Origin: Paramesorhizobium deserti
GTDB taxonomy: Bacteria > Pseudomonadota > Alphaproteobacteria > Rhizobiales > Rhizobiaceae
Length of the DNA: 64,000 nt
Assembly: GCF_001558695.1 (NCBI RefSeq)
Contig: NZ_LNTU01000038.1
Location: 124,001 to 188,000 of the forward strand
Direction of reading: 5' to 3'
Notes under the pieces: generated by a model
Seen by the model: only the letters and a program-made list of their open reading frames with translations
What the model was told of the DNA's origin: nothing
Database searches by the model: none
Program-made: the position numbers and the translations under genes
In this document: in pieces, positions 1 to 64,000 of the stretch
How positions within the stretch are numbered: the first letter of the stretch is position 1
Layout: each line of letters starts with the position of its first letter

Positions 1-415
1 CCGCCGCATCGTTCGCGCTAACGATCTGCAGTCGCGCGCGCTGGCAAAATCCATCGGGCTGACCGGGCCGCAACTGGTGATCCTGATGGCGGTGGCGGAA
101 CTGGGCCAGGTGACGACAAAGGCGCTGGCCGATCATGCCGATCTGAGCCCGGCAACGGTGGTGACGGTGCTGGAAAATCTGGAGCAGCGCGCCATCGTGC
201 AGCGCTACAGGTCCGACACGGATCGCCGCATTGTTTTCACGCGCCTCACCCCGAAAGGGCAGCAACTCATTTCTCACGCTCCGCGCGTGTTCGGCGATGG
301 GTTCGCCCGGCGTTTTGCTATGCTTCCCTCCGGTCGAAGACGCGAGCTGATTACCAGCCTGACGACGCTGGCGGAGCTCATGAGCGCTGCTGGTGGGAAT
401 GGTTCTCACATTTAA
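1..415 (+). CDS. MarR-family transcriptional regulator (5' end outside window)
   Basis: The reading frame is already open at base 2 and runs to a TAA at 413-415, so the start codon lies before the window. The visible part has the MarR winged-helix pattern: a helix-turn-helix around ALADHADLSPATVVTVLENL and a wing with the D-x-R-R element (DTDRRIVFTRLTPKGQQL), followed by a C-terminal dimerisation helix. MarR proteins are dimeric repressors of nearby stress, efflux or catabolic genes; the target here cannot be told. A GTG at 77 could act as an internal start but would cut the first helices, so I treat the gene as truncated by the window edge. Confidence 0.85.
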   Translation, partial: RRIVRANDLQSRALAKSIGLTGPQLVILMAVAELGQVTTKALADHADLSPATVVTVLENLEQRAIVQRYRSDTDRRIVFTRLTPKGQQLISHAPRVFGDGFARRFAMLPSGRRRELITSLTTLAELMSAAGGNGSHI

Positions 416-433
416 GCATTTGTTAATGTTCAA

Positions 434-1687
434 CTACCGCTTGATGCTGCCGCTGAGCCTCACCAGCGCTGCCAGCAGGAGATTGGCGCCCTTTTCGATA
501 TCCGCCCAATCGGTCCATTCCCTCGGGGAGTGACTGACGCCGCCACGGCTCGGCACGAAGATCAGCGCGGCCGGACATAGTGCCTGCATTGTCTGCGCGT
601 CGTGTCCCGCACCCGAGGGCATTGCCAGCGCCTCCAATCCCAACCGGCTCGCCTCTTCCTGCAGCAAGGCGGCGAGATCGCGATCCAGCTGGACCGGTGC
701 GATGCGGCTTTGCTCGACGATGCCGGCTTTTAGGCGATTTGTACGGGCAGCCGTGCCAATTGCCTCCCGCAAAGCGGCATCGACTGATTCAATGAGCGCG
801 GGATCGGTATCGCGGATATTGATGACGAACTCGGCCTCGCCGGGGATGGTGTGGATGAAATTCGGGAGCAAATCCGCTTTGCCGATCGTGACGCGCGTAT
901 TTTCACCTCCGTGAGTGGTGATGATTTCCGGAATAGCCGTGCCGACCATCGCCAGGCCGGCGAAGGCATCGGCGCGCATATCCATCGGCGTCGTGCCCGA
1001 GTGATTGGCTTCACCTTCGAAACGCACACGAAGATTGCGGACCCCGGCGACCGAACGCACGATGCCGACCGATAATCCCCGGCTCTCCAGGACCGGGCCC
1101 TGCTCGATATGCAGTTCGAGAAAGGCGCGGATATCTCCGCTGCTGCGCTTTGCATCCACTGCATCGGTGGCATTCAGCCCTTGGGCGGCCATGGCGTCTA
1201 CCAATGTGACGCCGTCGGCATCGCAGGCCCGCGAGACCCACTTGGCGGTCACGATGCCGGCAATGGATTGGGAGCCGAGCATGCCGCCGAAGCGCCCTTC
1301 CTCTTCGGCTGTCGCCACGACCTCGATCGCCAAACCCGGAACAAGACCGGCCTCCCGGATCGCGCGTACGCATTCCAATGCGGCTGCCACGCCGAGAGCC
1401 CCGTCGAAGGCTCCGCCTTCCGGGACCGTATCGAGATGTGATCCGACCATGATGCAGGGGCCATCCGCCGGGCCGAACCGGCCGAAAAGATTTGCGACAG
1501 CGTCGCGGCGGACGGTCAGGCCCGCAGTGCGCATCTGGTCCGAAAGCCATTCGCGGACGGCCATGTCGGCGTCGCAATAGCCGATCCGATTGTAGCCTCC
1601 CGTTTCCGGATTGAAACCGAAGCCGTTGATGCCATCGAGCAATCGGCGCAGACGGTCGGGATCAATAGCGAGATGATCGAGGAGCAT
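434..1687 (-). CDS. M20-family amidohydrolase (allantoate / N-carbamoyl-L-amino-acid hydrolase type)
   Basis: A 417-residue metal-dependent hydrolase of the AllC/HyuC/AmaB branch of peptidase family M20, which removes carbamoyl or ureido groups from allantoate, ureidoglycolate or N-carbamoyl amino acids. Metal-site motifs are all present: GSHLDTVPEGGAFDG (His84, Asp86, Asp95), TAEEEGRFGG (Glu129-130), ELHIEQGPVLE (His193), GAGHDAQTM and the C-terminal SHSPREW. The length fits the family (about 410). It is divergent from a peptide-type ABC importer ending in a GntR regulator, so it probably acts on an imported amide, dipeptide or carbamoyl compound. The exact substrate is not readable from sequence; beta-ureidopropionase activity is an alternative. 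Confidence 0.88.
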   Translation of the reverse strand: MLLDHLAIDPDRLRRLLDGINGFGFNPETGGYNRIGYCDADMAVREWLSDQMRTAGLTVRRDAVANLFGRFGPADGPCIMVGSHLDTVPEGGAFDGALGVAAALECVRAIREAGLVPGLAIEVVATAEEEGRFGGMLGSQSIAGIVTAKWVSRACDADGVTLVDAMAAQGLNATDAVDAKRSSGDIRAFLELHIEQGPVLESRGLSVGIVRSVAGVRNLRVRFEGEANHSGTTPMDMRADAFAGLAMVGTAIPEIITTHGGENTRVTIGKADLLPNFIHTIPGEAEFVINIRDTDPALIESVDAALREAIGTAARTNRLKAGIVEQSRIAPVQLDRDLAALLQEEASRLGLEALAMPSGAGHDAQTMQALCPAALIFVPSRGGVSHSPREWTDWADIEKGANLLLAALVRLSGSIKR

Positions 1688-1752
1688 CGTTTTCCCGTTC
1701 GTTTTGAGAGCAAGTGGTGGCGGCCCGTCCCACCGGAATGGCAGGCGCGCTA

Positions 1753-1768
1753 ATTTATCATGATAAAT
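1753..1768. promoter_or_regulatory. perfect 16-bp palindrome, candidate operator
   Basis: ATTTATCATGATAAAT is a perfect palindrome in the AT-rich gap between the divergent M20 hydrolase and the ABC importer, about 65 bp upstream of each start codon. This position suits an operator controlling both transcripts; the GntR/FCD regulator at 7043-7828 is the nearest candidate binder. Function is inferred from position and symmetry only. Confidence 0.45.
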
Positions 1769-1828
1769 GCTTGCATGATGTCAAATTATCAGAATTAATT
1801 GTGGGCAAGCACAGAAAGGGGAACCGTT

Positions 1829-3385
1829 ATGAAGAATATTCTGGCTGCTGTTCTCGCCGCGGTGTTTTTGGCCGTCGCTCCACCGGTGTCTGCACAGACA
1901 CCGCCCAACGCCCTTATCGTGGGGCAGATAGCCGAGCCGAAATCGCTCGATCCGCAGGCCGTCACCGCGGTGAACGACTTTCGTATCCTGGTGAATGTCT
2001 ATGACGGGCTCACCCGCTACAAGGAGGGCACGCTGGAGGTGGAGCCTTCCCTGGCTGAAAGCTGGGATGTATCCGAAGACGGAAAGACCTATACGTTCAA
2101 GCTGCGCTCCGGCGTCACCTTTCATGACGGCTCGCCCTTCAATGCCGAGGCGGTGAAGTTCAACTTCGACCGCATGCTCGACGAGAAACATCCCTATCAC
2201 GATACGGGGCCGTTCCCGCTGGCCTTCTTCTTCTCCTCGGTCGAGAAGGTTACCGCGCTTGATGATCTCACTGTGGAGTTCAAGCTCTCGGAGCCTTATG
2301 CGCCATTCCTTTCCAACCTTGCCTATCCCACGGGACTGATCGTGTCGCCGGCGGCCGTAGAGCAGCATGGCAAGGATTTCGGCCGTCACCCGAGTGGTAC
2401 AGGCGCCTTCAAATTCGAGGAATGGCAGGCGAATTCGCGCGTGGTCGTCACGCGCAACGAGGATTACTGGGATGGCGCTCCACCGCTCGAGGCCATCATC
2501 TATCGGCCGATCACCGACGCCAACACGCGCATAGCCGAAATGCTTTCGGGCGGTCTCGACGTGATGGTGGAGGTTCCGCCCGACAGCCTCCAGCAGTTCC
2601 GCGATGATCCGGCCTTCACCGTGCACGAGCAGATCGGCCCGCATTTATGGTTCCTGATCCTCAACACCAAGGAGGGGCCGTTTGCCGACAAGAAAATCCG
2701 CCAGGCGGTGAACCACGCCGTCAACAAGAAGGTCCTGGTGGAGAACGTGCTTCAAGGGACGGCTGAGGTTGCGGCCGGGCCGACACCACCGGCATTTGCA
2801 TGGGCCTATAATGAGGACATCGAGCCATACGCCTATGATCCTGACCGCGCGAAGCAATTGCTCGAAGAAGCCGGATATGACGGCAAGGAGCTCACCTTCT
2901 ATGTCACCGAGGGCGGCTCGGGTATGCTCGATCCCGTGGCGATGGGCACCGCCATCCAGGCCGATCTGAAAGCAGTTGGCATGCCGACGAAAATCGAGAC
3001 CTATGAATGGAACACTTTTCTCGGAAAGGTGAACCCCGGCCTCGAAGGCAAGGCGGATATGGCCGAGATGGCCTGGATGACCAATGATCCCGATACCTTG
3101 CCGTTCCTCACCCTGCGTACCGAAGCCTTTCCGGACAAGGGTGGTTTCAATTCGGGCTATTATTCCAACGAAAAGGTGGATGAGCTCCTCAGCCAGGCGC
3201 GGGCCGCCAACAGCCAGGAGAAGCGTGCCGAGCTCTACAAGGAGATGCAGACGATCGTGCATGAAGATGCGCCCTGGCTGTTCGTCGCGAACTGGAAGCA
3301 GAACGCCGTTACGCGCGCCAATGTCGAAGGCTTCAAGTTGCAGCCGTCCTTCTTCCTGATGCTGCAGAAGATCGCCAAGCAGTGA
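1829..3385 (+). CDS. ABC transporter substrate-binding protein, family 5 (dipeptide/oligopeptide type)
   Basis: Periplasmic binding protein of 518 residues. The chosen ATG at 1829 has AAAGGGGA upstream and opens a typical signal peptide (KNILAAVLAAVFLAVAPPVSAQ, cleavage after the AQ region); an upstream in-frame start at 1799 would put non-signal residues in front. SBP family 5 features include SLDPQAVTAVNDF near the N terminus, the TYTFKLRSGVTFHDGSPF stretch and WDGAPPLEAI. Family members bind peptides, nickel, opines or glutathione. It heads an operon with two permease modules and two ATPases (3448-7036). Substrate unknown; the adjacent amidohydrolase suggests an amide or ureido compound. 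Confidence 0.9.
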   Translation: MKNILAAVLAAVFLAVAPPVSAQTPPNALIVGQIAEPKSLDPQAVTAVNDFRILVNVYDGLTRYKEGTLEVEPSLAESWDVSEDGKTYTFKLRSGVTFHDGSPFNAEAVKFNFDRMLDEKHPYHDTGPFPLAFFFSSVEKVTALDDLTVEFKLSEPYAPFLSNLAYPTGLIVSPAAVEQHGKDFGRHPSGTGAFKFEEWQANSRVVVTRNEDYWDGAPPLEAIIYRPITDANTRIAEMLSGGLDVMVEVPPDSLQQFRDDPAFTVHEQIGPHLWFLILNTKEGPFADKKIRQAVNHAVNKKVLVENVLQGTAEVAAGPTPPAFAWAYNEDIEPYAYDPDRAKQLLEEAGYDGKELTFYVTEGGSGMLDPVAMGTAIQADLKAVGMPTKIETYEWNTFLGKVNPGLEGKADMAEMAWMTNDPDTLPFLTLRTEAFPDKGGFNSGYYSNEKVDELLSQARAANSQEKRAELYKEMQTIVHEDAPWLFVANWKQNAVTRANVEGFKLQPSFFLMLQKIAKQ

Positions 3386-3447
3386 TGTGGTAGGCGTTCC
3401 TGGCGGCAAACCCGCCGGGAACGCGTTCGGATCCGGAGGCCGCCGCC

Positions 3448-4395
3448 ATGGCCAGCTATATCGCCAAGCGCCTGTTCGCAGCCATTCCCGTGCTGCTCGG
3501 ATTGTCCATGATCGTTTTCCTGATCATGGCGATGATCCCGGGCGATCCGGCGACGGCCATTCTCGGTTCCTACGCGACACCGGAGAATGTCGAGCGGCTG
3601 AACCGGAGCCTTGGCCTCGACAAGGCGCTGCCCCAGCAATATCTCGCCTGGCTGGGAAATCTGCTTCACGGGGATTTCGGCAGGTCATACGCGCTCAACC
3701 GGCCGGTTCTCGACGAGGTGCTGGAGCGCTTCTCCGCAACGCTCATCCTCGCGGGCACGGCGCTCATATTATGCACGGTCTTCGGATTGCTGGCAGGCAT
3801 TGTCTCGGCCGTACGCCAGTTCGGCTGGGTTGACAGGGTCGTGACCTTTTTCGTCCTGATCGGCATATCCATACCGTCTTTCTTCCTCGGGCTGCTGCTG
3901 ATCCTGCTGTTCGCCGTGCAATTGCGCATCCTGCCGGCGTCCGGCATGTACGCGATCTATGGAGGCGGCGATCTTGCCGATCTTCTCAAGCATCTGCTGT
4001 TGCCCGCGGTGACGCTTGCCGTCGTCGCCACCGGCGTGGTGGCGCGGCTGACGCGAACGGCCATGCTCGAAGTCTTGAGGCAGGACTTCATTCGCACGGC
4101 ACGGGCGAAAGGCTTGAGCGAACGTAAGGTGATCTATCGCCACGCGCTCAAGGCGGCGATGGTCAGCGTTGTTCCGGTGATCGGTCTTCAGGCGGGCTTC
4201 GTGCTGGGCGGCGCGGTCTATATCGAGACGGTGTTCCAGTGGCCGGGCATCGGCGCGATGCTGGTCAAGGCCATTTCCACGCGCGACCTTCTTCTCGTGC
4301 AGGGGGGCGTGCTGTTCGTTGCCGCCGCCTATGTGTTCGTCAACCTCATCGCCGACATCGTGCAGGCGGTCCTTGATCCGAGGCTCAAGACATGA
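3448..4395 (+). CDS. ABC transporter permease, DppB/OppB type
   Basis: Inner-membrane permease of 315 residues with about six hydrophobic segments. It begins with the usual MASYIAKRLFAAIPVLLGLS helix and carries the conserved cytoplasmic EAA-type loop (RTARAKGLSERKVIYRHALK) that docks on the ATPase. An SD (GGAGG) lies just ahead of the ATG. Its stop overlaps the start of the next gene in an ATGA arrangement, which suggests translational coupling. It pairs with the permease half of the fusion protein downstream. Confidence 0.9.
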   Translation: MASYIAKRLFAAIPVLLGLSMIVFLIMAMIPGDPATAILGSYATPENVERLNRSLGLDKALPQQYLAWLGNLLHGDFGRSYALNRPVLDEVLERFSATLILAGTALILCTVFGLLAGIVSAVRQFGWVDRVVTFFVLIGISIPSFFLGLLLILLFAVQLRILPASGMYAIYGGGDLADLLKHLLLPAVTLAVVATGVVARLTRTAMLEVLRQDFIRTARAKGLSERKVIYRHALKAAMVSVVPVIGLQAGFVLGGAVYIETVFQWPGIGAMLVKAISTRDLLLVQGGVLFVAAAYVFVNLIADIVQAVLDPRLKT

Positions 4396-6203
4396 GCACG
4401 CAGGCATTGGAAGTGGGGCCGCCAAAGGACAGCGGTCAGTCGCGCACGGCCTGGCGGCTCCTCATGAACAACAGGCTGGCGGCCGCAGCCTTCTATATCG
4501 TCGTCCTGATCGTGATCATGGCGCTGATGGCTCCGATCCTGCCGCTCCATGACCCCGACACGACGAGCCCGGCCAACCGGCTGCTTCCGCTGTTTTCCGA
4601 AGGTCATCTGCTCGGCACCGATCATCTGGGACGGGACGTGCTGGCGCGCCTTGTCTGGGGGACGCGCGTTTCCCTGTTTGTCGGCATTTCCGCTGCCCTG
4701 GCAGCGGCGTTCTTCGGCTCGCTGATCGGTCTTGTCGCTGGTTATGCGGGCGGGCGGGCGGACAATCTCATCATGCGCGGCATCGATATGCTGATGGCGT
4801 TTCCCTATATCCTGCTGGCGCTGGCAATCGTGGCGGTGTTGGGCCCCGGTCTGCTCAACGCGCTCTACGCCATCGCCATTGTCAACATCCCGTTTTTCGC
4901 CCGCAATGTGCGCGGGATCACACGCGGTCTTTCGCACAGGGAGTTCGTGGACGCCGCGCGCCTTTCCGGCAAGAGCCACATCGCGATCCTGACGACGGAA
5001 ATCCTGCCCAACGTGTTGCCGATCATCGTCATCACCATGTCGACGACGATCGGATGGATGATCCTGGAGACGGCGGGCCTGAGCTTCCTCGGCCTTGGCG
5101 CGCAGCCGCCGCAAGCCGATCTCGGCTCCATGCTCGGGCAGGGCAGGGCGCTTCTCTTCACCGCTCCGATGATCTCGGTCATTCCCGGCGTGATGGTGTT
5201 TCTGATCGTCATGGGCGTTAATCTGCTTGGTGACGGCGTGCGCGATGCGCTCGATCCACGGCTGCGGGCGGGAGCGCTCAGCCGTCCCATGCCGGTGACC
5301 CGTATTGAACGCCCGCATGTGCCCGAACCGGACGAAACGGCAAAGGCTTCGGCACTCGCCGTGACGGGTTTGGAGACCAGCTTCGAACAAGGCGGCGGAA
5401 GAGAGGTCGCAGTGAAGGGGATCAGCTTCACGTTGCGCAAGGGCGAATGTCTTGGCCTGATCGGCGAGAGCGGGTCGGGCAAGAGCGTCACGGCGCTTTC
5501 CATCCTGGGCCTTGTCGCATCGCCGCCCGGCGTCATTACCGGCGGGGCCGTGACGATCGAAGGCCGCGACGTGCTCTCGCTTGACGAGACGCAGATCGCT
5601 TCGTTCCGGGGTGGCAAGGTGGCGTATATTTTTCAGGATCCGCTGACGACGCTGCATCCGCTCTTCACCGTTGGCGAACAGGTGGCGGAGGCTGTTCGGG
5701 CGCATCAGCCGATCGACCGGGTCGGCGCGCATGAGAAGGCGGTCGAACTCCTGCGGACCGTCCAGATCCCCGATCCCGAGCAGCGGGCACGCGCCTATCC
5801 GCACGAACTCTCCGGTGGCCAGCGCCAGCGCGTGGGCATCGCGATGGCGCTGGCCAACGATCCAGATATCATCATCGCGGACGAACCGACCACGGCGCTC
5901 GATGTCACCGTCCAGGCGGAGATACTGCGGCTGCTCCAGGCCCTGCGTCGCGACAGGGGGCTGGCGCTTCTCTTCATCACGCATGATTTCGGCGTGGTGG
6001 CCGAGATCTGCGATCGGGTGGCGGTCATGCGGCATGGGGAAATCGTCGAAGCGGGAGAAACGGCGACCGTTCTCGGTGATCCGAAACATCCCTATACCAA
6101 GCGGCTGATCGCCTGCGTTCCCATACCGGGGCAGGGGCGGGCCTTTCTCGACGCCATCCGCGCGCTGCCGTCAGCCGACACGGACCGGGGGCGCGGCGCA
6201 TGA
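4392..6203 (+). CDS. Fused ABC permease (DppC type) and ATP-binding protein (DppD type)
   Basis: One uninterrupted 603-residue frame carries two proteins that are usually separate. Residues 1 to about 290 are a DppC-like permease (LLGTDHLGRDVLARLVWGTR, the loop EFVDAARLSGKSHIAIL, then GLSFLGLG). After a Pro/Glu-rich linker, residues about 318-603 are a nucleotide-binding domain with Walker A GESGSGKS (from residue 358), signature LSGGQRQRVG and Walker B IIIADEPTTALD. There is no frameshift or internal stop, so the fusion is genuine. Such permease/ATPase fusions occur in Hyphomicrobiales peptide importers. It overlaps its neighbours by 4 bp on both sides. Confidence 0.92.
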   Translation: MSTQALEVGPPKDSGQSRTAWRLLMNNRLAAAAFYIVVLIVIMALMAPILPLHDPDTTSPANRLLPLFSEGHLLGTDHLGRDVLARLVWGTRVSLFVGISAALAAAFFGSLIGLVAGYAGGRADNLIMRGIDMLMAFPYILLALAIVAVLGPGLLNALYAIAIVNIPFFARNVRGITRGLSHREFVDAARLSGKSHIAILTTEILPNVLPIIVITMSTTIGWMILETAGLSFLGLGAQPPQADLGSMLGQGRALLFTAPMISVIPGVMVFLIVMGVNLLGDGVRDALDPRLRAGALSRPMPVTRIERPHVPEPDETAKASALAVTGLETSFEQGGGREVAVKGISFTLRKGECLGLIGESGSGKSVTALSILGLVASPPGVITGGAVTIEGRDVLSLDETQIASFRGGKVAYIFQDPLTTLHPLFTVGEQVAEAVRAHQPIDRVGAHEKAVELLRTVQIPDPEQRARAYPHELSGGQRQRVGIAMALANDPDIIIADEPTTALDVTVQAEILRLLQALRRDRGLALLFITHDFGVVAEICDRVAVMRHGEIVEAGETATVLGDPKHPYTKRLIACVPIPGQGRAFLDAIRALPSADTDRGRGA

Positions 6204-7036
6204 CAGAAACGAGGAGACCCGTGGATGCGATCAGCGTGACCAATCTCACCAAGACGTTTGCCGGCGGGTGGTCATTGTTCCGCGGACGTGGTCATGAGGT
6301 CAGGGCCGTCAGAGATGTCACGCTGGCGCTGCGGCCCGGAGAAACGCTCGCGGTGGTCGGCGAGAGCGGTTCGGGCAAGTCCACGCTCGCGCGGATGATG
6401 GTGGGCCTTGAGAAGCCGACATCGGGCGACATGCGCATCGCCGGAAAGGATGCGGCGGCGCTTAGAGCCGAAGGGCCGCGCGCTTTCGGGCGTGTGATCC
6501 AGTATGTCTTCCAGGATCCGGTATCCTCTCTCAATCCGCGCAAGACGATCGATGCGATACTCGATCCGCCGCTGCGGCTTCTGAAGGGGTATGACAAAGT
6601 CCGGCGCCGGGCGCGCATGAAGGAACTCATGGACGCCGTGCAGATGCCGGCCAATACGCTGGAGCGCTATCCGCACGAATTTTCCGGTGGCCAGGCGCAG
6701 CGCATCGCCATCGCCCGGGCGTTGGCCGCGGAGCCGCGTATCATCGTGCTCGACGAGCCGGTTTCCGCCCTTGACGTATCCGTTCAGGCGCAGACGCTCC
6801 TGTTGCTGGAGGATCTCAGGGCGGAATTCAAGATGTCCTATCTGTTCATCAGCCACGACCTCGCGGTGGTGGAAAGCATCTCCGACCGGGTCGCGGTGAT
6901 GTATTCCGGTGAGATCGTCGAAACAGCCTCTGCTGAACAGCTTTTCAGAACGCCCCGGCATGAATATACGAAAAGACTGTTGTCGAGCGCGCCGCGGCTG
7001 AAACCGCCTGGACGTGGTCGATTGGAGGGCGGATAG
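6200..7036 (+). CDS. ABC transporter ATP-binding protein, DppF/OppF type
   Basis: A 278-residue ATPase, the second nucleotide-binding subunit of the peptide-type importer. Motifs: Walker A GESGSGKSTLARMMVGLE, Q-loop YVFQDPVSSLNP, signature FSGGQAQRIAIARAL, Walker B IIVLDEPVSALDVS and the switch histidine in FISHDLAVV. The oligopeptide C-terminal extension is short. The start overlaps the upstream fusion gene by 4 bp, giving one cotranscribed set of genes from 1829 to at least 7036 and probably on into the regulator. Confidence 0.92.
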   Translation: MTETRRPVDAISVTNLTKTFAGGWSLFRGRGHEVRAVRDVTLALRPGETLAVVGESGSGKSTLARMMVGLEKPTSGDMRIAGKDAAALRAEGPRAFGRVIQYVFQDPVSSLNPRKTIDAILDPPLRLLKGYDKVRRRARMKELMDAVQMPANTLERYPHEFSGGQAQRIAIARALAAEPRIIVLDEPVSALDVSVQAQTLLLLEDLRAEFKMSYLFISHDLAVVESISDRVAVMYSGEIVETASAEQLFRTPRHEYTKRLLSSAPRLKPPGRGRLEGG

Positions 7037-7042
7037 CCGCAT

Positions 7043-7828
7043 ATGAGTGAAATGGCAGTGCGAGAAGAGATCATTGCGGAAGTTCCCGCGGTTATCCGCC
7101 GCCGAAAGCGGCCGGATGCGGTGGCGGACCAGATTCGGGACCGGATCGTCGAACACGGCCTTTCGCCGGGAGATCGCCTGCCGCACGAGTGGATCGAACC
7201 GGAAACATGGCATGTCTCGCGCGGAACGCTTCGCGAAGCTCTGAAGATCCTGGAATCGCAGGGGCTGACGCTCAGCAAGACCGGGCCGGGCGGGGGTATA
7301 TTCGTGGCTTCCGTCGAGACCGAACAGGCGATCCGGCTTCTCGACAATTTGTTTTTGCACAAGCCTCCGACGATTGCCGATATCTATGCCATCCGCAAGG
7401 AACTGGAGCCGCTTTTGGCCGCGAGCCTGGCGGGAAAGCTGGCGCCATCAGCCTTCGCATCGCTGCAGGCCAATATCCGCCTTTATGAGGACGAGCCCGC
7501 GACCGTTGAAGAAGAATACCGGCAGAGGATGGCCGAGCTCGATTTTCACGACGAGCTGGCGCGGCTTTGCGAAAACCGGTTGCTCGGTTTCCTCTGCCGG
7601 TTCCTGGTCAGCTTGTTGCGGGACATGGCCGTCTGCCGGGAAGTGTACCAACAGCATAATCCCGTGCTGCGTGAGACAGGGCTGCACTATCAGGTGGCGT
7701 TGCTGCGGGCGATCAAGGCGGGCGACGCCGGGCGGGCGGCGGCGATCATGCGTGAGCATATGATTACGGCGGAAGCCTATATGCTGGAACGGACGGAGAT
7801 CCGCCGTGGTTACCGATCCAAGCGGTAA
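7043..7828 (+). CDS. GntR-family regulator with FCD domain
   Basis: A 261-residue regulator starting 6 bp after the last transporter gene, so probably in the same transcript. The N-terminal winged helix is GntR-like (DQIRDRIVEHGLSPGDRLP, then VSRGTLREALKILESQGL with a glycine-rich wing GPGGGIFV). The C-terminal half is the all-helical FadR/FCD ligand domain with its acidic and histidine metal-type residues (AELDFHDELARLCEN and the REHMITAEAYM end). Such proteins usually repress the adjacent catabolic operon and release on binding a carboxylate or amide. The palindrome at 1753-1768 is a candidate site. Confidence 0.88.
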   Translation: MSEMAVREEIIAEVPAVIRRRKRPDAVADQIRDRIVEHGLSPGDRLPHEWIEPETWHVSRGTLREALKILESQGLTLSKTGPGGGIFVASVETEQAIRLLDNLFLHKPPTIADIYAIRKELEPLLAASLAGKLAPSAFASLQANIRLYEDEPATVEEEYRQRMAELDFHDELARLCENRLLGFLCRFLVSLLRDMAVCREVYQQHNPVLRETGLHYQVALLRAIKAGDAGRAAAIMREHMITAEAYMLERTEIRRGYRSKR

Positions 7829-7855
7829 GGGGTCATGCTTTAACAGGCGAAGACG

Positions 7856-9697
7856 CTACTCTGCGGCAGGCAGCAATATGCCGGGCTGCGCGCCCGAAAA
7901 CGTCTTGAAATGAAGTGGCTGCATCGAAACGTATCCGTTGCGGGCTTCGAGCACATGCGAATAGACGTTCTCGCCGTTTTCGAATGTCGGCAGCTTCTCT
8001 TCATGCATGACGCTGATGACGATGGCATCGGGGCAGCGTGCCTTCAGCGCCGCATGGAAACGCCTTTTGGAGGCCGGATCCAGCGCCCCCGCCGCTTCGT
8101 CGAGAAAGATGATGGAAGGCTTGTGCAGCAGGATGCGGGCCAGCACGACCTTCTGTTTCTGTCCGCCCGACAATACGATGTCCCAGGGGGAGCCGCCGGC
8201 ATCGCCATCGTTCATGCGTTCGATAAACTCGCCGAGATCCGCTTCATGAAGAACGGCGGCGACCGCGAGATCGCTGAACATGTCCGCATCATCGGGCAGG
8301 CAGATGATCTGCTTCAATGAAACCGCCGGGAACTTCGCTTCCTGCGGAGCATAGATGGAGGTTGCATTCTGCGGATAGATGACATCGCCGGTGCCATAGG
8401 GCCAAAGACCGTTTAATGCCTTGAGGAAGGAGGTCTTTCCCGAGCCGGAATCGCCCCGCATATAGACCCAGTCGCCGCCGCGCATGTTGATGATGCCGGA
8501 GCGCAGGAACGGCGCCTCGCAATCCTGCCCATGCATGAGGGTCAGATTGCGGATCGTCAGGCCGAACCGGGGATGCTGCTGCGCGAAGGTGAAGCGGCTT
8601 ATGCCGGAGCGGGCATAAAGTTCGGCTGGTTCCTTCGCATTCTCGATGGCTCGCGCGAGACCGGTCACGCGATTTGCATTGGCGCGCAGATTGGCGATAT
8701 CGGGCATGACCTGGATGAGCCAGGAGCAATCGTTGATCATGCCCGCGACCAACTCCGCGCCGGTCACATAGTTGCGGAAGCTGACGGCGCCGTTCATGTA
8801 AGGCAAAAGACCGGGAATATAGGCGACGATACGATTGGAGAGAAAACCATATGCCGAAGAAAAGGCAAGATAGGTTGCGCTGAACCAGTTGAGCCGGTTC
8901 CAGGTGCTGTTGACATCCCTGTAAAGGCGGTTGTTGACCGAGCGTTGCACGGCCTCGCCATTCGATGCGGAAATCTGGAAACTGCGCCGCAAAAGCGTCG
9001 TCCATTCACCGCGGAAAGAGCCTTCCGCCTGCTGTATGCCGAGATTGAGCCGTTCCAGCCTGCGCCCGATCTTGATCGCAATCAGCATGCCAAGCGGCAC
9101 ATAGATGATGATGGCGGCAAAAGCCAGAACGGCGCCGGCGTAGGAGCCGAGAAATTCCAGCCCGCGGACTTCCGTGGAGATTTCCAAAAGCTTCTGACCG
9201 ACAAAGAAGGCGGACAGAAATACGCCGACGAGGCCCATGACGAGGCCAATGACGCTACCGGTCATGCCTTTGATCGATTCCTGCAGGCGCTGGTCGATAT
9301 TGTCAGGCAGGTCTTTGCCCTTGCCCTGCTGCAAATGGAAATGGGTGTGGTTGCCGTCGAGCAGCGCATCGGAAAAGCGGTCGTTCAGCCATTTGCGCCA
9401 TTGGCGATGCAACGTCGCAGACAGGAAATGGCGAAAGCCGACAAGCAGCACGTCTTTTGCCAGCATCAGTGCGATCAGGACGCCGGCATTGGCCACAATC
9501 GCGAGGAGCGGATCTTCCGCCGAGGCGCTCGCGACATTGACGATGGAATTCATCATATGGCCGGAAGCTTCCGCCACCCAGACGGTGGTTTTGCTGACAA
9601 AAGCCGTCAGAAGGAAAATCGCAGCGGTGAGAGCCCAGGCTTCCTTCCAGCGCTCCGACATCCAATAGGCGCACATCAGCCCCCGAAAAGACGTCAT
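7856..9697 (-). CDS. BacA/SbmA-like ABC transporter, fused membrane and ATPase domains
   Basis: A half-transporter of about 613 residues with an ABC_membrane_2/SbmA_BacA-type transmembrane domain followed by an ATPase. The C-terminal domain has Walker A MRGDSGSGKTSFLKALNGLW, a Q-loop after it, signature LSGGQKQKVVLARIL and Walker B SIIFLDEAAGALD, and ends VISVMHEEKLP. Relatives (YddA, Rv1819c, BacA-related proteins) move cobalamin, antimicrobial peptides or very-long-chain lipid precursors. I prefer the ATG at 9697 (MTSFRGLM...), because residues between it and the more distal in-frame start at 9814 are polar and unlike the family. It is convergent with the GntR gene and probably transcribed alone. 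Substrate unknown. Confidence 0.85.
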   Translation of the reverse strand: MTSFRGLMCAYWMSERWKEAWALTAAIFLLTAFVSKTTVWVAEASGHMMNSIVNVASASAEDPLLAIVANAGVLIALMLAKDVLLVGFRHFLSATLHRQWRKWLNDRFSDALLDGNHTHFHLQQGKGKDLPDNIDQRLQESIKGMTGSVIGLVMGLVGVFLSAFFVGQKLLEISTEVRGLEFLGSYAGAVLAFAAIIIYVPLGMLIAIKIGRRLERLNLGIQQAEGSFRGEWTTLLRRSFQISASNGEAVQRSVNNRLYRDVNSTWNRLNWFSATYLAFSSAYGFLSNRIVAYIPGLLPYMNGAVSFRNYVTGAELVAGMINDCSWLIQVMPDIANLRANANRVTGLARAIENAKEPAELYARSGISRFTFAQQHPRFGLTIRNLTLMHGQDCEAPFLRSGIINMRGGDWVYMRGDSGSGKTSFLKALNGLWPYGTGDVIYPQNATSIYAPQEAKFPAVSLKQIICLPDDADMFSDLAVAAVLHEADLGEFIERMNDGDAGGSPWDIVLSGGQKQKVVLARILLHKPSIIFLDEAAGALDPASKRRFHAALKARCPDAIVISVMHEEKLPTFENGENVYSHVLEARNGYVSMQPLHFKTFSGAQPGILLPAAE

Positions 9698-9898
9698 CTG
9701 CGATACGGCAGATCGCTCCCGTGCATGTGAGGAATGGTGTGCACCCCGCCGGCTGTCCTTCAAACGGTACCTCGTTTCGCTACGACCATAACGCATTATA
9801 ACATATTGCAACAAACAGTGTTTAACGCAATGTTAATAATCCACACAATTCGGGAGCATGTTTGAAGGCTGGTGTAGGGTGGCGCCGTGCGCTGGACC

Positions 9899-10792
9899 TC
9901 AGGCGCCTGCCTGCGCGGCACCAGATGTCTTTGACCGTCTGAATTTTGCCGCGAAGGCCGTGGCTTCCTGCAGGCGGTCCGCGTCGAGGCCAGTCCGGTA
10001 TCCCAGCCGCTCCATCAGCGCCTCGACCTTGCAGGTATCGACATTCCCTTCCGCGCCGGGGGCATAGGGACAGCCGCCCAGCCCGGCGATCGCGCTGTCG
10101 AACACCCGCAATCCCAATTCAAGGCTGATCTCTATGCTTTCGCCGGCCCGCCCGTTGGTGTCGTGGTAATGGCCGGCCAGCCGTTCGGCGGGCGCGATGT
10201 CGAGCACCGCGTCGAGCATGGCTGAGATGGTTTCGGGCCGCCCCTTGCCGACGGTATCCCCCAGGCTCACCTCGCGGCAGCCTAGCGCCAGCAGGTTTTC
10301 GGTGAGGCGCGCCACGGCGTCCGGCGCGATCGGTCCCTCATAGGGGCATTCCACGACGCAGGACACGTAGCCCCGCATGGGAATGCCGGCCGCGCGCGTC
10401 GCCTCCGCCAGCGGGCGAAAACGTTCCAGGCTTTCGGCGATGGAGCAGTTGATGTTCTTGCGGCTGAAGGTTTCCGATGCGGAGGCGAAGATGGCGACCT
10501 CGTCGGCGCGCGCCGCGACTGCCGCTTCGAAGCCCTTGAGGTTGGGTGTCAGCACGGAATAGACGACATCAGGCCTGCGCCGGATGCGTGCCATGACCTC
10601 CGACGCATCAGCCATCTGCGGAACCCATCGGGGCGAGACGAAGCTTGTCGCCTCGATCCGGGCGAAGCCGCATTCGCCCAGCATGTCGATCAATTCCACC
10701 TTCCGCGCGGTCTCGACGAAATTCGCTTCGTTCTGCAGGCCGTCGCGCGGGCCGACCTCGACGATTGTGACGTCCCTGCCCATATCCGTCAC
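9899..10792 (-). CDS. mvaB: Hydroxymethylglutaryl-CoA lyase
   Basis: A 297-residue TIM-barrel enzyme that cleaves HMG-CoA to acetoacetate and acetyl-CoA. It has the N-terminal VGPRDGLQNE motif (active-site Arg-Asp), the metal-binding AGHYHDTNG motif and the catalytic cysteine loop GLGGCPYAPGAEGN. Length matches bacterial HMG-CoA lyases. It overlaps the dctM stop by 4 bp and closes the block mvaA-dctP-dctQ-dctM-mvaB on this strand. Together with the degradative HMG-CoA reductase it completes mevalonate catabolism. The alternative role in leucine degradation is less likely because no leucine-pathway genes are nearby. Confidence 0.93.
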   Translation of the reverse strand: MTDMGRDVTIVEVGPRDGLQNEANFVETARKVELIDMLGECGFARIEATSFVSPRWVPQMADASEVMARIRRRPDVVYSVLTPNLKGFEAAVAARADEVAIFASASETFSRKNINCSIAESLERFRPLAEATRAAGIPMRGYVSCVVECPYEGPIAPDAVARLTENLLALGCREVSLGDTVGKGRPETISAMLDAVLDIAPAERLAGHYHDTNGRAGESIEISLELGLRVFDSAIAGLGGCPYAPGAEGNVDTCKVEALMERLGYRTGLDADRLQEATAFAAKFRRSKTSGAAQAGA

Positions 10793-12099
10793 CGCATCCG
10801 TTCAGGCAGCCAGGTCACGAGATCCGGCAGCGCGACGCAGATCAGCAGCCCGACCATCTGCAGCAGGAAGAAGGGCAGAATACCGCGATAGACCGTCGTC
10901 ATGCTTATGTTTTTCGGCAAGGTGCCCTTGATGTAGAAGAGCGTGTAGCCGAAGGGCGGGCTGATATAGCCCATCTGGATCGTCAGCGCGAAGAGTACGC
11001 CGAACCAGATCTGGTCGAAGCCGTAGAACTGGATGACCGGCAGGAAGACCGGAACCGTCAGCAGGATGATGCCGATCTCGTCGAGCACGGTGCCGAGGAA
11101 GACGAGGATCAGCATCATCAGCGCCAGCACCACATAGGGATTGGCGTCGAGCCCCTCGAGCAACCGGAAAAGCGTATCGGCGCCGCCGAGTCCGGTGAAG
11201 ATGGCGACATAGGCCTTGGCGCCGAGGGTGATCCAGAGGATCATGCCGGTCGTCTTCGCCGTGCCGCGCGCGCAGTCCCACAGGGTTTCGCGGGTCAGGT
11301 TGCCGCGCAGAAGCGCCGCGATCGCGGCTCCGAGGACGCCGACGGACGCAGCTTCCGTCGGCGTCGCCACGCCGAAGAAGATCGAGCCTAGCACCATGAC
11401 GATGATCATCGAGGGCAGGATCAGGGTTTTCAGCGAGGCGAATTTCTCCGCCCAGGTCGCGCGCCGTCCGTCGTCACGGGCCGGGATGGCCTTGGGATTC
11501 AGAAAGCCCGTAACCACGATATAGCCGATATAGAGGAGGCCCAGCAGGATGCCGGGCACGATGCCGGCGATCAGCATCTTGCCGATCGAGACCTGCGCGG
11601 TCACCGAATAGACGATGGTCAGCACCGAGGGCGGAATGAGGATGCCGAGCGTGCCGGAGGCGCATATGGTGCCGGCGGCGAGCTTCGGATCATAGCCGCG
11701 TTTCAGCATTTCCGGCAGCGCCAGTATGCCCATCGCCGTGACCGCGGCGCCGACAACGCCGGTCATCGCGGCCATGACCAGGCAGATGACGACCGTGCCG
11801 ATCGCAAGCCCGCCCCGAACCCGGCCGAACCAGAGCTCCATGGCGGTGTAGAGGTCGCGGATGACATCGGACCGCTGCAAGAGCAGCGCCATGAAGATGT
11901 AGAGCGGAATGCCCAGCAGCGCCTCGGAATGCATCGTGTCGAACATCTGCAGGACGAGCACGACGAGCGCATTCGAATCCCAGAAGATGACGGTGAAGAG
12001 CACCGACAGGCCACCAAGCACGAAGGCGACGGGCAGGCCGGCCAGCAGGAAGAGGCTCAGACCACCGAACATGACGATGAGGATTTCGGTCGAGGACAT
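10789..12099 (-). CDS. dctM: TRAP transporter large permease (DctM)
   Basis: The 12-TM subunit of a TRAP transporter, 436 residues from the ATG at 12099 (MSSTEILIVMFGGLSLF). A longer in-frame extension to 12276 overlaps dctQ and reads as non-membrane sequence, so I reject it. Conserved DctM features include GIPLYIFMALLLQRSD, the glycine-rich GVVGAAVTAMGILALPEM and ASGTLGILIPPS. Its start overlaps the dctQ stop (TGATG), indicating coupling. It uses the sodium gradient to import an organic acid, here most likely mevalonate, by location between mvaA and mvaB. Confidence 0.92.
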   Translation of the reverse strand: MSSTEILIVMFGGLSLFLLAGLPVAFVLGGLSVLFTVIFWDSNALVVLVLQMFDTMHSEALLGIPLYIFMALLLQRSDVIRDLYTAMELWFGRVRGGLAIGTVVICLVMAAMTGVVGAAVTAMGILALPEMLKRGYDPKLAAGTICASGTLGILIPPSVLTIVYSVTAQVSIGKMLIAGIVPGILLGLLYIGYIVVTGFLNPKAIPARDDGRRATWAEKFASLKTLILPSMIIVMVLGSIFFGVATPTEAASVGVLGAAIAALLRGNLTRETLWDCARGTAKTTGMILWITLGAKAYVAIFTGLGGADTLFRLLEGLDANPYVVLALMMLILVFLGTVLDEIGIILLTVPVFLPVIQFYGFDQIWFGVLFALTIQMGYISPPFGYTLFYIKGTLPKNISMTTVYRGILPFFLLQMVGLLICVALPDLVTWLPERMR

Positions 12100-12635
12100 C
12101 AGATGGCGGCCTCCGGATCGGCATCCCTGTCGGCGAGGGCGGATGGGTCGAAGAGAATGCGAAGCCATTCGACCGTCGCCTGGAGGCCGAGAAGCACCAG
12201 CGCCACCGGGATGAAGAGCTTGACCGGCCAGATCGGCGGGTTCCATGAGGAATAGGAGGTCTCGCCATATTCCCACGCCTGCGCGGCGAAGGGCACGGCG
12301 TAAATCAGCAGGATTACCGAGAACGCGATGATGATCGGGTAATTGACGAGTTCGAGAAGACGCCGCACGCGGGGCCCTGCCGCGTGCTGCACGAGGTCGA
12401 GGCTCACATGGCCGCGCTCATGCAGGAGATAGGGGCCCACCAGCAGGAAATAGGGTCCGAAGACCAATGTCGCCAGTTCCATCGCCCATGAGGAGGGGGC
12501 GTTGAAGACATAGCGGGAAACGACAGCGAACAACATCGCCGGCACGATGACGAACATCAGCAGGCTCGCGGCCTGGAAGATGAATCTGTTGAGCGCGGTG
12601 ACCGCGTCGTAAAGGATTTGAACCGGTTTTGGCAT
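12099..12635 (-). CDS. dctQ: TRAP transporter small permease (DctQ)
   Basis: A 178-residue, four-helix membrane protein of the DctQ family. The stretch AVVSRYVFNAPSSWAMELA is the characteristic R-Y-x-F-x-x-P-x-x-W-x-x-E motif, and HERGHVSLDLV follows at the expected place. It lies between dctP and dctM in the usual order and overlaps dctM by one base. The small subunit scaffolds the large permease and docks the binding protein. Confidence 0.9.
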   Translation of the reverse strand: MPKPVQILYDAVTALNRFIFQAASLLMFVIVPAMLFAVVSRYVFNAPSSWAMELATLVFGPYFLLVGPYLLHERGHVSLDLVQHAAGPRVRRLLELVNYPIIIAFSVILLIYAVPFAAQAWEYGETSYSSWNPPIWPVKLFIPVALVLLGLQATVEWLRILFDPSALADRDADPEAAI

Positions 12636-12696
12636 GATCGCTCGACGGCTGGGAACGGGTGGGGCGCGCTGTCGTTGGCGCGCCCGCGGGAAGGCG

Positions 12697-13746
12697 CTAG
12701 GTCAGGAGACCGAGTTCTTTCATCTGCGCGATCTGGCTGTCCAGTATCTTGTTGGCGAGCTCATCCTCCTTGGCAGCGCTCCGCCATGCCTCGACCGCCC
12801 TGGCGCGGTTGGCGGCCACATCGGCATCGTCGAGTTCGATCACCGTCACGCCCTGCTCCTTGAAGGCAGCCAGCGCGCTTTCATCGGTCTTGGTCTTGTT
12901 CGCCTGATAGGCGTCGGAAATCTCCTTCGCCGCGTCCGCCAGCGCCGTCTTGAAGTCATCCGGCAGGGCATCGAACGCCGCCTTGTTGGCGACATAGGAC
13001 GTGGCCGTCGTCGGCTGGTGGACACCGGGCAGGATGATGTATTTCGCCACCTCGGCGAGACCGGCGTCCAGGTTGGCCTGCAGGTCGCCACGATCCGCGA
13101 TATCGATCAATCCTTTGTCGAGACCGGAATAGACTTCGGCCGTCGGCAGCGGCGTCACCGCGACGCCGAAGGCGCCCATGACCGTCGAGGCAAGGCCGGT
13201 GAAGCGGCCCTTCTTGCCGTTGAAATCGGCGATCGTGCGGATCTCGACCTTGGAATGGATCGGTTCCTGGTCGTAAATCGTCGGTGCGATGTAATGCAGG
13301 CCGGCGGGGGCATAGGATTCGCGCGCCATCTCGATGCCGCCGCGATCGTAGAACCATGCGGCGTAGTCCTCCGACTTCTTGTAACCGAAGGGAATCGTGC
13401 TGGTGAAGGCGTGGGCGGGGATCTTGCCCGCCGTATAGCCGTCGAAGGTCTTCATCATCTGGAAAGCGCCGCCGCGCACCGCATCGAAGGACTGCGCGGG
13501 CGGCACGATCTGACCGGCCGAGAACAGTTTCAGCTCGAAGGCGCCGCCGGTTTTCTCGGCCACCTTCCGCACGAACATTTCCTCGTATTGCTGCGGCGTG
13601 GTGCCGCCGTCCCAGAGCGACTGAATGCGCCAGGACACCTTGCTGTCTTGCGCGATCGCCGGGGTCGCGAGCCTGGTCGCCGCGACGGCGGCGACGCCGC
13701 CGACCGTGAGTTGCAGCAGCGAACGCCGTGAAATGTCGATTTTCAT
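12697..13746 (-). CDS. dctP: TRAP transporter substrate-binding protein (DctP)
   Basis: Periplasmic solute receptor of 349 residues. It starts with a twin-arginine signal (ISRRSLLQLTVGGVAAVAA, then a run ending AIAQ), so export is probably by Tat. The mature part has DctP-family features: the FELKLFSAGQIVPP stretch, the FTGLASTVMGAFGVAVTPLP region with the conserved substrate-coordinating arginine expected near KGRFTGL, and TAEVYSGLDKGLIDIADRG. Context (mvaA upstream, dctQM and mvaB downstream) makes mevalonate the likely ligand; mevalonate-binding TRAP receptors are, from memory, known in other proteobacteria. Confidence 0.9.
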   Translation of the reverse strand: MKIDISRRSLLQLTVGGVAAVAATRLATPAIAQDSKVSWRIQSLWDGGTTPQQYEEMFVRKVAEKTGGAFELKLFSAGQIVPPAQSFDAVRGGAFQMMKTFDGYTAGKIPAHAFTSTIPFGYKKSEDYAAWFYDRGGIEMARESYAPAGLHYIAPTIYDQEPIHSKVEIRTIADFNGKKGRFTGLASTVMGAFGVAVTPLPTAEVYSGLDKGLIDIADRGDLQANLDAGLAEVAKYIILPGVHQPTTATSYVANKAAFDALPDDFKTALADAAKEISDAYQANKTKTDESALAAFKEQGVTVIELDDADVAANRARAVEAWRSAAKEDELANKILDSQIAQMKELGLLT

Positions 13747-13849
13747 TGTCTACCTCCCTTTATTAAGAAAATTCCCGCTCCGTGGAGCGCCTCCTGTGGT
13801 GAGCCTTAGGCCCGATGGCGTAGCGTCTCCTCCCACGAGCCGCCATCCG

Positions 13850-15151
13850 TCACGGATGCCGCAACGCCTCCAGCAGATCCCGCGCCCTTTCAACGCGAAC
13901 GTCGTGGTTTGCCGCAAGCTCCCTCGCCACCGTCTCGATTTCCGCACCGACGGCGCCGGCCACGATGGCGATGTTGCGGGCATGAAGCGCCATGTGGCCG
14001 CGCTGGATGCCTTCCGTCGCCAGCGCCCGGATGGCCGCCATGTTCTGCGCGAGACCGAGCGCCACGCAAAGCTGCGCCAGTTCGGCGGCGGAGCTGATGT
14101 TCAGTATTTTCAACGCCAGCTTTGCCAGCGGATGGGTCTTCGTCGCGCCGCCGACGATGCCGACCGCCATGGGCAGCTCCAGCGTTCCGACAAGACGCCC
14201 GTCCTTGTGCTTCTCCCACGTCGTCAGCGAGGTGTAGTGGCCCTTGCGCACGGCCCAGACATGAGCGCCGGCCTCGATCGCGCGCCAGTCGTTTCCGGTC
14301 GCGACGATCAGCGGATCGATGCCGTTCATGATGCCCTTGTTGTGGGTCGCGGCCCGATAGGGGTCAATCGCGGCGAACCGGTAGGCTTCGACCATGCGAT
14401 CGATGATCTCCTCGCCGGACAGTTCCTTCGCGGCCAGTGCGTCAGGCGTGATCGCCACGCGCGCCCGCGCCAAGCGCAGGTCGGCGAGATTGGAGAGGAT
14501 CCGCAGCCGCACCGTGCCACTGGTCAGTTCCTCGACCAGCGGCGCCACGCGCTCCGCCATGGTGTTGACCGTGTTGGCGCCCATCGCGTCACGAACATCG
14601 ACGATCAGGTGCATGACCGCCATGGCGCCGCCGGGCGTTTCGGGGAAGACATGCACCTCGATGTCGCGGCAGCCGCCGCCGAGTTCGACAAGAACCTTGT
14701 CGCAGGCATTGGCTGCGGCGATGATCCTGTCGCGCTCGGCAAGGATCTTGAGGCGCGCGCCATGGGGATCGGAAAGTCCGACGATCTGCACCTGCGCCCG
14801 CATCAGCGGCGGGGTCACGGAGGTCTCGAAACCGCCGCAGCCGCGCACGATGCGCGCCATGAAGGAGGCGGCGGCGATGATCGAGGGCTCCTCCACGGCC
14901 ATGGGGATGATGTAGTCGCGGCCGTTCACGGTGAAGTTCGCGGCAACGCCGAGTGGCAGCTCGAAGGTGCCGACGACGTTCTCGATCATGCCGTCGGCGG
15001 TTTCGACCGGCAGGGCGCCAGGTTCGGCGAGCAGCGCCGCCTCGTCCTCGCCGAGGCCTGTTGCCTCGACCACCTTCCGCCACCGCTGCTGCGGCGTGAG
15101 GTTGCGGAAACCTTCCAGACGCGAGTTCGCGACGCCCGACTGCGCTTTCAC
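13850..15151 (-). CDS. mvaA: Degradative (class II) hydroxymethylglutaryl-CoA reductase
   Basis: A 433-residue enzyme that oxidises mevalonate plus CoA to HMG-CoA with NAD in the catabolic direction. It aligns closely by eye with Pseudomonas mevalonii Mva[18 protein letters not shown], the catalytic glutamate in [37 protein letters not shown], the catalytic lysine in [12 protein letters not shown], aspartate in ATGNDWRA, and histidine in GHMALHARN. The start is a GTG at 15151 preceded by GGGAGGA; the more upstream ATG codons have no SD and would add about 30 unrelated residues. First gene of the mevalonate block; 103 bp separate it from dctP, with a small hairpin (13776-13789) between. Confidence 0.95.
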
Positions 15152-15230
15152 CTGTATCCTCCCATATCGGTCTTCCCGGCGGCCTGTCCTTGAACTCATG
15201 CACGCCGACTTTTCCGCAAGCTCGCAATAT

Positions 15231-15280
15231 TGTACCATCATCGCAAGGTACAGTTTGCGGCTTTACCGATTAAATGTACC
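15231..15280. promoter_or_regulatory. TGTACC half-site array between mvaA and the MocR regulator
   Basis: Three copies of one hexamer lie in the 161-bp divergent gap: TGTACC at 15231-15236, GGTACA (inverted) at 15247-15252, and TGTACC at 15275-15280. The first two form an inverted repeat with 10 bp between; the first and third are direct repeats 44 bp apart, close to four helical turns. MocR regulators commonly bind direct or inverted repeats in their divergent promoter, so this is a strong candidate operator. Confidence 0.55.
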
Positions 15281-15312
15281 AGTCGAATTTCGGGGACAGT
15301 TGGAGTGCCGCG

Positions 15313-16716
15313 ATGTCGGGCGAGGAGAGCAAGGCCGAACAGATCACGGCGCGCATTGCGCTTTCGATCGACGAAGGGGTGATGCCGAAAGGCACGCGGC
15401 TGCGCTCGCTCAGAGCCGCCGCCGCGACCTATGGCGTGTCGAAGAACACGGTCGTCGAGGCCTATGACCGGTTGATCGCGCGCGGTTATGTCGAGCCGCG
15501 CCACGGCGCCGGGTATTTCGTCACCGGCATCCGCCCGCGAACGGAAGACCCGGTCACGGCACGCCTGGTGGAGGCGGTCGATATCGCTACGCTGCTGCGC
15601 GAGCAGCTGGAGCACAGTTTCACGGTGAGGCTCGGCGAAGGACGCCCACCGGCGGAATGGGTGGAGCGGTCCGTGCTCAAGAGCCACATCCGCAACATCG
15701 CCAGCGGACAGCGCGGGCTCTTCGAGCATGCCTATGAGAGCCCGATCGGCTTCGAGCCGCTGCGCGAAACGCTGTCGCGCATGCTTGCCGAACGCTCCAT
15801 CGCGGTCAGACCGGAACACATCCTCCTGACGCTCGGCGCCAACCACGCCTTCGACCTGATCATCCGGCAGTACCTGCGCGCCGGCGATGTGGTGCTCACC
15901 GACACCCCAGGCTACTATCCTCTCTTCGCCAAGCTCAAGCTCGCCGGCATCCGCATGGTCGGCGTCCAGCGTGGCGCCGAGGGGCCGGACCCCGACGATC
16001 TCGCCCGCAAGGCGCAGGCGAGCGGCGCACGCTTCTTCTTCACGCAATCGCTCGCTCATAATCCGACCGGAGGGTCGCTGACGCTCGGCCGCGCCCACGA
16101 CATACTGAGGATCGCCGAGAACCTGGATTTCATGGTGGTGGAGGACGACGCCTTCGGCGACCTCATGCCGCCGAGTGCCGCCCGTCTTGCTGCCCTCGAT
16201 CAGTTGCGGCGGGTCATCTATGTCGGCACTTTCGCCAAGATTCTGTCGGCGAGTCTGCGCGTCGGCTATGTCGCCGCCTCGCCGGAGATCATTGCTCATC
16301 TCGTCAACATGAAGATGCTGACCATCGTCAATTCCTCCGGCTATGTGGAGCGCATCGTCCATGCCGTCCTGAACGACGGCCATTACCGCCATCACCTCAA
16401 GCGGCTCAACGGACGGGTCAAGGAGGCACAGCTTTCCGCCGTCCGCATTCTGCGCAAGCTCGGCCTGCGGCCCGAGATCGAGGAGACCGACGGCTACTAT
16501 ATGTGGGTCGCGCTTCCGCAGGGCGTGGACGACATCGAACTGACGCGCCGCGCGGCGCGGGAGAGCATCTTCCTGGCGCCGGGTTCGGTGTTCGAGATCG
16601 GCGGCGGGTCCGGTGACCGTCGCTTCCTACGGCTTAACGTCGCATATGTTTCCGACACCCGCTTTCACGAATTCGTCCGCCGCGAACTCGCGTCCCCGTT
16701 TGGCGCACCGCCATAA
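15313..16716 (+). CDS. MocR-type regulator (GntR winged helix fused to PLP aminotransferase domain)
   Basis: A 467-residue regulator from the ATG at 15313, which has GGAG 7 bp upstream; an earlier in-frame ATG at 15274 falls inside a repeat of the promoter and lacks an SD. Residues 1-80 are a GntR-type winged helix (LRSLRAAAATYGVSKNTVV, ARGYVEPRHGAGYFV). The rest is a fold-type I aminotransferase domain with HNPTGG and a probable Schiff-base lysine in YVGTFAKILSASLRVGY. It is divergent from mvaA, so it probably activates the mevalonate genes and represses itself. The effector need not be PLP-linked amino acid chemistry; that is open. Confidence 0.9.
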   Translation: MSGEESKAEQITARIALSIDEGVMPKGTRLRSLRAAAATYGVSKNTVVEAYDRLIARGYVEPRHGAGYFVTGIRPRTEDPVTARLVEAVDIATLLREQLEHSFTVRLGEGRPPAEWVERSVLKSHIRNIASGQRGLFEHAYESPIGFEPLRETLSRMLAERSIAVRPEHILLTLGANHAFDLIIRQYLRAGDVVLTDTPGYYPLFAKLKLAGIRMVGVQRGAEGPDPDDLARKAQASGARFFFTQSLAHNPTGGSLTLGRAHDILRIAENLDFMVVEDDAFGDLMPPSAARLAALDQLRRVIYVGTFAKILSASLRVGYVAASPEIIAHLVNMKMLTIVNSSGYVERIVHAVLNDGHYRHHLKRLNGRVKEAQLSAVRILRKLGLRPEIEETDGYYMWVALPQGVDDIELTRRAARESIFLAPGSVFEIGGGSGDRRFLRLNVAYVSDTRFHEFVRRELASPFGAPP

Positions 16717-16814
16717 GCAATCGGCACGCGCCGGCAATCACCTGCAGCCGATGAACGCCGCCACAGCCACGCGCTCAACTGACCGCTTTGGGGCAGTCGT
16801 CAGTACCGACTGCA

Positions 16815-17699
16815 TCAATATGCCGTTTCTTTGAGAATCCACGATCTGAACGCGGCGATCTTCGGTTGGACGTGGCTCGACCCGGGATAGACGAGATAAT
16901 AAGCGAATTCATCGAGGAGGACGGTATCTGCAAGTCGCACGAGGCGGCCCTCGTTGAGTTCAGTCTCAATCATCGCGGCGGGCAAAAGGCCTGCGCCTTG
17001 CCCACTCAGCACGGCTTTGAGGAGGAGACCCGAATCGTCGAACGACGGGCCACGAGGTACTGGGATGTTCTCAACGCCTTGCGTTTGGAACCAAAGATGC
17101 CACCCCTTTCGCTCGGCGTCGTGAATATGAGGCCAATGGATCAAGTCGGCAGCGGAGGCCTGCCTGCCTCTTTCGTCCACGAGCGATGGGGCCGCTACCG
17201 GCACGATTTCCACCACAAGGACCCGGTAGCTGTGGAGGCCCGGATATCGGCCGAGGCCATGGCGGATCGCCACGTCCACGCCATCTCGGGAGAAATCCGC
17301 AAGGGCACTGCTTGTGAGGACCCGCAGATCGATGTCTTGGTGATCATCCTGAAATCGCTTTAGGCGCGGGACGAGCCATGCTGCGGCGAAGAAGGGTGTG
17401 ACACTGACGGTCAGAGTCGTGTCCGCCGCCGTCGCGACGCGCTGCGTCGCCTCGGCCACCTGCCTGAAGGCGTTGCGGATCGGCGGAAGGTAATTCTGCC
17501 CTGCTTCTGTTAGGAGAATGCCGCGATTGATGCGGTGAAACAACTTCGTCCCTAGATGCAGCTCCAGGGTTTTGAGCATCTGGCTGACCGCGCCTGGCGT
17601 CACGCACAACTCTGCGGCAGCGTTCTTCACCGACAAATGTCGGGCGGTGGCCTCAAAGGCGCGCAGTGCGTTGAGTGGAGGAAGCTTGCCCTCAATCAT
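16815..17699 (-). CDS. LysR-family regulator, GcvA-like
   Basis: A 294-residue LysR protein. The N-terminal helix-turn-helix is of the GcvA kind: PLNALRAFEATARHLSVKN, then AAELCVTPGAVSQMLKTLE and GTKLFHRINRGILLTEAG. The C-terminal effector domain follows with FAAAWLVPRLKRFQ and GVDVAIRHGLGRYPG. It is divergent from an amidase and an MFS carrier, so it likely controls them. Its start codon sits 1 bp from one copy of a TTAG-N5-CTAA motif that also occurs nearer the amidase. Confidence 0.88.
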   Translation of the reverse strand: MIEGKLPPLNALRAFEATARHLSVKNAAAELCVTPGAVSQMLKTLELHLGTKLFHRINRGILLTEAGQNYLPPIRNAFRQVAEATQRVATAADTTLTVSVTPFFAAAWLVPRLKRFQDDHQDIDLRVLTSSALADFSRDGVDVAIRHGLGRYPGLHSYRVLVVEIVPVAAPSLVDERGRQASAADLIHWPHIHDAERKGWHLWFQTQGVENIPVPRGPSFDDSGLLLKAVLSGQGAGLLPAAMIETELNEGRLVRLADTVLLDEFAYYLVYPGSSHVQPKIAAFRSWILKETAY

Positions 17700-17813
17700 T
17701 TAGATTTCCTAATCCGAAAGGCGCAGAATATCTGGTTTGCACATAGAAGACATATGGACTTTGTTAGAGAAATGGCTCTTCTTCGTCAGGAAGTCAATTT
17801 AGCTCATCTAAAT
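17700..17813. promoter_or_regulatory. Two TTAG-N5-CTAA inverted repeats in the LysR/amidase promoter
   Basis: The divergent gap is AT-rich and contains the same short inverted repeat twice: TTAG-ATTTC-CTAA at 17700-17712, touching the LysR start codon, and TTTAG-CTCAT-CTAAA at 17798-17812 (extended by one more A/T pair to 17797-17813), about 80 bp before the amidase ATG. GcvA of E. coli recognises CTAAT-containing sites, so these fit a GcvA-like protein. The promoter-proximal copy could give autorepression and the distal one activation. Confidence 0.5.
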
Positions 17814-17894
17814 GTAATAGTAAAAGCTGATGTTGGTGACCGCATCCAACTGCGTCTGGATGAACCAAGCCGGATCCGAACAAGAGAGATTGAC

Positions 17895-19301
17895 ATGAAC
17901 GTGCTGTCCGCCGCCCCTCACTACCTTGAACTCTCCGAACTTGCCGCGCGCCTGAAAGCGGGTACCGCGTCGCCGGTGGGCGTCACGCACACGCTGCTCG
18001 AACGTATCTCTCGGCTAGATCGTTCGCTGAATGCCTACGCTATCGTCACCGCGGATGATGCGTTGGCTCAGGCCGAGGTGGCGGAAGCGGAAATCAAGGA
18101 TGGCCGCTATCGTGGGCCGTTGCACGGTGTGCCGGTTGCGGTGAAGGACCTGTGCTGGGTTGAAGGCCATCCGACAGCGGCTGGAATGTCGATACACCGG
18201 AATTTTCGTCCATCTGAAAACGCAACGGTGGTGCACCGCCTCAAGGAGGCCGGCGCTATCATCCTCGGCAAACTTCAGCTGACAGAAGGCGCCTATTCGG
18301 ATCATCATCCGTCCATCACCCCGCCGAAGAACCCTTGGAACCTGGACTATTGGCCCGGCATCTCATCGAGCGGTGCGGGTGCAGCCACAGCTGCGGGCCT
18401 GTGCTACGGCGCGATCGCCTCCGATACCGGAGGATCGATCCGCTGGCCTTGTGGGGCGAACGGTCTTACCGGCCTCAAACCAACCTGGGGCCGCGTCAGT
18501 CGTCATGGTGTTTTCGAGCTTGCCGCGACTCTGGATCACGTCGGCCCGATGGCGCGTAGCGCGAGGGACTGCGCCCTGCTTCTGGCGGCAATTGCTGGCC
18601 CTGACCCGAAAGACCCAACGGCGCTGTTCGATCCCGTGCCCGACTATGCCGGTCTGGCCGATGAGGGTGTGAGCGGGCTGCGCATCGGCATTGACCCTGG
18701 CTGGAATGGCGACGATGTCGATCCAGGCGTTAAGACGATACTCTCCGAGGCGGCGGAAGTCTTTCGCTCGCTCGGTGCAACGATCGTGAAGGTTGCCTGT
18801 CCCGACGTGACGCAAGCAGTCGCCGACTGGACTCCCAATTGCGCGGTCGAGGCAGCGGTCGCCCACGAAGCGACCTACCTGCCGCGCAAATCGGAATATG
18901 GGCCGGTTCTGGCGTCGGTCGTGGAAGACGGCCGCGCACTCTCCGGTACTGATTACCAGAAAATCCTGATCCGGCGCTTGGAGCTGCGAGGCAGGATGGC
19001 CGCCTTGTTTGGCACCATCGACCTCCTGCTTACGCCGGTGCATCCCTTCGCTCCACTCAGTCTCGAGACGATAAAGACCCTCGGCACGCAGCCTGATCTC
19101 ATCTTCAAGCTCCAGCGCTACACCTGCCCCTTCAACATGACCGGCAATCCTGCGATCACGCTGCCGGGCGGCTGTACCGACTCCGGGCTGCCGGTCGCTT
19201 TCCAGTTGGTGGCGGCGCATCTGGGCGAGCCGACGTTGCTTCGTGCCGGCACAGCTTTCCAGGACGCAACCGCCTGGCACTGCCGTCATCCGCGCGCCTG
19301 A
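17895..19301 (+). CDS. Amidase (amidase-signature family)
   Basis: A 468-residue amidase-signature enzyme. The start chosen is the ATG at 17895 (MNVLSAAPHYLELSELAARL); the frame is open further upstream, but that part overlaps the LysR gene and promoter. The Ser-cisSer-Lys triad is visible: Lys84 in VPVAVKDLCW, a serine in GISSSGAGAATAAGL near residues 157-159, and the nucleophile Ser181 in SDTGGSIRWP. Family members hydrolyse aliphatic or aromatic amides, nitrile-derived amides or cyclic imides; substrate unknown. The MFS gene follows after 12 bp, suggesting uptake and hydrolysis of one compound. Confidence 0.88.
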   Translation: MNVLSAAPHYLELSELAARLKAGTASPVGVTHTLLERISRLDRSLNAYAIVTADDALAQAEVAEAEIKDGRYRGPLHGVPVAVKDLCWVEGHPTAAGMSIHRNFRPSENATVVHRLKEAGAIILGKLQLTEGAYSDHHPSITPPKNPWNLDYWPGISSSGAGAATAAGLCYGAIASDTGGSIRWPCGANGLTGLKPTWGRVSRHGVFELAATLDHVGPMARSARDCALLLAAIAGPDPKDPTALFDPVPDYAGLADEGVSGLRIGIDPGWNGDDVDPGVKTILSEAAEVFRSLGATIVKVACPDVTQAVADWTPNCAVEAAVAHEATYLPRKSEYGPVLASVVEDGRALSGTDYQKILIRRLELRGRMAALFGTIDLLLTPVHPFAPLSLETIKTLGTQPDLIFKLQRYTCPFNMTGNPAITLPGGCTDSGLPVAFQLVAAHLGEPTLLRAGTAFQDATAWHCRHPRA

Positions 19302-19313
19302 CGGATCTCCATC

Positions 19314-20576
19314 ATGAGCAGCACGTCCGTCGACCCCGCTTCTGGCATTTTCTATGGCTGGTTCGTCGTTGCCGCCGCTTTCACCGTAACCCTGCTTGGT
19401 TTCGGCAGTGCCTACACCTTCAGCGCCTTCTTCGAATCGCTTCAACGGGAATTCTCGGCCTCAAGGGGCTCGACTTCGCTCGTGTTCTCGCTGGCCGGAT
19501 TTCTGTATTTCGGCATTGGTGTGATCAGCGGGCCGTTCGCCGACCGGATTGGCTCACGCGCCCTGGCTGTCATCGGCATGGTCCTGCTCGGGGCGGGACT
19601 GGCCTTGGCGGGCGTGGCCCGCAGTTTGACGGAGGTTTACCTGGCATATGGTCTTGGAGTCGGGCTCGGCGTCGGGCTGTCCTATGTGCCGGTGCTCGGC
19701 ACCGTGCAGCGGTGGTTTACGCGTCGTCGAGGCTTCGCATCGGGAATTGCCGTGAGCGGGATAGGTGTCGGAACACTCGTCATGCCGCCGCTCGCTTCCT
19801 GGCTGATCGACCTTTTGGATTGGCGCGCAAGCTACATTCTGCTTGGCGGCCTCGCCGCGACGATCGGCGCCGGCATGTCCTTCCTGATCATCGATGATCC
19901 TCGTGATCGCGGACTTGCTCCGGATGGCGATCCCATCGTATCCCGACAGGATCCGACCCCGCCACAGGGCGCGTCTATTGGCGAGGCGATCCGGTCGCCG
20001 CGTTTTATTGCGCTCTATGCCGCCTGTCTGTTCTGCTCGTTCGGGGTGTTTGTTCCGTTCGCCCATCTCGTGCCCTACGCCCTTGATCACGGCATTCCAC
20101 AATCTTCCGCCGTATTGATCTTTGGAGCGATCGGTGTGGGCAGCACCGCGGGGCGCTTCCTGCTCGGGGGGGTGGCGGACCGGCTCGGGCGACAGGCGTC
20201 GCTATTAGTGATGTTCGTCGGCATGGCACTCGCCATGGGTGTTTGGGCGCTATCCACACAGGCGTGGCAACTCACCGTGTTCGCGCTGATGTATGGACTG
20301 TTCTATGGCGGTTGGGTGGCGTTACTCCCAGCCGTAGTGATGGACGATTTTGGCGGGCGAAACGTCAGCGGGATCATTGGGGTTCTTTATACCAGCGTCG
20401 CATTTGGAACCCTGGCTGGTCCGAGCGCTGCCGGTCTGGCATTTGATTTCACCCAAAGCTACACGCTGCCCGTCCTGGCAAGCGTGTGTGCCAACGTAGC
20501 AAGCGCCTGCATTGTTGCGGCTGCGTATCGTTCCAGCATGGTCGGAGGAAGAAGCCTTCGGACTCCCTTGCTATAG
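19314..20576 (+). CDS. MFS transporter
   Basis: A 420-residue major-facilitator protein with about 12 hydrophobic segments. It starts FYGWFVVAAAFTVTLLGFGS, the pattern seen in the oxalate/formate and monocarboxylate-like (OFA/MCT) branch, with a loop GPFADRIGSRALAVIG between helices 2 and 3 and a matching GGVADRLGRQASL loop in the second half. It lies 12 bp after the amidase and is probably cotranscribed, so it may import the amide or export the acid product. Carboxylate transport is a reasonable guess from the family. Confidence 0.87.
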   Translation: MSSTSVDPASGIFYGWFVVAAAFTVTLLGFGSAYTFSAFFESLQREFSASRGSTSLVFSLAGFLYFGIGVISGPFADRIGSRALAVIGMVLLGAGLALAGVARSLTEVYLAYGLGVGLGVGLSYVPVLGTVQRWFTRRRGFASGIAVSGIGVGTLVMPPLASWLIDLLDWRASYILLGGLAATIGAGMSFLIIDDPRDRGLAPDGDPIVSRQDPTPPQGASIGEAIRSPRFIALYAACLFCSFGVFVPFAHLVPYALDHGIPQSSAVLIFGAIGVGSTAGRFLLGGVADRLGRQASLLVMFVGMALAMGVWALSTQAWQLTVFALMYGLFYGGWVALLPAVVMDDFGGRNVSGIIGVLYTSVAFGTLAGPSAAGLAFDFTQSYTLPVLASVCANVASACIVAAAYRSSMVGGRSLRTPLL

Positions 20577-20859
20577 CCCGATGTGCAGACCAGCATGAGC
20601 AACAGGCGACATAAGTTTGATGAAACCTGGTTGGCCGTTTCCTCGACGTCTGGCGAGCAGGCTGACGGTACCGCTCAACGTTCCGGTGTGCGAAAATCCA
20701 GTATACCGTCGGGTCTATGGAGGTTCTGGCGGTATTTTTGACGCCATCACGCTGAAATCGTTCAATCGCGACTCGCCGGTTCTATTGTCGCTTTGATGGA
20801 TGGATGGCGTATAAGCCTTTTTGCTTCCAAGTGAATGTGAAGGGTACCGACGAGATAAG

Positions 20860-21777
20860 ATGCTTACCCTACGGCAGATCGAGGTCATCCGGGCCGTTAT
20901 GGTTGCTGGCACCATCGCCGGCGCCGCGCGGCTCATGAATGTGGCGCAGCCAGGCGTCAGCCGGACGATGAAGCACATCGAAAGTTCTCTCGGTATCAAG
21001 CTCTTCATCCGCAAGGCGGGACGCTACGTTCCGACCCAGGAGGCGCGCGATATCTTCGCCCAGTTGCAGGATGTGCACAGGAAGGTCGAGGATCTGCAAT
21101 TTTCGATCGGCCAGCTCGAGCGGGGCAGGGATGTCGAACTGGCGCTCGGGTCTGTCCCGAGCATCGCCAATGTGATGGTTCCGCGCGCGGTGGCGGCGGT
21201 GCGCCGGCGTTATCCCGATATCCTCGTGAATTTCGAGATACTGAAGATCGAGGAGGCGATCGACTATCTCATGCTGGCCAAGGGCGAGGTGGTGGTGATG
21301 AGCTATCATTTCGATCATCCTTCCATCACGTTCGAGCCCCTTGCCAAGGGCCGGCTCGTCTGCATTACCGCCAAGGACCATCCCCTGGCCGCAAGGAGCG
21401 TCATTTCGGCCCGGGAGATTGTCGAATATCCCCTCATCGGCATCGATCCGAGGGATCCTTATGGGGCGATCATGGCGGGAATATTCGAGCGGGAAAACCT
21501 CGAATACCGGATATCCATCCGGGCACGGTTCGGCACGACGGTCTGCGCGCTCGTCAAGCAGAATCTCGGCATCGCGGTTATCGATGCCTTCACCGTGGCC
21601 GATATGAGCGATCAGGGATTGGCGATCATCCCGATCAGCGATGAAACGAGCTTTCAGACCTATGTCGCCTACCGAGCCGACGCGGCGCTTTCGAGCTATG
21701 CGGAGACGTTCGTCGCACTGCTACGCCAAGTGATGAAGGATCATATCCACAAAGCCTTTGTTGACGTCCAAATATAA
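20860..21777 (+). CDS. LysR-family regulator
   Basis: A 305-residue LysR protein from the ATG at 20860 (MLTLRQIEVIRAVMVAGTIA); the frame extends 39 bp upstream, but those residues are unlike the family start. The helix-turn-helix is AGAARLMNVAQPGVSRTMKH with the following SSLGIKLFIRKAGRYVPT. The effector domain has the usual mixed alpha/beta pattern. It is in the same direction as, and 168 bp upstream of, the tctCBA-aroE-quiC1 genes and is the best candidate for their regulator. No sequence feature identifies its inducer. Confidence 0.88.
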   Translation: MLTLRQIEVIRAVMVAGTIAGAARLMNVAQPGVSRTMKHIESSLGIKLFIRKAGRYVPTQEARDIFAQLQDVHRKVEDLQFSIGQLERGRDVELALGSVPSIANVMVPRAVAAVRRRYPDILVNFEILKIEEAIDYLMLAKGEVVVMSYHFDHPSITFEPLAKGRLVCITAKDHPLAARSVISAREIVEYPLIGIDPRDPYGAIMAGIFERENLEYRISIRARFGTTVCALVKQNLGIAVIDAFTVADMSDQGLAIIPISDETSFQTYVAYRADAALSSYAETFVALLRQVMKDHIHKAFVDVQI

Positions 21778-21871
21778 CATAATGATATAATTGATCGAAA
21801 TCTTGGTATTTGCGTTATGGTGTGATTTTTGACAGACAAAAGAAGACCTTGTCGCTAGAAGCTGGGAGAAG

Positions 21872-21899
21872 CGCATCCATTCCGGGAGGAATGGATGCG
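21872..21899 (+). promoter_or_regulatory. Perfect 12-bp hairpin in the leader of tctC
   Basis: CGCATCCATTCC at 21872-21883 pairs exactly with GGAATGGATGCG at 21888-21899, leaving a GGGA tetraloop. It stands 46 bp before the tctC ATG and is not followed by a U run, so it is not a typical intrinsic terminator. It could be a leader RNA structure stabilising or controlling the transporter mRNA, or a large inverted-repeat operator for the upstream LysR protein. The sequence is symmetric enough to be deliberate. Confidence 0.5.
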
Positions 21900-21945
21900 G
21901 GTTTCAAGGTCCATCGGCATTTCGATGTTAAAGGGAGGATTGAAG

Positions 21946-22941
21946 ATGATTGGTAAGCTCATGGGAGCGGCTGCCGCTCTCGCGTTGCTCGTTGGGGTAG
22001 CCTCGGCGGGCGATTTCCCGGATCGGGATATACAGGGGATCATTCAATGGGGGGCGGGCGGAAGCACCGACCTCGTCATGCGATCCGTTTCACCCGAGGC
22101 CGAAAAAGTGCTCGGCCGCAGCATCATCATGACCAACAAGACGGGCGGCGTCGGCGCCATCGCCACCCAGTTCGTGGCAAGCCAGCCAGCGGATGGCTAT
22201 ACGCTTCTAATGAGCGCAGAAAATCCGCAGCTCTACAAGGTCATGGGTCTGTCCAACCTGGATTACGGCGATTTCTACCCGGTAAACGTGCTTGCGCGCG
22301 GCGTGCCGGTTCTCGTTGCCAACAACGATGCGCCGTTCAACACGATCAAGGAGCTCGTTGACTACGTTCAGGCCAACCCAGGAGCGGTCAGGATGGGTTC
22401 CACCGGTCCGGGCGGACTTCCCTCGGTCGTCGGCGGGATGCTGGCCGCTGAGACCGATTTCAAAGTTACCGCCGTACCCTTCGACGGTGATGGTCCGGCG
22501 CTGACTGCCATGCAGGGCGGAGCGGTCGATTTCATGCCCGCCGTGCTGGGCGTGGCGGCGGAACATGTGAAGGCCGGCCGCATCAAGGTGCTCGGCATCA
22601 TTGACGAAGAGGCAAGCCCGATCCTGCCGGATGCGAAGCCGATCACGGCCGATTATCCCGAGTTCAAGAAATACCTGCCCTGGGGGCCGTTCTTTGGCGT
22701 CTTCGTCAAGCGCGATACGCCCGACGACGTGAAGGCCAAACTGGTGGAAGCCTTCAAAGCGGGCGCGGAGAAGGCCGATTTCCAGAAGCTTCTGAGCGAC
22801 CGCGGCTATGTGCTGCTCAACATCTCCGGCGATGAGGCGGATGCATTCCTGCGAAAATGGCAGTCGACCACTGCGTGGGTCGTCTATGATGCGGGCATCG
22901 CGAAAAAGTCACCCGAGGAATTTGGTATCGCCAAGCCGTGA
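21946..22941 (+). CDS. tctC: Tripartite tricarboxylate-type transporter receptor (TctC/Bug family)
   Basis: Periplasmic binding protein of 331 residues. The ATG at 21946 has GGGAGGA upstream and opens a signal peptide (GKLMGAAAALALLVGVASAG). Bug-family features are clear: IIQWGAGGSTDLVMR for the ligand loop, then TNKTGGVGAIATQFVASQPADGY and GSTGPGGLPSV. It is followed by tctB and tctA and then by two enzymes of the dehydroshikimate route, so quinate, shikimate or a related hydroxycyclic acid is a more likely ligand than citrate. An intergenic hairpin after the gene would allow the receptor to be made in excess. Confidence 0.92.
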   Translation: MIGKLMGAAAALALLVGVASAGDFPDRDIQGIIQWGAGGSTDLVMRSVSPEAEKVLGRSIIMTNKTGGVGAIATQFVASQPADGYTLLMSAENPQLYKVMGLSNLDYGDFYPVNVLARGVPVLVANNDAPFNTIKELVDYVQANPGAVRMGSTGPGGLPSVVGGMLAAETDFKVTAVPFDGDGPALTAMQGGAVDFMPAVLGVAAEHVKAGRIKVLGIIDEEASPILPDAKPITADYPEFKKYLPWGPFFGVFVKRDTPDDVKAKLVEAFKAGAEKADFQKLLSDRGYVLLNISGDEADAFLRKWQSTTAWVVYDAGIAKKSPEEFGIAKP

Positions 22942-22980
22942 CAGGCCCGATCGGCCCGGGCCTCCGGGCTGATCCACCTT

Positions 22981-23003
22981 GGCACGGCGGCACCCGCCGT
23001 GCC
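22981..23003 (+). promoter_or_regulatory. Intercistronic hairpin between tctC and tctB
   Basis: GGCACGGCG at 22981-22989 and CGCCGTGCC at 22995-23003 form a perfect 9-bp GC-rich stem with a GCACC loop. It lies in the 86-bp gap after the receptor gene and ahead of the tctB SD. Such hairpins often protect the upstream message or partly terminate transcription so that the periplasmic receptor exceeds the membrane subunits. Confidence 0.5.
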
Positions 23004-23027
23004 CATAAGGGCTGGAGGAGACAGACT

Positions 23028-23552
23028 ATGAAAAATCAAAAGACGAGGCGGCCCGGCGAAGTCGTGTTCAATGCGGTTCTCTTCGCATTCAGCCTGTTCA
23101 TATTCTGGCAGGCATATGGCATTTCCGGCTTTTCGTCCCTGAGTTCGGCGGGCACTTTCCCGCTGGCCATGAGCGGAATCATGATCGTGACGGCGGCGAG
23201 CGTATTGTTCCGCTCGATGCGGCTGTCCGTGCCCCAAGGCGGCTTCGCCGCCTTCCGGCGCGAGGTGCTGCCGCCCGTTGTCCTCATCTTCAGCCTTTTC
23301 ATCCTGGCCTATTCCATGGCCATGAAATCGCTGGGCTTCCTCGCCGCCTCGTTCGTTTTCCTTCTTGCCTCTATCTGGTTTCTGGAGCGCGGCCGCTTTT
23401 CGCGTGCGCTCCTCCTTTCCATTGTCTCGATCGTCGGCGTCTATATCGTCTTCCGGCTGATCTTCCAGGTGGTGCTGCCGGAAGGGATCATCCCCGAACG
23501 GGCGATTGCGGCCGCCATCGGCGACTTCCTCAAAGGAGGCGCCAAACCATGA
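23028..23552 (+). CDS. tctB: Tripartite tricarboxylate-type transporter small membrane subunit (TctB)
   Basis: A 174-residue protein with four hydrophobic helices, starting at the ATG at 23028 behind a GGAGGAG site; the in-frame extension to 22938 contains the hairpin and is not membrane-like. The pattern FNAVLFAFSLFIFWQAYGIS followed by SSAGTFPLAMS is typical of TctB. Its stop overlaps the tctA start by 4 bp. Confidence 0.9.
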   Translation: MKNQKTRRPGEVVFNAVLFAFSLFIFWQAYGISGFSSLSSAGTFPLAMSGIMIVTAASVLFRSMRLSVPQGGFAAFRREVLPPVVLIFSLFILAYSMAMKSLGFLAASFVFLLASIWFLERGRFSRALLLSIVSIVGVYIVFRLIFQVVLPEGIIPERAIAAAIGDFLKGGAKP

Positions 23553-25063
23553 TCGACGCGTTTTCCTATCTTTTCATGTCCTGGCTCCAGCCGGAGCTTC
23601 TGGCGCTAACCGCTATCGGAACTTGCGCGGGCATCTATATCGGGGCGATACCGGGGCTCTCCGTCACGATGGCCGTTTCCATCCTGATCTCGTTCACCTT
23701 CGGATGGCAGGTCAATCACGCGCTGGCGCTGATGAACGGCATCTTCATGGGCGGCGTCTATGGCGGCTCGCGCACCGCGATCCTGCTCAATATTCCGGGC
23801 GCTCCCGCCGCAATCGCGACTGCGCTCGACGGTTACCCGCTGGCAAAGAAGGGCGAGGCGGGAAATGCCATCGGTCTTTCGACCGTCATGTCGGTCCTTG
23901 GCGGGTTCATCGGCATCATCGTGTTGGCTTTGGCCGCCCCCACGGTGAGCGAGTTCGCGATCAAGTTTCAGCCGCGCGATTACATGCTGCTGGCGGTGAT
24001 GGGCATCCTGCTGGTGGGGTCGCTCTCCGGAGAAAGCCTCGCCAAAGGCATCTTCGCCGGCGCGCTCGGCATGTTGCTCGGCACCGTCGGGCTCGATCCG
24101 ATGACGGCGGAACAGCGCTTCACCTTCGGCTCGGTTGAGCTGATGAACGGCATTTCGCCGGTTGCCCTGATGATCGGCCTCTTCGGTGTGTCGGAGGCGC
24201 TGAACCAGCTTCATAGCTTGCATCTTCCGGCGATCCGGCAAAGGGTGGACAAAATCATTCCCTCGCTCGCCGACGTGAAGAAATACCTGCCCTTGAGCTT
24301 GCAAACATCCGCCATCGGCGTTTTTATCGGCGCTCTGCCCGGAACGGGCGGCGATATCGCCGCGCTGATGGCCTACGACCATGCCAAGCGAGTCACCAAG
24401 GAGCCGGAAGTGCCGTTCGGCGAAGGCGCCAAGGAAGGGCTCGTCGCGCCGGAAACGGCCAACAATGCCGCCGTGGGCGGCGCCTATATCCCGATGCTGA
24501 CACTTGGCATTCCCGGTGACGCGGTGACGGCGATCATCATCGGCGCGCTTTTCATCCATGGGCTCAACCCCGGTCCGCTCTTGCTCGTGCAAAAGCCGGA
24601 CATGTTCTGGTTCACGGTCGGCAATCTGACGCTCGCCAATATCTTCCTGCTGATCTTCGGCCTGACCGGCATCAGGATATTCACCAGGATCATCGAATGC
24701 CCGAAAGGCGTTCTCCTGCCGCTGATCCTGCTCCTGAGCGTGGTCGGCGCCTATTCGATCAACAATTCGGTGTCCGATGTCTGGTGGATGCTCGGTTTCG
24801 GCGTGCTCGGCTATTTCATGAAGTTCTACGGCTATCAGGTGGGCCCGGTCGTACTCGGTATCATCCTGAGCCGGCTGATGGACGACAATTGGCGCCGCGC
24901 GATCATTTCGGAGCGAGACAGTGTCAGCGACTTCTTCTTCAACATGCTGGCAAGCCCGCTCTCGGCCACGCTCTTTGCCGCTATCGTGCTGATCCTCATC
25001 AGCCAGACGCCGTTCTGGAAGAAGTTCCGGGCGGGAGGCTCAGCCGTGCCGAAAAACGGCTAG
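23549..25063 (+). CDS. tctA: Tripartite tricarboxylate-type transporter large membrane subunit (TctA)
   Basis: A 504-residue permease with 10-12 helices. It has the TctA hallmarks: IGAIPGLSVTMAVSILISFT near the N terminus, GGSRTAILLNIPGAPAAIAT, and the second repeat GALPGTGGDIAALMAYDHAK with ETANNAAVGGAYIPMLTLGI. The start overlaps tctB (ATGA). Together with TctC it would import an organic acid using the membrane potential or sodium gradient. It is cotranscribed with the aroE-like and quiC1-like genes (18 bp gap). Confidence 0.93.
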   Translation: MIDAFSYLFMSWLQPELLALTAIGTCAGIYIGAIPGLSVTMAVSILISFTFGWQVNHALALMNGIFMGGVYGGSRTAILLNIPGAPAAIATALDGYPLAKKGEAGNAIGLSTVMSVLGGFIGIIVLALAAPTVSEFAIKFQPRDYMLLAVMGILLVGSLSGESLAKGIFAGALGMLLGTVGLDPMTAEQRFTFGSVELMNGISPVALMIGLFGVSEALNQLHSLHLPAIRQRVDKIIPSLADVKKYLPLSLQTSAIGVFIGALPGTGGDIAALMAYDHAKRVTKEPEVPFGEGAKEGLVAPETANNAAVGGAYIPMLTLGIPGDAVTAIIIGALFIHGLNPGPLLLVQKPDMFWFTVGNLTLANIFLLIFGLTGIRIFTRIIECPKGVLLPLILLLSVVGAYSINNSVSDVWWMLGFGVLGYFMKFYGYQVGPVVLGIILSRLMDDNWRRAIISERDSVSDFFFNMLASPLSATLFAAIVLILISQTPFWKKFRAGGSAVPKNG

Positions 25064-25081
25064 CAAAAAGGAACAGAGAAA

Positions 25082-25942
25082 ATGCAGCGCTCCGCCATCC
25101 GCCTGGGACTGATCGGCGACAACATCGCCCGATCCCAATCGCCAAGGCTTCATGTGCTGGCGGGGCGGCTCTGCGGTCTCGATATCAGTTACGAACGGCT
25201 GATCCCCGCCGATATGGGCCGGGATTTCGATGCGGTCTTCGATCTTTGCGTCCGCGATGGTTTCCGGGGCATCAATATCACCTATCCCTATAAGGAGCGG
25301 GTCGTCTCGCGCCTAGCGGTCGACCAGCCGGCGATTGCCGCCATCGGCGCGTGCAATACCGTCGTCTTCGACGCCACGCCGCCGCACGGCTTCAATACGG
25401 ACTATACGGGCTTCATGAGCGCTTATCGCGGGGCGTTCGGCAAGGCCGCGCCCGGCGCGGTGGCGATGGCCGGGGCGGGCGGCGTCGGCAAGGCCGTCGC
25501 CTTCGGGCTTGCCGGGCTCGGCTGCCCTCGGCTCGCCCTTTTCGACCGGGACCGGGAAAAGGCGCATTCGCTCAAGCAGTCGCTCGTTGAAGCCAGCTTG
25601 GCCGTCGAGGTAGAGATAGCGGGATCGATAGAGGAGGCCGTGGCGGGCGCTGATGGCCTCGTCAACTGCACGCCGCTCGGCATGGTCGGTTATCCCGGAA
25701 GCGCCATTCCGGCAAATCTGCTTGGACGGCAAAGCTGGGCCTTCGATGCCGTCTATACGCCGGTCGATACGCAGTTCCTCACCGATGCCCGCGCCGTCGG
25801 CCTTTCGGTTATCAGTGGTTACGAGTTATTCTTTCATCAGGGCGTCGATGCTTTCCGCTTCTTTACCGGCGCATCTGTCGATGCGGCGGCGTTGCGCAAG
25901 GCGCTGCTCGAGCCCCATGCGGGGCCGGAGGTGGCGGCATGA
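25082..25942 (+). CDS. Shikimate/quinate dehydrogenase-like protein
   Basis: A 286-residue AroE-superfamily oxidoreductase. The substrate side has SQSPRLHVLAG (AroE S-x-S-P-x-x-H variant), GINITYPYKE with the catalytic lysine, and GFNTDYTGF with the catalytic aspartate. A nucleotide-binding loop GAGGVGKAVAFGLAGLG follows, with FDRDREKA where the cofactor ribose is read; an acidic Asp here argues for NAD over NADP. In this operon, with an organic-acid importer upstream and dehydroshikimate dehydratase downstream, it probably oxidises quinate or shikimate for catabolism, not biosynthesis. Overlaps the next gene by 4 bp. Confidence 0.88.
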   Translation: MQRSAIRLGLIGDNIARSQSPRLHVLAGRLCGLDISYERLIPADMGRDFDAVFDLCVRDGFRGINITYPYKERVVSRLAVDQPAIAAIGACNTVVFDATPPHGFNTDYTGFMSAYRGAFGKAAPGAVAMAGAGGVGKAVAFGLAGLGCPRLALFDRDREKAHSLKQSLVEASLAVEVEIAGSIEEAVAGADGLVNCTPLGMVGYPGSAIPANLLGRQSWAFDAVYTPVDTQFLTDARAVGLSVISGYELFFHQGVDAFRFFTGASVDAAALRKALLEPHAGPEVAA

Positions 25943-27828
25943 AAACCTCGATTGCCACCGTCTCGATCAGTGGCGATTTGAGCGAGAAGCTGGCGGCGAT
26001 AGCCGCTGCCGGCTTCGATGGCATCGAGATTTTCGAGAACGATTTTCTGACCTTTGACGGTACGCCCCGCGAGGTCGGGCAGATGGTGCGCGATCATGGG
26101 CTCGAAATATCGCTTTACCAGCCATTCCGCGATTTCGAGGGGATGCCGGAGCCGCAGCGCGCCCGCGCCTTCGACCGGGCGGAACGCAAATTCGATCTGA
26201 TGCAGGAACTCGGGGCGGAACTCGTCCTCGTCTGTTCCAATGTCTCGCCGCTTGCGCTGGGCGGTATCGACCGCGCCGCTGACGATTTTCGGGAACTGGG
26301 CGAGCGCGCGGCCAAGCGCGGCCTGCGAGTAGGCTTTGAGGCGCTGGCCTGGGGCCGTCACATCAACGACCATCGCGACGCCTGGGAGATCGTCCGGCGC
26401 GCGGATCATCCGAGCATTGGTCTCATTCTCGACAGTTTTCACACGCTCGCCCGCAAGGTCGATGTCGACACCATCCGGGCGATCCCCGGCGACCGCATCT
26501 TTTTCGTGCAGCTTGCCGACGCGCCGCTGATCGACATGGACCTGCTCTACTGGAGCAGGCACTTCCGCAACATGCCGGGCGAGGGCGACCTCCCGGTGAT
26601 TGATTTCATGCGCGCCGTCGCTGCGACGGGCTATGACCGTGTGCTGTCACTCGAAATTTTCAACGACCAGTTCAGGGGCGGATCGCCGAAGCTCATTTCG
26701 GTCGATGGCTATCGCTCGCTCGTCTACCTCGCCGATCAGGTGCGGCGCCTCGAACCGGCGACCGCGTTCGACGTTCCCGACATGCCGGATCGGGTCGCGG
26801 TTTCCGGCATCGAATTCGTCGAGTTCGCTGCCGACGAGAGGGAAGCGGACGAACTCGGCACGCTGTTGCACACCATGGGTTTCGAACGCGCGGGTGAACA
26901 CATTCACAAGGACGTGGCGCTCTGGCGCCAGGGCGGCATCAACATCGTGCTCAACACCGAGCGGGAGGGGTTTGCTCATTCCTCCTATCTCGTCCACGGC
27001 ACGAGCGTCTGCGACATCGGCCTCAAGGTGGACGATGCCGCTGCGACGGTAGCGCGGGCGCGGGTGCTGGGCGCTGAGCCTTTCGAGCAGGCGGTCGGGC
27101 CGGGCGAACTGAAGATACCGGCGATCCGCGGTGTCGGCGGCGGCGTCATGCATTTCATCGATGCCGGGAGCGAACTGGCGCGGGTCTGGGACATCGAGTT
27201 TCGCGCCGCGACCGACAGGGAGGCACCGATCTCTTGCGGGTTGACGCGGATCGACCACATCGCCCAGACCATGCGCTACGAGGAGATGCTGACATGGCTC
27301 CTCTTCTACACCTCGATCTTCGCGACGCATAAGACGCCGATGGTTGATGTCATCGATCCGGCGGGACTTGTCCGCAGCCAGGTCATCGAAAACGACAGCG
27401 GCTCGCTCCGCATCACCTTGAACGGCGCCGAAAACCGCCGGACGCTGGCTGGCCACTTCCTTGCCGAGAATTTCGGCTCCGCCGTGCAGCATATCGCATT
27501 TGCTACCGACGATATCTTTTCCACGGCGGCGGCATTGAAACAGAACGGCTTTTTGCCGCTTGTCATATCCCCGAACTATTATGAGGATCTCGACGCCCGC
27601 TTCGACCTTGACGACGCTCTCATGGAGCGCCTGCGCGCCGATCATATCCTTTACGACCGCGACGAGCACGGCGAATATTTCCAGCTATTCAGCCGCAACT
27701 ATGGCGAGGGCTTCTTTTTCGAGATCGTCGAGCGGCGCAGCTACAAGGGATACGGCGCCACGAACGCACAATTCCGCATCGCTGCCCAGAAGCGACATAT
27801 GCGTCCGAAGGGTATGCCGCGCATTTGA
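25939..27828 (+). CDS. quiC1: 3-dehydroshikimate dehydratase, two-domain QuiC1-like (TIM barrel plus HPPD-like domain)
   Basis: A 629-residue fusion. Residues 1 to about 270 are a xylose-isomerase-like TIM barrel (KTSIATVSISGDLSEKLAAI, GFEALAWGRHINDH, LILDSFHTLARK, RIFFVQLADAP, LSLEIFNDQFRGG) carrying the metal ligands Glu, Asp/His and Glu. From about 285 onward there are two glyoxalase-fold repeats like 4-hydroxyphenylpyruvate dioxygenase (ISCGLTRIDHIAQTMRYEEM; VQHIAFATDDIFSTAAAL; GEGFFFEIVERR). This layout is that of bacterial QuiC1 dehydroshikimate dehydratases, which make protocatechuate. It therefore links this operon to the pca genes at 34-38 kb. It is often mis-annotated as a sugar epimerase or HPPD. 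Confidence 0.9.
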   Translation: MKTSIATVSISGDLSEKLAAIAAAGFDGIEIFENDFLTFDGTPREVGQMVRDHGLEISLYQPFRDFEGMPEPQRARAFDRAERKFDLMQELGAELVLVCSNVSPLALGGIDRAADDFRELGERAAKRGLRVGFEALAWGRHINDHRDAWEIVRRADHPSIGLILDSFHTLARKVDVDTIRAIPGDRIFFVQLADAPLIDMDLLYWSRHFRNMPGEGDLPVIDFMRAVAATGYDRVLSLEIFNDQFRGGSPKLISVDGYRSLVYLADQVRRLEPATAFDVPDMPDRVAVSGIEFVEFAADEREADELGTLLHTMGFERAGEHIHKDVALWRQGGINIVLNTEREGFAHSSYLVHGTSVCDIGLKVDDAAATVARARVLGAEPFEQAVGPGELKIPAIRGVGGGVMHFIDAGSELARVWDIEFRAATDREAPISCGLTRIDHIAQTMRYEEMLTWLLFYTSIFATHKTPMVDVIDPAGLVRSQVIENDSGSLRITLNGAENRRTLAGHFLAENFGSAVQHIAFATDDIFSTAAALKQNGFLPLVISPNYYEDLDARFDLDDALMERLRADHILYDRDEHGEYFQLFSRNYGEGFFFEIVERRSYKGYGATNAQFRIAAQKRHMRPKGMPRI

Positions 27829-27840
27829 AAACGCCGAGGG

Positions 27841-28050
27841 ACGTTTGTGGAAGGGTCCGGTGAGCGTTATGTGCTCCCATTCGAGCGATGAGACGTGAGG
27901 CCCGAGGTCAATCTGTTCGCCGTTTGCGATTTGCTCGGCGACGATTTCGCCGAGCTCCCATGTGTTCCGATAAATGATGACGACGGTGAGGAGGTTGAGG
28001 CCAGCAATTCGGTGTTGCTGTCCCTCGGAGACCCGTCTCGGATTTCGCCG
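27841..28050 (-). pseudogene. Remnant of a Tn3-family transposase C terminus
   Basis: In one minus-strand frame the residues RIAGLNLLTVVIIYRNTWEL and then HVSSLEWEHITLTGPF match the C-terminal signature of Tn3-family transposases (typically A-L-N-L-V-T-A-A-I-x-x-W-N-T ... S-P-L-G-W-E-H-I-N-L-T-G-D-Y). Only about 70 residues remain, the start is missing, and the frame runs on into the 3' end of quiC1. I see no terminal inverted repeats or resolvase, so this is a scar of an old insertion, not an active element. Confidence 0.7.
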
Positions 28051-28146
28051 CCCCCCGGATTGTTCAATAATATGGCTTGATGATTCAATTGTCAGTCGCA
28101 AGCAAAGCATTCAGAGGATGCGCGAATCCATTGAATGGATGGAAAA

Positions 28147-28165
28147 TGTCACGGAGATCGTGACA
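28147..28165. promoter_or_regulatory. TGTCACG-N5-CGTGACA inverted repeat
   Basis: A perfect 7-bp inverted repeat with a 5-bp centre lies about 90 bp upstream of the AT-rich orphan gene at 28255. Its form resembles a dimeric repressor or CRP/FNR-type site. No adjacent regulator is present, so the binding protein is unknown. Confidence 0.4.
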
Positions 28166-28254
28166 CGTAAAATGCAAAGAAATTTCTTCTAAGAATATTC
28201 GGCTTTCATCACCATGATATTGGAAAAAATTCTCGTATGGCAGTAGAGATAGAT

Positions 28255-28689
28255 ATGTACTTCAGAATATTATTCTCGTGCGTTGCGATAGTTATATTTA
28301 GCGTCCACACGGATGCGACTGTCAGGATGGCTGACGCCCAGCCGAAACCATCTTCCTCAATTCTCATCGCTCACCCAAAGCAGGAACGGTACGTCCTGAA
28401 TACAGCTGAAAAACAGCGCGTCAAAAAAGGCGTTCTCGGATGGCTAAAGCATCCAGAAACTGCGCGGTTTCGCCAAATTACAGCTGTAAAGGGACAGAGG
28501 AGTGTCACGGTCTGCGGATATGTAACTGCGAAGAACCTCTCCAATACATTTGAAGGGCATATCGAAAATAAAGGGTATGTCCTGTTTATAGGGACTCTCT
28601 TTAGCCGAGGATTTGTGATGACAGGGGTGGCACTTGGAGACCAGGCGAAGGTGGTGACGCGGACTTGCAACGAAGACGTCTTTGAATAG
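28255..28689 (+). CDS. Hypothetical exported protein, AT-rich
   Basis: A 144-residue protein with a hydrophobic N-terminal signal (MYFRILFSCVAIVIFSVHTD). I chose the ATG at 28255 over an in-frame ATG 18 bp upstream because the extra residues are acidic and would spoil the signal. The mature part contains VKKGVLGWLKHPETARFRQI and VTVCGYVTAKN, a pattern I have seen in small periplasmic proteins of plasmids and phages whose function is unknown. Two cysteines (in VCGYV and TRTCNED) could form a disulfide. Base composition is clearly more AT-rich than the neighbours, and a Tn3 remnant sits just upstream, so recent transfer is likely. Confidence 0.6.
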   Translation: MYFRILFSCVAIVIFSVHTDATVRMADAQPKPSSSILIAHPKQERYVLNTAEKQRVKKGVLGWLKHPETARFRQITAVKGQRSVTVCGYVTAKNLSNTFEGHIENKGYVLFIGTLFSRGFVMTGVALGDQAKVVTRTCNEDVFE

Positions 28690-28760
28690 CCCGAGGACCG
28701 CGGTCGCTAAAGGATTGGCGCTTTGCTGCATCATAATCAGTCAGATCAACGCGAAAAATA

Positions 28761-28786
28761 CCCCGGCGCCATGAACGCAGCCGGGG
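28761..28786 (+). terminator. Possible terminator hairpin after the orphan gene
   Basis: CCCCGGC at 28761-28767 pairs with GCCGGGG at 28780-28786 across a 12-base loop, 72 bp after the orphan gene stop. The run AAAAATA lies before it and CAAATT after it, so a bidirectional weak terminator is possible. There is no clean U tract. Confidence 0.35.
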
Positions 28787-28965
28787 CAAATTAAGTGTCT
28801 GTGTGTGGCGGGTCTATACTCGATACGAATCCCTTTCATGCGGCCACGATTTGAGGGAATGCCGGTAGACCACTGGGCCAGATCGCCCCTTTCGCTCTAT
28901 GGCTGGCAGCTAACGCTCCCCAGTATCACCGCATCCGTTCAGAGCGGGATCAAGGTGAAGCGGGC

Positions 28966-29070
28966 ATGAAACCCTACCGGATTGCTGCCCTGCTGATCTG
29001 TCTGGCGCTTATGGCGACCGCGGCACCTTGGCTCGGGACTATTCCCACGGTGAGGCCAGCGAAAGAATAA
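28966..29070 (+). CDS. Possible 34-residue single-pass membrane peptide
   Basis: The frame starts MKPYRIAALLICLALMATAA and ends with a short polar tail (VRPAKE). It has a basic N terminus, one hydrophobic helix and an AAGG sequence 10 bp before the ATG. The ATG overlaps the stop of a preceding 43-codon frame (28838-28969) in an ATGA arrangement. Small membrane peptides look like this, but a chance frame cannot be ruled out. Confidence 0.3.
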   Translation: MKPYRIAALLICLALMATAAPWLGTIPTVRPAKE

Positions 29071-29207
29071 TCGGACCAATAGCTTTTGATCAGATCGTCT
29101 TATTGCCATTTGTTACTATTTGAAAGACTTTCACCGTTTCTTGAGAATGGACGAACGTATCAAAACGGTGCAGATTAAACCCACTGATGTTCCATCCCAT
29201 CAGTTAT

Positions 29208-29247
29208 GAGGCCCGGCCCCACCCGCACGCTACCTCTGCCGGGCCTC
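29208..29247 (-). terminator. GC-rich inverted repeat downstream of the HAAT operon
   Basis: GAGGCCCGGC at 29208-29217 and GCCGGGCCTC at 29238-29247 are perfectly complementary, with a 20-base loop. It lies 61 bp beyond the stop of the last transporter gene on the minus strand and may terminate or stabilise that transcript. The loop is long and no U run follows. Confidence 0.4.
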
Positions 29248-29307
29248 TACTGCCCTTGATATCCAGATGCCCCGGACAACCCGGATTATTGGGCCCCGCA
29301 AACGACC

Positions 29308-30024
29308 TCAGTGCAATCCGCCGACGCCTAGCAGTTCCTCCACGGTTTGATGGTTCTCGCCGAGCTCACCCGACGTACCGGACCATGCCACGCGCCCGCG
29401 CTCCAGGATGAGCACGGCGTCGGCAAAATCGAGGGCGCTCTGGATGCGTTGCTCGACCAGCACGATCGTCACGCCGCCCGTCTTCGCCAGTTCTGAGAAA
29501 GCGGCCATCAGTTCTTCGCAGATGACCGGCGCGAGTCCTTCGAGCGGCTCGTCGAGCAGGAGCACACTCGGCTTGCCGAGAATGGTGCGGGCGGTCGAAA
29601 GCATCTGCTGCTCGCCGCCGGAAAGCTGAGAGCCGAGATTCCTGCGCCTTTCGAAGAGTCGCGGAAACATATCGTAGGCTTCCCGCAGGGCACTGCGCGG
29701 TCTGCCTTTCAGCCCGACGAAGAGATTTTCTTCCACGGTAAGCGTCGGGAAGATATCGCGCGTCTGTGGCACATAGCCGAGGCCGCAATGCGCGCGGGGG
29801 GCACTCTGCAGGTTGGCTATGTCGGTGGCGCCGATCCTGATCGCGCCGTGATAACGGCGCGTCTGGCCGGCGAGCGTTGCAAGGAGCGTTGTCTTGCCCA
29901 TGCCATTGCGGCCGAGCACGGCAAGCCGCGAGCCCGCCGGGACGGAAAAGGAGACATTCTCCAGAATCCGCATCGGGCCGTAGCCGGCGGAGAGATTTTC
30001 GACCTCAAGCGACGCTGCTGACAT
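29308..30024 (-). CDS. HAAT/Liv-type ABC ATP-binding protein (LivF; probable PcaX)
   Basis: A 238-residue ATPase of the LivF type, with Walker A GRNGMGKTTLLATLAG, signature LSGGEQQMLSTARTIL and Walker B VLLLDEPLEGLAPV. The G-x-N-G-x-G-K-T loop and the LAPVICEEL sequence after Walker B are typical of LivF. I chose the ATG at 30024 because GGGGAG lies 8 bp upstream of it, against 2 bp for the ATG at 30030. It overlaps the livG-like gene by 20 bp. Last gene of a five-gene importer next to pcaDCHGB; in Sinorhizobium meliloti the equivalent PcaQ-controlled system (pcaMNVWX) imports protocatechuate. Confidence 0.9.
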   Translation of the reverse strand: MSAASLEVENLSAGYGPMRILENVSFSVPAGSRLAVLGRNGMGKTTLLATLAGQTRRYHGAIRIGATDIANLQSAPRAHCGLGYVPQTRDIFPTLTVEENLFVGLKGRPRSALREAYDMFPRLFERRRNLGSQLSGGEQQMLSTARTILGKPSVLLLDEPLEGLAPVICEELMAAFSELAKTGGVTIVLVEQRIQSALDFADAVLILERGRVAWSGTSGELGENHQTVEELLGVGGLH

Positions 30025-30769
30025 AGGCATAGCTCCCCAGATAGGCTTCGCGCACCCGCGCATCCTTTGTCACTTCGGCGGGCGAGCCGTCGAAGATGAT
30101 CTCGCCCGCGGCAAGCACGATAACGCGCCTTGCGAAGCGGAAGACGAGATCCATGTCATGCTCGATCATCAGCACGGCGAGATCGGCGGGCAATTCGGCG
30201 AGCGCCTGCTCAATGCGGCCGGTGTCGCTCTGCGGCACGCCCGCCGCGGGCTCATCGAGCAAGAGCACTTTCGGCCGGAGCGCCAGTGCGATCGCGATTT
30301 CCAGAAGGCGCTGCTGGCCATAGGCGATCCGGCTGACCTTGCTTGAGGCAAAGTCATGCAGGCCGAGCTTGGATAGAAGTTCGCCCGTCTCTGCCGTAAC
30401 ATCGGGCATATGGCTGAAATGGCCAAGCATCTGCGTGGACCGGCCGTCCCGTTGCAGGATGGCGAGCGCGACATGTTCTGCCGGCGTCATATCCTGGAAA
30501 AGCCGCGTGACCTGGAAGGAGCGCACCAGCCCCTTGCGCACCCGCCGCATGGGGTTGAGGCCGGTGATCGTCTCGCCGCCGAGCCGGACCATGCCGGAAT
30601 CGGGCCGAAGATTGCCGGTCACCAGGTTGACGAAGGTGGTCTTTCCGGCGCCGTTCGGGCCGATCAACGCGACGCGGTCGCCCGGATTGAGCGAAAGCGA
30701 CACATTGTTGGTGACGGCAAGACCGCCGAAAGCCTTCTTCAGATTGCAGACTTCGAGGATGGACGTCAT
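30005..30769 (-). CDS. HAAT/Liv-type ABC ATP-binding protein (LivG; probable PcaW)
   Basis: A 254-residue LivG-type ATPase: Walker A GPNGAGKTTFVNLVTGN, Walker B VLLLDEPAAGVPQSD and the switch MIEHDMDLVFRFA. The signature region reads ISRIAYGQQRLLEIAIAL, the degenerate LivG form in which LSGGQ becomes x-Y-G-x-Q. The start is the ATG at 30769; the longer frame that runs to 31165 is an out-of-frame overlap with the upstream permease. The start overlaps the permease stop by 4 bp. Confidence 0.9.
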   Translation of the reverse strand: MTSILEVCNLKKAFGGLAVTNNVSLSLNPGDRVALIGPNGAGKTTFVNLVTGNLRPDSGMVRLGGETITGLNPMRRVRKGLVRSFQVTRLFQDMTPAEHVALAILQRDGRSTQMLGHFSHMPDVTAETGELLSKLGLHDFASSKVSRIAYGQQRLLEIAIALALRPKVLLLDEPAAGVPQSDTGRIEQALAELPADLAVLMIEHDMDLVFRFARRVIVLAAGEIIFDGSPAEVTKDARVREAYLGSYAYVSSVA

Positions 30770-31773
30770 CGGCGTGCCTCCTGTCTCCGTTCGAGGAAGG
30801 CGCTGGCCGTGCCGTAGAGGCCGCGCGGGGCGAAGAGGACCACGAGGATGAGAAGGGCGCCGACGATGGTCAGCCAATGGAATGGATTGGCGGCGGAGAC
30901 GATATCCTCGAACCACAGGAACGAAACGGTGCCGATCAGCGCCCCATAGAGAGACCCGGTTCCGCCGAGAACCAGCATGACCAGCGCTTCCGCCGAAAGA
31001 GTGAAGCTCAGGCTGTCGAGGCCGACGACCTGTGTCGAGATCGCATTGAGCGCGCCACCGACACCGGCAACCGCGCCGGAGATCGCATACATCCGCATGA
31101 TCGTTCCATGAACCGAGGCACCCATGGCGCGGATGCGTATCGGGTCTTCCTTGATGCCGCGGCACAACATGCCGAAGGGGGAGCGCACGACCAGCCGAAG
31201 CACAATCAGGACGACGAGCAGAAGCACGACGCCGAAGACATAGGCTGTGCGGCTCCAGAGATCGAATTCAAAGAGGCCGAGGAGCGGATCGGGCGCAATG
31301 GAGGCCAGCCCGTCGCTGCCGCCCGTCCAGGACGAGGCCTTGTTCGCGGCTTCATGAAAGAGGTGGACGATGGCAATCGAAAGCACCAGTTGCGGCAGTC
31401 CGTGGGCGCGCAGCACGATGACGCCCGACAGGAGCCCTGCGGCGGTGCCGGCAAGAATGCCCACCGCCATCATGGCGAGCGGATCGGTGATGCCGAAATG
31501 GACCGCCGCCATGCCCGCTGCATAGGCGCCCGCGCCGTAAAGCGCCGCATGGCCAAGCGTCGCCACACCGCAATAGCCCGTCACCAGATCGAGCGAGAGG
31601 ACGAGAAGGGCGATGGAGATGATGCGGGTGAGAAGCGCCAAGTTATTCGGGAAAAGGAAATAGCCGGCGATTGCAGCGGCGATGACGATGGCGACACCCA
31701 GGAGATCGCTTCCGGCGAGCCTCACGCGCGCGGGTTTGCCGGCAATGGCATTTTCATTCATAAGCGCAGCCAT
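30766..31773 (-). CDS. HAAT/Liv-type ABC permease (LivM; probable PcaV)
   Basis: A 335-residue membrane protein with 8-10 helices. LivM-type features: SLDLVTGYCGVATLGHAALY, VVRSPFGMLCRGIKEDPIRI with the conserved R-x-x-P-x-G-x-x-x-x-x-x-x-E/D segment, and GGTGSLYGALIGTV near the end. It starts directly after the LivH-type gene and overlaps the LivG-type gene by 4 bp. An alternative ATG four codons in (31761) cannot be excluded. Confidence 0.9.
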   Translation of the reverse strand: MAALMNENAIAGKPARVRLAGSDLLGVAIVIAAAIAGYFLFPNNLALLTRIISIALLVLSLDLVTGYCGVATLGHAALYGAGAYAAGMAAVHFGITDPLAMMAVGILAGTAAGLLSGVIVLRAHGLPQLVLSIAIVHLFHEAANKASSWTGGSDGLASIAPDPLLGLFEFDLWSRTAYVFGVVLLLVVLIVLRLVVRSPFGMLCRGIKEDPIRIRAMGASVHGTIMRMYAISGAVAGVGGALNAISTQVVGLDSLSFTLSAEALVMLVLGGTGSLYGALIGTVSFLWFEDIVSAANPFHWLTIVGALLILVVLFAPRGLYGTASAFLERRQEARR

Positions 31774-32652
31774 TTATTTCGCCCTTCCCGCGAGACCGCG
31801 CGGGAAGACGCAGACGATCGCAATGACGGCCAGATAGAAGAAGAATTCGCCGAATTCCGGCATCAGGTAGCGGCCCGTCGTATCGATGCCGCCGAGCAGC
31901 AGGCAGGCGAGAAGCGCACCGGGAATGGAGCCGGCACCGCCGATCGAAACGACGACGAGGAACGTCACCATATAACGGAGCGCGTAATAGGGCTCGACCG
32001 GCAAAAGCTCGGCGCCGACCACGCCGCCGAAGGCCGCGAGCCCGATCGCGATGGCGAAACTGACCGCATAGACGATCTGCGTCCGTACACCCAGCGCCGC
32101 GGCCATCGCGGCATTGTCGACGGACGCGCGTAATTTAACGCCAAAGGCGGTCTTCTCGATGAGATACCAAAGTGCGCCCGCCACCACGAGGCCGCAGAGG
32201 ATGGCGAAGAGCCGGTGCGTGGCGACAGCACGAAAGCCGAGATTGATCGAGCCTTGCAGTTCCGGCGGCAGCGGTATGGTCTTCAGCGTTGGCCCGAAGA
32301 CGAAATTGGCGATGCCGATGATGCAAAATGTGATGCCGATGGTCATCAGCACCTGCGTCAGCTCCGGCGCGCCATAGATGCGCCGATAGAGCAGGCGTTC
32401 GATAGGGATGGCGATGAGGATTGTGCCGAAGACCGCGATCAGCACCGCCACGCCATAGCCGACACCTAAGTCACGGGCCGCGTAGGAAGCGATGTAGCCG
32501 CCGATCATGGCAAAGGCGCCGTGGGCCAGATTGACCACACGCATGAGGCCCATCGTCACCGATAGGCCGATGGAGATAACGAACAGCACCATGCCGTAGG
32601 CAAGGGCATCGACTGCAATGCTCAGCACGGTTTGCATGAAATAATCCCACAT
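31774..32652 (-). CDS. HAAT/Liv-type ABC permease (LivH; probable PcaN)
   Basis: A 292-residue permease with about eight helices. The N-terminal half has GLMRVVNLAHGAFAMIGGYI, the classic LivH N-L-A-H-G motif, and the C-terminal half has GGAGSIPGALLACLLLGGID. Its stop abuts the start of the LivM-type gene. The weak SD ahead of the ATG at 32652 leaves an internal ATG (32637) possible. Confidence 0.9.
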   Translation of the reverse strand: MWDYFMQTVLSIAVDALAYGMVLFVISIGLSVTMGLMRVVNLAHGAFAMIGGYIASYAARDLGVGYGVAVLIAVFGTILIAIPIERLLYRRIYGAPELTQVLMTIGITFCIIGIANFVFGPTLKTIPLPPELQGSINLGFRAVATHRLFAILCGLVVAGALWYLIEKTAFGVKLRASVDNAAMAAALGVRTQIVYAVSFAIAIGLAAFGGVVGAELLPVEPYYALRYMVTFLVVVSIGGAGSIPGALLACLLLGGIDTTGRYLMPEFGEFFFYLAVIAIVCVFPRGLAGRAK

Positions 32653-32708
32653 TGGTCGGGAACGGGTCAGCCACGGCGGCCCGTTCCCGGTATTCTTCGG
32701 TGTCCGGA

Positions 32709-33881
32709 TTAGTTCGCGGCGGCAAGGCCGGGATCGCCCTGCTTCTCGAAGGTCTGGATCTCCTTGTTGTAATAGGTCCCGTCGTCGCTCTTCGCGACCT
32801 CACGCAGATAGATGTTCTCGGTAATGTGCCGACTTTCGGGATCGATTTCCACCGGACCGCGCGGGCTTTCCCAGGCGAGCCCCTTGACCGCATCAACAGC
32901 CTTTTGCGCGTCCTGTTCGCCGTCGGTCGCCTCGATCATCTTGTAGATGACGTGCATGCCGTCGAAGGCGCCCACCGCCGGGAAGGAGAGTTCGGCGGGG
33001 TTGCCGATCGCCCTGCTGGCGGCTTCCACGAAGGCTTTGTTTTCCGGCGAATCGTGGGCGACCGAGTAATGGAAAGTGGTGAGGATACCGAGTGCTGTGT
33101 CACCCAGCGCCGGCAGGTCGGATTCCTGTGTCAGATCGCCCGGCGCGAAGAACTGGATGCCGGCTTCCTTCAGGCCGTTCTGGTTATAGGCTTTGACGAA
33201 GCCCAACGTCGTCGGTCCCGACGGCAGGAAGGCAAAGACGGCCTGCGCCCCAGAATCCCGGATGCGCTGCATGATCGGGCTGAAATCATTGGTGGAAAGC
33301 GGCATACGGATCGCTTCGACGACCGTTCCGCCCGCCGCCGTGAAAGCCGCCTTGAAGGCGTTTTCGGCATCGACGCCGGGACCATAGTCGCTGACGACCG
33401 ACATGACCTTGTCGACGCCCTTGTCGCGCGCGACCTGGGCGATCGGTGTTGAGGTTTGCCACAGCGTGAACGACGTCCTTACGACGAACGGGCTTTTCGT
33501 CACGATTGCCGAGGTGGCGGCATTCATGATGACCATGGGTACGTTGCCCTGCGTCAGAAGCGGGGTCACGGCCATCGCGTCGGGCGTGAAGTAGAAGCCC
33601 GTCAGATATTGCACGCCTTCCTTGATGATGAGTTCCTGCGCCAGCGCTTTCGACTGGGCGGGATCGGGCGCTGGAACGTCGCGGTAGATGATTTCCACCT
33701 TATCGTCGCCGACCGTGTCGCCGTGCATCGCCATATAGGCGTCGATCCCGGCCTTGAAATTCTTGCCTTGCAACGCGAACGGCCCCGAAAACGGGCCGAT
33801 CACACCTACCTTGATCGTGTCGGCATGGGCCATGCCGCCAAGGCTGACAGCCGCCAGCGCGGCCATGATAATCCGTCTCAT
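32709..33881 (-). CDS. HAAT/Liv-type substrate-binding protein (probable PcaM)
   Basis: A 390-residue periplasmic receptor with a short signal peptide (RRIIMAALAAVSLGGMAHAD) and a strong SD (GGGGGAGGAAAT). The type-I periplasmic fold is visible in KVGVIGPFSGPFALQGKNF, GFYFTPDAMAVTPLL and MSVVSDYGPGVDAENAF. It begins a five-gene importer that lies downstream of pcaB on the same strand, with a 130-bp gap carrying a PcaQ-like half-site. By analogy with the PcaQ-regulated pcaMNVWX system of S. meliloti, protocatechuate is the probable ligand; another hydroxybenzoate is possible. Confidence 0.88.
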   Translation of the reverse strand: MRRIIMAALAAVSLGGMAHADTIKVGVIGPFSGPFALQGKNFKAGIDAYMAMHGDTVGDDKVEIIYRDVPAPDPAQSKALAQELIIKEGVQYLTGFYFTPDAMAVTPLLTQGNVPMVIMNAATSAIVTKSPFVVRTSFTLWQTSTPIAQVARDKGVDKVMSVVSDYGPGVDAENAFKAAFTAAGGTVVEAIRMPLSTNDFSPIMQRIRDSGAQAVFAFLPSGPTTLGFVKAYNQNGLKEAGIQFFAPGDLTQESDLPALGDTALGILTTFHYSVAHDSPENKAFVEAASRAIGNPAELSFPAVGAFDGMHVIYKMIEATDGEQDAQKAVDAVKGLAWESPRGPVEIDPESRHITENIYLREVAKSDDGTYYNKEIQTFEKQGDPGLAAAN

Positions 33882-33991
33882 ATTTCCTCCCCCGGTCGCT
33901 CGTTGCTCTCAACCGGTTTTCTTGTTCCAGAACCTCTATTCCAGTTTGCCATGCGGAACGGTGATGTAAAATGAAATAAACGGCTCAACGC

Positions 33992-34007
33992 ATAATGCAG
34001 GGGTTAT
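33992..34007 (-). promoter_or_regulatory. Candidate second PcaQ site upstream of the transporter operon
   Basis: On the minus strand the sequence reads ATAACC-CCTG-CATTAT. The left half equals the reported PcaQ consensus ATAACC-N4-GGTTAA, while the right half keeps three of six bases. It is centred about 118 bp before the transporter receptor ATG. In S. meliloti PcaQ also controls the transporter operon, so a weak second site here makes sense. Confidence 0.35.
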
Positions 34008-34011
34008 GTAA

Positions 34012-35076
34012 TCATTCGATTGGCGGCTGTCCGAGGCGGCGAATGCTGCGGGCCAGCTCGCCGGCCAGATGGAGGGCCGCCGCCGTCGCTCCGACCATCT
34101 GCGGCAGGATCAGCCATTCGAGGGTCCAGGCGGCGCCGGAACGTTCCTGTTCGTGAACGAGCGCCTGATGCATGCCCGAAACCTGCACGGCATTGAAGCG
34201 GGCGAGCGCTACGAGCGTTTCCGCCGCAATCGGGTTCTGCTTGTGCGGCATGGCGGACGAGCCGCCGCCGCCCGCTAGTTCGATCTCTCCGCCCGTTTCT
34301 GTGAGGAGGGCGACGTCCTGCCCGAATTTGCCGAGACTGCCGGTGATCGATGCAAGACGATGGGCGATTTCGACCGTGCGGCTCCTCTGGGAATGCCATT
34401 GCGGCGCGTCGGCGAGCCCAAGTTCCTGGGCAAGCGTTGCACGAACCGCCTCGGCCCGTTCGCCAAGCTTCTCGAGCGTTCCCGCCGCGCCGCCGAACTG
34501 CACCGTAAGAAACTCCTTATCCGTTCTTCCCAAATGGTCCAGATAAGTTATGAGCGGATCACGCCATGACCGCAGCCGGTCGTGGACACTGATCGGGATC
34601 GCCGGCTGCATTCGTGTGTAGCCCATCAGCCGGTTGCCGCCAAAGTCCTTTTCAAGCGAACCCATGACATCGATGATTGCCGAAAGCCGCGCGACGAAGA
34701 GATGGAAAACCGCCTTCAGCCGCAGCATCAGGCTGGTATCGACGGCATCCTGGCTCGTCGCGCCGAAATGGACGTACGGTGCGGCATCGCCGCCCACCGC
34801 CCCGCGCAATTGCTGAACGAGCTCTGGAACGATCACGCCGTCCCGCGCGACCGCCGATTTCAAGGCCGGGGTATGGGGGGGAAACTTCGCGCAGATTTCG
34901 CCGATCAGCGCCGCCGCCTGTTCCGGGATGACGCCGTGGCGCGCCTCGGCTTTTGCCAACGCCGCCTCGAAGACGAGGATGGCGCGCAAATCCGCTTGTG
35001 CCGAGAAATGAGCGGCGATTTCCTCGTCACCCATCAGGCCGGAAAAGAGCGGATGTTCAAAAAGCGAATAGCTCAT
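34012..35076 (-). CDS. pcaB: 3-carboxy-cis,cis-muconate cycloisomerase
   Basis: A 354-residue fumarase/aspartase-superfamily enzyme that cyclises beta-carboxymuconate to gamma-carboxymuconolactone. It has VHFGATSQDAVDTSLMLRLK and the superfamily signature SSAMPHKQNPIAAE with the catalytic serine loop. Length fits the shorter alphaproteobacterial PcaB proteins. It lies 8 bp after pcaG as the last gene of pcaDCHGB. Confidence 0.95.
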   Translation of the reverse strand: MSYSLFEHPLFSGLMGDEEIAAHFSAQADLRAILVFEAALAKAEARHGVIPEQAAALIGEICAKFPPHTPALKSAVARDGVIVPELVQQLRGAVGGDAAPYVHFGATSQDAVDTSLMLRLKAVFHLFVARLSAIIDVMGSLEKDFGGNRLMGYTRMQPAIPISVHDRLRSWRDPLITYLDHLGRTDKEFLTVQFGGAAGTLEKLGERAEAVRATLAQELGLADAPQWHSQRSRTVEIAHRLASITGSLGKFGQDVALLTETGGEIELAGGGGSSAMPHKQNPIAAETLVALARFNAVQVSGMHQALVHEQERSGAAWTLEWLILPQMVGATAAALHLAGELARSIRRLGQPPIE

Positions 35077-35084
35077 GAGGTCGG

Positions 35085-35699
35085 CTAAATATCGACAAAG
35101 ACCGTTTCCTGCTCGCCCTGCAGGTGAATATCGAAAGTATAGGCCGGGCTCTCGCCCGAGGCAATCAGCGTGGCGACGCGCTGCCGGTGCTCGATGCGCG
35201 AAAGGAGCGGGTCTTCCGCATTGGCCTCGCCCTCGTCGGGAAAATACATGCGGGTGTGGAGGCCGATATTGATGCCGCGCGCCGCGATCCAGAAGGTGAT
35301 ATGCGGCGCCATCCGCCGCCCGTCCTTGAAGGGCACGCGACCCGGCTTCACCGTCTCGAAGACGAATTCACCGGTCTTGGCATCGGTGGCGCGGCGTCCC
35401 CATCCGGTGAAGTTGGGATCGGCCGTGCCGCGCAGCTCCGACGGGCTGTTATAAAGGCCGGCGCTGTCGGCCTGCCAGATTTCCACCACCGCGTCCTTGA
35501 GCGGCGTACCGGCGCCGTCGATGACCCGGCCACGCACCGTGATACGTTCGCCCTTCGTCTTGTCGTTGACCATCGCTGCGCCAAGGTCGCCCGCATAGAC
35601 GCCGGGAATATCCGCGAGGTTCGGTATCAGGCCGATATGGACATAAGGGCCGGCCGTCTGCGAAGGAGTTTCCTTGAGATAACCGAGATCCTGAACCAT
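35085..35699 (-). CDS. pcaG: Protocatechuate 3,4-dioxygenase alpha subunit
   Basis: A 204-residue subunit from the ATG at 35699 ([20 protein letters not shown]), overlapping the pcaH stop by one base (TGATG). A longer frame to 36389 is an out-of-frame read through pcaH. Typical alpha-subunit segments are TPSQTAGPYVHIGL, VVEIWQADSAG and MAPHITFWIAARGINIGLHT. The alpha subunit lacks the iron ligands but shapes the active site of the alpha-beta dioxygenase that opens the protocatechuate ring. Confidence 0.95.
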   Translation of the reverse strand: MVQDLGYLKETPSQTAGPYVHIGLIPNLADIPGVYAGDLGAAMVNDKTKGERITVRGRVIDGAGTPLKDAVVEIWQADSAGLYNSPSELRGTADPNFTGWGRRATDAKTGEFVFETVKPGRVPFKDGRRMAPHITFWIAARGINIGLHTRMYFPDEGEANAEDPLLSRIEHRQRVATLIASGESPAYTFDIHLQGEQETVFVDI

Positions 35700-36448
35700 C
35701 AGTTGCCCTCCCTCCGGTTTTCGAAGAATGTCGAGCGACGCCCGCGCAACACGATGTCGAACTTGTAGGCGCGCGCGTCCATGGGGATCGCGTTCGCCAT
35801 GTCGAGCGGGGCGATGAGCTGTTCGACGGCGCGCTTGTCGGCAATGGTATTGACGATCGGGCATTTCCAGATCAGCGGATCGCCCTCGAAATACATCTGC
35901 GTGATGAGCCGCTGCGCGAACCCATGACCGAAGACCGAAAAATGAATGTGCGCGGGGCGCCAGTCGTTGACGCCGTTCGGCCAAGGATAGGGGCCGGGCT
36001 TGACGGTGCGGAAGCGGTAATATCCATCCTCGTCGGTGATCGTCCTGCCGCAACCGCCGAAATTGGGGTCGAGCGGCGCCAGATAGCTTTCCTTCTTGTG
36101 GCGGTAGCGCCCGCCGGCATTGGCCTGCCAGAATTCGAGCAGCACGCCGGACATCGCGCGGCCGCGCTCGTCCATCACCCGGCCATGGACGATGATCCGT
36201 TCGCCGATGGCGGATTCGCCGGGCTTGGCGAAATTGTGGATAAGGTCGTTGTCGAGTTCGCCGAGCATGGACTGGCTGAAGACCGGCCCGGTGATCTCCG
36301 ACAGTGTTCCGTCCATCGACAGAAGCGCTTTTTGTGGCGACCGCAATATGGTCGTCTTGTAGCCCAGCGCCAGCGCCGGCGGATGCCAATCGCGGTCGCG
36401 CGGGAAAAAGGCGCCGGTTTCCGGCTTTTTGTTCGGAATGGTCGACAT
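35699..36448 (-). CDS. pcaH: Protocatechuate 3,4-dioxygenase beta subunit
   Basis: A 249-residue catalytic subunit from the ATG at 36448, which follows GGAGGGG. The Fe(III) ligands are visible as a tyrosine in [13 protein letters not shown], a tyrosine in [14 protein letters not shown] and the two histidines of [11 protein letters not shown]. The upstream in-frame extension to 36541 is within pcaC and is rejected. Partner of PcaG; 10 bp after pcaC. Confidence 0.96.
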
Positions 36449-36458
36449 ATCCCCTCCG

Positions 36459-36863
36459 TCAGGCCGCTTTTTCGGCATCCATCTGCTCGAAAACCTCCTT
36501 TGCGATCCTGATGGCCCGGTTTGCCGCCGGAACACCCGCATAGATCGCCACGTGGAGCAATGCCTCGCCTATATCCTCCCGCGTTGCCCCCGTATTCGCC
36601 GTCGCGCGCACATGCATCGCGACCTCCTCATCATGGCCGAGCGCCGCCAGAACCGCGATCGTCACCAGCGACCGCTCGCGTTTCGTCCAGCCCGGCCGCG
36701 ACCAGACGTGCCCCCACGCCGCCTCGGTGATGAGTTCCTGAAACGGCCGGTCGAAATCGGTCGTCGACGATTGCGCCCGGTCAACATGAGGGTCGCCGAG
36801 GACGGCCCGCCTCGTGAGAATCCCCTGTCGGTAACGTTCCGAATGGGCCCGCATTTCACCCAT
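36459..36863 (-). CDS. pcaC: 4-carboxymuconolactone decarboxylase
   Basis: A small AhpD-like protein of 134 residues that decarboxylates gamma-carboxymuconolactone to the enol-lactone. Key stretches: [33 protein letters not shown] and [20 protein letters not shown] with the conserved Glu and His. I chose the ATG at 36863 because GGAGAA lies 9 bp upstream; a second in-frame ATG at 36878 adds five residues and lacks an SD. It overlaps pcaD by 8 bp and is a separate polypeptide here, not fused to PcaD as in some bacteria. Confidence 0.94.
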
Positions 36864-37665
36864 GGGCTTTTTCTCCATTGTACACTAAGTCGGTGAAGGC
36901 GCGGATGACGGAAACGAGCGCTTCCGGCTGCTCCACGCAAGGGATATGGCCCGCGCCCTTGATCACTTCATAGCGTGCGTTCGCAATGAGTTTCGCCGTT
37001 TCGAGGACGAGGTCCGGCGGCGTCGAGCCGTCCTGGTCGCCTACGATGCAGATCGTCGGCACCGCGATTTTTTTCGCCGTTTCCGTATAGTCCGCATCGC
37101 GGATCGCCGCGCAGGTTCCCGCATAGCCCGCCGCCGGCTGGCGGACGAGCATGTTGCGATAGCCGGCGAAGGCGGCATTATCGCCCATGCGGAAGTCCGG
37201 TGTGAACCAGCGTTCGAGTACGGCATCGGCGATGCTGGCGATGCCGTTTTTTTCGACCTGGGCGATGCGCGCGTTCCACATCTCCGCCGTGCCTATCTTG
37301 TGCGCTGTGTCGCAAAGGATGAGCGCACCCACGAGGTCCGGGCGGACGGCATGAAGCCCTTGCGCGATCAGCCCGCCGACGGAAAGGCCGCAGACGATCG
37401 CTTGCTTGACAGCCAGATGATCGAGAAGTCCGGCAAGGTCGCTGACATGGTCTTCCATCGAATAGGGCGTCTTGCCGATGTCCGACAGGCCGTGTCCGCG
37501 CTTGTCATAGGTGAGGATGGCGAAATCGCCCACAAGGCGCACGATCACGTCACGCCAGATCCGGAAATCCGTGCCAAGCGAATTGGCGAAAACGATCACC
37601 GGTTTGCCGGTGGCGCCGATCACCTGATAATGGAGCGCGATGTCGTTGATAGTGGCGAACTGCAC
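36856..37665 (-). CDS. pcaD: 3-oxoadipate enol-lactonase
   Basis: A 269-residue alpha/beta hydrolase that opens the enol-lactone to beta-ketoadipate. It has the oxyanion region VIVFANSLGTDFRIW, the nucleophile elbow CGLSVGGLIAQGL, an acid in GDQDGSTPP and the C-terminal histidine in KGAGHIPCVEQPE. The start is GTG, with GGGAGGAG seven bases upstream. First gene of the pca operon, 70 bp from the PcaQ box. Confidence 0.95.
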   Translation of the reverse strand: MQFATINDIALHYQVIGATGKPVIVFANSLGTDFRIWRDVIVRLVGDFAILTYDKRGHGLSDIGKTPYSMEDHVSDLAGLLDHLAVKQAIVCGLSVGGLIAQGLHAVRPDLVGALILCDTAHKIGTAEMWNARIAQVEKNGIASIADAVLERWFTPDFRMGDNAAFAGYRNMLVRQPAAGYAGTCAAIRDADYTETAKKIAVPTICIVGDQDGSTPPDLVLETAKLIANARYEVIKGAGHIPCVEQPEALVSVIRAFTDLVYNGEKAHG

Positions 37666-37735
37666 GGAAATTCTCCTCCCTCACAAAACTGGAACTTTCA
37701 CTTGGTTAAGTAAAATGATATTTCATGGATAATAG

Positions 37736-37751
37736 TTAACTCATAGGTTAT
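37736..37751 (-). promoter_or_regulatory. PcaQ binding site between pcaD and pcaQ
   Basis: On the minus strand the sequence is ATAACC-TATG-AGTTAA, matching the reported rhizobial PcaQ consensus ATAACC-N4-GGTTAA at 11 of 12 positions. It is centred about 78 bp upstream of the pcaD start and ends 9 bp from the pcaQ start, so PcaQ bound here could activate pcaD and repress its own gene. Confidence 0.75.
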
Positions 37752-37759
37752 GAGACTCC

Positions 37760-38683
37760 GTGATCGACAGCCGTGTAAAATTCCGGCATCTGCAAACTTT
37801 TGTCGAGGTCGCGCGCCAGAAGAGCGTGATGAAGGCGGCGGAGCTTCTGCATGTCAGCCAGCCGGCGGTCACCAAGACGATCCGCGAGCTTGAGGATGCG
37901 CTGGGCGTTTCCGTCTTCGAGCGCGAGGGGCGCGGCATCAGGATTACCCGTTATGGCGAGGTTTTCCTGCGCCATGCAGGCGCCGCGCTCACGGCATTGC
38001 GCCAGGGGATCGACGCCGTTTCGCACGGGCGGGTGGGCGATGCCCCGCCAATTCGCGTCGGCGCGCTGCCCACCGTTTCGTCGCGCATCATGCCGCGGGC
38101 GATGACACTGTTTATGGGTGAGGAGACCGGAAGTCGGGTCAAGATCGTGACCGGCGAGAACGCGGTTCTGCTGGAGCAGTTACGGGTGGGCGATCTCGAT
38201 CTGGTCGTCGGCCGCCTGGCGGCGCCGGAAAAGATGACCGGTTTCTCCTTCGAGCATCTTTATTCCGAGCAGGTGGTGTTCGTCGTGCGCGCCGGCCATC
38301 CGCTGATGGAAGGGCGGCAATCGGTTTTCGAAGGCCTCGAAGCCTATCCCGTGCTGATGCCGACACGCGCCTCGATCATCCGCCCCTTCGTCGAGCGTTT
38401 CCTGATCGTCAACGGCGTCGCCGGCATCCCACATCACATCGAGACCGTCTCGGACGCCTTCGGCCGCGCTTTCGTGCGCCAGAGCGACGCGATCTGGATC
38501 ATCTCCGCCGGCGTGGTGGCGGCCGATCTCGAAGACGGCACGCTGGTCGCCCTCGACCTCGACACCACGGAGACACGAGGCCCGGTCGGGCTCACGATGC
38601 GTAACGACGCCGTCCCCTCGCTGCCGCTTTCCATCCTCATCCAGGCGCTGCGCGAGGCAGCGAAGCAGGTGAAGCTGGATTAG
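37760..38683 (+). CDS. pcaQ: LysR-family activator of the pca operon
   Basis: A 307-residue LysR protein starting at a GTG (MIDSRVKFRHLQTFVEVARQ). The helix-turn-helix AELLHVSQPAVTKTIRELE and the PcaQ-like effector domain (IRVGALPTVSSRIMPRAM, LVVGRLAAPEKMTGFSFEHL) are clear. Known PcaQ proteins respond to beta-carboxymuconate or its lactone and activate pcaDCHGB. It is divergent from pcaD, as in Agrobacterium and Sinorhizobium. Confidence 0.93.
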   Translation: MIDSRVKFRHLQTFVEVARQKSVMKAAELLHVSQPAVTKTIRELEDALGVSVFEREGRGIRITRYGEVFLRHAGAALTALRQGIDAVSHGRVGDAPPIRVGALPTVSSRIMPRAMTLFMGEETGSRVKIVTGENAVLLEQLRVGDLDLVVGRLAAPEKMTGFSFEHLYSEQVVFVVRAGHPLMEGRQSVFEGLEAYPVLMPTRASIIRPFVERFLIVNGVAGIPHHIETVSDAFGRAFVRQSDAIWIISAGVVAADLEDGTLVALDLDTTETRGPVGLTMRNDAVPSLPLSILIQALREAAKQVKLD

Positions 38684-39170
38684 GCACTGCTCGAAGGGCA
38701 ATCGCGGCGGCGCTGAAATGCGCTGGGCGACCGGTATGCGCCGCCTCGGACGTTCGCTGGCTCTCGATCCTGTCCTGAAAGCAGTCGTTCGCTGCAAGCT
38801 AGTCGAAGGCCTTGAAAGGTCGGAGAGCAGTCATTCGCCAGTCCGAATTGGGGACACCGCGCTTGACAGAGGCAGCCGTGCCCGCGTGGGCTGAGATTTT
38901 GGTCGAAGGCTCCGGCGCGAAGAAGCTGGCTGTGAGCCACCCCCCTTTGGAGCGGGCCGCCCGCAAAAGCTTGAACGAAAAGCGGGGACGCAATCTCCCC
39001 GGTGTTCTTGGCCGAATGTGGCGGCGCATGGGCACCGGACCGGGCTGCGATTGGCAGGAACCTGCATTATTCACTGTGCAGCGAACATTGCCTTTCCGGG
39101 CCTAGTACAGGGTAATCAGCCTGAGCTGCTTTTCTTCCGGTTTGTATTCCATCGAGGCAAGGAGGCGGAT
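38684..39170. other. Gene-free stretch with a short repeated motif
   Basis: No coding frame here has a convincing start, SD or recognisable protein. The motif GCAGTCGTTCGC at 38781-38792 recurs as GCAGTCATTCGC at 38827-38838. Sequences of this flavour occur in alphaproteobacterial intergenic DNA, but I cannot confirm a repeat family. It marks the border between the pca operon and the small-gene cluster. Confidence 0.5.
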
Positions 39171-39302
39171 ATGGCCGCTCGCTTTCCGCCGGGGCAGCTC
39201 GATGTTCACATTGAACTTCGCGACATCGTGCTGCGCATCGAAGGTCATGTTGTAGATGTGACACCAGAGCAGTCGGCTACTGACAGGTGCGTGATCTCAT
39301 AA
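39171..39302 (+). CDS. Small hypothetical protein (43 residues)
   Basis: The frame MAARFPPGQLDVHIELRDIV... has GGAGG with ideal 5-bp spacing before its ATG and a regular alternating pattern that suggests beta strands. It lies opposite the small-gene run that follows. I do not recognise the family. The strong SD is the main support. Confidence 0.45.
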   Translation: MAARFPPGQLDVHIELRDIVLRIEGHVVDVTPEQSATDRCVIS

Positions 39303-39332
39303 CCGTAGCGGATCAGCATCCGGTGTTTGCCC

Positions 39333-39596
39333 CTACCGGAAATCGGCCGCGGTAAGCGTGTAGGAGGTGCGGCGTCCCTGGGAATAAGCCTCGCGTGCGA
39401 CGTCATGGATCGAACTGCGTGCCGAATCGAAGGCCGTGAGAAAATCCCTTTCGGACAGTGGCGTCCTCCCGGGTTGGGCCAGCGCTGCGGTCTCCACAAA
39501 GAACGGTACCTCGAACATGCCGTCATGTCCGATGAAGCGAATCGCATTGCGCACTTCGTCAAAGCTGCGGCTCGGATTGGGAAATTCGAGGGTCAC
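39333..39596 (-). CDS. DUF1488-family protein
   Basis: An 87-residue protein starting MTLEFPNPSRSFDEVRNAIR, with GHDGMFEVPFFVE, FLTAFDSARSSIHDVA and the end GRRTSYTLTAADFR. That layout (FPNPSRSYD ... FxG-D ... FLxAFDxxR..I ... YxLxAxDF) is the DUF1488 family found across rhizobia; function unknown. Start is GTG with GAGGA nine bases upstream. It is the last of six small genes on this strand. Confidence 0.8.
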   Translation of the reverse strand: MTLEFPNPSRSFDEVRNAIRFIGHDGMFEVPFFVETAALAQPGRTPLSERDFLTAFDSARSSIHDVAREAYSQGRRTSYTLTAADFR

Positions 39597-39614
39597 GGTC
39601 GGCGTTCCTCAGAG

Positions 39615-39911
39615 CTATACGGTGTGATCCGCCGGCGTGCCATCAGACACCCCGTCGCGGCCGCATTCTTCATTCAGGCGGTTAAGGCAAAGCATGCCGT
39701 CAGTGGCGACCGACCGGCTGAGGCCGGTCATGTCCTGTCCGTTTGGGCTGGCTGGAACGCCGGTGAAGACATGGTAGACGGTCCAGGATCGGTCGATTCC
39801 CCCTGCGGCGGCCATATTGTTCGTCGCTTGGAGCGTGACCCGATGCGCCGCCTTCATTATCCCAGACGTCGCTCCCGCGGACGCTTCGCTCCCGTTCGGT
39901 CTCGTTGCCAT
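39615..39911 (-). CDS. Small hypothetical protein with SWTVYHVFTGVP motif
   Basis: A 98-residue frame. The central part, DRSWTVYHVFTGVPASPNGQ then MTGLSRSVATDGMLCLNRLN, resembles short conserved proteins of rhizobia of unknown role. The SD (AAAGG) is better placed for an overlapping frame starting at 39921 than for this ATG, so the true start or frame is uncertain; a frameshift near the N terminus is possible. Confidence 0.5.
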   Translation of the reverse strand: MATRPNGSEASAGATSGIMKAAHRVTLQATNNMAAAGGIDRSWTVYHVFTGVPASPNGQDMTGLSRSVATDGMLCLNRLNEECGRDGVSDGTPADHTV

Positions 39912-39917
39912 GTGGAT

Positions 39918-40160
39918 TCATGATCGTGGCCTTTCTTTATTGGTCACTTCGACATCGATGATGCCGGAATAGAGTGCCGCGCCAGTCGCGTCGGTGATCG
40001 CCATGGCGTCCGGCCGTTGCGGCATGTCGAGAGTCAGCGAAAGCCGCCGCCCGACTTCAATCGCGTCATCAAGGTCGACAGCCTCTACCGTCTCGCGGCC
40101 GACGACGGCATGTGCGTCATCTGAAACCCGTGTGCGATAGAATTCGATCACGACTTTCAA
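39918..40160 (-). CDS. Small conserved hypothetical protein (80 residues)
   Basis: The frame reads KVVIEFYRTRVSDDAHAVVG and then RPDAMAITDATGAALYSGII. I place the start at a TTG (40160) because AAGGA lies eight bases upstream; a GTG at 40178 would add six residues and has no SD. Residues suggest a small alpha/beta protein. Similar peptides occur beside DUF1488 genes in rhizobia as far as I recall. Function unknown. Confidence 0.6.
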   Translation of the reverse strand: MKVVIEFYRTRVSDDAHAVVGRETVEAVDLDDAIEVGRRLSLTLDMPQRPDAMAITDATGAALYSGIIDVEVTNKERPRS

Positions 40161-40196
40161 GGCTATCGTCCTTTGCACCGCAGGAGCAGCATTGGT

Positions 40197-40340
40197 TCAG
40201 TGTTTGCCTCTGCCTTGGGACGCTTTGGCATTTGCAGCGCCCTTAATGTGGTTACCGAAGGTACTTTCAGGCTTGGGCGAAGCTTTCTCCTGCTTCGGCT
40301 TTCTGATCTCGCGATTGCTTCGCTTCTGGCCCTTAGCCAT
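40197..40340 (-). CDS. Small basic protein (47 residues), rhizobial MAKGQKRSNREIRKPKQ type
   Basis: This peptide is lysine/arginine rich, starts MAKGQKRSNREIRKPKQEKA and ends in QGRGKH. It has AAGGA nine bases before the ATG and its start overlaps the upstream small gene by 8 bp. Very similar 45-50-residue basic peptides are widespread in Rhizobiaceae. It is probably disordered and may bind nucleic acid, but its role is not established. Confidence 0.8.
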   Translation of the reverse strand: MAKGQKRSNREIRKPKQEKASPKPESTFGNHIKGAANAKASQGRGKH

Positions 40341-40635
40341 GTCCGAACGTCCTTTCGATGAGGGTTGCGTCGCTACCGACCTGTGAGATGTCGACCGGCT
40401 CGAGACTGTCCTGCGTCGTCACCCGCTCATGGCGCTCGTCGTCATTGCGGATGCGGTACTGCGGCGAATTTCCTCGCGGCGGCAGTGTGCCAGTGATACG
40501 GTAAATGTCGGCTGGCAGAGCGGGTCTCCCGAAACCGTCCTTCAGCCGGACAGTCTGCCCAATCGTGAAGAGATGGGTTAGGGCCTCACGACGGGCCGGG
40601 TGGGTTGTGCGTCGGATGGAGTTCGTAGATATCAT
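40333..40635 (-). CDS. Small conserved hypothetical protein (100 residues)
   Basis: The core is FTIGQTVRLKDGFGR, then YRITGTLPPRGNSPQYRIRN and DERHERVTTQDSLEPV, which reads as a small SH3-like beta-barrel. Comparable proteins are common in rhizobia, with no known function. The start overlaps the stop of the preceding small gene (TCATGA on this strand). Confidence 0.75.
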   Translation of the reverse strand: MISTNSIRRTTHPARREALTHLFTIGQTVRLKDGFGRPALPADIYRITGTLPPRGNSPQYRIRNDDERHERVTTQDSLEPVDISQVGSDATLIERTFGHG

Positions 40636-40895
40636 GACTGCTGGTGATCCTTTTCGAGTGCGGCGTCGAGATCAGCAGGATCAATCGGCACCATCTGATG
40701 GGTGTGGCTATCAATGCCGATGGCCGGCAGGTGAATAAAGGCGCTTACACGTCTCCAGGCGAGGCGGGAGGGTATCTCCAACAGTTCCTCATCCTGTTCG
40801 ACGCGATAGTCCCCGGCAGGCTGCGGCGCGTCGAAGACAGGCAGCATGAAGGGTGCGGAGAACCGGACGATCATCTGGGTGGTGCGCGTTGTCAT
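40632..40895 (-). CDS. Small conserved hypothetical protein (87 residues)
   Basis: Starting at the ATG at 40895, which has GGAGG nine bases upstream, the protein reads TTRTTQMIVRFSAPFMLPVF, then YRVEQDEELLEIPSRLAWRR and HTHQMVPIDPADLDAALEKD. An in-frame extension to 40919 has no SD. It begins the small-gene run, whose members overlap or lie close together, and so may set its promoter. Function unknown. Confidence 0.75.
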   Translation of the reverse strand: MTTRTTQMIVRFSAPFMLPVFDAPQPAGDYRVEQDEELLEIPSRLAWRRVSAFIHLPAIGIDSHTHQMVPIDPADLDAALEKDHQQS

Positions 40896-41783
40896 GGCTC
40901 GATACCTCCGCAGAAGCACGCGGGGGCGCCTCCTGCCTCATTCCCATTCGAACCGGAACGAATTCCCGTGCTGCCAGTACATCCGTGGTCAGCGACGGGG
41001 TTCATTCCAGGGTTCGAACAGAGCGATATGCGCGCCGGACCGGCGCTTTATGCATTCGCTATCGAGAATTCGGTGGTGAATGGCGGGTCTCTGACACCGC
41101 GAAGCCAAGTCGGCCAAATCAACGAGTTTTATATATGGACTGCGGCTGTCTGTTAAGCAAGGTGGGGGCCGATTTTATTTCGTTGCGATTCGTAAAATGC
41201 ACTGCGGTAAAAATAAAATACCCTAAAAATAGCGGAAAATACGTATCGCAAACAACCAAAGTCCTACAAACCATAGTGGTTCAATTATTTCTACACTCCA
41301 GTTTTTCATGGAAATACCTTTAGCTTTTCATTCGGATAGCACACCTCGCCATGTATCTGAGGGCGCCCCTTGAGATTCCGCCCCCTCCATGAGGCCACTC
41401 CCTGAAGCTATTCAACACCGGCACACTATGCTGCTGACGCAACCGCAATGTATAGGCGTGGCGGGTTTCCCCCGTCACCGGGTTCGTCTTCCTGTGCCTG
41501 CTTCCATTCCGATGGTCGCTGCAGGTAGCGCCAGGATCGTATCGAATATACCGGCAGTCAATTGTCCTATCCGCCCGTGGTCGATAGAAAGTCCTGGGCA
41601 AGTTAGAGACCGTAAGAGGTCTGAGAGCCCCCATGCCGGGTTCATACGAGCGGTAAGAGGTTGGGGAGCCGTCGGTCCGCTTTCGGTTACGTGACCAGGA
41701 AAAATTCAACCGTCAGCGTGCAGAAAAGGCGACCATCGACCAAATCGGGTGGTCGATGGCCGCCGAAAATCGCTGGCCGGCGA
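40896..41783. other. Gene-free stretch with an AT-rich patch
   Basis: I find no supportable gene in these 888 bp. The part from about 41160 to 41340 is strikingly AT-rich for this genome; the rest has normal composition and several chance frames on both strands. The left edge probably contains the promoter of the small-gene run. Confidence 0.5.
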
Positions 41784-42416
41784 TCAGCGCTGGAAAGTGA
41801 GGTGGACAATCCCACTTTCCGCCGTTTCTGTCCTGACGGTATAGCCGGCCTCCAACCCGCGCAACTCGTCCCAGAGGCGTATGCCCCGCCCCAGCAGGAT
41901 CGGAGCAATGGCGACATGGAGACGGTCAACAAGTCCGGCCTTGAGATAGTCGCGGACCATGGTTGGTCCGCCACCTATCCGAACATCCCTGCCGTTTGCG
42001 GCTTTCTCGGCCCGCTGCAGCGCATCAACCGGGTTGGCCGCTATGAAGTGGAACGTCGTGCCTCCAGCCATCTCGATTGGTGGCCGCGGCTTATGTGTGA
42101 GGACGAAGACCGGGCAGTGAAATGGCGGCTCGTCTCCCCACCACCCCTTCCAGTTTGGATCATCGGGAAAATTGTGCAGCCCGAACTTGCCCGCCCCCAT
42201 GATCTCGGCGCCAATGTTGGCGAAGTAATCCTTCGCATACGCCTCGTCGAGGCCGGTGGTGCCTTTGCCGCTGGTGTCCTTGAGCACGCGCTCCCGAAAC
42301 GTCCTTGTCGCCACATACGCGCTAACAAGGCGCGACCAATCGGGGCCGAACGGGTTTTCGGGTGTCTGATCCGTCGTTGTTGCGAAACCATCGAGCGAGA
42401 TAAGAAGGTACGACAC
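41784..42416 (-). CDS. RibD C-terminal / dihydrofolate-reductase-like protein
   Basis: A 210-residue reductase-like protein of the YyaP/RibD_C kind. It begins SYLLISLDGFATTTDQTPEN and has the NADPH-binding stretch GRDVRIGGGPTMVRDYLKAG and then DRLHVAIAPILLGRGIRLWD. The start is a GTG at 42416; AGGAG lies too far upstream for a clear SD, so the true start may differ slightly. It is divergent from an ArsR/SRPBCC gene pair and shares their operator region. Enzymatic role unknown. Confidence 0.82.
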   Translation of the reverse strand: MSYLLISLDGFATTTDQTPENPFGPDWSRLVSAYVATRTFRERVLKDTSGKGTTGLDEAYAKDYFANIGAEIMGAGKFGLHNFPDDPNWKGWWGDEPPFHCPVFVLTHKPRPPIEMAGGTTFHFIAANPVDALQRAEKAANGRDVRIGGGPTMVRDYLKAGLVDRLHVAIAPILLGRGIRLWDELRGLEAGYTVRTETAESGIVHLTFQR

Positions 42417-42444
42417 GTACTGCCACTGAGCTGCTCCTAATACT

Positions 42445-42492
42445 AAGGTAATTACCTTTATAATATTCGCTCAACACTAAGGCAAGTACCTT
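42445..42492. promoter_or_regulatory. Tandem AAGG-N6-CCTT operators
   Basis: AAGGTAATTACCTT at 42445-42458 is a perfect 14-bp palindrome. A second copy, AAGGCAAGTACCTT at 42479-42492, differs at two positions. Both are preceded by CT and followed by an AT-rich run, and their centres are 34 bp apart. They lie in the gap between the RibD_C gene and the ArsR gene, the usual place for ArsR autoregulation. Confidence 0.6.
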
Positions 42493-42533
42493 TTTAACCT
42501 TGACCGGCATGGCCTGCCGCTTTACCAAGCCGT

Positions 42534-42884
42534 ATGCCTTTCCACTCGACCCCACTCGACCTTGCCTTCCATGCTCTCAGTGACCCGACACGCCGGGCGG
42601 TGGTGTCGCGGCTCGCGGATGGCGAGATGCCGGTCAGTGTCCTCGCGCAGCCCTTCGACATGGCGCTGCCCTCCTTCTCTCAGCATCTCAAGGTGCTGGA
42701 AGATTGCGGATTGATCGCCACCGAGAAACGCGGTCGCAGCCGCTGGTGCCGACTGGAGCGGGCGCGCTTTGAGGAAGCGGCAAATTGGATGGCAGCGGAG
42801 CGCCGACGCTGGGCCGAGCGGCTCGACCGGCTGGAAACCTATTTGGACAGGACGGAAGAAAACGACGATGGAAAAGCTGTTTGA
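42534..42884 (+). CDS. ArsR-family transcriptional regulator
   Basis: A 116-residue winged-helix protein: LDLAFHALSDPTRRAVVSRL, recognition helix ALPSFSQHLKVLEDCGLI, and wing TEKRGRSRWCRLE. It lacks the metal-binding CxC of ArsR/SmtB proper, so it belongs to the non-metal branch that travels with SRPBCC genes. Its end overlaps the next gene by 17 bp. It probably represses both divergent transcripts through the repeats at 42445-42492. Confidence 0.88.
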   Translation: MPFHSTPLDLAFHALSDPTRRAVVSRLADGEMPVSVLAQPFDMALPSFSQHLKVLEDCGLIATEKRGRSRWCRLERARFEEAANWMAAERRRWAERLDRLETYLDRTEENDDGKAV

Positions 42885-43347
42885 GACGTGGTCGCTCGAT
42901 CGCGAGGTCGTTCTGGTCAAGGTGTTGAAGCACCCGCGCCATAAGGTATTCGCCGCCTGGATGGATCCGGAAGCGCTGGCACAATGGTATGGCCCGGTAG
43001 GCCTCAGCATCGAGAACCACGAGGCCGATATCCGCGAAGGTGGCGTATGGCGTTTCGACATGGTCGGCGAATTCGATGGCCAACAACAGCGCTTCCCCAA
43101 TCTGATGCGCTTCCTGAAGATCGTCCCCAACGAACTGATCGTTGTGGACTACGGCACCCCGGACCCCAATGATCCCGGGCGCTTTTATATGTCTATTACT
43201 TTCGATGAGCAGGCCGACGGCAAGACCGTACTGACCATGCGCCAGCTTCATCCCAGTCGTGAGCGGCGGCAGGCGGTCATCGGCTTTGGCGCGGTGGAAT
43301 ATGGGCTGCAGACGCTGGACGGCCTTGCTGCCTGGCTAGATGGTTGA
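42868..43347 (+). CDS. SRPBCC (AHSA1-like) domain protein
   Basis: A 159-residue START-like domain protein from the ATG at 42868, which has GGAAG upstream. Conserved parts are KHPRHKVFAAWMDPEALAQW, DIREGGVWRFDMVG and the end GAVEYGLQTLDGLAAWL. ArsR-SRPBCC pairs are common and their ligands are mostly unknown. The reading frame upstream of this start belongs to the ArsR gene in another frame. Confidence 0.87.
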   Translation: MEKLFETWSLDREVVLVKVLKHPRHKVFAAWMDPEALAQWYGPVGLSIENHEADIREGGVWRFDMVGEFDGQQQRFPNLMRFLKIVPNELIVVDYGTPDPNDPGRFYMSITFDEQADGKTVLTMRQLHPSRERRQAVIGFGAVEYGLQTLDGLAAWLDG

Positions 43348-43462
43348 ACGCCGCCCATTTGGAGTTTGGTGGCGGCCGGCATGATATCATAATGGACGGC
43401 TTTCAGGACTTTGCGGCCCGGCCCTGACGATCGCAAAGAGGTCAAACCGTATATTTGCTCCA

Positions 43463-44650
<1,188 letters not shown>

Positions 44651-44745
44651 TCATTTTAGCGAATTTTGGAGAGGGAAGCCTGTTGCCACAATGGATTTTC
44701 CGGTCAAAGAATTGCACTTTTCGAACAAAACGCGGCGCGAAAGCG

Positions 44746-45657
44746 ATGACGAGGCATATCCCGACTTACGATCTATACGGCGAGAAGCCGGGCAAAAAGT
44801 CCGAATTCTGGCTGCATTGCGAGACAATTCCATCAAGAAGCAGCCTGCATCACTGGGAAATCGGCGCGCACCGCCACGAGAGCTTCTTTCAGATATTGTA
44901 CATTCAGGCCGGTTCGGCAGAGGCGCTGTTCGGTGGTGAAACCCATGTGGTCAGCCCTCCGGCCATCGTCACCGTGCCGCCCGGCGCCACCCATGGCTTT
45001 CGCTTCTCGACGGATATCGAGGGGCTGGTCATCACCATCGTCACGGCGCAGCTCGGCGTGTCGCCGGGCGAGCGCAGCCAACTTGGCCAATGGCTTTCCG
45101 CTCCGCGCCTGACGCCACTTGCCGAAGGCGACGATGATTCAGCCTATGCCGTGAAGACGCTCGAAAGGCTCGACCGGGAATGCGAGGGTGGGCGCGCCGG
45201 CAACAACGGTCTCATCAAGGCCTATCTGACGACGATCCTGACGCTCGCGGCGCGGATTTCGGCGGCAGGGGGTGAAGAAGCCAAACAGGAGACGGGAGAG
45301 AACGAGCGCCGCGTCGAGCGGCTGAACGGCCTCATCCACCGGCACTACCAGTCGCATAAGACGGCTTCGTTCTACGCGCGGGAATTGGGTATGTCGCTCA
45401 CCCATCTCAATCGCGTCGTGCGCGAGGCGACGGGGCTGAGCACCCACCGGCTGATCGCCCGCAGGCTGGTCGAGGAGGCCAAGCGCGATCTGGTCTTCAC
45501 GCTCACCAGCGTCCAGGGCATCAGCTTTCGCCTGGGCTTTAGCGATCCGGCCTATTTCTCGCGGTTTTTCCTGCGCGAAACCGGCATGACGCCACGCGCC
45601 TACCGCAATGCGGAACAGGATAAGCTCGCGGAGAACCCCGCTTCTTCGGAGAACTGA
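44746..45657 (+). CDS. pobR: AraC-family regulator, PobR-like
   Basis: A 303-residue protein from the ATG at 44746 (MTRHIPTYDLYGEKPGKKSE). The N-terminal cupin domain (IGAHRHESFFQILYIQAG, VTVPPGATHGFRFSTD) probably binds 4-hydroxybenzoate. The C-terminal AraC double helix-turn-helix includes SFYARELGMSLTHLNRVV and GISFRLGFSDPAYFSRFF. Divergent placement from pobA matches the rhizobial pobR type, which differs from the IclR-type PobR of Acinetobacter. Confidence 0.88.
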   Translation: MTRHIPTYDLYGEKPGKKSEFWLHCETIPSRSSLHHWEIGAHRHESFFQILYIQAGSAEALFGGETHVVSPPAIVTVPPGATHGFRFSTDIEGLVITIVTAQLGVSPGERSQLGQWLSAPRLTPLAEGDDDSAYAVKTLERLDRECEGGRAGNNGLIKAYLTTILTLAARISAAGGEEAKQETGENERRVERLNGLIHRHYQSHKTASFYARELGMSLTHLNRVVREATGLSTHRLIARRLVEEAKRDLVFTLTSVQGISFRLGFSDPAYFSRFFLRETGMTPRAYRNAEQDKLAENPASSEN

Positions 45658-45677
45658 CCTGGATTTTTGAAAGAGCC

Positions 45678-46433
45678 CTATCGCAGCATTGTGCGCAGGT
45701 CGCTTTGCACCTTCAGCATCTCGGGCAGCATGAGCTGGATAAGATCCTTTACCTCCACTTTGGCCACCGGCGCGCCGATGTTGAGCGCGGCCACCACCGT
45801 TCCGCGGTGGTCGAAAACGGGGACGGCAATCGAGCGAAGTCCAAGTTCCAGCTCCTGGTCGTTGACGGCATAGCCCTGCTTACGGATTTGCCTGAACTCT
45901 TCCATGAGATGGTCGGGTTCGATATGCGTAAAGGGAGTTCGGGGCTTCAGTTCGGTTCGATCAAGCACTGATCGGGCTTCAGCCTCGTCCAGCCATGCCA
46001 GCAGCACGCGTCCCATCGAGGCGCAATAAGCGGGCAGGCGACTTCCGGCCATCAGATTGATCGACATGACGCGCCTTTGTGAGGCGCGCGCGATATACAC
46101 GATTTCGGTTCCGTCGAGCACCGAGGCCGAAGCGCTTTCGCCCACAGCATCGGACAGGCGGTTGAGGTGCGGCTGGATGATCGTCGGCAAAGGCGTCGCG
46201 GAAAGATAGGCGTGGCCAAGGCGTAGCACTTTCGGCAACAGCATGAAGAACTTGCCATCATATTCTGCATAGCCAAGCTCGGCGAGGGTGAGGAGGCAAC
46301 GTCGCGCTGTCGCCCGGTTCAGCCCGGTAATCTTCGAGACGTCGGCAATGGAGAGCCGCGGCTTGTCCTCGCCGAAAGCCTCGATCACCTTCAGTCCTTT
46401 GGCAAAACCGCCGACAAAATCCGTCTCGCGCAT
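45678..46433 (-). CDS. pcaR: IclR-family regulator of pcaIJF
   Basis: A 251-residue IclR protein from the ATG at 46433, which follows GGAGG at ideal spacing; in-frame ATGs further up lie inside the operator. The DNA-binding part is LSIADVSKITGLNRATARRC, and the effector domain has SASASVLDGTEIVYIAR and YAVNDQELELGLRSIAVPVF. PcaR activates pcaIJF in response to beta-ketoadipate in other bacteria. The gene is divergent from pcaI with a three-part operator between them. Confidence 0.92.
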   Translation of the reverse strand: MRETDFVGGFAKGLKVIEAFGEDKPRLSIADVSKITGLNRATARRCLLTLAELGYAEYDGKFFMLLPKVLRLGHAYLSATPLPTIIQPHLNRLSDAVGESASASVLDGTEIVYIARASQRRVMSINLMAGSRLPAYCASMGRVLLAWLDEAEARSVLDRTELKPRTPFTHIEPDHLMEEFRQIRKQGYAVNDQELELGLRSIAVPVFDHRGTVVAALNIGAPVAKVEVKDLIQLMLPEMLKVQSDLRTMLR

Positions 46434-46460
46434 GCGACGCCTCCAATATGATACATCCAT

Positions 46461-46499
46461 TTTGTGCGGTATACGAACAAATGTCAAATAACGCACAAA
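46461..46499. promoter_or_regulatory. Three-part PcaR-type operator
   Basis: Three similar octamers occur: TTTGTGCG (46461-46468), CGAACAAA (46474-46481) and CGCACAAA (46492-46499). The first two make an imperfect palindrome with a 5-bp centre; the second and third are direct repeats separated by 10 bp; first and third are perfect inverted copies. This palindrome-plus-direct-repeat plan matches that described for Acinetobacter PcaU and PobR operators, both IclR proteins. Confidence 0.65.
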
Positions 46500-46603
46500 C
46501 TGATTGACCCCGAGCCGGCGGTTTGGCTAACTCCAGCCGGGTTGATGCCGGGAGATGGCGCGAAGCATGGCTTCGTGTGCCTGCTCGCCGGCATGGAGGT
46601 ATG

Positions 46604-47311
46604 ATGGACAAGACAATCGGAAGTCTGGCGGAAGCGGTTGCCGAAATCGGAGATGGCGCGACCGTCATGATCGGAGGTTTCGGCGGCTCGGGCGCGCCGA
46701 TCGAGCTTATTCATGCCCTGATCGACAAGGGATCAAAGAACCTGACGGTGATCAACAACAATGCGGGCAATGGCCGTATCGGCATTGCCGCGATGATCGA
46801 TGCCGGCATGGTCAGGAAAATGATCTGCTCGTTTCCACGCTCGTCCGATCCGCGTGCATTTACGGACAAGTATCTTGCCGGTGAGATCCAACTTGAGCTG
46901 GTTCCCCAAGGTACGCTCGCCGAGCGCATCCGTGCCGGAGGTGCCGGTATTCCGGCGTTTTATACGCCAACGGCGTATGGCACCGAACTTGCCGAGGGCA
47001 AGGTCATCGCGGAATTCGATGGGCGGCCTTACGTTCAGGAGCGCTGGTTGAAAGCCGATTTCGCGCTGATCAAAGCGCATACCGGCGATATCCACGGCAA
47101 TCTTACCTACCGGATGGCGGCGCGCAATTTCAATCCATTGATGTGCATGGCGGCCGCGAAGACCATCGCGCAGGTGTCGAAGATCGTGCCGCTTGGCGGC
47201 ATTGAGCCAGAGCATGTCGTGACCCCCGGCATTTTTGTCGACCGCGTTGTCGAAGCCGCCAATCCGCAACAGGAGGAAGAGCTCATTCGGGCAGGAGTGG
47301 CCTACGTATGA
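46604..47311 (+). CDS. pcaI: 3-oxoadipate CoA-transferase subunit A
   Basis: A 235-residue subunit. The start is the second of two adjacent ATGs (46604), four bases after GGAGG; the longer frame to 46523 overlaps the promoter. Family motifs include ATVMIGGFGGSGAPIELIHA, NNNAGNGRIGIAAMIDAGMV and PAFYTPTAYGTELAEGK. With PcaJ it moves CoA from succinyl-CoA to beta-ketoadipate. Overlaps pcaJ by 4 bp. Confidence 0.95.
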   Translation: MDKTIGSLAEAVAEIGDGATVMIGGFGGSGAPIELIHALIDKGSKNLTVINNNAGNGRIGIAAMIDAGMVRKMICSFPRSSDPRAFTDKYLAGEIQLELVPQGTLAERIRAGGAGIPAFYTPTAYGTELAEGKVIAEFDGRPYVQERWLKADFALIKAHTGDIHGNLTYRMAARNFNPLMCMAAAKTIAQVSKIVPLGGIEPEHVVTPGIFVDRVVEAANPQQEEELIRAGVAYV

Positions 47312-47997
47312 CCATCGATACTCGCGAGGACATCAAGCTTTCCAACGCCCAGATCGCCTGGCGCGCGGCACAGGATATCGTTGATGGCGCCTATGTAAAT
47401 CTCGGCATCGGTTTCCCGGAAATGGTTGCCCGTTATCAGCCTGAAGGTCGCGAGGCGATCTTCCACACCGAAAACGGCATTCTTGATTTCGGTGAAGCGC
47501 CGCCGGAAGGCGAAGAAGACTGGGATCTGATCAATGCGGGCAAGAAGGCCGTGACCTTGAAGCCGGGCGCTGCTTTCTTCAATCATGCTGACAGCTTCGC
47601 CATGGTGCGCGGCGGCCATCTCGGTGTAGCGATCCTCGGTGCCTATCAGGTCGCCCAAAACGGCGATCTTGCCAACTGGCGCGTTGGCGCCAGGGGGGTG
47701 CCTGCGGTCGGCGGCGCGATGGACCTCGTGCATGGAGCAAAGCAGGTCGTCGTTATCACAGAACACGTCACCAGGAAAGGTGAGCCGAAACTGGTGGAGC
47801 AATGCACTTTCCCGCTGACGGGCGTTGGTTGCATCACGCGCATCTATACGAGCCATGCCGTCATCGACGTCGATAAGGGCCGTTTCGTGTTGCGTGAAAA
47901 ACTGACGGCGATCACGTTGGAAGAGCTTCAGGCCATGACGGGCGCGAAGCTCCATATCGATGGCCCCGTCGCTGATCTCGTCGTTCCTGAACTGTGA
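47308..47997 (+). CDS. pcaJ: 3-oxoadipate CoA-transferase subunit B
   Basis: A 229-residue catalytic subunit. It carries the CoA-transferase signature with the catalytic glutamate in FHTENGILDFGE and YVNLGIGFPEMVARY, then GGHLGVAILGAYQVAQNGDL and KQVVVITEHVTRKGEPKLVE. It is translationally coupled to pcaI and precedes pcaF by 8 bp. Confidence 0.95.
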   Translation: MTIDTREDIKLSNAQIAWRAAQDIVDGAYVNLGIGFPEMVARYQPEGREAIFHTENGILDFGEAPPEGEEDWDLINAGKKAVTLKPGAAFFNHADSFAMVRGGHLGVAILGAYQVAQNGDLANWRVGARGVPAVGGAMDLVHGAKQVVVITEHVTRKGEPKLVEQCTFPLTGVGCITRIYTSHAVIDVDKGRFVLREKLTAITLEELQAMTGAKLHIDGPVADLVVPEL

Positions 47998-48005
47998 GGC
48001 TCACC

Positions 48006-49208
48006 ATGAGCGAAGCCTATATCTGCGATTACATCCGCACGCCGATTGGTCGTTATGGCGGAGCACTTTCGTCAGTTCGTGCCGACGATCTGGGCGCAAT
48101 TCCGCTCAAGGCCCTGATGGAGCGGAATGGTTCCGTCGACTGGGATGCCGTTGACGATGTCATATTTGGTTCGGCAAATCAGGCAGGCGAAGATAATCGC
48201 AACGTCGCACGCATGTCGCTGCTTCTGGCCGGGCTTCCGGTCAGTGTGTCGGGTACCACGATCAACCGTCTTTGTGGTTCCGGCATGGATGCGGTCATCA
48301 CCGCCGCCCGTGCCATTAGGGCAGGCGAGGCGGAACTGATCGTCGCCGGGGGCGTGGAAAGCATGAGCCGCGCGCCCTTCGTCATGCCGAAGGCAGATAG
48401 CGCCTTCTCACGCAAGGCGGAAATCTTCGACACGACCATCGGATGGCGCCTCATCAATCCCTTGATGAAAAAGCAGTATGGCGTCGATTCCATGCCGGAA
48501 ACCGGAGAGAACGTCGCCGAGGATTACAAGGTATCGCGTCAGGATCAGGACGTTTTCGCGCTCCATAGCCAGGAAAAAGCTGCCGCTGCGCAGGCTAACG
48601 GCCGCCTCGCGATGGAAATCGTCTCAGTCCCGGTCCCGCAGCGCAAGGGCGATCCGGTGATCGTTGAAAAGGACGAACATCCGCGTGCAGCAAGCATCGA
48701 AGCGCTCGCAAGGCTTGGTACGCCCTTCCGCGAAGGCGGTACGGTGACGGCGGGCAATGCATCCGGCGTCAACGATGGTGCGGCAGCGCTTATCATTGCT
48801 TCTGAAACCGCGGTGAAGAAATATGGCCTTAAGCCGATAGCCCGCGTCATCGGCGGTGCGGCGGCGGGCGTTCCGCCGCGTATCATGGGTATCGGACCGG
48901 CTCCGGCAACGAAGAAGCTTTGCGCTCGGACCGGCATCGCGCCGGGTGCTTTCGATGTCATCGAACTGAACGAAGCCTTCGCCTCGCAATGTCTTGCCGT
49001 TTTGCGTGAACTCGGAATCGCCGACGATGACAGGCGCGTCAACCCGAATGGCGGTGCAATCGCCCTCGGTCATCCGCTTGGCATGTCCGGTGCGCGCGTC
49101 GCCGGAACCGCGGCACTGGAGCTGTCGCTCAAAGGCGGCCAATATGCGCTGGCAACCATGTGCATCGGCGTGGGCCAGGGTATCGCAATCGCGCTCGAGC
49201 GCGTTTAG
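48006..49208 (+). CDS. pcaF: 3-oxoadipyl-CoA thiolase
   Basis: A 400-residue thiolase that splits beta-ketoadipyl-CoA into succinyl-CoA and acetyl-CoA, the final pathway step. Active-site features are the nucleophile Cys in TTINRLCGSGMDAV, the motif VIELNEAFASQCLAV, the His in NPNGGAIALGHPLGMSGAR and the second Cys in LATMCIGVGQG. I prefer the ATG at 48006 (MSEAYICDYIRTPIGRYGG) over one four codons upstream. Confidence 0.96.
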   Translation: MSEAYICDYIRTPIGRYGGALSSVRADDLGAIPLKALMERNGSVDWDAVDDVIFGSANQAGEDNRNVARMSLLLAGLPVSVSGTTINRLCGSGMDAVITAARAIRAGEAELIVAGGVESMSRAPFVMPKADSAFSRKAEIFDTTIGWRLINPLMKKQYGVDSMPETGENVAEDYKVSRQDQDVFALHSQEKAAAAQANGRLAMEIVSVPVPQRKGDPVIVEKDEHPRAASIEALARLGTPFREGGTVTAGNASGVNDGAAALIIASETAVKKYGLKPIARVIGGAAAGVPPRIMGIGPAPATKKLCARTGIAPGAFDVIELNEAFASQCLAVLRELGIADDDRRVNPNGGAIALGHPLGMSGARVAGTAALELSLKGGQYALATMCIGVGQGIAIALERV

Positions 49209-49308
49209 AGCTGCCGCCAGACGGCGGCGTCGAAACAACCTGATATGCCAAGATCAACTTTATCCGCACGACCTGGATCGGCGGGCCAAAGGGATGCGTT
49301 CATTCGGT

Positions 49309-49764
49309 CTACACATCCTGCCAGCGGGGAATGAGCGCGGCTTGTCCATGCAACTGCCCATGCTTGTCGACCAATTGCCACACAGTGACGTGATCAACCC
49401 GGAATCGTCTTCCCGATTTTGCCACGCGTACTCCACGGTAATCCGAGATGTAGCCATCCCGTACAACGATGTCGAGCAGACGCTGCCGTTCTTCACGATC
49501 CGGCAGCTCGGCTGAAAACCGCGACAAAAGCGCGGTGAATTCATCCCAATCATATTCGAAACATGACTGAGCAGTCTTGTTTGCATAGATGAAACGGGGA
49601 TCGGCATCGGTATTGTGGGCCAGCAAGCCGAAAGGAGCGTCTTCATAAAGCCATCGCGCTGCACGCGAAGCTTCCTGTTCTCCGGGCACAAGCGATTTCC
49701 TTGTGAACCTGAAATAGCTGTCCGAGAGCAGGTTGAAGAAATCCAGATCCGTGCTTTTTCCCAT
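49309..49764 (-). CDS. MEKHLA-domain protein
   Basis: A 151-residue PAS-like MEKHLA-domain protein. The ATG at 49764 has GGGAG five bases upstream; a longer frame to 49920 is not domain-like. Conserved parts are ARWLYEDAPFGLLAHNTDAD, RFIYANKTAQSCFEYDWDEF and DYRGVRVAKSGRRFRVDHVT. MEKHLA proteins are small sensory or ligand-binding domains of unknown output. It lies 197 bp after fmdB on the same strand, at the end of the amide-use cluster, and may sense a small nitrogen compound. Confidence 0.85.
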   Translation of the reverse strand: MGKSTDLDFFNLLSDSYFRFTRKSLVPGEQEASRAARWLYEDAPFGLLAHNTDADPRFIYANKTAQSCFEYDWDEFTALLSRFSAELPDREERQRLLDIVVRDGYISDYRGVRVAKSGRRFRVDHVTVWQLVDKHGQLHGQAALIPRWQDV

Positions 49765-49961
49765 AATATCTCCCATGGAATCGCAATGTTGTTCTCTGCG
49801 ATGAATGCGGCAATTCAGCGTTACAGATTGGTGGCACGCGGACATGGGCGCACAACCTGTCCTGCATCGAACAGCACTTCGAGGAGTATCTATGGGCGCT
49901 GGCGGCAGTGCGCAACACAAACGCCGGAACTGGCAAGCCGATGATCAAAATGCAGAGTTCT

Positions 49962-50300
49962 CTAGTGGCTGATCATCCAGGGCCTCGCGCCGACAAAGGA
50001 CTTGGACCCGTCCGGCCGGCGTGTGGTCCTTGACGAGCGTTCTGTCGAGCAGCAGGAACATCCGGGGCCATGAGAACGCTCGGAAAGCCTGTTGCTCTTC
50101 GGGGTGTGCCTGGCCTGCTCATTGACGGCGTGTGCGGCGCGCAGCCCCGTTTCCATCGAGGCAATGTTGGGCATGCGCAAAATAACGCGGCGAGCGGATT
50201 GCCCGCAGTCGGGGCAGTCGCGCGGCTCGGCGGATTTGGCCATGGGGCGGAGTGCGGTAAAGACACCGCACTCCGCGCATTCGTAGTCGTAGAAGGGCAT
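49962..50300 (-). CDS. fmdB: FmdB-type zinc ribbon protein
   Basis: A 112-residue protein from the ATG at 50300. Its first 45 residues are the FmdB zinc ribbon: MPFYDYECAECGVFTALRPM with Cys-x2-Cys and then RDCPDCGQSARRVI with the second pair. The rest is polar and probably disordered, ending in a Cys-containing stretch HGPGCSCCSTE. FmdB was described as a putative regulator of the formamidase operon of Methylophilus methylotrophus. It lies 10 bp after fmdA. Confidence 0.87.
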   Translation of the reverse strand: MPFYDYECAECGVFTALRPMAKSAEPRDCPDCGQSARRVILRMPNIASMETGLRAAHAVNEQARHTPKSNRLSERSHGPGCSCCSTERSSRTTRRPDGSKSFVGARPWMISH

Positions 50301-50310
50301 CGGGAGCACC

Positions 50311-51543
50311 TCAGAGGTCGGGAGCGAGCGGGACGGAGACCGAGCCGTCGAGGAACTTCGTCGGCCCGTCGCTGCCTGGCATGATGTCGAACTCGAAGAT
50401 ATCCGTCGGTAGCCACAAGGTCGCGCAGGCATTGGGGATGTCGACCACGCCCGAGATGTGGCCCTGGACCGGGGCCGTGCCGAGGATGGCATAGGCCTGG
50501 GCGCGCGAATAGCCGAACTTCGTCAGATACTCGATGGCGTTGAGGCAGGCCTGGCGGTAGGCGATGTGAACATCGAGATAATGCTGTTTGCCCGCCTCAT
50601 CGACAGAGATGCCTTCGAAGATCAGGTAATCGTCGTATCTGGGCGTGATGGGGGAAGGGCGGAAAATCGGGTTCCTGATGCCGTATTTGGCCATGCCGCC
50701 CTTGAGTAGCGACACCTTGATATGCAGCCAGCCGGCCATCTCAATGGCGCCGCAGAAGGTGATCTCGCCGTCGCCCTGGCTGAAATGCAGATCGCCCATG
50801 GAGAGCCCGGCGCCGTCCACATAGACGGGGAAATAGATCTTCGAGCCGCGGCTCAGATCCTTGATGTCGCAGTTGCCGCCATGCTCGCGCGGCGGCACGG
50901 TGCGGGCGCCTTCCGCCGCGGCCTTGTCGCGGGCCTCACCCTTGAGCTTGCCCATATGGGCGGTCTCGTCACCATTGGGGAGCGTGGCAAGTGCAGGTAC
51001 GCGCTCGGGATCCGTGTCGAACAGTGCCTTTTCGCGTGCGTTCCACGCCTCCAGCATCTTCCTGTCGGGCAGGCAGCCGATGAGCCCGGGATGGATGAGG
51101 CCGGCATATTTCACGCCTGGCACGTGGCGCGAGGAGGTGAACATACCGTGGAAATCCCAGATGGACTTCTGTGCTTCCGGAAAATGTTCGGTGAGGAAGC
51201 CACCACCGTTGTTCTTCGAGAAGAAGCCGTTAAATCCCCATAGCGAGTTTTCGACGGCGCCGATGTCGAGGATGTCGACCACCAGGAGATCACCGGGTTC
51301 CGCACCCTTGACGCCGATGGGGCCGGACAGGAAGTGGACCTGATTCAAGTCGACGTCGCGCACGTCGGCCGCGTCGTCGTCGTTCTTGATCTGCCCGCCC
51401 GTCCAGTCATAGGTCTCGACCCGAAAATCGTCGCCAGGCTCCACCCAGCAGGCCATGGGGATGTCGGGGTGCCAGCGGTTGTGGATCCTCTCGTTCTCGT
51501 AGGGTGAGGTGGCGAGATCGACCTTGATCAGTGTTTCGGGCAT
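50311..51543 (-). CDS. fmdA: Formamidase / acetamidase (FmdA)
   Basis: A 410-residue acetamidase/formamidase that hydrolyses short aliphatic amides to acid plus ammonia. It begins TLIKVDLATSPYENERIHNR and has GDLLVVDILDIGAV, GVKYAGLIHPGLIGCLPD, TVPPREHGGNCDIKDLSRG and VDGAGLSMGDLHFSQGDGE, all typical of the family. It is last but two in a transcript that starts with a urea/amide ABC transporter, so uptake and hydrolysis are coupled. Formamide and acetamide are likely substrates. Confidence 0.94.
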   Translation of the reverse strand: MPETLIKVDLATSPYENERIHNRWHPDIPMACWVEPGDDFRVETYDWTGGQIKNDDDAADVRDVDLNQVHFLSGPIGVKGAEPGDLLVVDILDIGAVENSLWGFNGFFSKNNGGGFLTEHFPEAQKSIWDFHGMFTSSRHVPGVKYAGLIHPGLIGCLPDRKMLEAWNAREKALFDTDPERVPALATLPNGDETAHMGKLKGEARDKAAAEGARTVPPREHGGNCDIKDLSRGSKIYFPVYVDGAGLSMGDLHFSQGDGEITFCGAIEMAGWLHIKVSLLKGGMAKYGIRNPIFRPSPITPRYDDYLIFEGISVDEAGKQHYLDVHIAYRQACLNAIEYLTKFGYSRAQAYAILGTAPVQGHISGVVDIPNACATLWLPTDIFEFDIMPGSDGPTKFLDGSVSVPLAPDL

Positions 51544-51573
51544 GGATGGCTCCTTTTTGTGAATGATGAACGG

Positions 51574-52263
51574 TCAGACGGACAGGAAGGCGGCGACTTT
51601 CTTTTCGTCGATGCCTTCCCGCCGGCTTTCGTGGACGAATTCGCCGTTCTCGATGACGAGCACGTGGTCGGCGATGTCGAGCGCGAAGCTCAAGACCTGC
51701 TCGGAGACGACGATGGAAAGGCCACGCTCGTCGCGGATGCGGCGCAGCGTGCGCGCCATCTCCTTGATGATCGAAGGCTGGATGCCCTCGGTCGGCTCGT
51801 CCAGCAGCAGCACCTTGGGCCGCGAGGCGAGCGCGCGGGCGATGGCGAGCTGCTGCTGTTGGCCGCCGGAGAGATTGCCGCCGCGCCGGTTCCTCATCTC
51901 CAGGAGCACCGGGAACAGCTCGTAGATGTCGCCGGGCACGGCGCTTTCGCCGGTGACGGTCAGCCCTGTCTCGATGTTCTCCTTCACTGTCATGGTGGAG
52001 AAGATCATGCGCCCCTGCGGCACGAAGGCGAGACCCTTGGCCACGCGCTCGTAGGGTTCGGAAGCCTCGATCGCTGCGCCGTCGATGCGAATGCCACCCG
52101 ATTGCGAGGGCAGCATGCCGATCAGCGACTTCATGAGCGTGGTCTTGCCCATGCCGTTGCGCCCCATGATGGCGACGATCTCGCCCGGTCTCACATCGAA
52201 GGAGACGGAATGGATCACCTCGCTCTGCCCGTAGGCGACGGAAAGATTGTCGACGCTCAACAT
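51574..52263 (-). CDS. urtE: Urea/short-chain amide ABC ATP-binding protein (UrtE)
   Basis: A 229-residue LivF-like ATPase. Walker A is GRNGMGKTTLMKSLIG, signature LSGGQQQQLAIARAL and Walker B VLLLDEPTEGIQPSI; the EGIQPSIIKEM stretch is characteristic of UrtE. It begins 3 bp after the urtD stop. Fifth gene of the transporter. Confidence 0.93.
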   Translation of the reverse strand: MLSVDNLSVAYGQSEVIHSVSFDVRPGEIVAIMGRNGMGKTTLMKSLIGMLPSQSGGIRIDGAAIEASEPYERVAKGLAFVPQGRMIFSTMTVKENIETGLTVTGESAVPGDIYELFPVLLEMRNRRGGNLSGGQQQQLAIARALASRPKVLLLDEPTEGIQPSIIKEMARTLRRIRDERGLSIVVSEQVLSFALDIADHVLVIENGEFVHESRREGIDEKKVAAFLSV

Positions 52264-52266
52264 TGT

Positions 52267-53031
<765 letters not shown>

Positions 53032-53042
53032 GAGTGAGCCTC

Positions 53043-54182
53043 CTATTCAGCGGCCAGCTTGACGGCTTCGACCGGTGCGGTGTCGGGAGCGGGCGACGGA
53101 GGCGATTTCCGCGTCAGCTTTGCCAAAAACGGCTCGACATGGGACCGGTAGAGCCCGGCAAGCCCATTGGGGAAAGCCATGACGACGGCGATGAAGAGCC
53201 CGCCCATGGCGAAGAGCCAAAGTTCCGGGAAAGTTTCGGAAAAGCTGGTCTTGGCCCAGTTGACGATGAGCGCGCCATAGACCGCGCCGAAGAGCGACAG
53301 CCGCCCGCCGACGGCGGCGAAAATGACCATCTCGATAGAGGGTACGATACCCACGAAGGAGGGCGACATGAAGCCCACCTGCAGGGTGAACATCGCCCCG
53401 CCGATGGCCGAGAAGGCGGCTGCCAGGCAGAAGATGAAGATCTTGAAATCGGCCACGCTGTAGCCGGAGAAGCGTACCCGGTCCTCCTTGTCGCGCATGG
53501 CGATGAGTAGCCGGCCGAACTTCGACATGCGCACCATCTGGCCGAGAACGAGGACGGCAATCAGGAGGACGGCGTTGACGAAATAGAGGATGAACTTGGC
53601 GCTGTCGGTGCGGATGTCCCAGCCGAGCAGCGTGCGCAGGTCGGTGATGCCGTTGACCCCGCCGGTATAGCCCTGCTGGCCGATGATGAGGATGGTGAGG
53701 ATGGCGGCGATGGCTTGCGTGATGATGGCGAAATAGACGCCGCCCACTCGCCTTTTGAACATCGCCGCGCCGATGACGTAGGCGAAGACGACCGGCACCA
53801 GGATGACGGCGGCGGCCGCGAAGGGGAAGGATTTGAACGGCACCCACCAGAAGGGGAGCTCGGTCACCTGGTTCCAGTCCATGAAGTCGGGGATGCCGGG
53901 GGTGGACTGGATGGCCGTATTCTCGGGGCTGGAGGCCTCGAGTTTCAGGAACATGGCCATGCAGTAGCCGCCGAGGCCGAAGAAGATTCCCTGGCCGAGG
54001 CTCAGGATTCCGCCATGCCCCCAACACAGCACCAGACCGACCGCCACGAAGGCATAGGTGAGGTACTTACCCACCAGATTGAGGCGGAAGACGTCCATGG
54101 TGACGGGAAAGACGATCAGGATGAGCGCGGCCACGATGGCAAGCGCAATCCATTCGCGCCTTGTGTAGAGGGTGGTGTTCAT
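53043..54182 (-). CDS. urtC: Urea/short-chain amide ABC permease (UrtC)
   Basis: A 379-residue LivM-type permease with about ten helices. Diagnostic parts are GLVLCWGHGGILSLGQGIFF, VIGAAMFKRRVGGVYFAIIT, RMSKFGRLLIAMRDKEDRVR and VGGRLSLFGAVYGALIVNWA. The C terminus is Pro/Ala rich. The gene lies 14 bp after urtB. Confidence 0.93.
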   Translation of the reverse strand: MNTTLYTRREWIALAIVAALILIVFPVTMDVFRLNLVGKYLTYAFVAVGLVLCWGHGGILSLGQGIFFGLGGYCMAMFLKLEASSPENTAIQSTPGIPDFMDWNQVTELPFWWVPFKSFPFAAAAVILVPVVFAYVIGAAMFKRRVGGVYFAIITQAIAAILTILIIGQQGYTGGVNGITDLRTLLGWDIRTDSAKFILYFVNAVLLIAVLVLGQMVRMSKFGRLLIAMRDKEDRVRFSGYSVADFKIFIFCLAAAFSAIGGAMFTLQVGFMSPSFVGIVPSIEMVIFAAVGGRLSLFGAVYGALIVNWAKTSFSETFPELWLFAMGGLFIAVVMAFPNGLAGLYRSHVEPFLAKLTRKSPPSPAPDTAPVEAVKLAAE

Positions 54183-54196
54183 GGCGTCGTCTCCCG

Positions 54197-55123
54197 TCAG
54201 CGGCGCATCTTGAGGGTGAAGAGACCTTCCGGCCGCAGCATGAGGATGCCGACCACGGTGAGAAGTGTGAGAACCTTGGCCATGGAGCCGGACATGAAGA
54301 ATTCCATCGTCGACTGCGCCTGGGAGATGGTGAAGGCGGAGGCAATGGTGCCGAGCAGGCTCGCAGCCCCGCCGAAGACGACGACCAGGAAAGTGTCGAC
54401 AATGTAGAGCTGGCCCGCTGTCGGCCCGGTGGAACCGATCATGGTGAAGGCCGAACCCGCCACGCCGGCCACACCGCAGCCGAGGCCGAAGGTGAGGCGG
54501 TCAACCTTCTTCGTGTTGATCCCGACCGCGCCCGCCATGGCGCGGTTCTGCACCACCGCGCGCACCTGTTTGCCCCAGCGGGAGCGGAACATCAGGAGGA
54601 AGACGGCAAGCGAGATGAGCATCGTGAGCGCCATCACGAAGATGCCGTTGATGGGCACCTCGATGATGTCGGTGAGTGCGAAGGAGCCCATCATCCAGTC
54701 GGGTAGGCTCACCCCCACCTCGCGCGCGCCGAAGACGGAGCGGTAGAGCTGCTGCAGGATAAGGCTCAGGCCCCAGGTGGCGAGCAGCGTGTCGAGTGGG
54801 CGCCTGTAGAGATGGCGGATCATCGCCCACTCCACCAGGATGCCGAGCGCGCCGGTGACGATGAAAGCGAGCGCCATCGCGATGAAGAAATAGGCGGGAA
54901 AGAGTGCGGGTGCGTAGGCTGTCACGAGCCCCGAGCAGAGCCAGGTGACATAGGCGCCCAGGATCATGAACTCGCCATGGGCCATGTTGATGACGCCCAT
55001 CTGGCCGAAGATGATGGCGAGCCCCAGCGCCATCAGCACGAAGACGGAGAAGAGGATCAGCCCGGCGAAACCCTGCATCGCCAGGATGGAGCTGAATTCG
55101 AGAAGGGTGTAGTCGCCGATCAT
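54197..55123 (-). CDS. urtB: Urea/short-chain amide ABC permease (UrtB)
   Basis: A 308-residue LivH-type permease: GLAIIFGQMGVINMAHGEFM, TLLATWGLSLILQQLYRSVF, QVRAVVQNRAMAGAVGINTK and VFGGAASLLGTIASAFTISQ are typical UrtB segments. The gap to urtA contains a strong hairpin, while the spacing to the later genes is tight. Confidence 0.93.
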   Translation of the reverse strand: MIGDYTLLEFSSILAMQGFAGLILFSVFVLMALGLAIIFGQMGVINMAHGEFMILGAYVTWLCSGLVTAYAPALFPAYFFIAMALAFIVTGALGILVEWAMIRHLYRRPLDTLLATWGLSLILQQLYRSVFGAREVGVSLPDWMMGSFALTDIIEVPINGIFVMALTMLISLAVFLLMFRSRWGKQVRAVVQNRAMAGAVGINTKKVDRLTFGLGCGVAGVAGSAFTMIGSTGPTAGQLYIVDTFLVVVFGGAASLLGTIASAFTISQAQSTMEFFMSGSMAKVLTLLTVVGILMLRPEGLFTLKMRR

Positions 55124-55171
55124 GTTCGCCTCGCGCAGACTGGATGTGCCGGTGGAACGCTGTGAGGGAGA

Positions 55172-55198
55172 GCCCCTCCGGACGAGCGCCGGAGGGGC
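55172..55198 (-). promoter_or_regulatory. Intercistronic hairpin between urtA and urtB
   Basis: GCCCCTCCGG at 55172-55181 and CCGGAGGGGC at 55189-55198 form a perfect 10-bp stem with a 7-base loop, 14 bp after the urtA stop. No U tract follows. Likely function is protecting the urtA message or reducing readthrough so that the binding protein is more abundant than the permease. Confidence 0.5.
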
Positions 55199-55211
55199 CG
55201 GGTCGAAAGGT

Positions 55212-56474
55212 TTATTGATACCCTGCCGGGAACGGATCGGGCTGCACGAGATCGGCGGTCTCGAACACCACCTCGTACTGTCCGTCGTTCAGCGCATGGC
55301 CGACGCGGGTCTTCGACCACAGATGATGGTTCTCGTGGATGCGCACATAGCCTTCGGGCGCCTTGGCGAACTCGATGCCGGGAGAGGCCGCACGCACTTT
55401 GTCGATGTCGAAGCTGCCGGCCTTCTCCACCGCCATCTTCCAGAGCCAGGGACCGAGATAGGCGGCCTGCGTCACGTCTCCGATGACGATTTCGTCACCC
55501 CACATTTCCTTGAAGGCCTTGACGAATTCGGCATTGTTGTCGTTCGGCAGGCTCTGGAAGTATTTCATGCAGGCATAGGCGCCCACGATGTTCTCGCCGC
55601 CGATGCCGAGGATCTCATCCTCCGTTACCGAGATGGTGAGAAGCAGTGGCTTCTCCTTGGTCATGTCGATGCCGGCCGCCTTCAACTGCTTGTAAAAGGC
55701 GACGTTGGAGCCGCCGACGACGATGGCGTAGATGACATCGGGCTTGGTCAGCTTGATCTTGTTGATGACCGAATTGAACTGGGTGTGGCCGAGTGGGTAA
55801 TATTCCTCGCCCGACACCTTGAGGCCCAACTTCTCGATGTGCTTGCGGGCGATCTTGTTGGAGGTGCGCGGCCAGATATAGTCGGACCCCAGCAGATAGA
55901 AGCTCTTGGCGCCCTTGTTCTGCACCACCCAGTCGATGCCGGCGATGATCTGTTGTGTCGCTTCTTGGCCCGTATAGATGACGTTGGGAGACTGCTCCAG
56001 CCCCTCGTAGAAGGTCGGGTAGTAGAGCATGCCGTTATATTGCTCAAAGACCGGCAGCACCGCCTTGCGCGAGGCGGACGTCCAGCAGCCCATCACTGAG
56101 GCCACCTTGTCCTGCACGAGCAGCTTCTTGGCTTTCTCGGCGAAGGTTGGCCAGTCGGAGGCGCCGTCCTCCTGGATGAAGTCGATCTGCCTGCCGAGCA
56201 CGCCGCCTGCTTCGTTGATCTGCTTGATGGCGAGTTTCTCCGCCTGCACGGAACCGGTCTCTGAAATCGCCATCGTGCCGGTGACCGAGTGAAGGATGCC
56301 GACCGTCACCTTGTCGTCGGTCACTGCAAGCCCGGTTGTATTCACCTCCGCAGTCGGATAATCGGCTGCGTTCACCTTGCCGCCAAGCATGCCCATGAAA
56401 GGCAGGGCGCTGAAGCCCGCCAGCACTTGGCGGCGTGTGGCTGAAAGTGCTTTTTTAGGAGTGTCGTCGCTCAT
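55212..56474 (-). CDS. urtA: Urea/short-chain amide ABC substrate-binding protein (UrtA/FmdD type)
   Basis: A 420-residue receptor from the ATG at 56474. It has a twin-arginine signal (ALSATRRQVLAGFSALPFMG). UrtA/FmdD motifs: VGILHSVTGTMAISETGS, MGCWTSASRKAVLPVFEQYN, YYPTFYEGLEQSPNVIYTGQ and FYLLGSDYIWPRTSNKIARK. The YPTFYEGLEQSPN form differs somewhat from classic urea receptors and, with fmdA downstream, points to formamide or acetamide as ligand. First gene of the long amide transcript, divergent from the sensor kinase. Confidence 0.92.
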   Translation of the reverse strand: MSDDTPKKALSATRRQVLAGFSALPFMGMLGGKVNAADYPTAEVNTTGLAVTDDKVTVGILHSVTGTMAISETGSVQAEKLAIKQINEAGGVLGRQIDFIQEDGASDWPTFAEKAKKLLVQDKVASVMGCWTSASRKAVLPVFEQYNGMLYYPTFYEGLEQSPNVIYTGQEATQQIIAGIDWVVQNKGAKSFYLLGSDYIWPRTSNKIARKHIEKLGLKVSGEEYYPLGHTQFNSVINKIKLTKPDVIYAIVVGGSNVAFYKQLKAAGIDMTKEKPLLLTISVTEDEILGIGGENIVGAYACMKYFQSLPNDNNAEFVKAFKEMWGDEIVIGDVTQAAYLGPWLWKMAVEKAGSFDIDKVRAASPGIEFAKAPEGYVRIHENHHLWSKTRVGHALNDGQYEVVFETADLVQPDPFPAGYQ

Positions 56475-56764
56475 GATGATGCCCTGTCCCGTTAGCCAAT
56501 TGTCAAAGCGTGCTGGCTTGCTGGATGCCAACTGCTGCAATTTTGGACATCAAAGCGATTTGCCTATCAACGGGGCATTTAACGTATTCACGTTGCCCGA
56601 ATTTACCCGTAAGCTGCGGGAAATGACGGAGTGTGAGGGCGGCGAATAAGGTGAATGGAGGGGCATTGAAGGCCCCCGACGGATGTGGAGGGTTAGAACA
56701 AGGGAGAGTTTTTGAGGGACAGGCCTGCGCTGTTGTTGCGGGCCGTCAGGGTTTTGGGGAACAT

Positions 56765-59700
56765 ATGACTGCAGGGTTCAAGGTTACCCGCACCAGACGC
56801 ACCTACAATAAGTGGGTGGCCAATCAGACACTTGAAGACTTTGCGCTGCGCTTCACCGCCCACAGGGTCCGCAAATGGTCTGCTTGGCGCATCGCCAACA
56901 CTGCAATCGGCGCGGTCTCGTTTCTCGCGCTGGAGGCGATCGGTGGAACGTTGACGCTGAACTACGGCTTTGAAACCACTTTCTGGGCTGTGGTTTCGAG
57001 CTGTTTCGTCATATTTCTTCTGGGAATCCCTATCTCCTACAATTCGGCGAAATACGGCGTCGACATCGATCTTCTGACGCGCGGTGCCGGCTTCGGCTAT
57101 CTTGGCTCGACCGTTACATCGCTGATCTATGCCAGCTTCACCTTCATCTTCTTCTCCATAGAGGCGGCGATCATGGCGGCCGCGCTGGAGTTGTGTTTCG
57201 GCATTCCTCTTGCCGCTGGTTATCTGGTCAGCGCGCTTCTGATCATCCCGCTCGTCATTCACGGCATCACCTTCATCAACAGGTTCCAGGCCTGGACCCA
57301 ACCCTTCTGGCTGTGTCTGCAGGTGTTACCTTTCGTATATATCGGCGCACAAAGTCTTCCCTCCGTGCGGGAATGGACCGGCTATACCGGCCTGCTCGGC
57401 CCTGTGGACGGCACATTCTCCTTGCCCTTGTTCGGCGCGGCGTCGGCCGTCGTCTTCTCGGTCGTCGCCCAGATCGGCGAGCAGGTGGATTATCTGCGGT
57501 TTCTGCCGCGCAAGCTGCACACCAATCGCGTTGCCTGGTGGACGGCATTGCTTGCGGCGGGGCCGGGATGGGTGGTGATCGGCGCATTGAAGATGCTGGC
57601 GGGTTCGTTCCTGGCCTACTACGCCTTTGAAAGCGGCGTTGCCTTTCATGACGCTTCCGAACCGACGCAGATGTATCTGACCGTATTCCGGGACATGGTT
57701 GCCAGCCCCGAATTCGCTCTGGCGCTGACCGGCATCTTCGTCGTTCTGTGCCAGGTGAAGATCAACGTTACCAACACCTATGCCGGCTCCATCGCTTGGT
57801 CGAATTTCTTCTCCCGTCTCACACACAGCCACCCCGGCCGGGTCGTGTGGGTGGTGTTCAACGTGGTGATCGGTGTGCTGCTGATGCAGTTCGGGGTCTA
57901 TAAGGGGTTGGAGCAGGTTCTCGGGCTCTACGCCATCATCGCCGGGGCCTGGCTGGCGGCGATCGTCTCGGATCTGACCATCAACAAGCCGCTCGGCCTG
58001 TCGCCTCGCTATATCGAGTTCAAGCGGGCGCATCTCTATGACATCAACCCGGTCGGCTTCGGGGCCGTGGCCATCGCCATTCTGCTGTCGCTGATGTCTT
58101 ATCTCGGCTGGTTCGGGAGCGTGGCGGCTGCGCTCTACGCCCACGTCGCCATCGGCTCCGCCATTCTGCTCGCGCCCCTGATCGCCGTTGCCACCGGCGG
58201 GCGCTACTATCTTGCCCGGACCTCATCCGCGTCCGGTTCGCAACAGACATTGCAGTGCTGTGTCTGTGAGCACAGTTTTGAGGTGGAGGACATGGCTGCC
58301 TGTCCCGTGTACAGGGGGCCGATCTGTTCTTTGTGCTGCTCGCTCGATGCGCATTGCGGCGACCGCTGCAAGGAAAATGCGCGTTTCGCGGAGCAGATCG
58401 GCATATTTGCCAGAGCGGTTTTCCCACCCCGCATCGCTTCCCTGGTCAGTTCGCGGATCGGTACATATCTCGGCATATTGCTGGTTGTCAGCGCTGTGAT
58501 CGCCCTGGTCCTGCTGGTGGTTTACTACCAGTCCACGGCCCGCGACGGCCTGCCGCCGGAGCTCGTTTCGCTGATGTTCCTCCGGTTGTTCGTGATCATC
58601 TTCGTTATCGCTGCGGTCATGGTCTGGCTCTTCGTGCTGGCCCATGAGAGCCGTGTCTTTGCCGAGGATGAAGCGCGCCGCCACACGACCTTACTTATGG
58701 ATGAGATCGAAGCGCATGAAGAGACTGACCGGCTACTTCAAAAAGCCAAGGAAGCTGCCGAGTCGGCCAATCAGGCCAAGAGCAAATATATCGTCGGTCT
58801 CAGCCATGAATTGCGCACGCCGCTCAACTCCATCCTCGGCTATGCGCAGTTGCTCAACCGCCGCGACCTGACGCCGGAGATCGTCGCTAATGCCGCGCGC
58901 ACCATCAAGCGCTCCGGCGAACATCTGGTCGGGCTGATCGAGGGGTTGCTCGACATATCGAAGATCGAGGCGGGGCGAATGCAAATCTACCGTGACAAGA
59001 CGGCGTTGCGCCCCTATCTCGACCAGCTCGTGGACATGTTCTCCCTTCAGGCTGCCGAAAAGGACATCCGCTTCGTTTTCGAGCCGGGGCCGTATATCCC
59101 CGACTATGTCTACACGGACGAGAAGAGGCTGCGGCAGATTCTGATCAACCTCCTGTCGAACGCAGTCAAATTCACCGAAGCTGGGCAGGTGTCGCTGCGC
59201 GTAACCTATCGCAGCCAGATCGCCATTTTTGAGATCGAGGACACCGGACCCGGTATTGCTGCGGCGGATATCGAGCGCATCTTCCTTCCCTTCGAGCGGA
59301 TCGAGGATGCGAATGGGAGCGGTCATCCGCCCGGCACAGGACTTGGCCTGACAATCACCAAGCTCCTCGTCGAGATCATGGGCGGCGGTCTGAGCGTGAA
59401 GTCGGATCCCGGTGTGGGAACCGTGTTCACCGTGCGGTTGATGCTGGGCGCTGCCACCCGCCCCGATGATCAAAAGCGCCCCGCAGCCGCCATTGCCGGC
59501 CTCAAGAGCGGGCCGCACAGCGTCCTGATTGCCGACGATGACCCGGTCCAACGCGCGCTCATCACAGACATTCTGGTGCCTTTGGGGTTTGAGGTGACTG
59601 CAGTTCCCAATGGCCCCACCTGTTTGGAGGCCTTGAATGAATTCCGACCGGATATCCTGCTCCTGGATGTGGCCATGCCCGGCCTGTCCGGCTGGCAGGT

Positions 59701-59923
59701 GGCACGCATCGTGCGGGAAGGCATGCATCCGCTTTTGCCGATCGTCATGATTTCGGCGGATGCGGGCAACGAGCGCAACCTCAACGATTACCGACGCTTG
59801 CATGATGGTTATCTCATCAAGCCGTTCAGCATCGATGATCTGGTCGAACAACTGAGCTCAACGCTTGATGTCGAATGGAACTATCACCCGCAACAGGTTT
59901 TGCGCAGCAGTGGAGTCGGTTGA
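56765..59923 (+). CDS. Hybrid sensor kinase with NCS1-transporter-like input domain and cysteine-rich linker
   Basis: A 1052-residue membrane protein. Residues 1-480 look like an NCS1 nucleobase/allantoin permease with about 12 helices (WRIANTAIGAVSFLALEAIG, DIDLLTRGAGFGYLGSTVTS, QIGEQVDYLRFLPRK). Residues 498-535 hold nine cysteines (498, 499, 501, 513, 521, 524, 525, 531, 535) plus His503 and His530, a possible zinc or redox module. Two more helices (about 556-588 and 602-628) and a coiled coil lead to HisKA (His681 in GLSHELRTPLNSILGY), an HATPase domain (INLLSNAVKFTE, GTGLGLTITK) and a receiver domain with Asp968 and Lys1019. The ATG at 56765 follows GGGGA. Divergent from urtA, so it probably senses amides or urea and drives that operon. 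Confidence 0.9.
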   Translation: MTAGFKVTRTRRTYNKWVANQTLEDFALRFTAHRVRKWSAWRIANTAIGAVSFLALEAIGGTLTLNYGFETTFWAVVSSCFVIFLLGIPISYNSAKYGVDIDLLTRGAGFGYLGSTVTSLIYASFTFIFFSIEAAIMAAALELCFGIPLAAGYLVSALLIIPLVIHGITFINRFQAWTQPFWLCLQVLPFVYIGAQSLPSVREWTGYTGLLGPVDGTFSLPLFGAASAVVFSVVAQIGEQVDYLRFLPRKLHTNRVAWWTALLAAGPGWVVIGALKMLAGSFLAYYAFESGVAFHDASEPTQMYLTVFRDMVASPEFALALTGIFVVLCQVKINVTNTYAGSIAWSNFFSRLTHSHPGRVVWVVFNVVIGVLLMQFGVYKGLEQVLGLYAIIAGAWLAAIVSDLTINKPLGLSPRYIEFKRAHLYDINPVGFGAVAIAILLSLMSYLGWFGSVAAALYAHVAIGSAILLAPLIAVATGGRYYLARTSSASGSQQTLQCCVCEHSFEVEDMAACPVYRGPICSLCCSLDAHCGDRCKENARFAEQIGIFARAVFPPRIASLVSSRIGTYLGILLVVSAVIALVLLVVYYQSTARDGLPPELVSLMFLRLFVIIFVIAAVMVWLFVLAHESRVFAEDEARRHTTLLMDEIEAHEETDRLLQKAKEAAESANQAKSKYIVGLSHELRTPLNSILGYAQLLNRRDLTPEIVANAARTIKRSGEHLVGLIEGLLDISKIEAGRMQIYRDKTALRPYLDQLVDMFSLQAAEKDIRFVFEPGPYIPDYVYTDEKRLRQILINLLSNAVKFTEAGQVSLRVTYRSQIAIFEIEDTGPGIAAADIERIFLPFERIEDANGSGHPPGTGLGLTITKLLVEIMGGGLSVKSDPGVGTVFTVRLMLGAATRPDDQKRPAAAIAGLKSGPHSVLIADDDPVQRALITDILVPLGFEVTAVPNGPTCLEALNEFRPDILLLDVAMPGLSGWQVARIVREGMHPLLPIVMISADAGNERNLNDYRRLHDGYLIKPFSIDDLVEQLSSTLDVEWNYHPQQVLRSSGVG

Positions 59924-60888
59924 TGTATGGAGAACTGCATGGGCGCGGCACAACACAGTGGCCAGAGAGAATCGCGATGAAACCGCAGGCGCAATCAGCC
60001 CCTGTCGTTCTCGTGGTCGACGATTCACCCGATACGCTCGGAATGCTCACGGACGCCCTCGATCTGGAGGGCATGAAGGTGTTCCTTGCCGATAGCGGCC
60101 GCGCCGCCTTGAACCTCGCACGGGATATCGAGCCGGATATCATTCTCATGGATGCGAAAATGCCGGGCCTCGATGGTTTCGAAACCTGTCGCATACTGAA
60201 AACCGAGATGGGGATGGCCGACACCCCGGTCATTTTCATGACGGGGTTCGGGGACAGCGAGCATGTGGTAAACGCTTTTGCGTCGGGTGGCGTCGACTTC
60301 GTCGTCAAACCCGTTCCACTGGTGGAGCTTTTGGCGCGTATGCGGGCGCATCTGGCCAATGCACGCCGCGCGCGCTCGGCGCGCGATGCGCTCGACAACA
60401 CCGGCCGGCGCATCTTGGTCACCGATGCGGCGGGCCGGGTCCTGTGGGCAACGCCGCAGGCAAACGATCTCCTGATACTATGCGGTATTGCCATCGAGGA
60501 AGGCAGCCGGCTGCCGTGGGAGCTCACCGACTGGCTCTTGTCGCAAAACGCAAACGGCAGACAGGCCTATCTTTTTCAACGCAACGGAAAGCAAATCGAG
60601 TTTCGCGCCGCTGGTGGCGCGGAAGGTTCGGAGCGACTGGTACGGCTGATCGATCGTGATGCCGGAACGGACGAAGAGCGCCTGGCCATCGCATTCGGAT
60701 TGTCGCTGCGCGTCGCCGAGGTGCTGCTATGGATCACGCATGGTAAGTCGAACAGAGAGATCGCCGAAATTCTCGATCTGTCGCCACGCACGGTCAACAA
60801 GCATCTGGAACAGATCTTCGACAAGCTGGGGGTGGAGAACCGCACCGCCGCTGCGACCATGTCGGTGCGCATTCTATGGAATGAATAG
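59923..60888 (+). CDS. Response regulator with LuxR-type DNA-binding domain
   Basis: A 321-residue regulator whose ATG overlaps the kinase stop (TGATG). The receiver domain has Asp33-34, phospho-acceptor Asp77 in IILMDAKMPG and Lys129 in FVVKPVP. A PAS-like middle segment (ILVTDAAGRVLWATPQAND) follows, and the C terminus is a LuxR/FixJ helix-turn-helix (LDLSPRTVNKHLEQIFDKLG). It is the obvious partner of the hybrid kinase and the likely activator of the urtABCDE-fmdAB transcript. A start at 59977 (MKPQAQ) is also possible. Confidence 0.92.
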   Translation: MYGELHGRGTTQWPERIAMKPQAQSAPVVLVVDDSPDTLGMLTDALDLEGMKVFLADSGRAALNLARDIEPDIILMDAKMPGLDGFETCRILKTEMGMADTPVIFMTGFGDSEHVVNAFASGGVDFVVKPVPLVELLARMRAHLANARRARSARDALDNTGRRILVTDAAGRVLWATPQANDLLILCGIAIEEGSRLPWELTDWLLSQNANGRQAYLFQRNGKQIEFRAAGGAEGSERLVRLIDRDAGTDEERLAIAFGLSLRVAEVLLWITHGKSNREIAEILDLSPRTVNKHLEQIFDKLGVENRTAAATMSVRILWNE

Positions 60889-61027
60889 GCTGATGCCTTG
60901 ACCATCGGGTGTTATCGGTCGAAACCGAATTGCATGCCTTCTACAAATCGATCTGGATGCTCGGTGCGCCGGAAAAAATCAGCAAGATTGACAAGGAATT
61001 GGCGCGCAATCGGTGCGGCACGAGGTT

Positions 61028-61066
61028 GTCACCCATGTCTTAGGTACGATCTGTTACCTATGTCTC
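61028..61066. repeat. Two related 14-mers, possible insertion-sequence end
   Basis: TGTCACCCATGTCT at 61028-61041 and TGTTACCTATGTCT at 61053-61066 differ at two positions and are 25 bp apart, followed by CCGGGCTGGAC. Sequences of this type occur at the ends of some insertion sequences as I recall. No transposase is present here, so at most a solo end remains beside the tRNA gene. Confidence 0.35.
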
Positions 61067-61088
61067 CGGGCTGGACCCCTAATTTCGT

Positions 61089-61165
61089 TGGTCGGAGTGA
61101 GAGGATTCGAACCTCCGACCCCCTCGTCCCGAACGAGGTGCGCTACCAGGCTGCGCTACACTCCG
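61089..61165 (-). tRNA. tRNA-Pro (anticodon CGG)
   Basis: Read on the minus strand, the 77-base sequence starts CGGAGTG, which pairs with CACTCCG at the 3' end, and finishes with encoded ACCA. The anticodon stem is CCTCG/CGAGG with loop TTCGGGA, giving anticodon CGG. The T arm has GGTTCGAATCC as expected, and the D arm is GCGCAGCCTGGTAGCGC. All four arms fold, so this is a functional proline tRNA. Confidence 0.96.
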
Positions 61166-61363
61166 TGACCAATGATGGCGGCTTATAGCGCTGCGTTTTT
61201 CCGCCTGCAAGACGTTTCGTCAAAAAAACGATGTGAACCTTCCCCACATGCTTTTGGACGGATTCCATTGGCTGCGAGCCGGGCGTAGGCTATGTCTGAA
61301 AATGAAGCCAGCAAGTGGAATCGCGAAGCCGGTGCCACAATCAGAAATTATCCGGGGTGAGAC

Positions 61364-63622
61364 ATGACCGACCTTGTTGTCAGCTTTATCATGAGCGGCG
61401 GCGTCGGTTCACGGCTTTGGCCGCTGTCGCGAGAGGATTTCCCGAAACAGTTTCACGACCTTTCCGGCCAGGGATCGATGCTGCAGAAGACGGTCCGGCG
61501 GATGCGTGCGCGCCGGGCCGGATCGGCGCCGGCTTACCTGCTCGCATCGGAGCTCCACGCCGCCCGCATCGGCCAGGATCTGGCCGGCATCGGGCTTGGC
61601 GGCGGCAGGCCGATCTTCGAGCCGGTGGGCCGCAATACGGCTGCCGCCGTGGTGCTCGCCACCGAGATAACGTCGCGCGAACATGGCGATGCGCTCGTCC
61701 TGGTCGTGCCCTCCGATCACGAGATCTCCACCGATCGCGATTTCTGGGACACGGTCGAGGCAGGCGTGCCGGCCGCCCTTGACGGGCGTATCGTCGTTTT
61801 CGGCATTCGGCCGGACAAGCCGGAAACCGGCTTCGGCTATGTCGAAACCGGGCCTGAAAATGACGGAGTGCGCGATGTCGTCCGGTTCATCGAAAAGCCG
61901 GACGAGGCGGCGGCGAAATCCTATCTGCAGCAGGGAAATTTTTGCTGGAACGCCGGCATTTTCTTGTTCCGCGCGAGCGTCATGCGCGAGGCTTTCCTGA
62001 CGCATGCGCCGGAGATCTGGCACGGCGCGGTGGCGGCGCTCGATCAGGCGGTGACGGATGTGTCCGGCACCTACCTGCCATACGATCTCTATGCCGCCGT
62101 GCCTTCGATCTCGGTGGATTACGCGATCATGGAGCATATCCGCAATATCGGGCTGGTCGAGGCGCGATTCCGCTTCCACGATCTTGGTTCCTGGCAGTCG
62201 CTCCTCGACATGCGCGCCCAGTCGGGCGAGCATGACGGCGATGGCAATGTCGTGGTGGGCGATGTTGTCGCCATCGATTGCGAGCACAGCTATCTGCGCA
62301 GCGAGGGGCGACTGATCTCGGCGGTGGGCCTGCGCGACATGGCGGTCGTCGCCACGGAGGATGCGACCTTCGTCGCGCCGATCTCCGAAAGCCAGCATGT
62401 CCGCAAGATCGTCGAGCAGCTGGAGAAGACGGGGCGGCTCGAGACGAAATTCACGCCCGCGCCCGACCGCATGCCGGTGGCGGGCGCCTATGCGGACCGC
62501 GTGCATCATTGGCTGTTCGAGGAGACCCTGCCGCTCTGGTCGACCGTGGGCGTGGACGAACGCCATGGCGGCTTCTTCGAGGTGCTGTCGCTCACCGGCC
62601 TGCCGATCGAGCGGATCAAGCGCACGCGCACCATGGCACGCCAGATCTATGCCTTCGCGGTGGCCAAGGAGATGGGTTGGGACGGCCCGGCGAGGGAACT
62701 GATCGATCACGGCATACGCTTCATCAAGGCGCATGGCCGCACCGAGCGCGGCGGCTGGGTGAAGACATTCAATCCGGATGGCAGCGCGGCGGACCCGACC
62801 GAGGATGCCTACGACCAGTCATTCGTTCTCTTGGCGCTGGCCCATGCCCATAAGGCGGGACACAGGGATGCCCTGCCGCTTGCGACGGAGACATTCGCCT
62901 TCATCGACGAATATCTCGCCGATGCGCGGTGCGCCGGCTTCCTTGAGGAGCCGGCCGATCGTGACAGGCCGGACTGCATGCGCCGCTCCAACCCGCACAT
63001 GCATCTGCTGGAGACTTTTCTCGCCTGGCATTCCGTCACGGGCGAGCGCGGCTTCCTCGAGCGCGCCGCACGCATCGTCGATCTTTTCCGCTGTCGCTTC
63101 TTCGATCCCGATAGCTGGACGCTGGGCGAGTTCTTTACCCAGACCTGGGAGCGCATGCCTGGCGAGAAAGGCGAATGGACGGAGCCGGGCCATCATTTCG
63201 AATGGGCGTCGCTGCTTGTCGCATTCGCCGCTGCCTCCGGCCAGAAGGATGTGGTGCGGCTCGGGCGCAAGCTCTATGCCTCGGCCATCGCCAACGGGCT
63301 CAACCGGGCAACGGGCCTTGCCTATAATTCGGTTTCCCGCCACGGCCTGCCTATCGACCGCAATTCGCGCAGCTGGCCGCAGACCGAGGCGATCAAGGCG
63401 GCCATTGCGCTCGACGGCAATGGCGGACCTGATCTGAAACCGGAGATAGAAGCGCGTGTCGGACGCCTGTTCCGCTGGCATATCGAGCCGGCGCCGAAGG
63501 GTCTCTGGATCGATCTGATCGATGAAGAAGGGCGCGCGCGGGCCAATGACGTCCCCGCCTCCATCTTTTATCATCTCGTCTGCGCACTGACGCAATATAT
63601 GGATTTTGCCAGGAAGGTTTAG
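61364..63622 (+). CDS. Fused mannose-1-phosphate guanylyltransferase and AGE-family isomerase
   Basis: A 752-residue fusion. The first part, about 1-350, is a GDP-mannose pyrophosphorylase: SGGVGSRLWPLSREDFPKQF, FEPVGRNTAAAVVLATEI, VPSDHEISTD, VRFIEKPDEAAA and CWNAGIFLFRASVM. From about 370 to the end is an (alpha/alpha)6 barrel of the N-acylglucosamine 2-epimerase / mannose isomerase family (RTMARQIYAFAVAKEMGWDG, YDQSFVLLALAHAHKAGH, EPGHHFEWASLLVAFAA, RSWPQTEAIKAAIAL). In most bacteria ManC is instead fused to a cupin-type phosphomannose isomerase. The AGE half may supply mannose-6-phosphate isomerisation. Product GDP-mannose would serve O-antigen or exopolysaccharide synthesis. Start ATG follows GGGGTGA. 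Confidence 0.92.
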   Translation: MTDLVVSFIMSGGVGSRLWPLSREDFPKQFHDLSGQGSMLQKTVRRMRARRAGSAPAYLLASELHAARIGQDLAGIGLGGGRPIFEPVGRNTAAAVVLATEITSREHGDALVLVVPSDHEISTDRDFWDTVEAGVPAALDGRIVVFGIRPDKPETGFGYVETGPENDGVRDVVRFIEKPDEAAAKSYLQQGNFCWNAGIFLFRASVMREAFLTHAPEIWHGAVAALDQAVTDVSGTYLPYDLYAAVPSISVDYAIMEHIRNIGLVEARFRFHDLGSWQSLLDMRAQSGEHDGDGNVVVGDVVAIDCEHSYLRSEGRLISAVGLRDMAVVATEDATFVAPISESQHVRKIVEQLEKTGRLETKFTPAPDRMPVAGAYADRVHHWLFEETLPLWSTVGVDERHGGFFEVLSLTGLPIERIKRTRTMARQIYAFAVAKEMGWDGPARELIDHGIRFIKAHGRTERGGWVKTFNPDGSAADPTEDAYDQSFVLLALAHAHKAGHRDALPLATETFAFIDEYLADARCAGFLEEPADRDRPDCMRRSNPHMHLLETFLAWHSVTGERGFLERAARIVDLFRCRFFDPDSWTLGEFFTQTWERMPGEKGEWTEPGHHFEWASLLVAFAAASGQKDVVRLGRKLYASAIANGLNRATGLAYNSVSRHGLPIDRNSRSWPQTEAIKAAIALDGNGGPDLKPEIEARVGRLFRWHIEPAPKGLWIDLIDEEGRARANDVPASIFYHLVCALTQYMDFARKV

Positions 63623-63707
63623 GCCGGAACGACGGTCTAACGGTTGACGACGCTTTAGCAGCCCGCAAGGTAAGGGGATCAATATTTCAGAGCCGGGGCC
63701 GGTGGCG

Positions 63708-64000
63708 ATGACCGAGGCGGGGCTGATCTGGAGCCGCATCGAGGCGGCGCATGGCCGCCATCATCTCGACCAGTCGCTCACCGATGCCGAATACGAGATC
63801 AACTCCTGGAAACTGGAGGCGGGCGTCGACGGCCAGTTCCACGAGAACGCGCGCGGCCGGCTGATCGGCAGCGTCTGGGTCAATTACGGCACCGCCACCG
63901 CCGACATCGCCTCCTATTACGGCCATGGCCGCATGGAGGTGGGCGGCACCGGGCTGGGCGCCGCACTGACCTGGTATGACGATGCCGGCTATTATCTCGA
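63708..64000 (+). pseudogene. Autotransporter beta-barrel fragment (continues beyond window)
   Basis: The frame is open to the window edge and contains residues such as AGLIWSRIEAAHG, DGQFHENARGRLIGSVWVNY and GGTGLGAALTWYDDAGYYLD, the alternating aromatic pattern of the pertactin-type autotransporter barrel. Upstream the frame is open only to 63648, with no start codon and no passenger domain, because the ManC fusion ends at 63622. The ATG at 63708 lacks an SD. I therefore think it is a 5'-truncated remnant, although the part outside the window is unseen. Confidence 0.6.

Follow-up and report, generated by a model that had tools for sequence, protein, structure and literature searches.

A hybrid histidine kinase of Paramesorhizobium deserti carries a transporter-like N-terminal half and lies divergent from genes for amide uptake and hydrolysis, which raises the questions of which permease family this half derives from, what it detects and which genes it may control. 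Here, we analysed the window, a stretch of 64,000 nucleotides, and compared the kinase (P0001) with its relatives and with free-standing permeases. The features of the locus are collected in Table 1.

Table 1. Features of the kinase locus (window positions; a point marks a feature given without strand)
Feature	Position	Strand	Basis
Hybrid histidine kinase P0001 with NCS1-permease-like sensor domain, 1052 aa	56765..59923	+	ORF; Pfam HisKA, HATPase_c, Response_reg
NCS1-like permease domain (residues ~40-480) with a LeuT fold of about 12 helices	56882..58204	+	AlphaFold2; Foldseek; profile and homologue chain
Lys332, aligned with Mhp1 Ser312	57758..57760	+	Alignment
Cysteine module C-x2-C-x11-C-x7-C-x2-CC-x5-C-x3-C, residues 498-535, probable two-metal site	58256..58369	+	Alignment; AlphaFold2; Foldseek (not significant)
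Two further helices (564-593, start of 598-659), then probable coiled coil into DHp	58454..58654	+	AlphaFold2
HisKA (H681 in SHELRTP) and HATPase_c	58784..59446	+	Pfam
Receiver domain (D968)	59522..59854	+	Pfam
LuxR-type response regulator P0002 (REC and GerE); start may be 59923	59977..60888	+	Pfam
Presumed operator in divergent promoter; left half altered, right half TTAACGTAT	56568..56589	.	Shared, with small changes, by all 10 members of the sub-clade that includes P0001
urtA-type substrate-binding protein, divergent from kinase	55212..56474	-	TIGR03407, 546 bits, cut-off 493
urtB	54197..55123	-	TIGR03409
urtC	53043..54182	-	TIGR03408
urtD	52267..53031	-	TIGR03411
urtE	51574..52263	-	TIGR03410
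fmdA formamidase	50311..51543	-	NF045496, 776 bits, cut-off 500
fmdB zinc-ribbon protein	49962..50300	-	TIGR02605

The kinase and its family

The reading frame opens with an ATG, and Pfam placed HisKA at residues 674-737, HATPase_c at 784-894 and Response_reg at 920-1030; with these domains and the corresponding H and D all present, P0001 is a hybrid histidine kinase, and its coordinates and domain order are those given in the initial annotation. AlphaFold2 modelled residues 1-660 with a mean pLDDT of 81.4 and a pTM of 0.82. According to its helix list, residues 1-477 form about 12 transmembrane helices, followed by a small strand-rich module (495-527) and by helices 564-593 and 598-659, in agreement with the two extra helices that had been placed before the kinase core. 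The C-terminus is about 70 aa shorter than in most relatives.

Of the 398 genomes sampled from the phylum, 52 carried family members, and the kinases formed a single clade (support 98/99) in a tree with permeases that was rooted through a long outgroup branch. There is overlap in kind among the three locus sets, and the 142 kinases make 125 groups at 95% identity. The named loci are biased to window-like members, since they are the best 80 of at least 589 relatives. Separately, 342 Klebsiella plasmid records matched the domain, and the labels in those listed are 'ATP-binding protein', 'response regulator' and 'hybrid sensor histidine kinase'.

The sensor domain resembles NCS1 permeases

The top five PDB matches of Foldseek were the NCS1 proteins CodB and Mhp1 (E 2.7e-9 to 1.3e-7; TM-score 0.68-0.80 by target length), followed by SiaT and NIS at ranks 6 and 7. 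A profile of the kinase domain reached free-standing NCS1-type permeases with E-values as low as 5e-32; nine SSS proteins were also matched, the best of them at 1.3e-4. The domain search divided: PF02133 gave no match in P0001 at E<=10 and was absent among the 25 of 34 families listed for 49 kinases, but it was passed (38.1 bits, cut-off 23.5) by the free-standing permease P0003, which is 39% identical to P0001 over 516 residues and 38-48% identical to the kinases compared. Because the direct Pfam assignment failed, the NCS1 assignment was made through the fold and this chain of homologues. Taken together, the model and the sequence comparisons support that the N-terminal domain belongs to the NCS1-like permeases, with a predicted LeuT fold, and the earlier reading of an NCS1-type rather than SLC5-type body stands.

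We give almost no credence to the idea that P0001 is simply another SLC5/STAC kinase like CbrA, CrbS and RpuS. Both kinds are LeuT-fold transporters fused to kinases, and SiaT and NIS do appear in the Foldseek list; however, they come after the NCS1 structures, the SSS profile match is far weaker, and PF00474 was absent from the Pfam table of P0001 and among the same 25 of 34 families listed for 49 kinases, and we rejected membership on these grounds. In the genome that contains the window, PF00474 matched on another contig only. The Pfam scan of P0001 listed no STAC-like match, from a library that may be without a STAC model, and the linker region where STAC would sit is modelled as the cysteine module and two long helices. 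The Amt family was likewise absent from the Pfam tables of P0001.

An invariant lysine lies at the sodium position of Mhp1

Position 332 is K in 143/143 aligned kinases. Ser312 and Thr313 of Mhp1, which we take to be Na+ ligands, are replaced by Lys332 and Ile333 in P0001, so that the Mhp1-type Na+ site is missing. Such a site is not known to be obligatory for every NCS1 member. Given both points, we filed the domain as NCS1-like and probably cation-independent. In the pocket, Asn318 and Asn314 of Mhp1 align with N337 and N334, and Gln121 is replaced by Glu133. The same residues, E133, Q236, E239, Q240, Q330, K332, N334 and N337, occur in the kinases and in the six near permeases of the alignment. 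Helix 1 differs, with L56/E57 in kinases versus D56 in permeases, so the kinases may have lost transport and their ligand might differ. At residue 129, the position of Mhp1 Trp117, F occurs in 102/104 amide-type kinases and L in 26/33 urea-type kinases, F being retained in the other 7 of these 33; since most beta members and locus L144 break the rule, we treat the change from F129 to L as a specificity lead only.

Eight invariant cysteines precede the kinase core

The initial annotation described a module of nine cysteines (498, 499, 501, 513, 521, 524, 525, 531 and 535) and named beforehand their variation among homologues as a possible refuter. The outcome favours the proposal: eight of them were invariant in 47/47 aligned proteins and in 49/49 of a second alignment, while C499 was kept in only 8/47. 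All but one of 127 kinase reading frames (126) carry the full eight-cysteine pattern; L143, the exception, is a broken frame of 181 aa. A cross-brace two-zinc finger of the RING/FYVE/ZZ/PHD type demands eight conserved metal ligands, the number conserved in these frames, and the module is probably such a site; its zinc-ribbon-like nature, as proposed earlier, is plausible. The module was modelled with a pLDDT of 70, and its top Foldseek matches include RING, ZZ, FYVE and PHD structures with E>=0.33, which is not significant. A search of the module against Pfam returned no family with a convincing score.

No stand-alone cysteine module was found in the 398 genomes: the strong matches (E<1e-20) all lay within frames of 894-1365 aa, and five genomes had only weak matches. 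Permease forms of the module were found by homologue searches. A Methylovirgula permease without a kinase carries the complete eight-cysteine module, and other permeases have a four-cysteine form, with 498/501/521/524 kept and 513/525/531/535 changed in those of Klebsiella, Acinetobacter ursingii, Moraxella, Paracoccus and locus L067.

Urease requires nickel. This need, together with eight invariant cysteines that include a vicinal pair, would suit a module that is itself the true sensor of metal or redox state, with the permease part as a membrane anchor. However, many permease-core residues are equally invariant, the same eight cysteines occur in urease-linked and FmdA-linked kinases, and the module also occurs in permeases as described above, which makes such a sensor improbable. 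Redox or metal sensing as the main input, with nothing but the cysteines in its favour, was rejected.

The kinases and most permease relatives read adjoin urea and amide genes

We then considered the genomic context, with neighbouring genes assigned from tblastn scores above fixed cut-offs and without curation. Among the 126 loci that had 5 kb or more of upstream sequence, 125 had urt, fmdA, amiE/amiF or urease genes nearby; of 131 loci with 3.5 kb or more downstream, 126 had a separate homologue of the LuxR-type regulator after the kinase. The Azospirillum locus L126 had none of these urt, fmdA, amiE/F or urease genes. The partner hydrolases are of three non-homologous types (FmdA, AmiF/AmiE and urease), and the amide/urea partnership switched at least four times on a quick tree built without bootstrap and carrying a long-branch warning. 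Urea-type urt genes stood without a hydrolase in the stretch read at 17 of 43 order-sample loci, and no hydrolase was found further upstream for 16 of these 17. The urt-only genomes carry a urease elsewhere, as do 18/19 amide-type genomes, and we therefore dropped distant urease as support.

The commonest neighbours of the kinases are urt genes, and the permease domain has kept the pocket residues found in free-standing permeases; both would fit a kinase that reads transport rather than binding, by sensing either the flux across its permease domain or what state UrtABCDE is in, in the manner of partner-coupled sensors. However, urt had no match in the stretch read for L265, L266, L273, L278 and L279, which adjoin urease or fmdA alone, and the Methylovirgula locus has a short urtA-like fragment only, so Urt is not required. 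The kinase-specific changes in helix 1 speak against retained transport as well. We thus consider the reading of transport unlikely, although ligand binding without transport and flux fit the data equally well.

Amide or urea hydrolase genes were present at 5 of the 7 near-permease loci read, which were hand-picked from 20 records listed of 535. Homologous permeases lie inside the urease locus in Klebsiella and A. ursingii, beside fmdA in Moraxella and beside an aliphatic amidase in Arthrobacter; the Methylovirgula permease adjoins fmdA, a kinase of this family and an amidase. One Acinetobacter baumannii record has the permease and a member of the kinase family in divergent orientation, with no hydrolase match in that stretch, and the Streptomyces permease has no urea/amide neighbour gene. 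Since the free-standing relatives mostly adjoin genes for urea or amide breakdown, the kinases probably detect urea or small amides, and the suggestion of amide or urea sensing made for this locus is strengthened by both kinds of context.

The ligands known for NCS1 proteins are ring amides, and more distant Cys-bearing permeases adjoin hydantoinase genes. A hydantoin, ureide, nucleobase or other NCS1-type compound as the ligand, with the amide genes as downstream nitrogen salvage, would agree with this; but the substrates of the partner enzymes are formamide, short amides and urea, and no hydantoinase or purine gene was found in the annotated near-group permease loci, whose gene tables are incomplete. 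We hold such a ligand to be as improbable as a cysteine-based sensor.

Receptor and permease versions of the domain stand side by side in the Methylovirgula and A. baumannii records. The change from transporter to receptor is directly testable, because both versions share the pocket and differ at a small set of residues. More tentatively, and with somewhat less than even odds, the NCS1-like subfamily annotated as 'cytosine' or 'allantoin permease' may consist of urea/short-amide permeases, one branch of which would have become, once, a lysine-locked, sodium-free receptor kinase that binds urea or formamide directly and has its own operator in alpha-, beta- and gammaproteobacteria.

An inverted repeat marks most urt-linked loci

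The inverted repeat TACGTC-N4-GACGTA was exact in 35 of 89 divergent regions and present with at most one mismatch in 58/89, against 0 in shuffles, the consensus being derived from the same 89 regions; once three mismatches are allowed, shuffled sets yield sites too (6.85 of 89). In a held-out test, all nine urt-linked loci (L267-L270, L272, L274, L276, L277 and L234) had it with at most one mismatch. At the same tolerance, it was found within 450 bp upstream of the kinase neither in seven further urease-linked loci (L145, L265, L266, L271, L273, L275 and L279) nor in L063, L064, L278, L126 and L136, nor was it found near the free-standing permeases examined. Thus, the operator is not general: it is typical of most urt-linked members and missing in these seven urease-linked loci.

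Across 15 genomes, hand-chosen among those with good sites, 13 of 14 exact sites fell at the kinase locus. A reversed control pattern matched as often as the true pattern or more in 11/15 genomes, and for this reason only exact sites count and no extra regulon member is claimed. One extra exact site and three one-mismatch sites were inspected by eye as candidate regulon members and rejected. The exact one (G050) precedes a hydrolase-like ORF of unassigned kind. A site in G142 is near no amide gene, that in G193 lies inside an ORF adjoining a nitrilase-type hydrolase and not upstream of the hydrolase start, and that in L035 is about 1.4 kb past fmdA in the same neighbourhood.

A proposed receptor kinase for urea and short-chain amides

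We propose, at a probability of roughly 70%, that P0001 is a receptor kinase for urea or short-chain amides, built from an NCS1-like permease, that controls the divergent operon through the LuxR-type regulator. Its N-terminal domain would descend from a permease handling urea or small amides, and the ligand of P0001 may be formamide or a related amide, that of urease-linked members urea. On entering the permease cavity, the ligand would shift the domain between alternating states, with no need for Na+ dependence, because the invariant Lys332 occupies the sodium position of Mhp1. The eight-cysteine module, probably a rigid cross-brace with two zinc ions, and then the helical hairpin could relay the movement to the DHp coiled coil, changing autophosphorylation at H681 and, via D968, phosphorylation of the regulator. 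The regulator would then bind the inverted repeat between kinase and urtA, in most urt-linked members, and induce the uptake and hydrolase genes. Of this scheme, computation shows the order of the domains, their fold, the conserved cysteines and lysine, the linkage to the neighbouring genes and the conserved repeat; the ligand, transport, the metal, the direction of signalling and the contact between regulator and operator are inferred. An unnamed kinase thereby gains a candidate ligand, target operon and operator, and the use of urea and formamide bears on soil nitrogen.

Comparison with known systems

Transporter-headed kinases are few, the SLC5/STAC and Amt types being among those in the literature searched. 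Published systems are compared here as the accessible portions of the sources describe them; in that portion, GrtK (PMC12918730), considered as a prior description of this kinase, does not match. Control of genes for amidases and amide uptake in response to amides, as proposed here, is known from AmiC/AmiR, a binding-protein sensor with antitermination, and from the FmdB type, for which fmdB is described as regulating formamidase positively (PMC13209695). P0001 differs from these in being a membrane two-component system, and FmdB is also encoded in the window.

CodB and Mhp1 are the best fold matches, and the two Mhp1 asparagines are kept; the Ser312/Thr313 and Gln121 positions are changed, and P0001 is fused to a kinase. 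Ks-Amt5 of Kuenenia, an ammonium transporter-histidine kinase fusion (PMC5764959), resembles P0001 in joining a transporter domain for a nitrogen nutrient to a histidine kinase, but has the Amt/Rh fold and another ligand. The SLC5-STAC kinases CbrA, CrbS and RpuS likewise place a LeuT-fold transporter domain N-terminal to a histidine kinase. The Na2 site of CbrA is occupied by a lysine, K196 (PMC13022988), a likeness to the invariant lysine of P0001 that aligns with a presumed Na+ ligand of Mhp1. In contrast to these kinases, the transporter of P0001 is NCS1-like rather than SSS, its lysine is on helix 8, its linker consists of the eight-cysteine module and two helices instead of the STAC four-helix bundle, and its family adjoins amide and urea genes. 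The P0001 family thus adds another transporter family and a new linker module to the transporter-headed kinases.

The window kinase is headed by an NCS1-like permease domain

The window kinase is a transporter-headed sensor with an NCS1-like permease domain, a lysine for sodium and a dedicated regulator. Pfam identified HisKA, HATPase_c and receiver domains in its C-terminal half, in agreement with the hybrid kinase core of the initial annotation, and no Pfam match above the cut-off in its first 660 residues. The AlphaFold2 model of residues 1-660, built from the window kinase and 48 relatives (mean pLDDT 81.4, pTM 0.82), showed about 12 transmembrane helices up to residue 477, then a short module rich in strands (495-527) and long helices at 564-593 and 598-659, matching the annotated permease body and two extra helices. 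The window kinase and its sister in locus L021 (L-numbers denote loci of relatives) stop about 70 aa before most relatives, and the missing stretch holds a majority His in the relatives' consensus.

Pfam NCS1 and SSS models gave no match to the window kinase at E ≤ 10, and were not among the 25 families listed, out of 34, for 49 kinases. When the model was compared with the PDB by Foldseek, CodB (E 2.7e-9 and 7.1e-9) and Mhp1 (7.4e-9, 8.4e-9 and 1.3e-7) ranked first, with target-normalised TM-scores of 0.68-0.80, followed by a sialic acid symporter (1.3e-6). A profile of kinase domains (residues 1-490), searched against small databases, hit free-standing permeases of the order with E down to 5e-32 versus 1.3e-4 at best among nine SSS proteins; 4 of 13 NCS1-type proteins scored worse than 0.01. 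P0003, a 535-aa Klebsiella protein annotated as 'cytosine permease', shared 39% identity with the window kinase over P0003 residues 19-534 and exceeded the PF02133 cut-off (E 1.1e-9; 38.1 bits against 23.5), and is the clearest bridge between the kinase domain and NCS1. The Foldseek ranking, the profile scores and this bridge thus mark the N-terminal domain as NCS1-like, as first proposed; membership of the SLC5-kinase family was rejected on the Foldseek order, the weak SSS scores and the lack of an SSS Pfam match in the window kinase and among the families listed.

In a MAFFT alignment of the kinase domain with Mhp1 and CodB, Lys332 and Ile333 aligned with the Mhp1 Na+ ligands Ser312 and Thr313, and Glu133, Asn334 and Asn337 with Gln121, Asn314 and Asn318. 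Position 332 was K in 143/143 aligned kinases and in six near permeases (kinase-less homologues of the permease domain), and R in the three outgroup permeases of that alignment. Kinases and near permeases had E133, Q236, E239, Q240, Q330, K332, N334 and N337 in common; in helix 1, nearly all kinases carried F53, L56 and E57 versus Y53, D56 and F/Q57 in permeases. Residue 129 aligned with the stacking residue Trp117 of Mhp1. Of 104 amide-linked kinases, 102 have Phe at this position, and of 33 urea-linked ones, 26 have Leu; it is possibly a specificity switch, with exceptions.

A conserved cysteine module follows the permease domain

Nine cysteines lie within residues 498-535, as annotated. Their conservation among homologues held for eight, which were invariant in 47/47 aligned proteins and 49/49 of a second set, and failed for C499 (8/47). 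Of 127 kinase frames, 126 had the complete eight-cysteine pattern, C-x2-C-x11-C-x7-C-x2-CC-x5-C-x3-C; the remaining frame (L143) is broken. No Pfam or PDB family matched the module convincingly, the PDB matches being short zinc-finger pieces; AlphaFold2 of the module alone was modest (pLDDT 70), and its Foldseek matches included RING, ZZ, FYVE and PHD folds with a best E of only 0.33. Of 398 genomes sampled from the phylum, 52 gave strong matches to a module profile, and every such match lay in a frame of 894-1365 aa.

The kinase-less Methylovirgula permease carries all eight cysteines. Cys 498, 501, 521 and 524 are conserved in the permeases of Klebsiella, A. ursingii, Moraxella, Paracoccus and L067, which lack 513, 525, 531 and 535; the Streptomyces permease also retains 513, and that of Arthrobacter 498 alone. 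The distribution is consistent with two metal sites of four cysteines each, of which the first would be the older, and the module is probably a two-zinc linker. The more distant L067 and L233 permeases, which have a four-Cys C-terminal motif, each follow hydantoinase/oxoprolinase-type genes, and the L067 locus additionally holds an AmiC/UrtA-like protein.

Kinase genes neighbour urea and amide genes

The window kinase is indeed divergent from an amide uptake and hydrolysis operon (urtA-E, fmdA, fmdB). The comparison took in 46 loci of the order, drawn from 199 genomes (48 genomes matched, 45 of these at E<1e-100), 80 named loci (the best 80 of at least 589) and 16 from a phylum sample. Among loci with at least 5 kb upstream (16 with less were left out), fmdA, urease, amiE/amiF or urt genes were present within the stretch read in 43/43, 67/68 and 15/15, respectively. 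L126 (Azospirillum) was the only kinase with full flanks to lack urt, fmd, ami and urease genes altogether; by eye, its neighbours resemble receptor and signalling genes. The partners were urtA-E with fmdA, often also amiE; urea-type urtA-E, by itself or together with urease; only urease (L145, L265, L266, L273, L279); only fmdA (L063-L065, L278); or urtA-E with amiF on a Klebsiella plasmid (L234). NCBIfam identified UrtA, UreA and UreC in L144 and AmiF in L234. A quickly built tree of 125 kinases implied no fewer than four changes between the amide and urea labels. Since the enzyme family changes and the substrate class stays constant, urea or short-chain amides are the most likely signal for the kinase.

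A separate regulator homologue followed the kinase in 126 of 131 loci with at least 3.5 kb downstream, and was missing downstream at L063-L066 and L278. At L063, L064, L065 and L278, fmdA lies downstream of the kinase on the same strand, with no LuxR-type regulator of this kind nearby; the L063-L065 kinases are 878-885 aa. The permease domain matched 342 Klebsiella plasmid records; in L234, the one kinase stretch examined among them, kinase and regulator are divergent from urtA-E-amiF.

Features of the window and of compared permease loci
Feature	Location	Strand	Description
Transporter-headed sensor kinase	window 56765-59923	+	ORF, 1052 residues
Kinase residue 129	window 57149-57151		Phe or Leu
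Kinase end	window 59855-59923		early stop
REC-LuxR regulator	window 59977-60888		with kinase, divergent from urtA-E, fmdA, fmdB
Variant putative operator	window 56568-56589		left half altered; conserved in the window's sub-clade of ten
MEKHLA-domain protein (PF08670)	window 49309-49770		near the operon's fmdB end
Downstream ORF	window 61364-63622		752 aa; by eye only, resembles mannose-1-phosphate guanylyltransferase fused to sugar epimerase
Klebsiella permease	L232:6962-8569		ureD-A-B-C-E, ureG, then permease
A. ursingii permease	L281:8959-10566		permease, ureEFG, hupE/ureJ, ureD, ureABC
Moraxella permease	L282:8959-10602		divergent from fmdA-fmdB
Arthrobacter permease	L284:7941-9617		permease, aliphatic amidase, ATPase, acs
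Methylovirgula permease			fmdB-fmdA, kinase-regulator, permease, aliphatic amidase; urtA-like: short fragment only
A. baumannii kinase and permease (unannotated record)	L286:5287-10563		permease directly divergent from kinase of same family + regulator
Distant permease	L067:4923-6566		four-Cys motif
Distant permease	L233:7113-8741		four-Cys motif

A putative operator lies between urtA and the kinase

In 89 urtA-kinase intergenic regions (dereplicated from 112), TACGTC-N4-GACGTA, a consensus derived from the same regions, occurred exactly in 35, with at most one mismatch in 58 and with at most two in 64, against shuffled means of 0, 0 and 0.3. At up to three mismatches it covered 21/21 urea-type and 54/68 amide-type regions, and shuffles then reached 6.85/89. 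Outside the consensus set, 8/8 urt-fmdA loci had a site with at most one mismatch, as did the locus on the Klebsiella plasmid (six exact in all); no such site was present at seven urease-linked loci, L063, L064, L278, L126 and L136. The related repeat TACGCC-N4-GGCGCA, or one close to it, lies upstream of the kinase at urease-linked L265, L266 and L279. Of the 14 exact sites in 15 chosen genomes, 13 lay at the kinase locus; overall, a reversed control pattern was equally or more frequent in 11 of these genomes. The repeat is a putative operator dedicated to the kinase system in urt-linked members.

Free-standing permeases share the genomic context

Seven near-permease loci were read, hand-picked among the matches listed, and an amide/urea hydrolase was found at five. 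The Streptomyces locus had none of urt, fmdA, amidase or urease, and A. baumannii L286 had no urt, fmdA, amidase or urease match within 19.5 kb; there, 156 bp separate kinase and permease, and the best operator-like site has three mismatches. The L232, L281, L282 and L284 permeases are named 'cytosine permease', 'allantoin permease' or 'hypothetical protein'; because of their urease, formamidase or amidase neighbours and kinase-like pocket, they are probably misnamed urea/short-amide permeases. In a tree built from 57 kinases and 12 permeases (six near, six outgroup), the kinases formed one clade (support 98/99), which suggests that permease and kinase most likely fused once, the root of this sequence tree lying on a long branch.

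Comparison with known systems

Among the open-access matches listed, we found no paper describing this kinase. Related papers describe, in Ectopseudomonas, an unnamed HK and LuxR regulator next to a second urtABCDE operon (PMC13296017), suggest formamide uptake for urtABCDE adjoining fmdA (PMC13209695), and report a Methylophilus formamidase and amide/urea uptake cluster induced by formamide and urea (PMC10781810). The window kinase resembles CbrA-type transceptor kinases in working principle but stands outside that family. In CbrA, according to PMC13022988, lysine K196 sits in the Na2 site; both proteins thus place a lysine at the sodium site, but from different helices.
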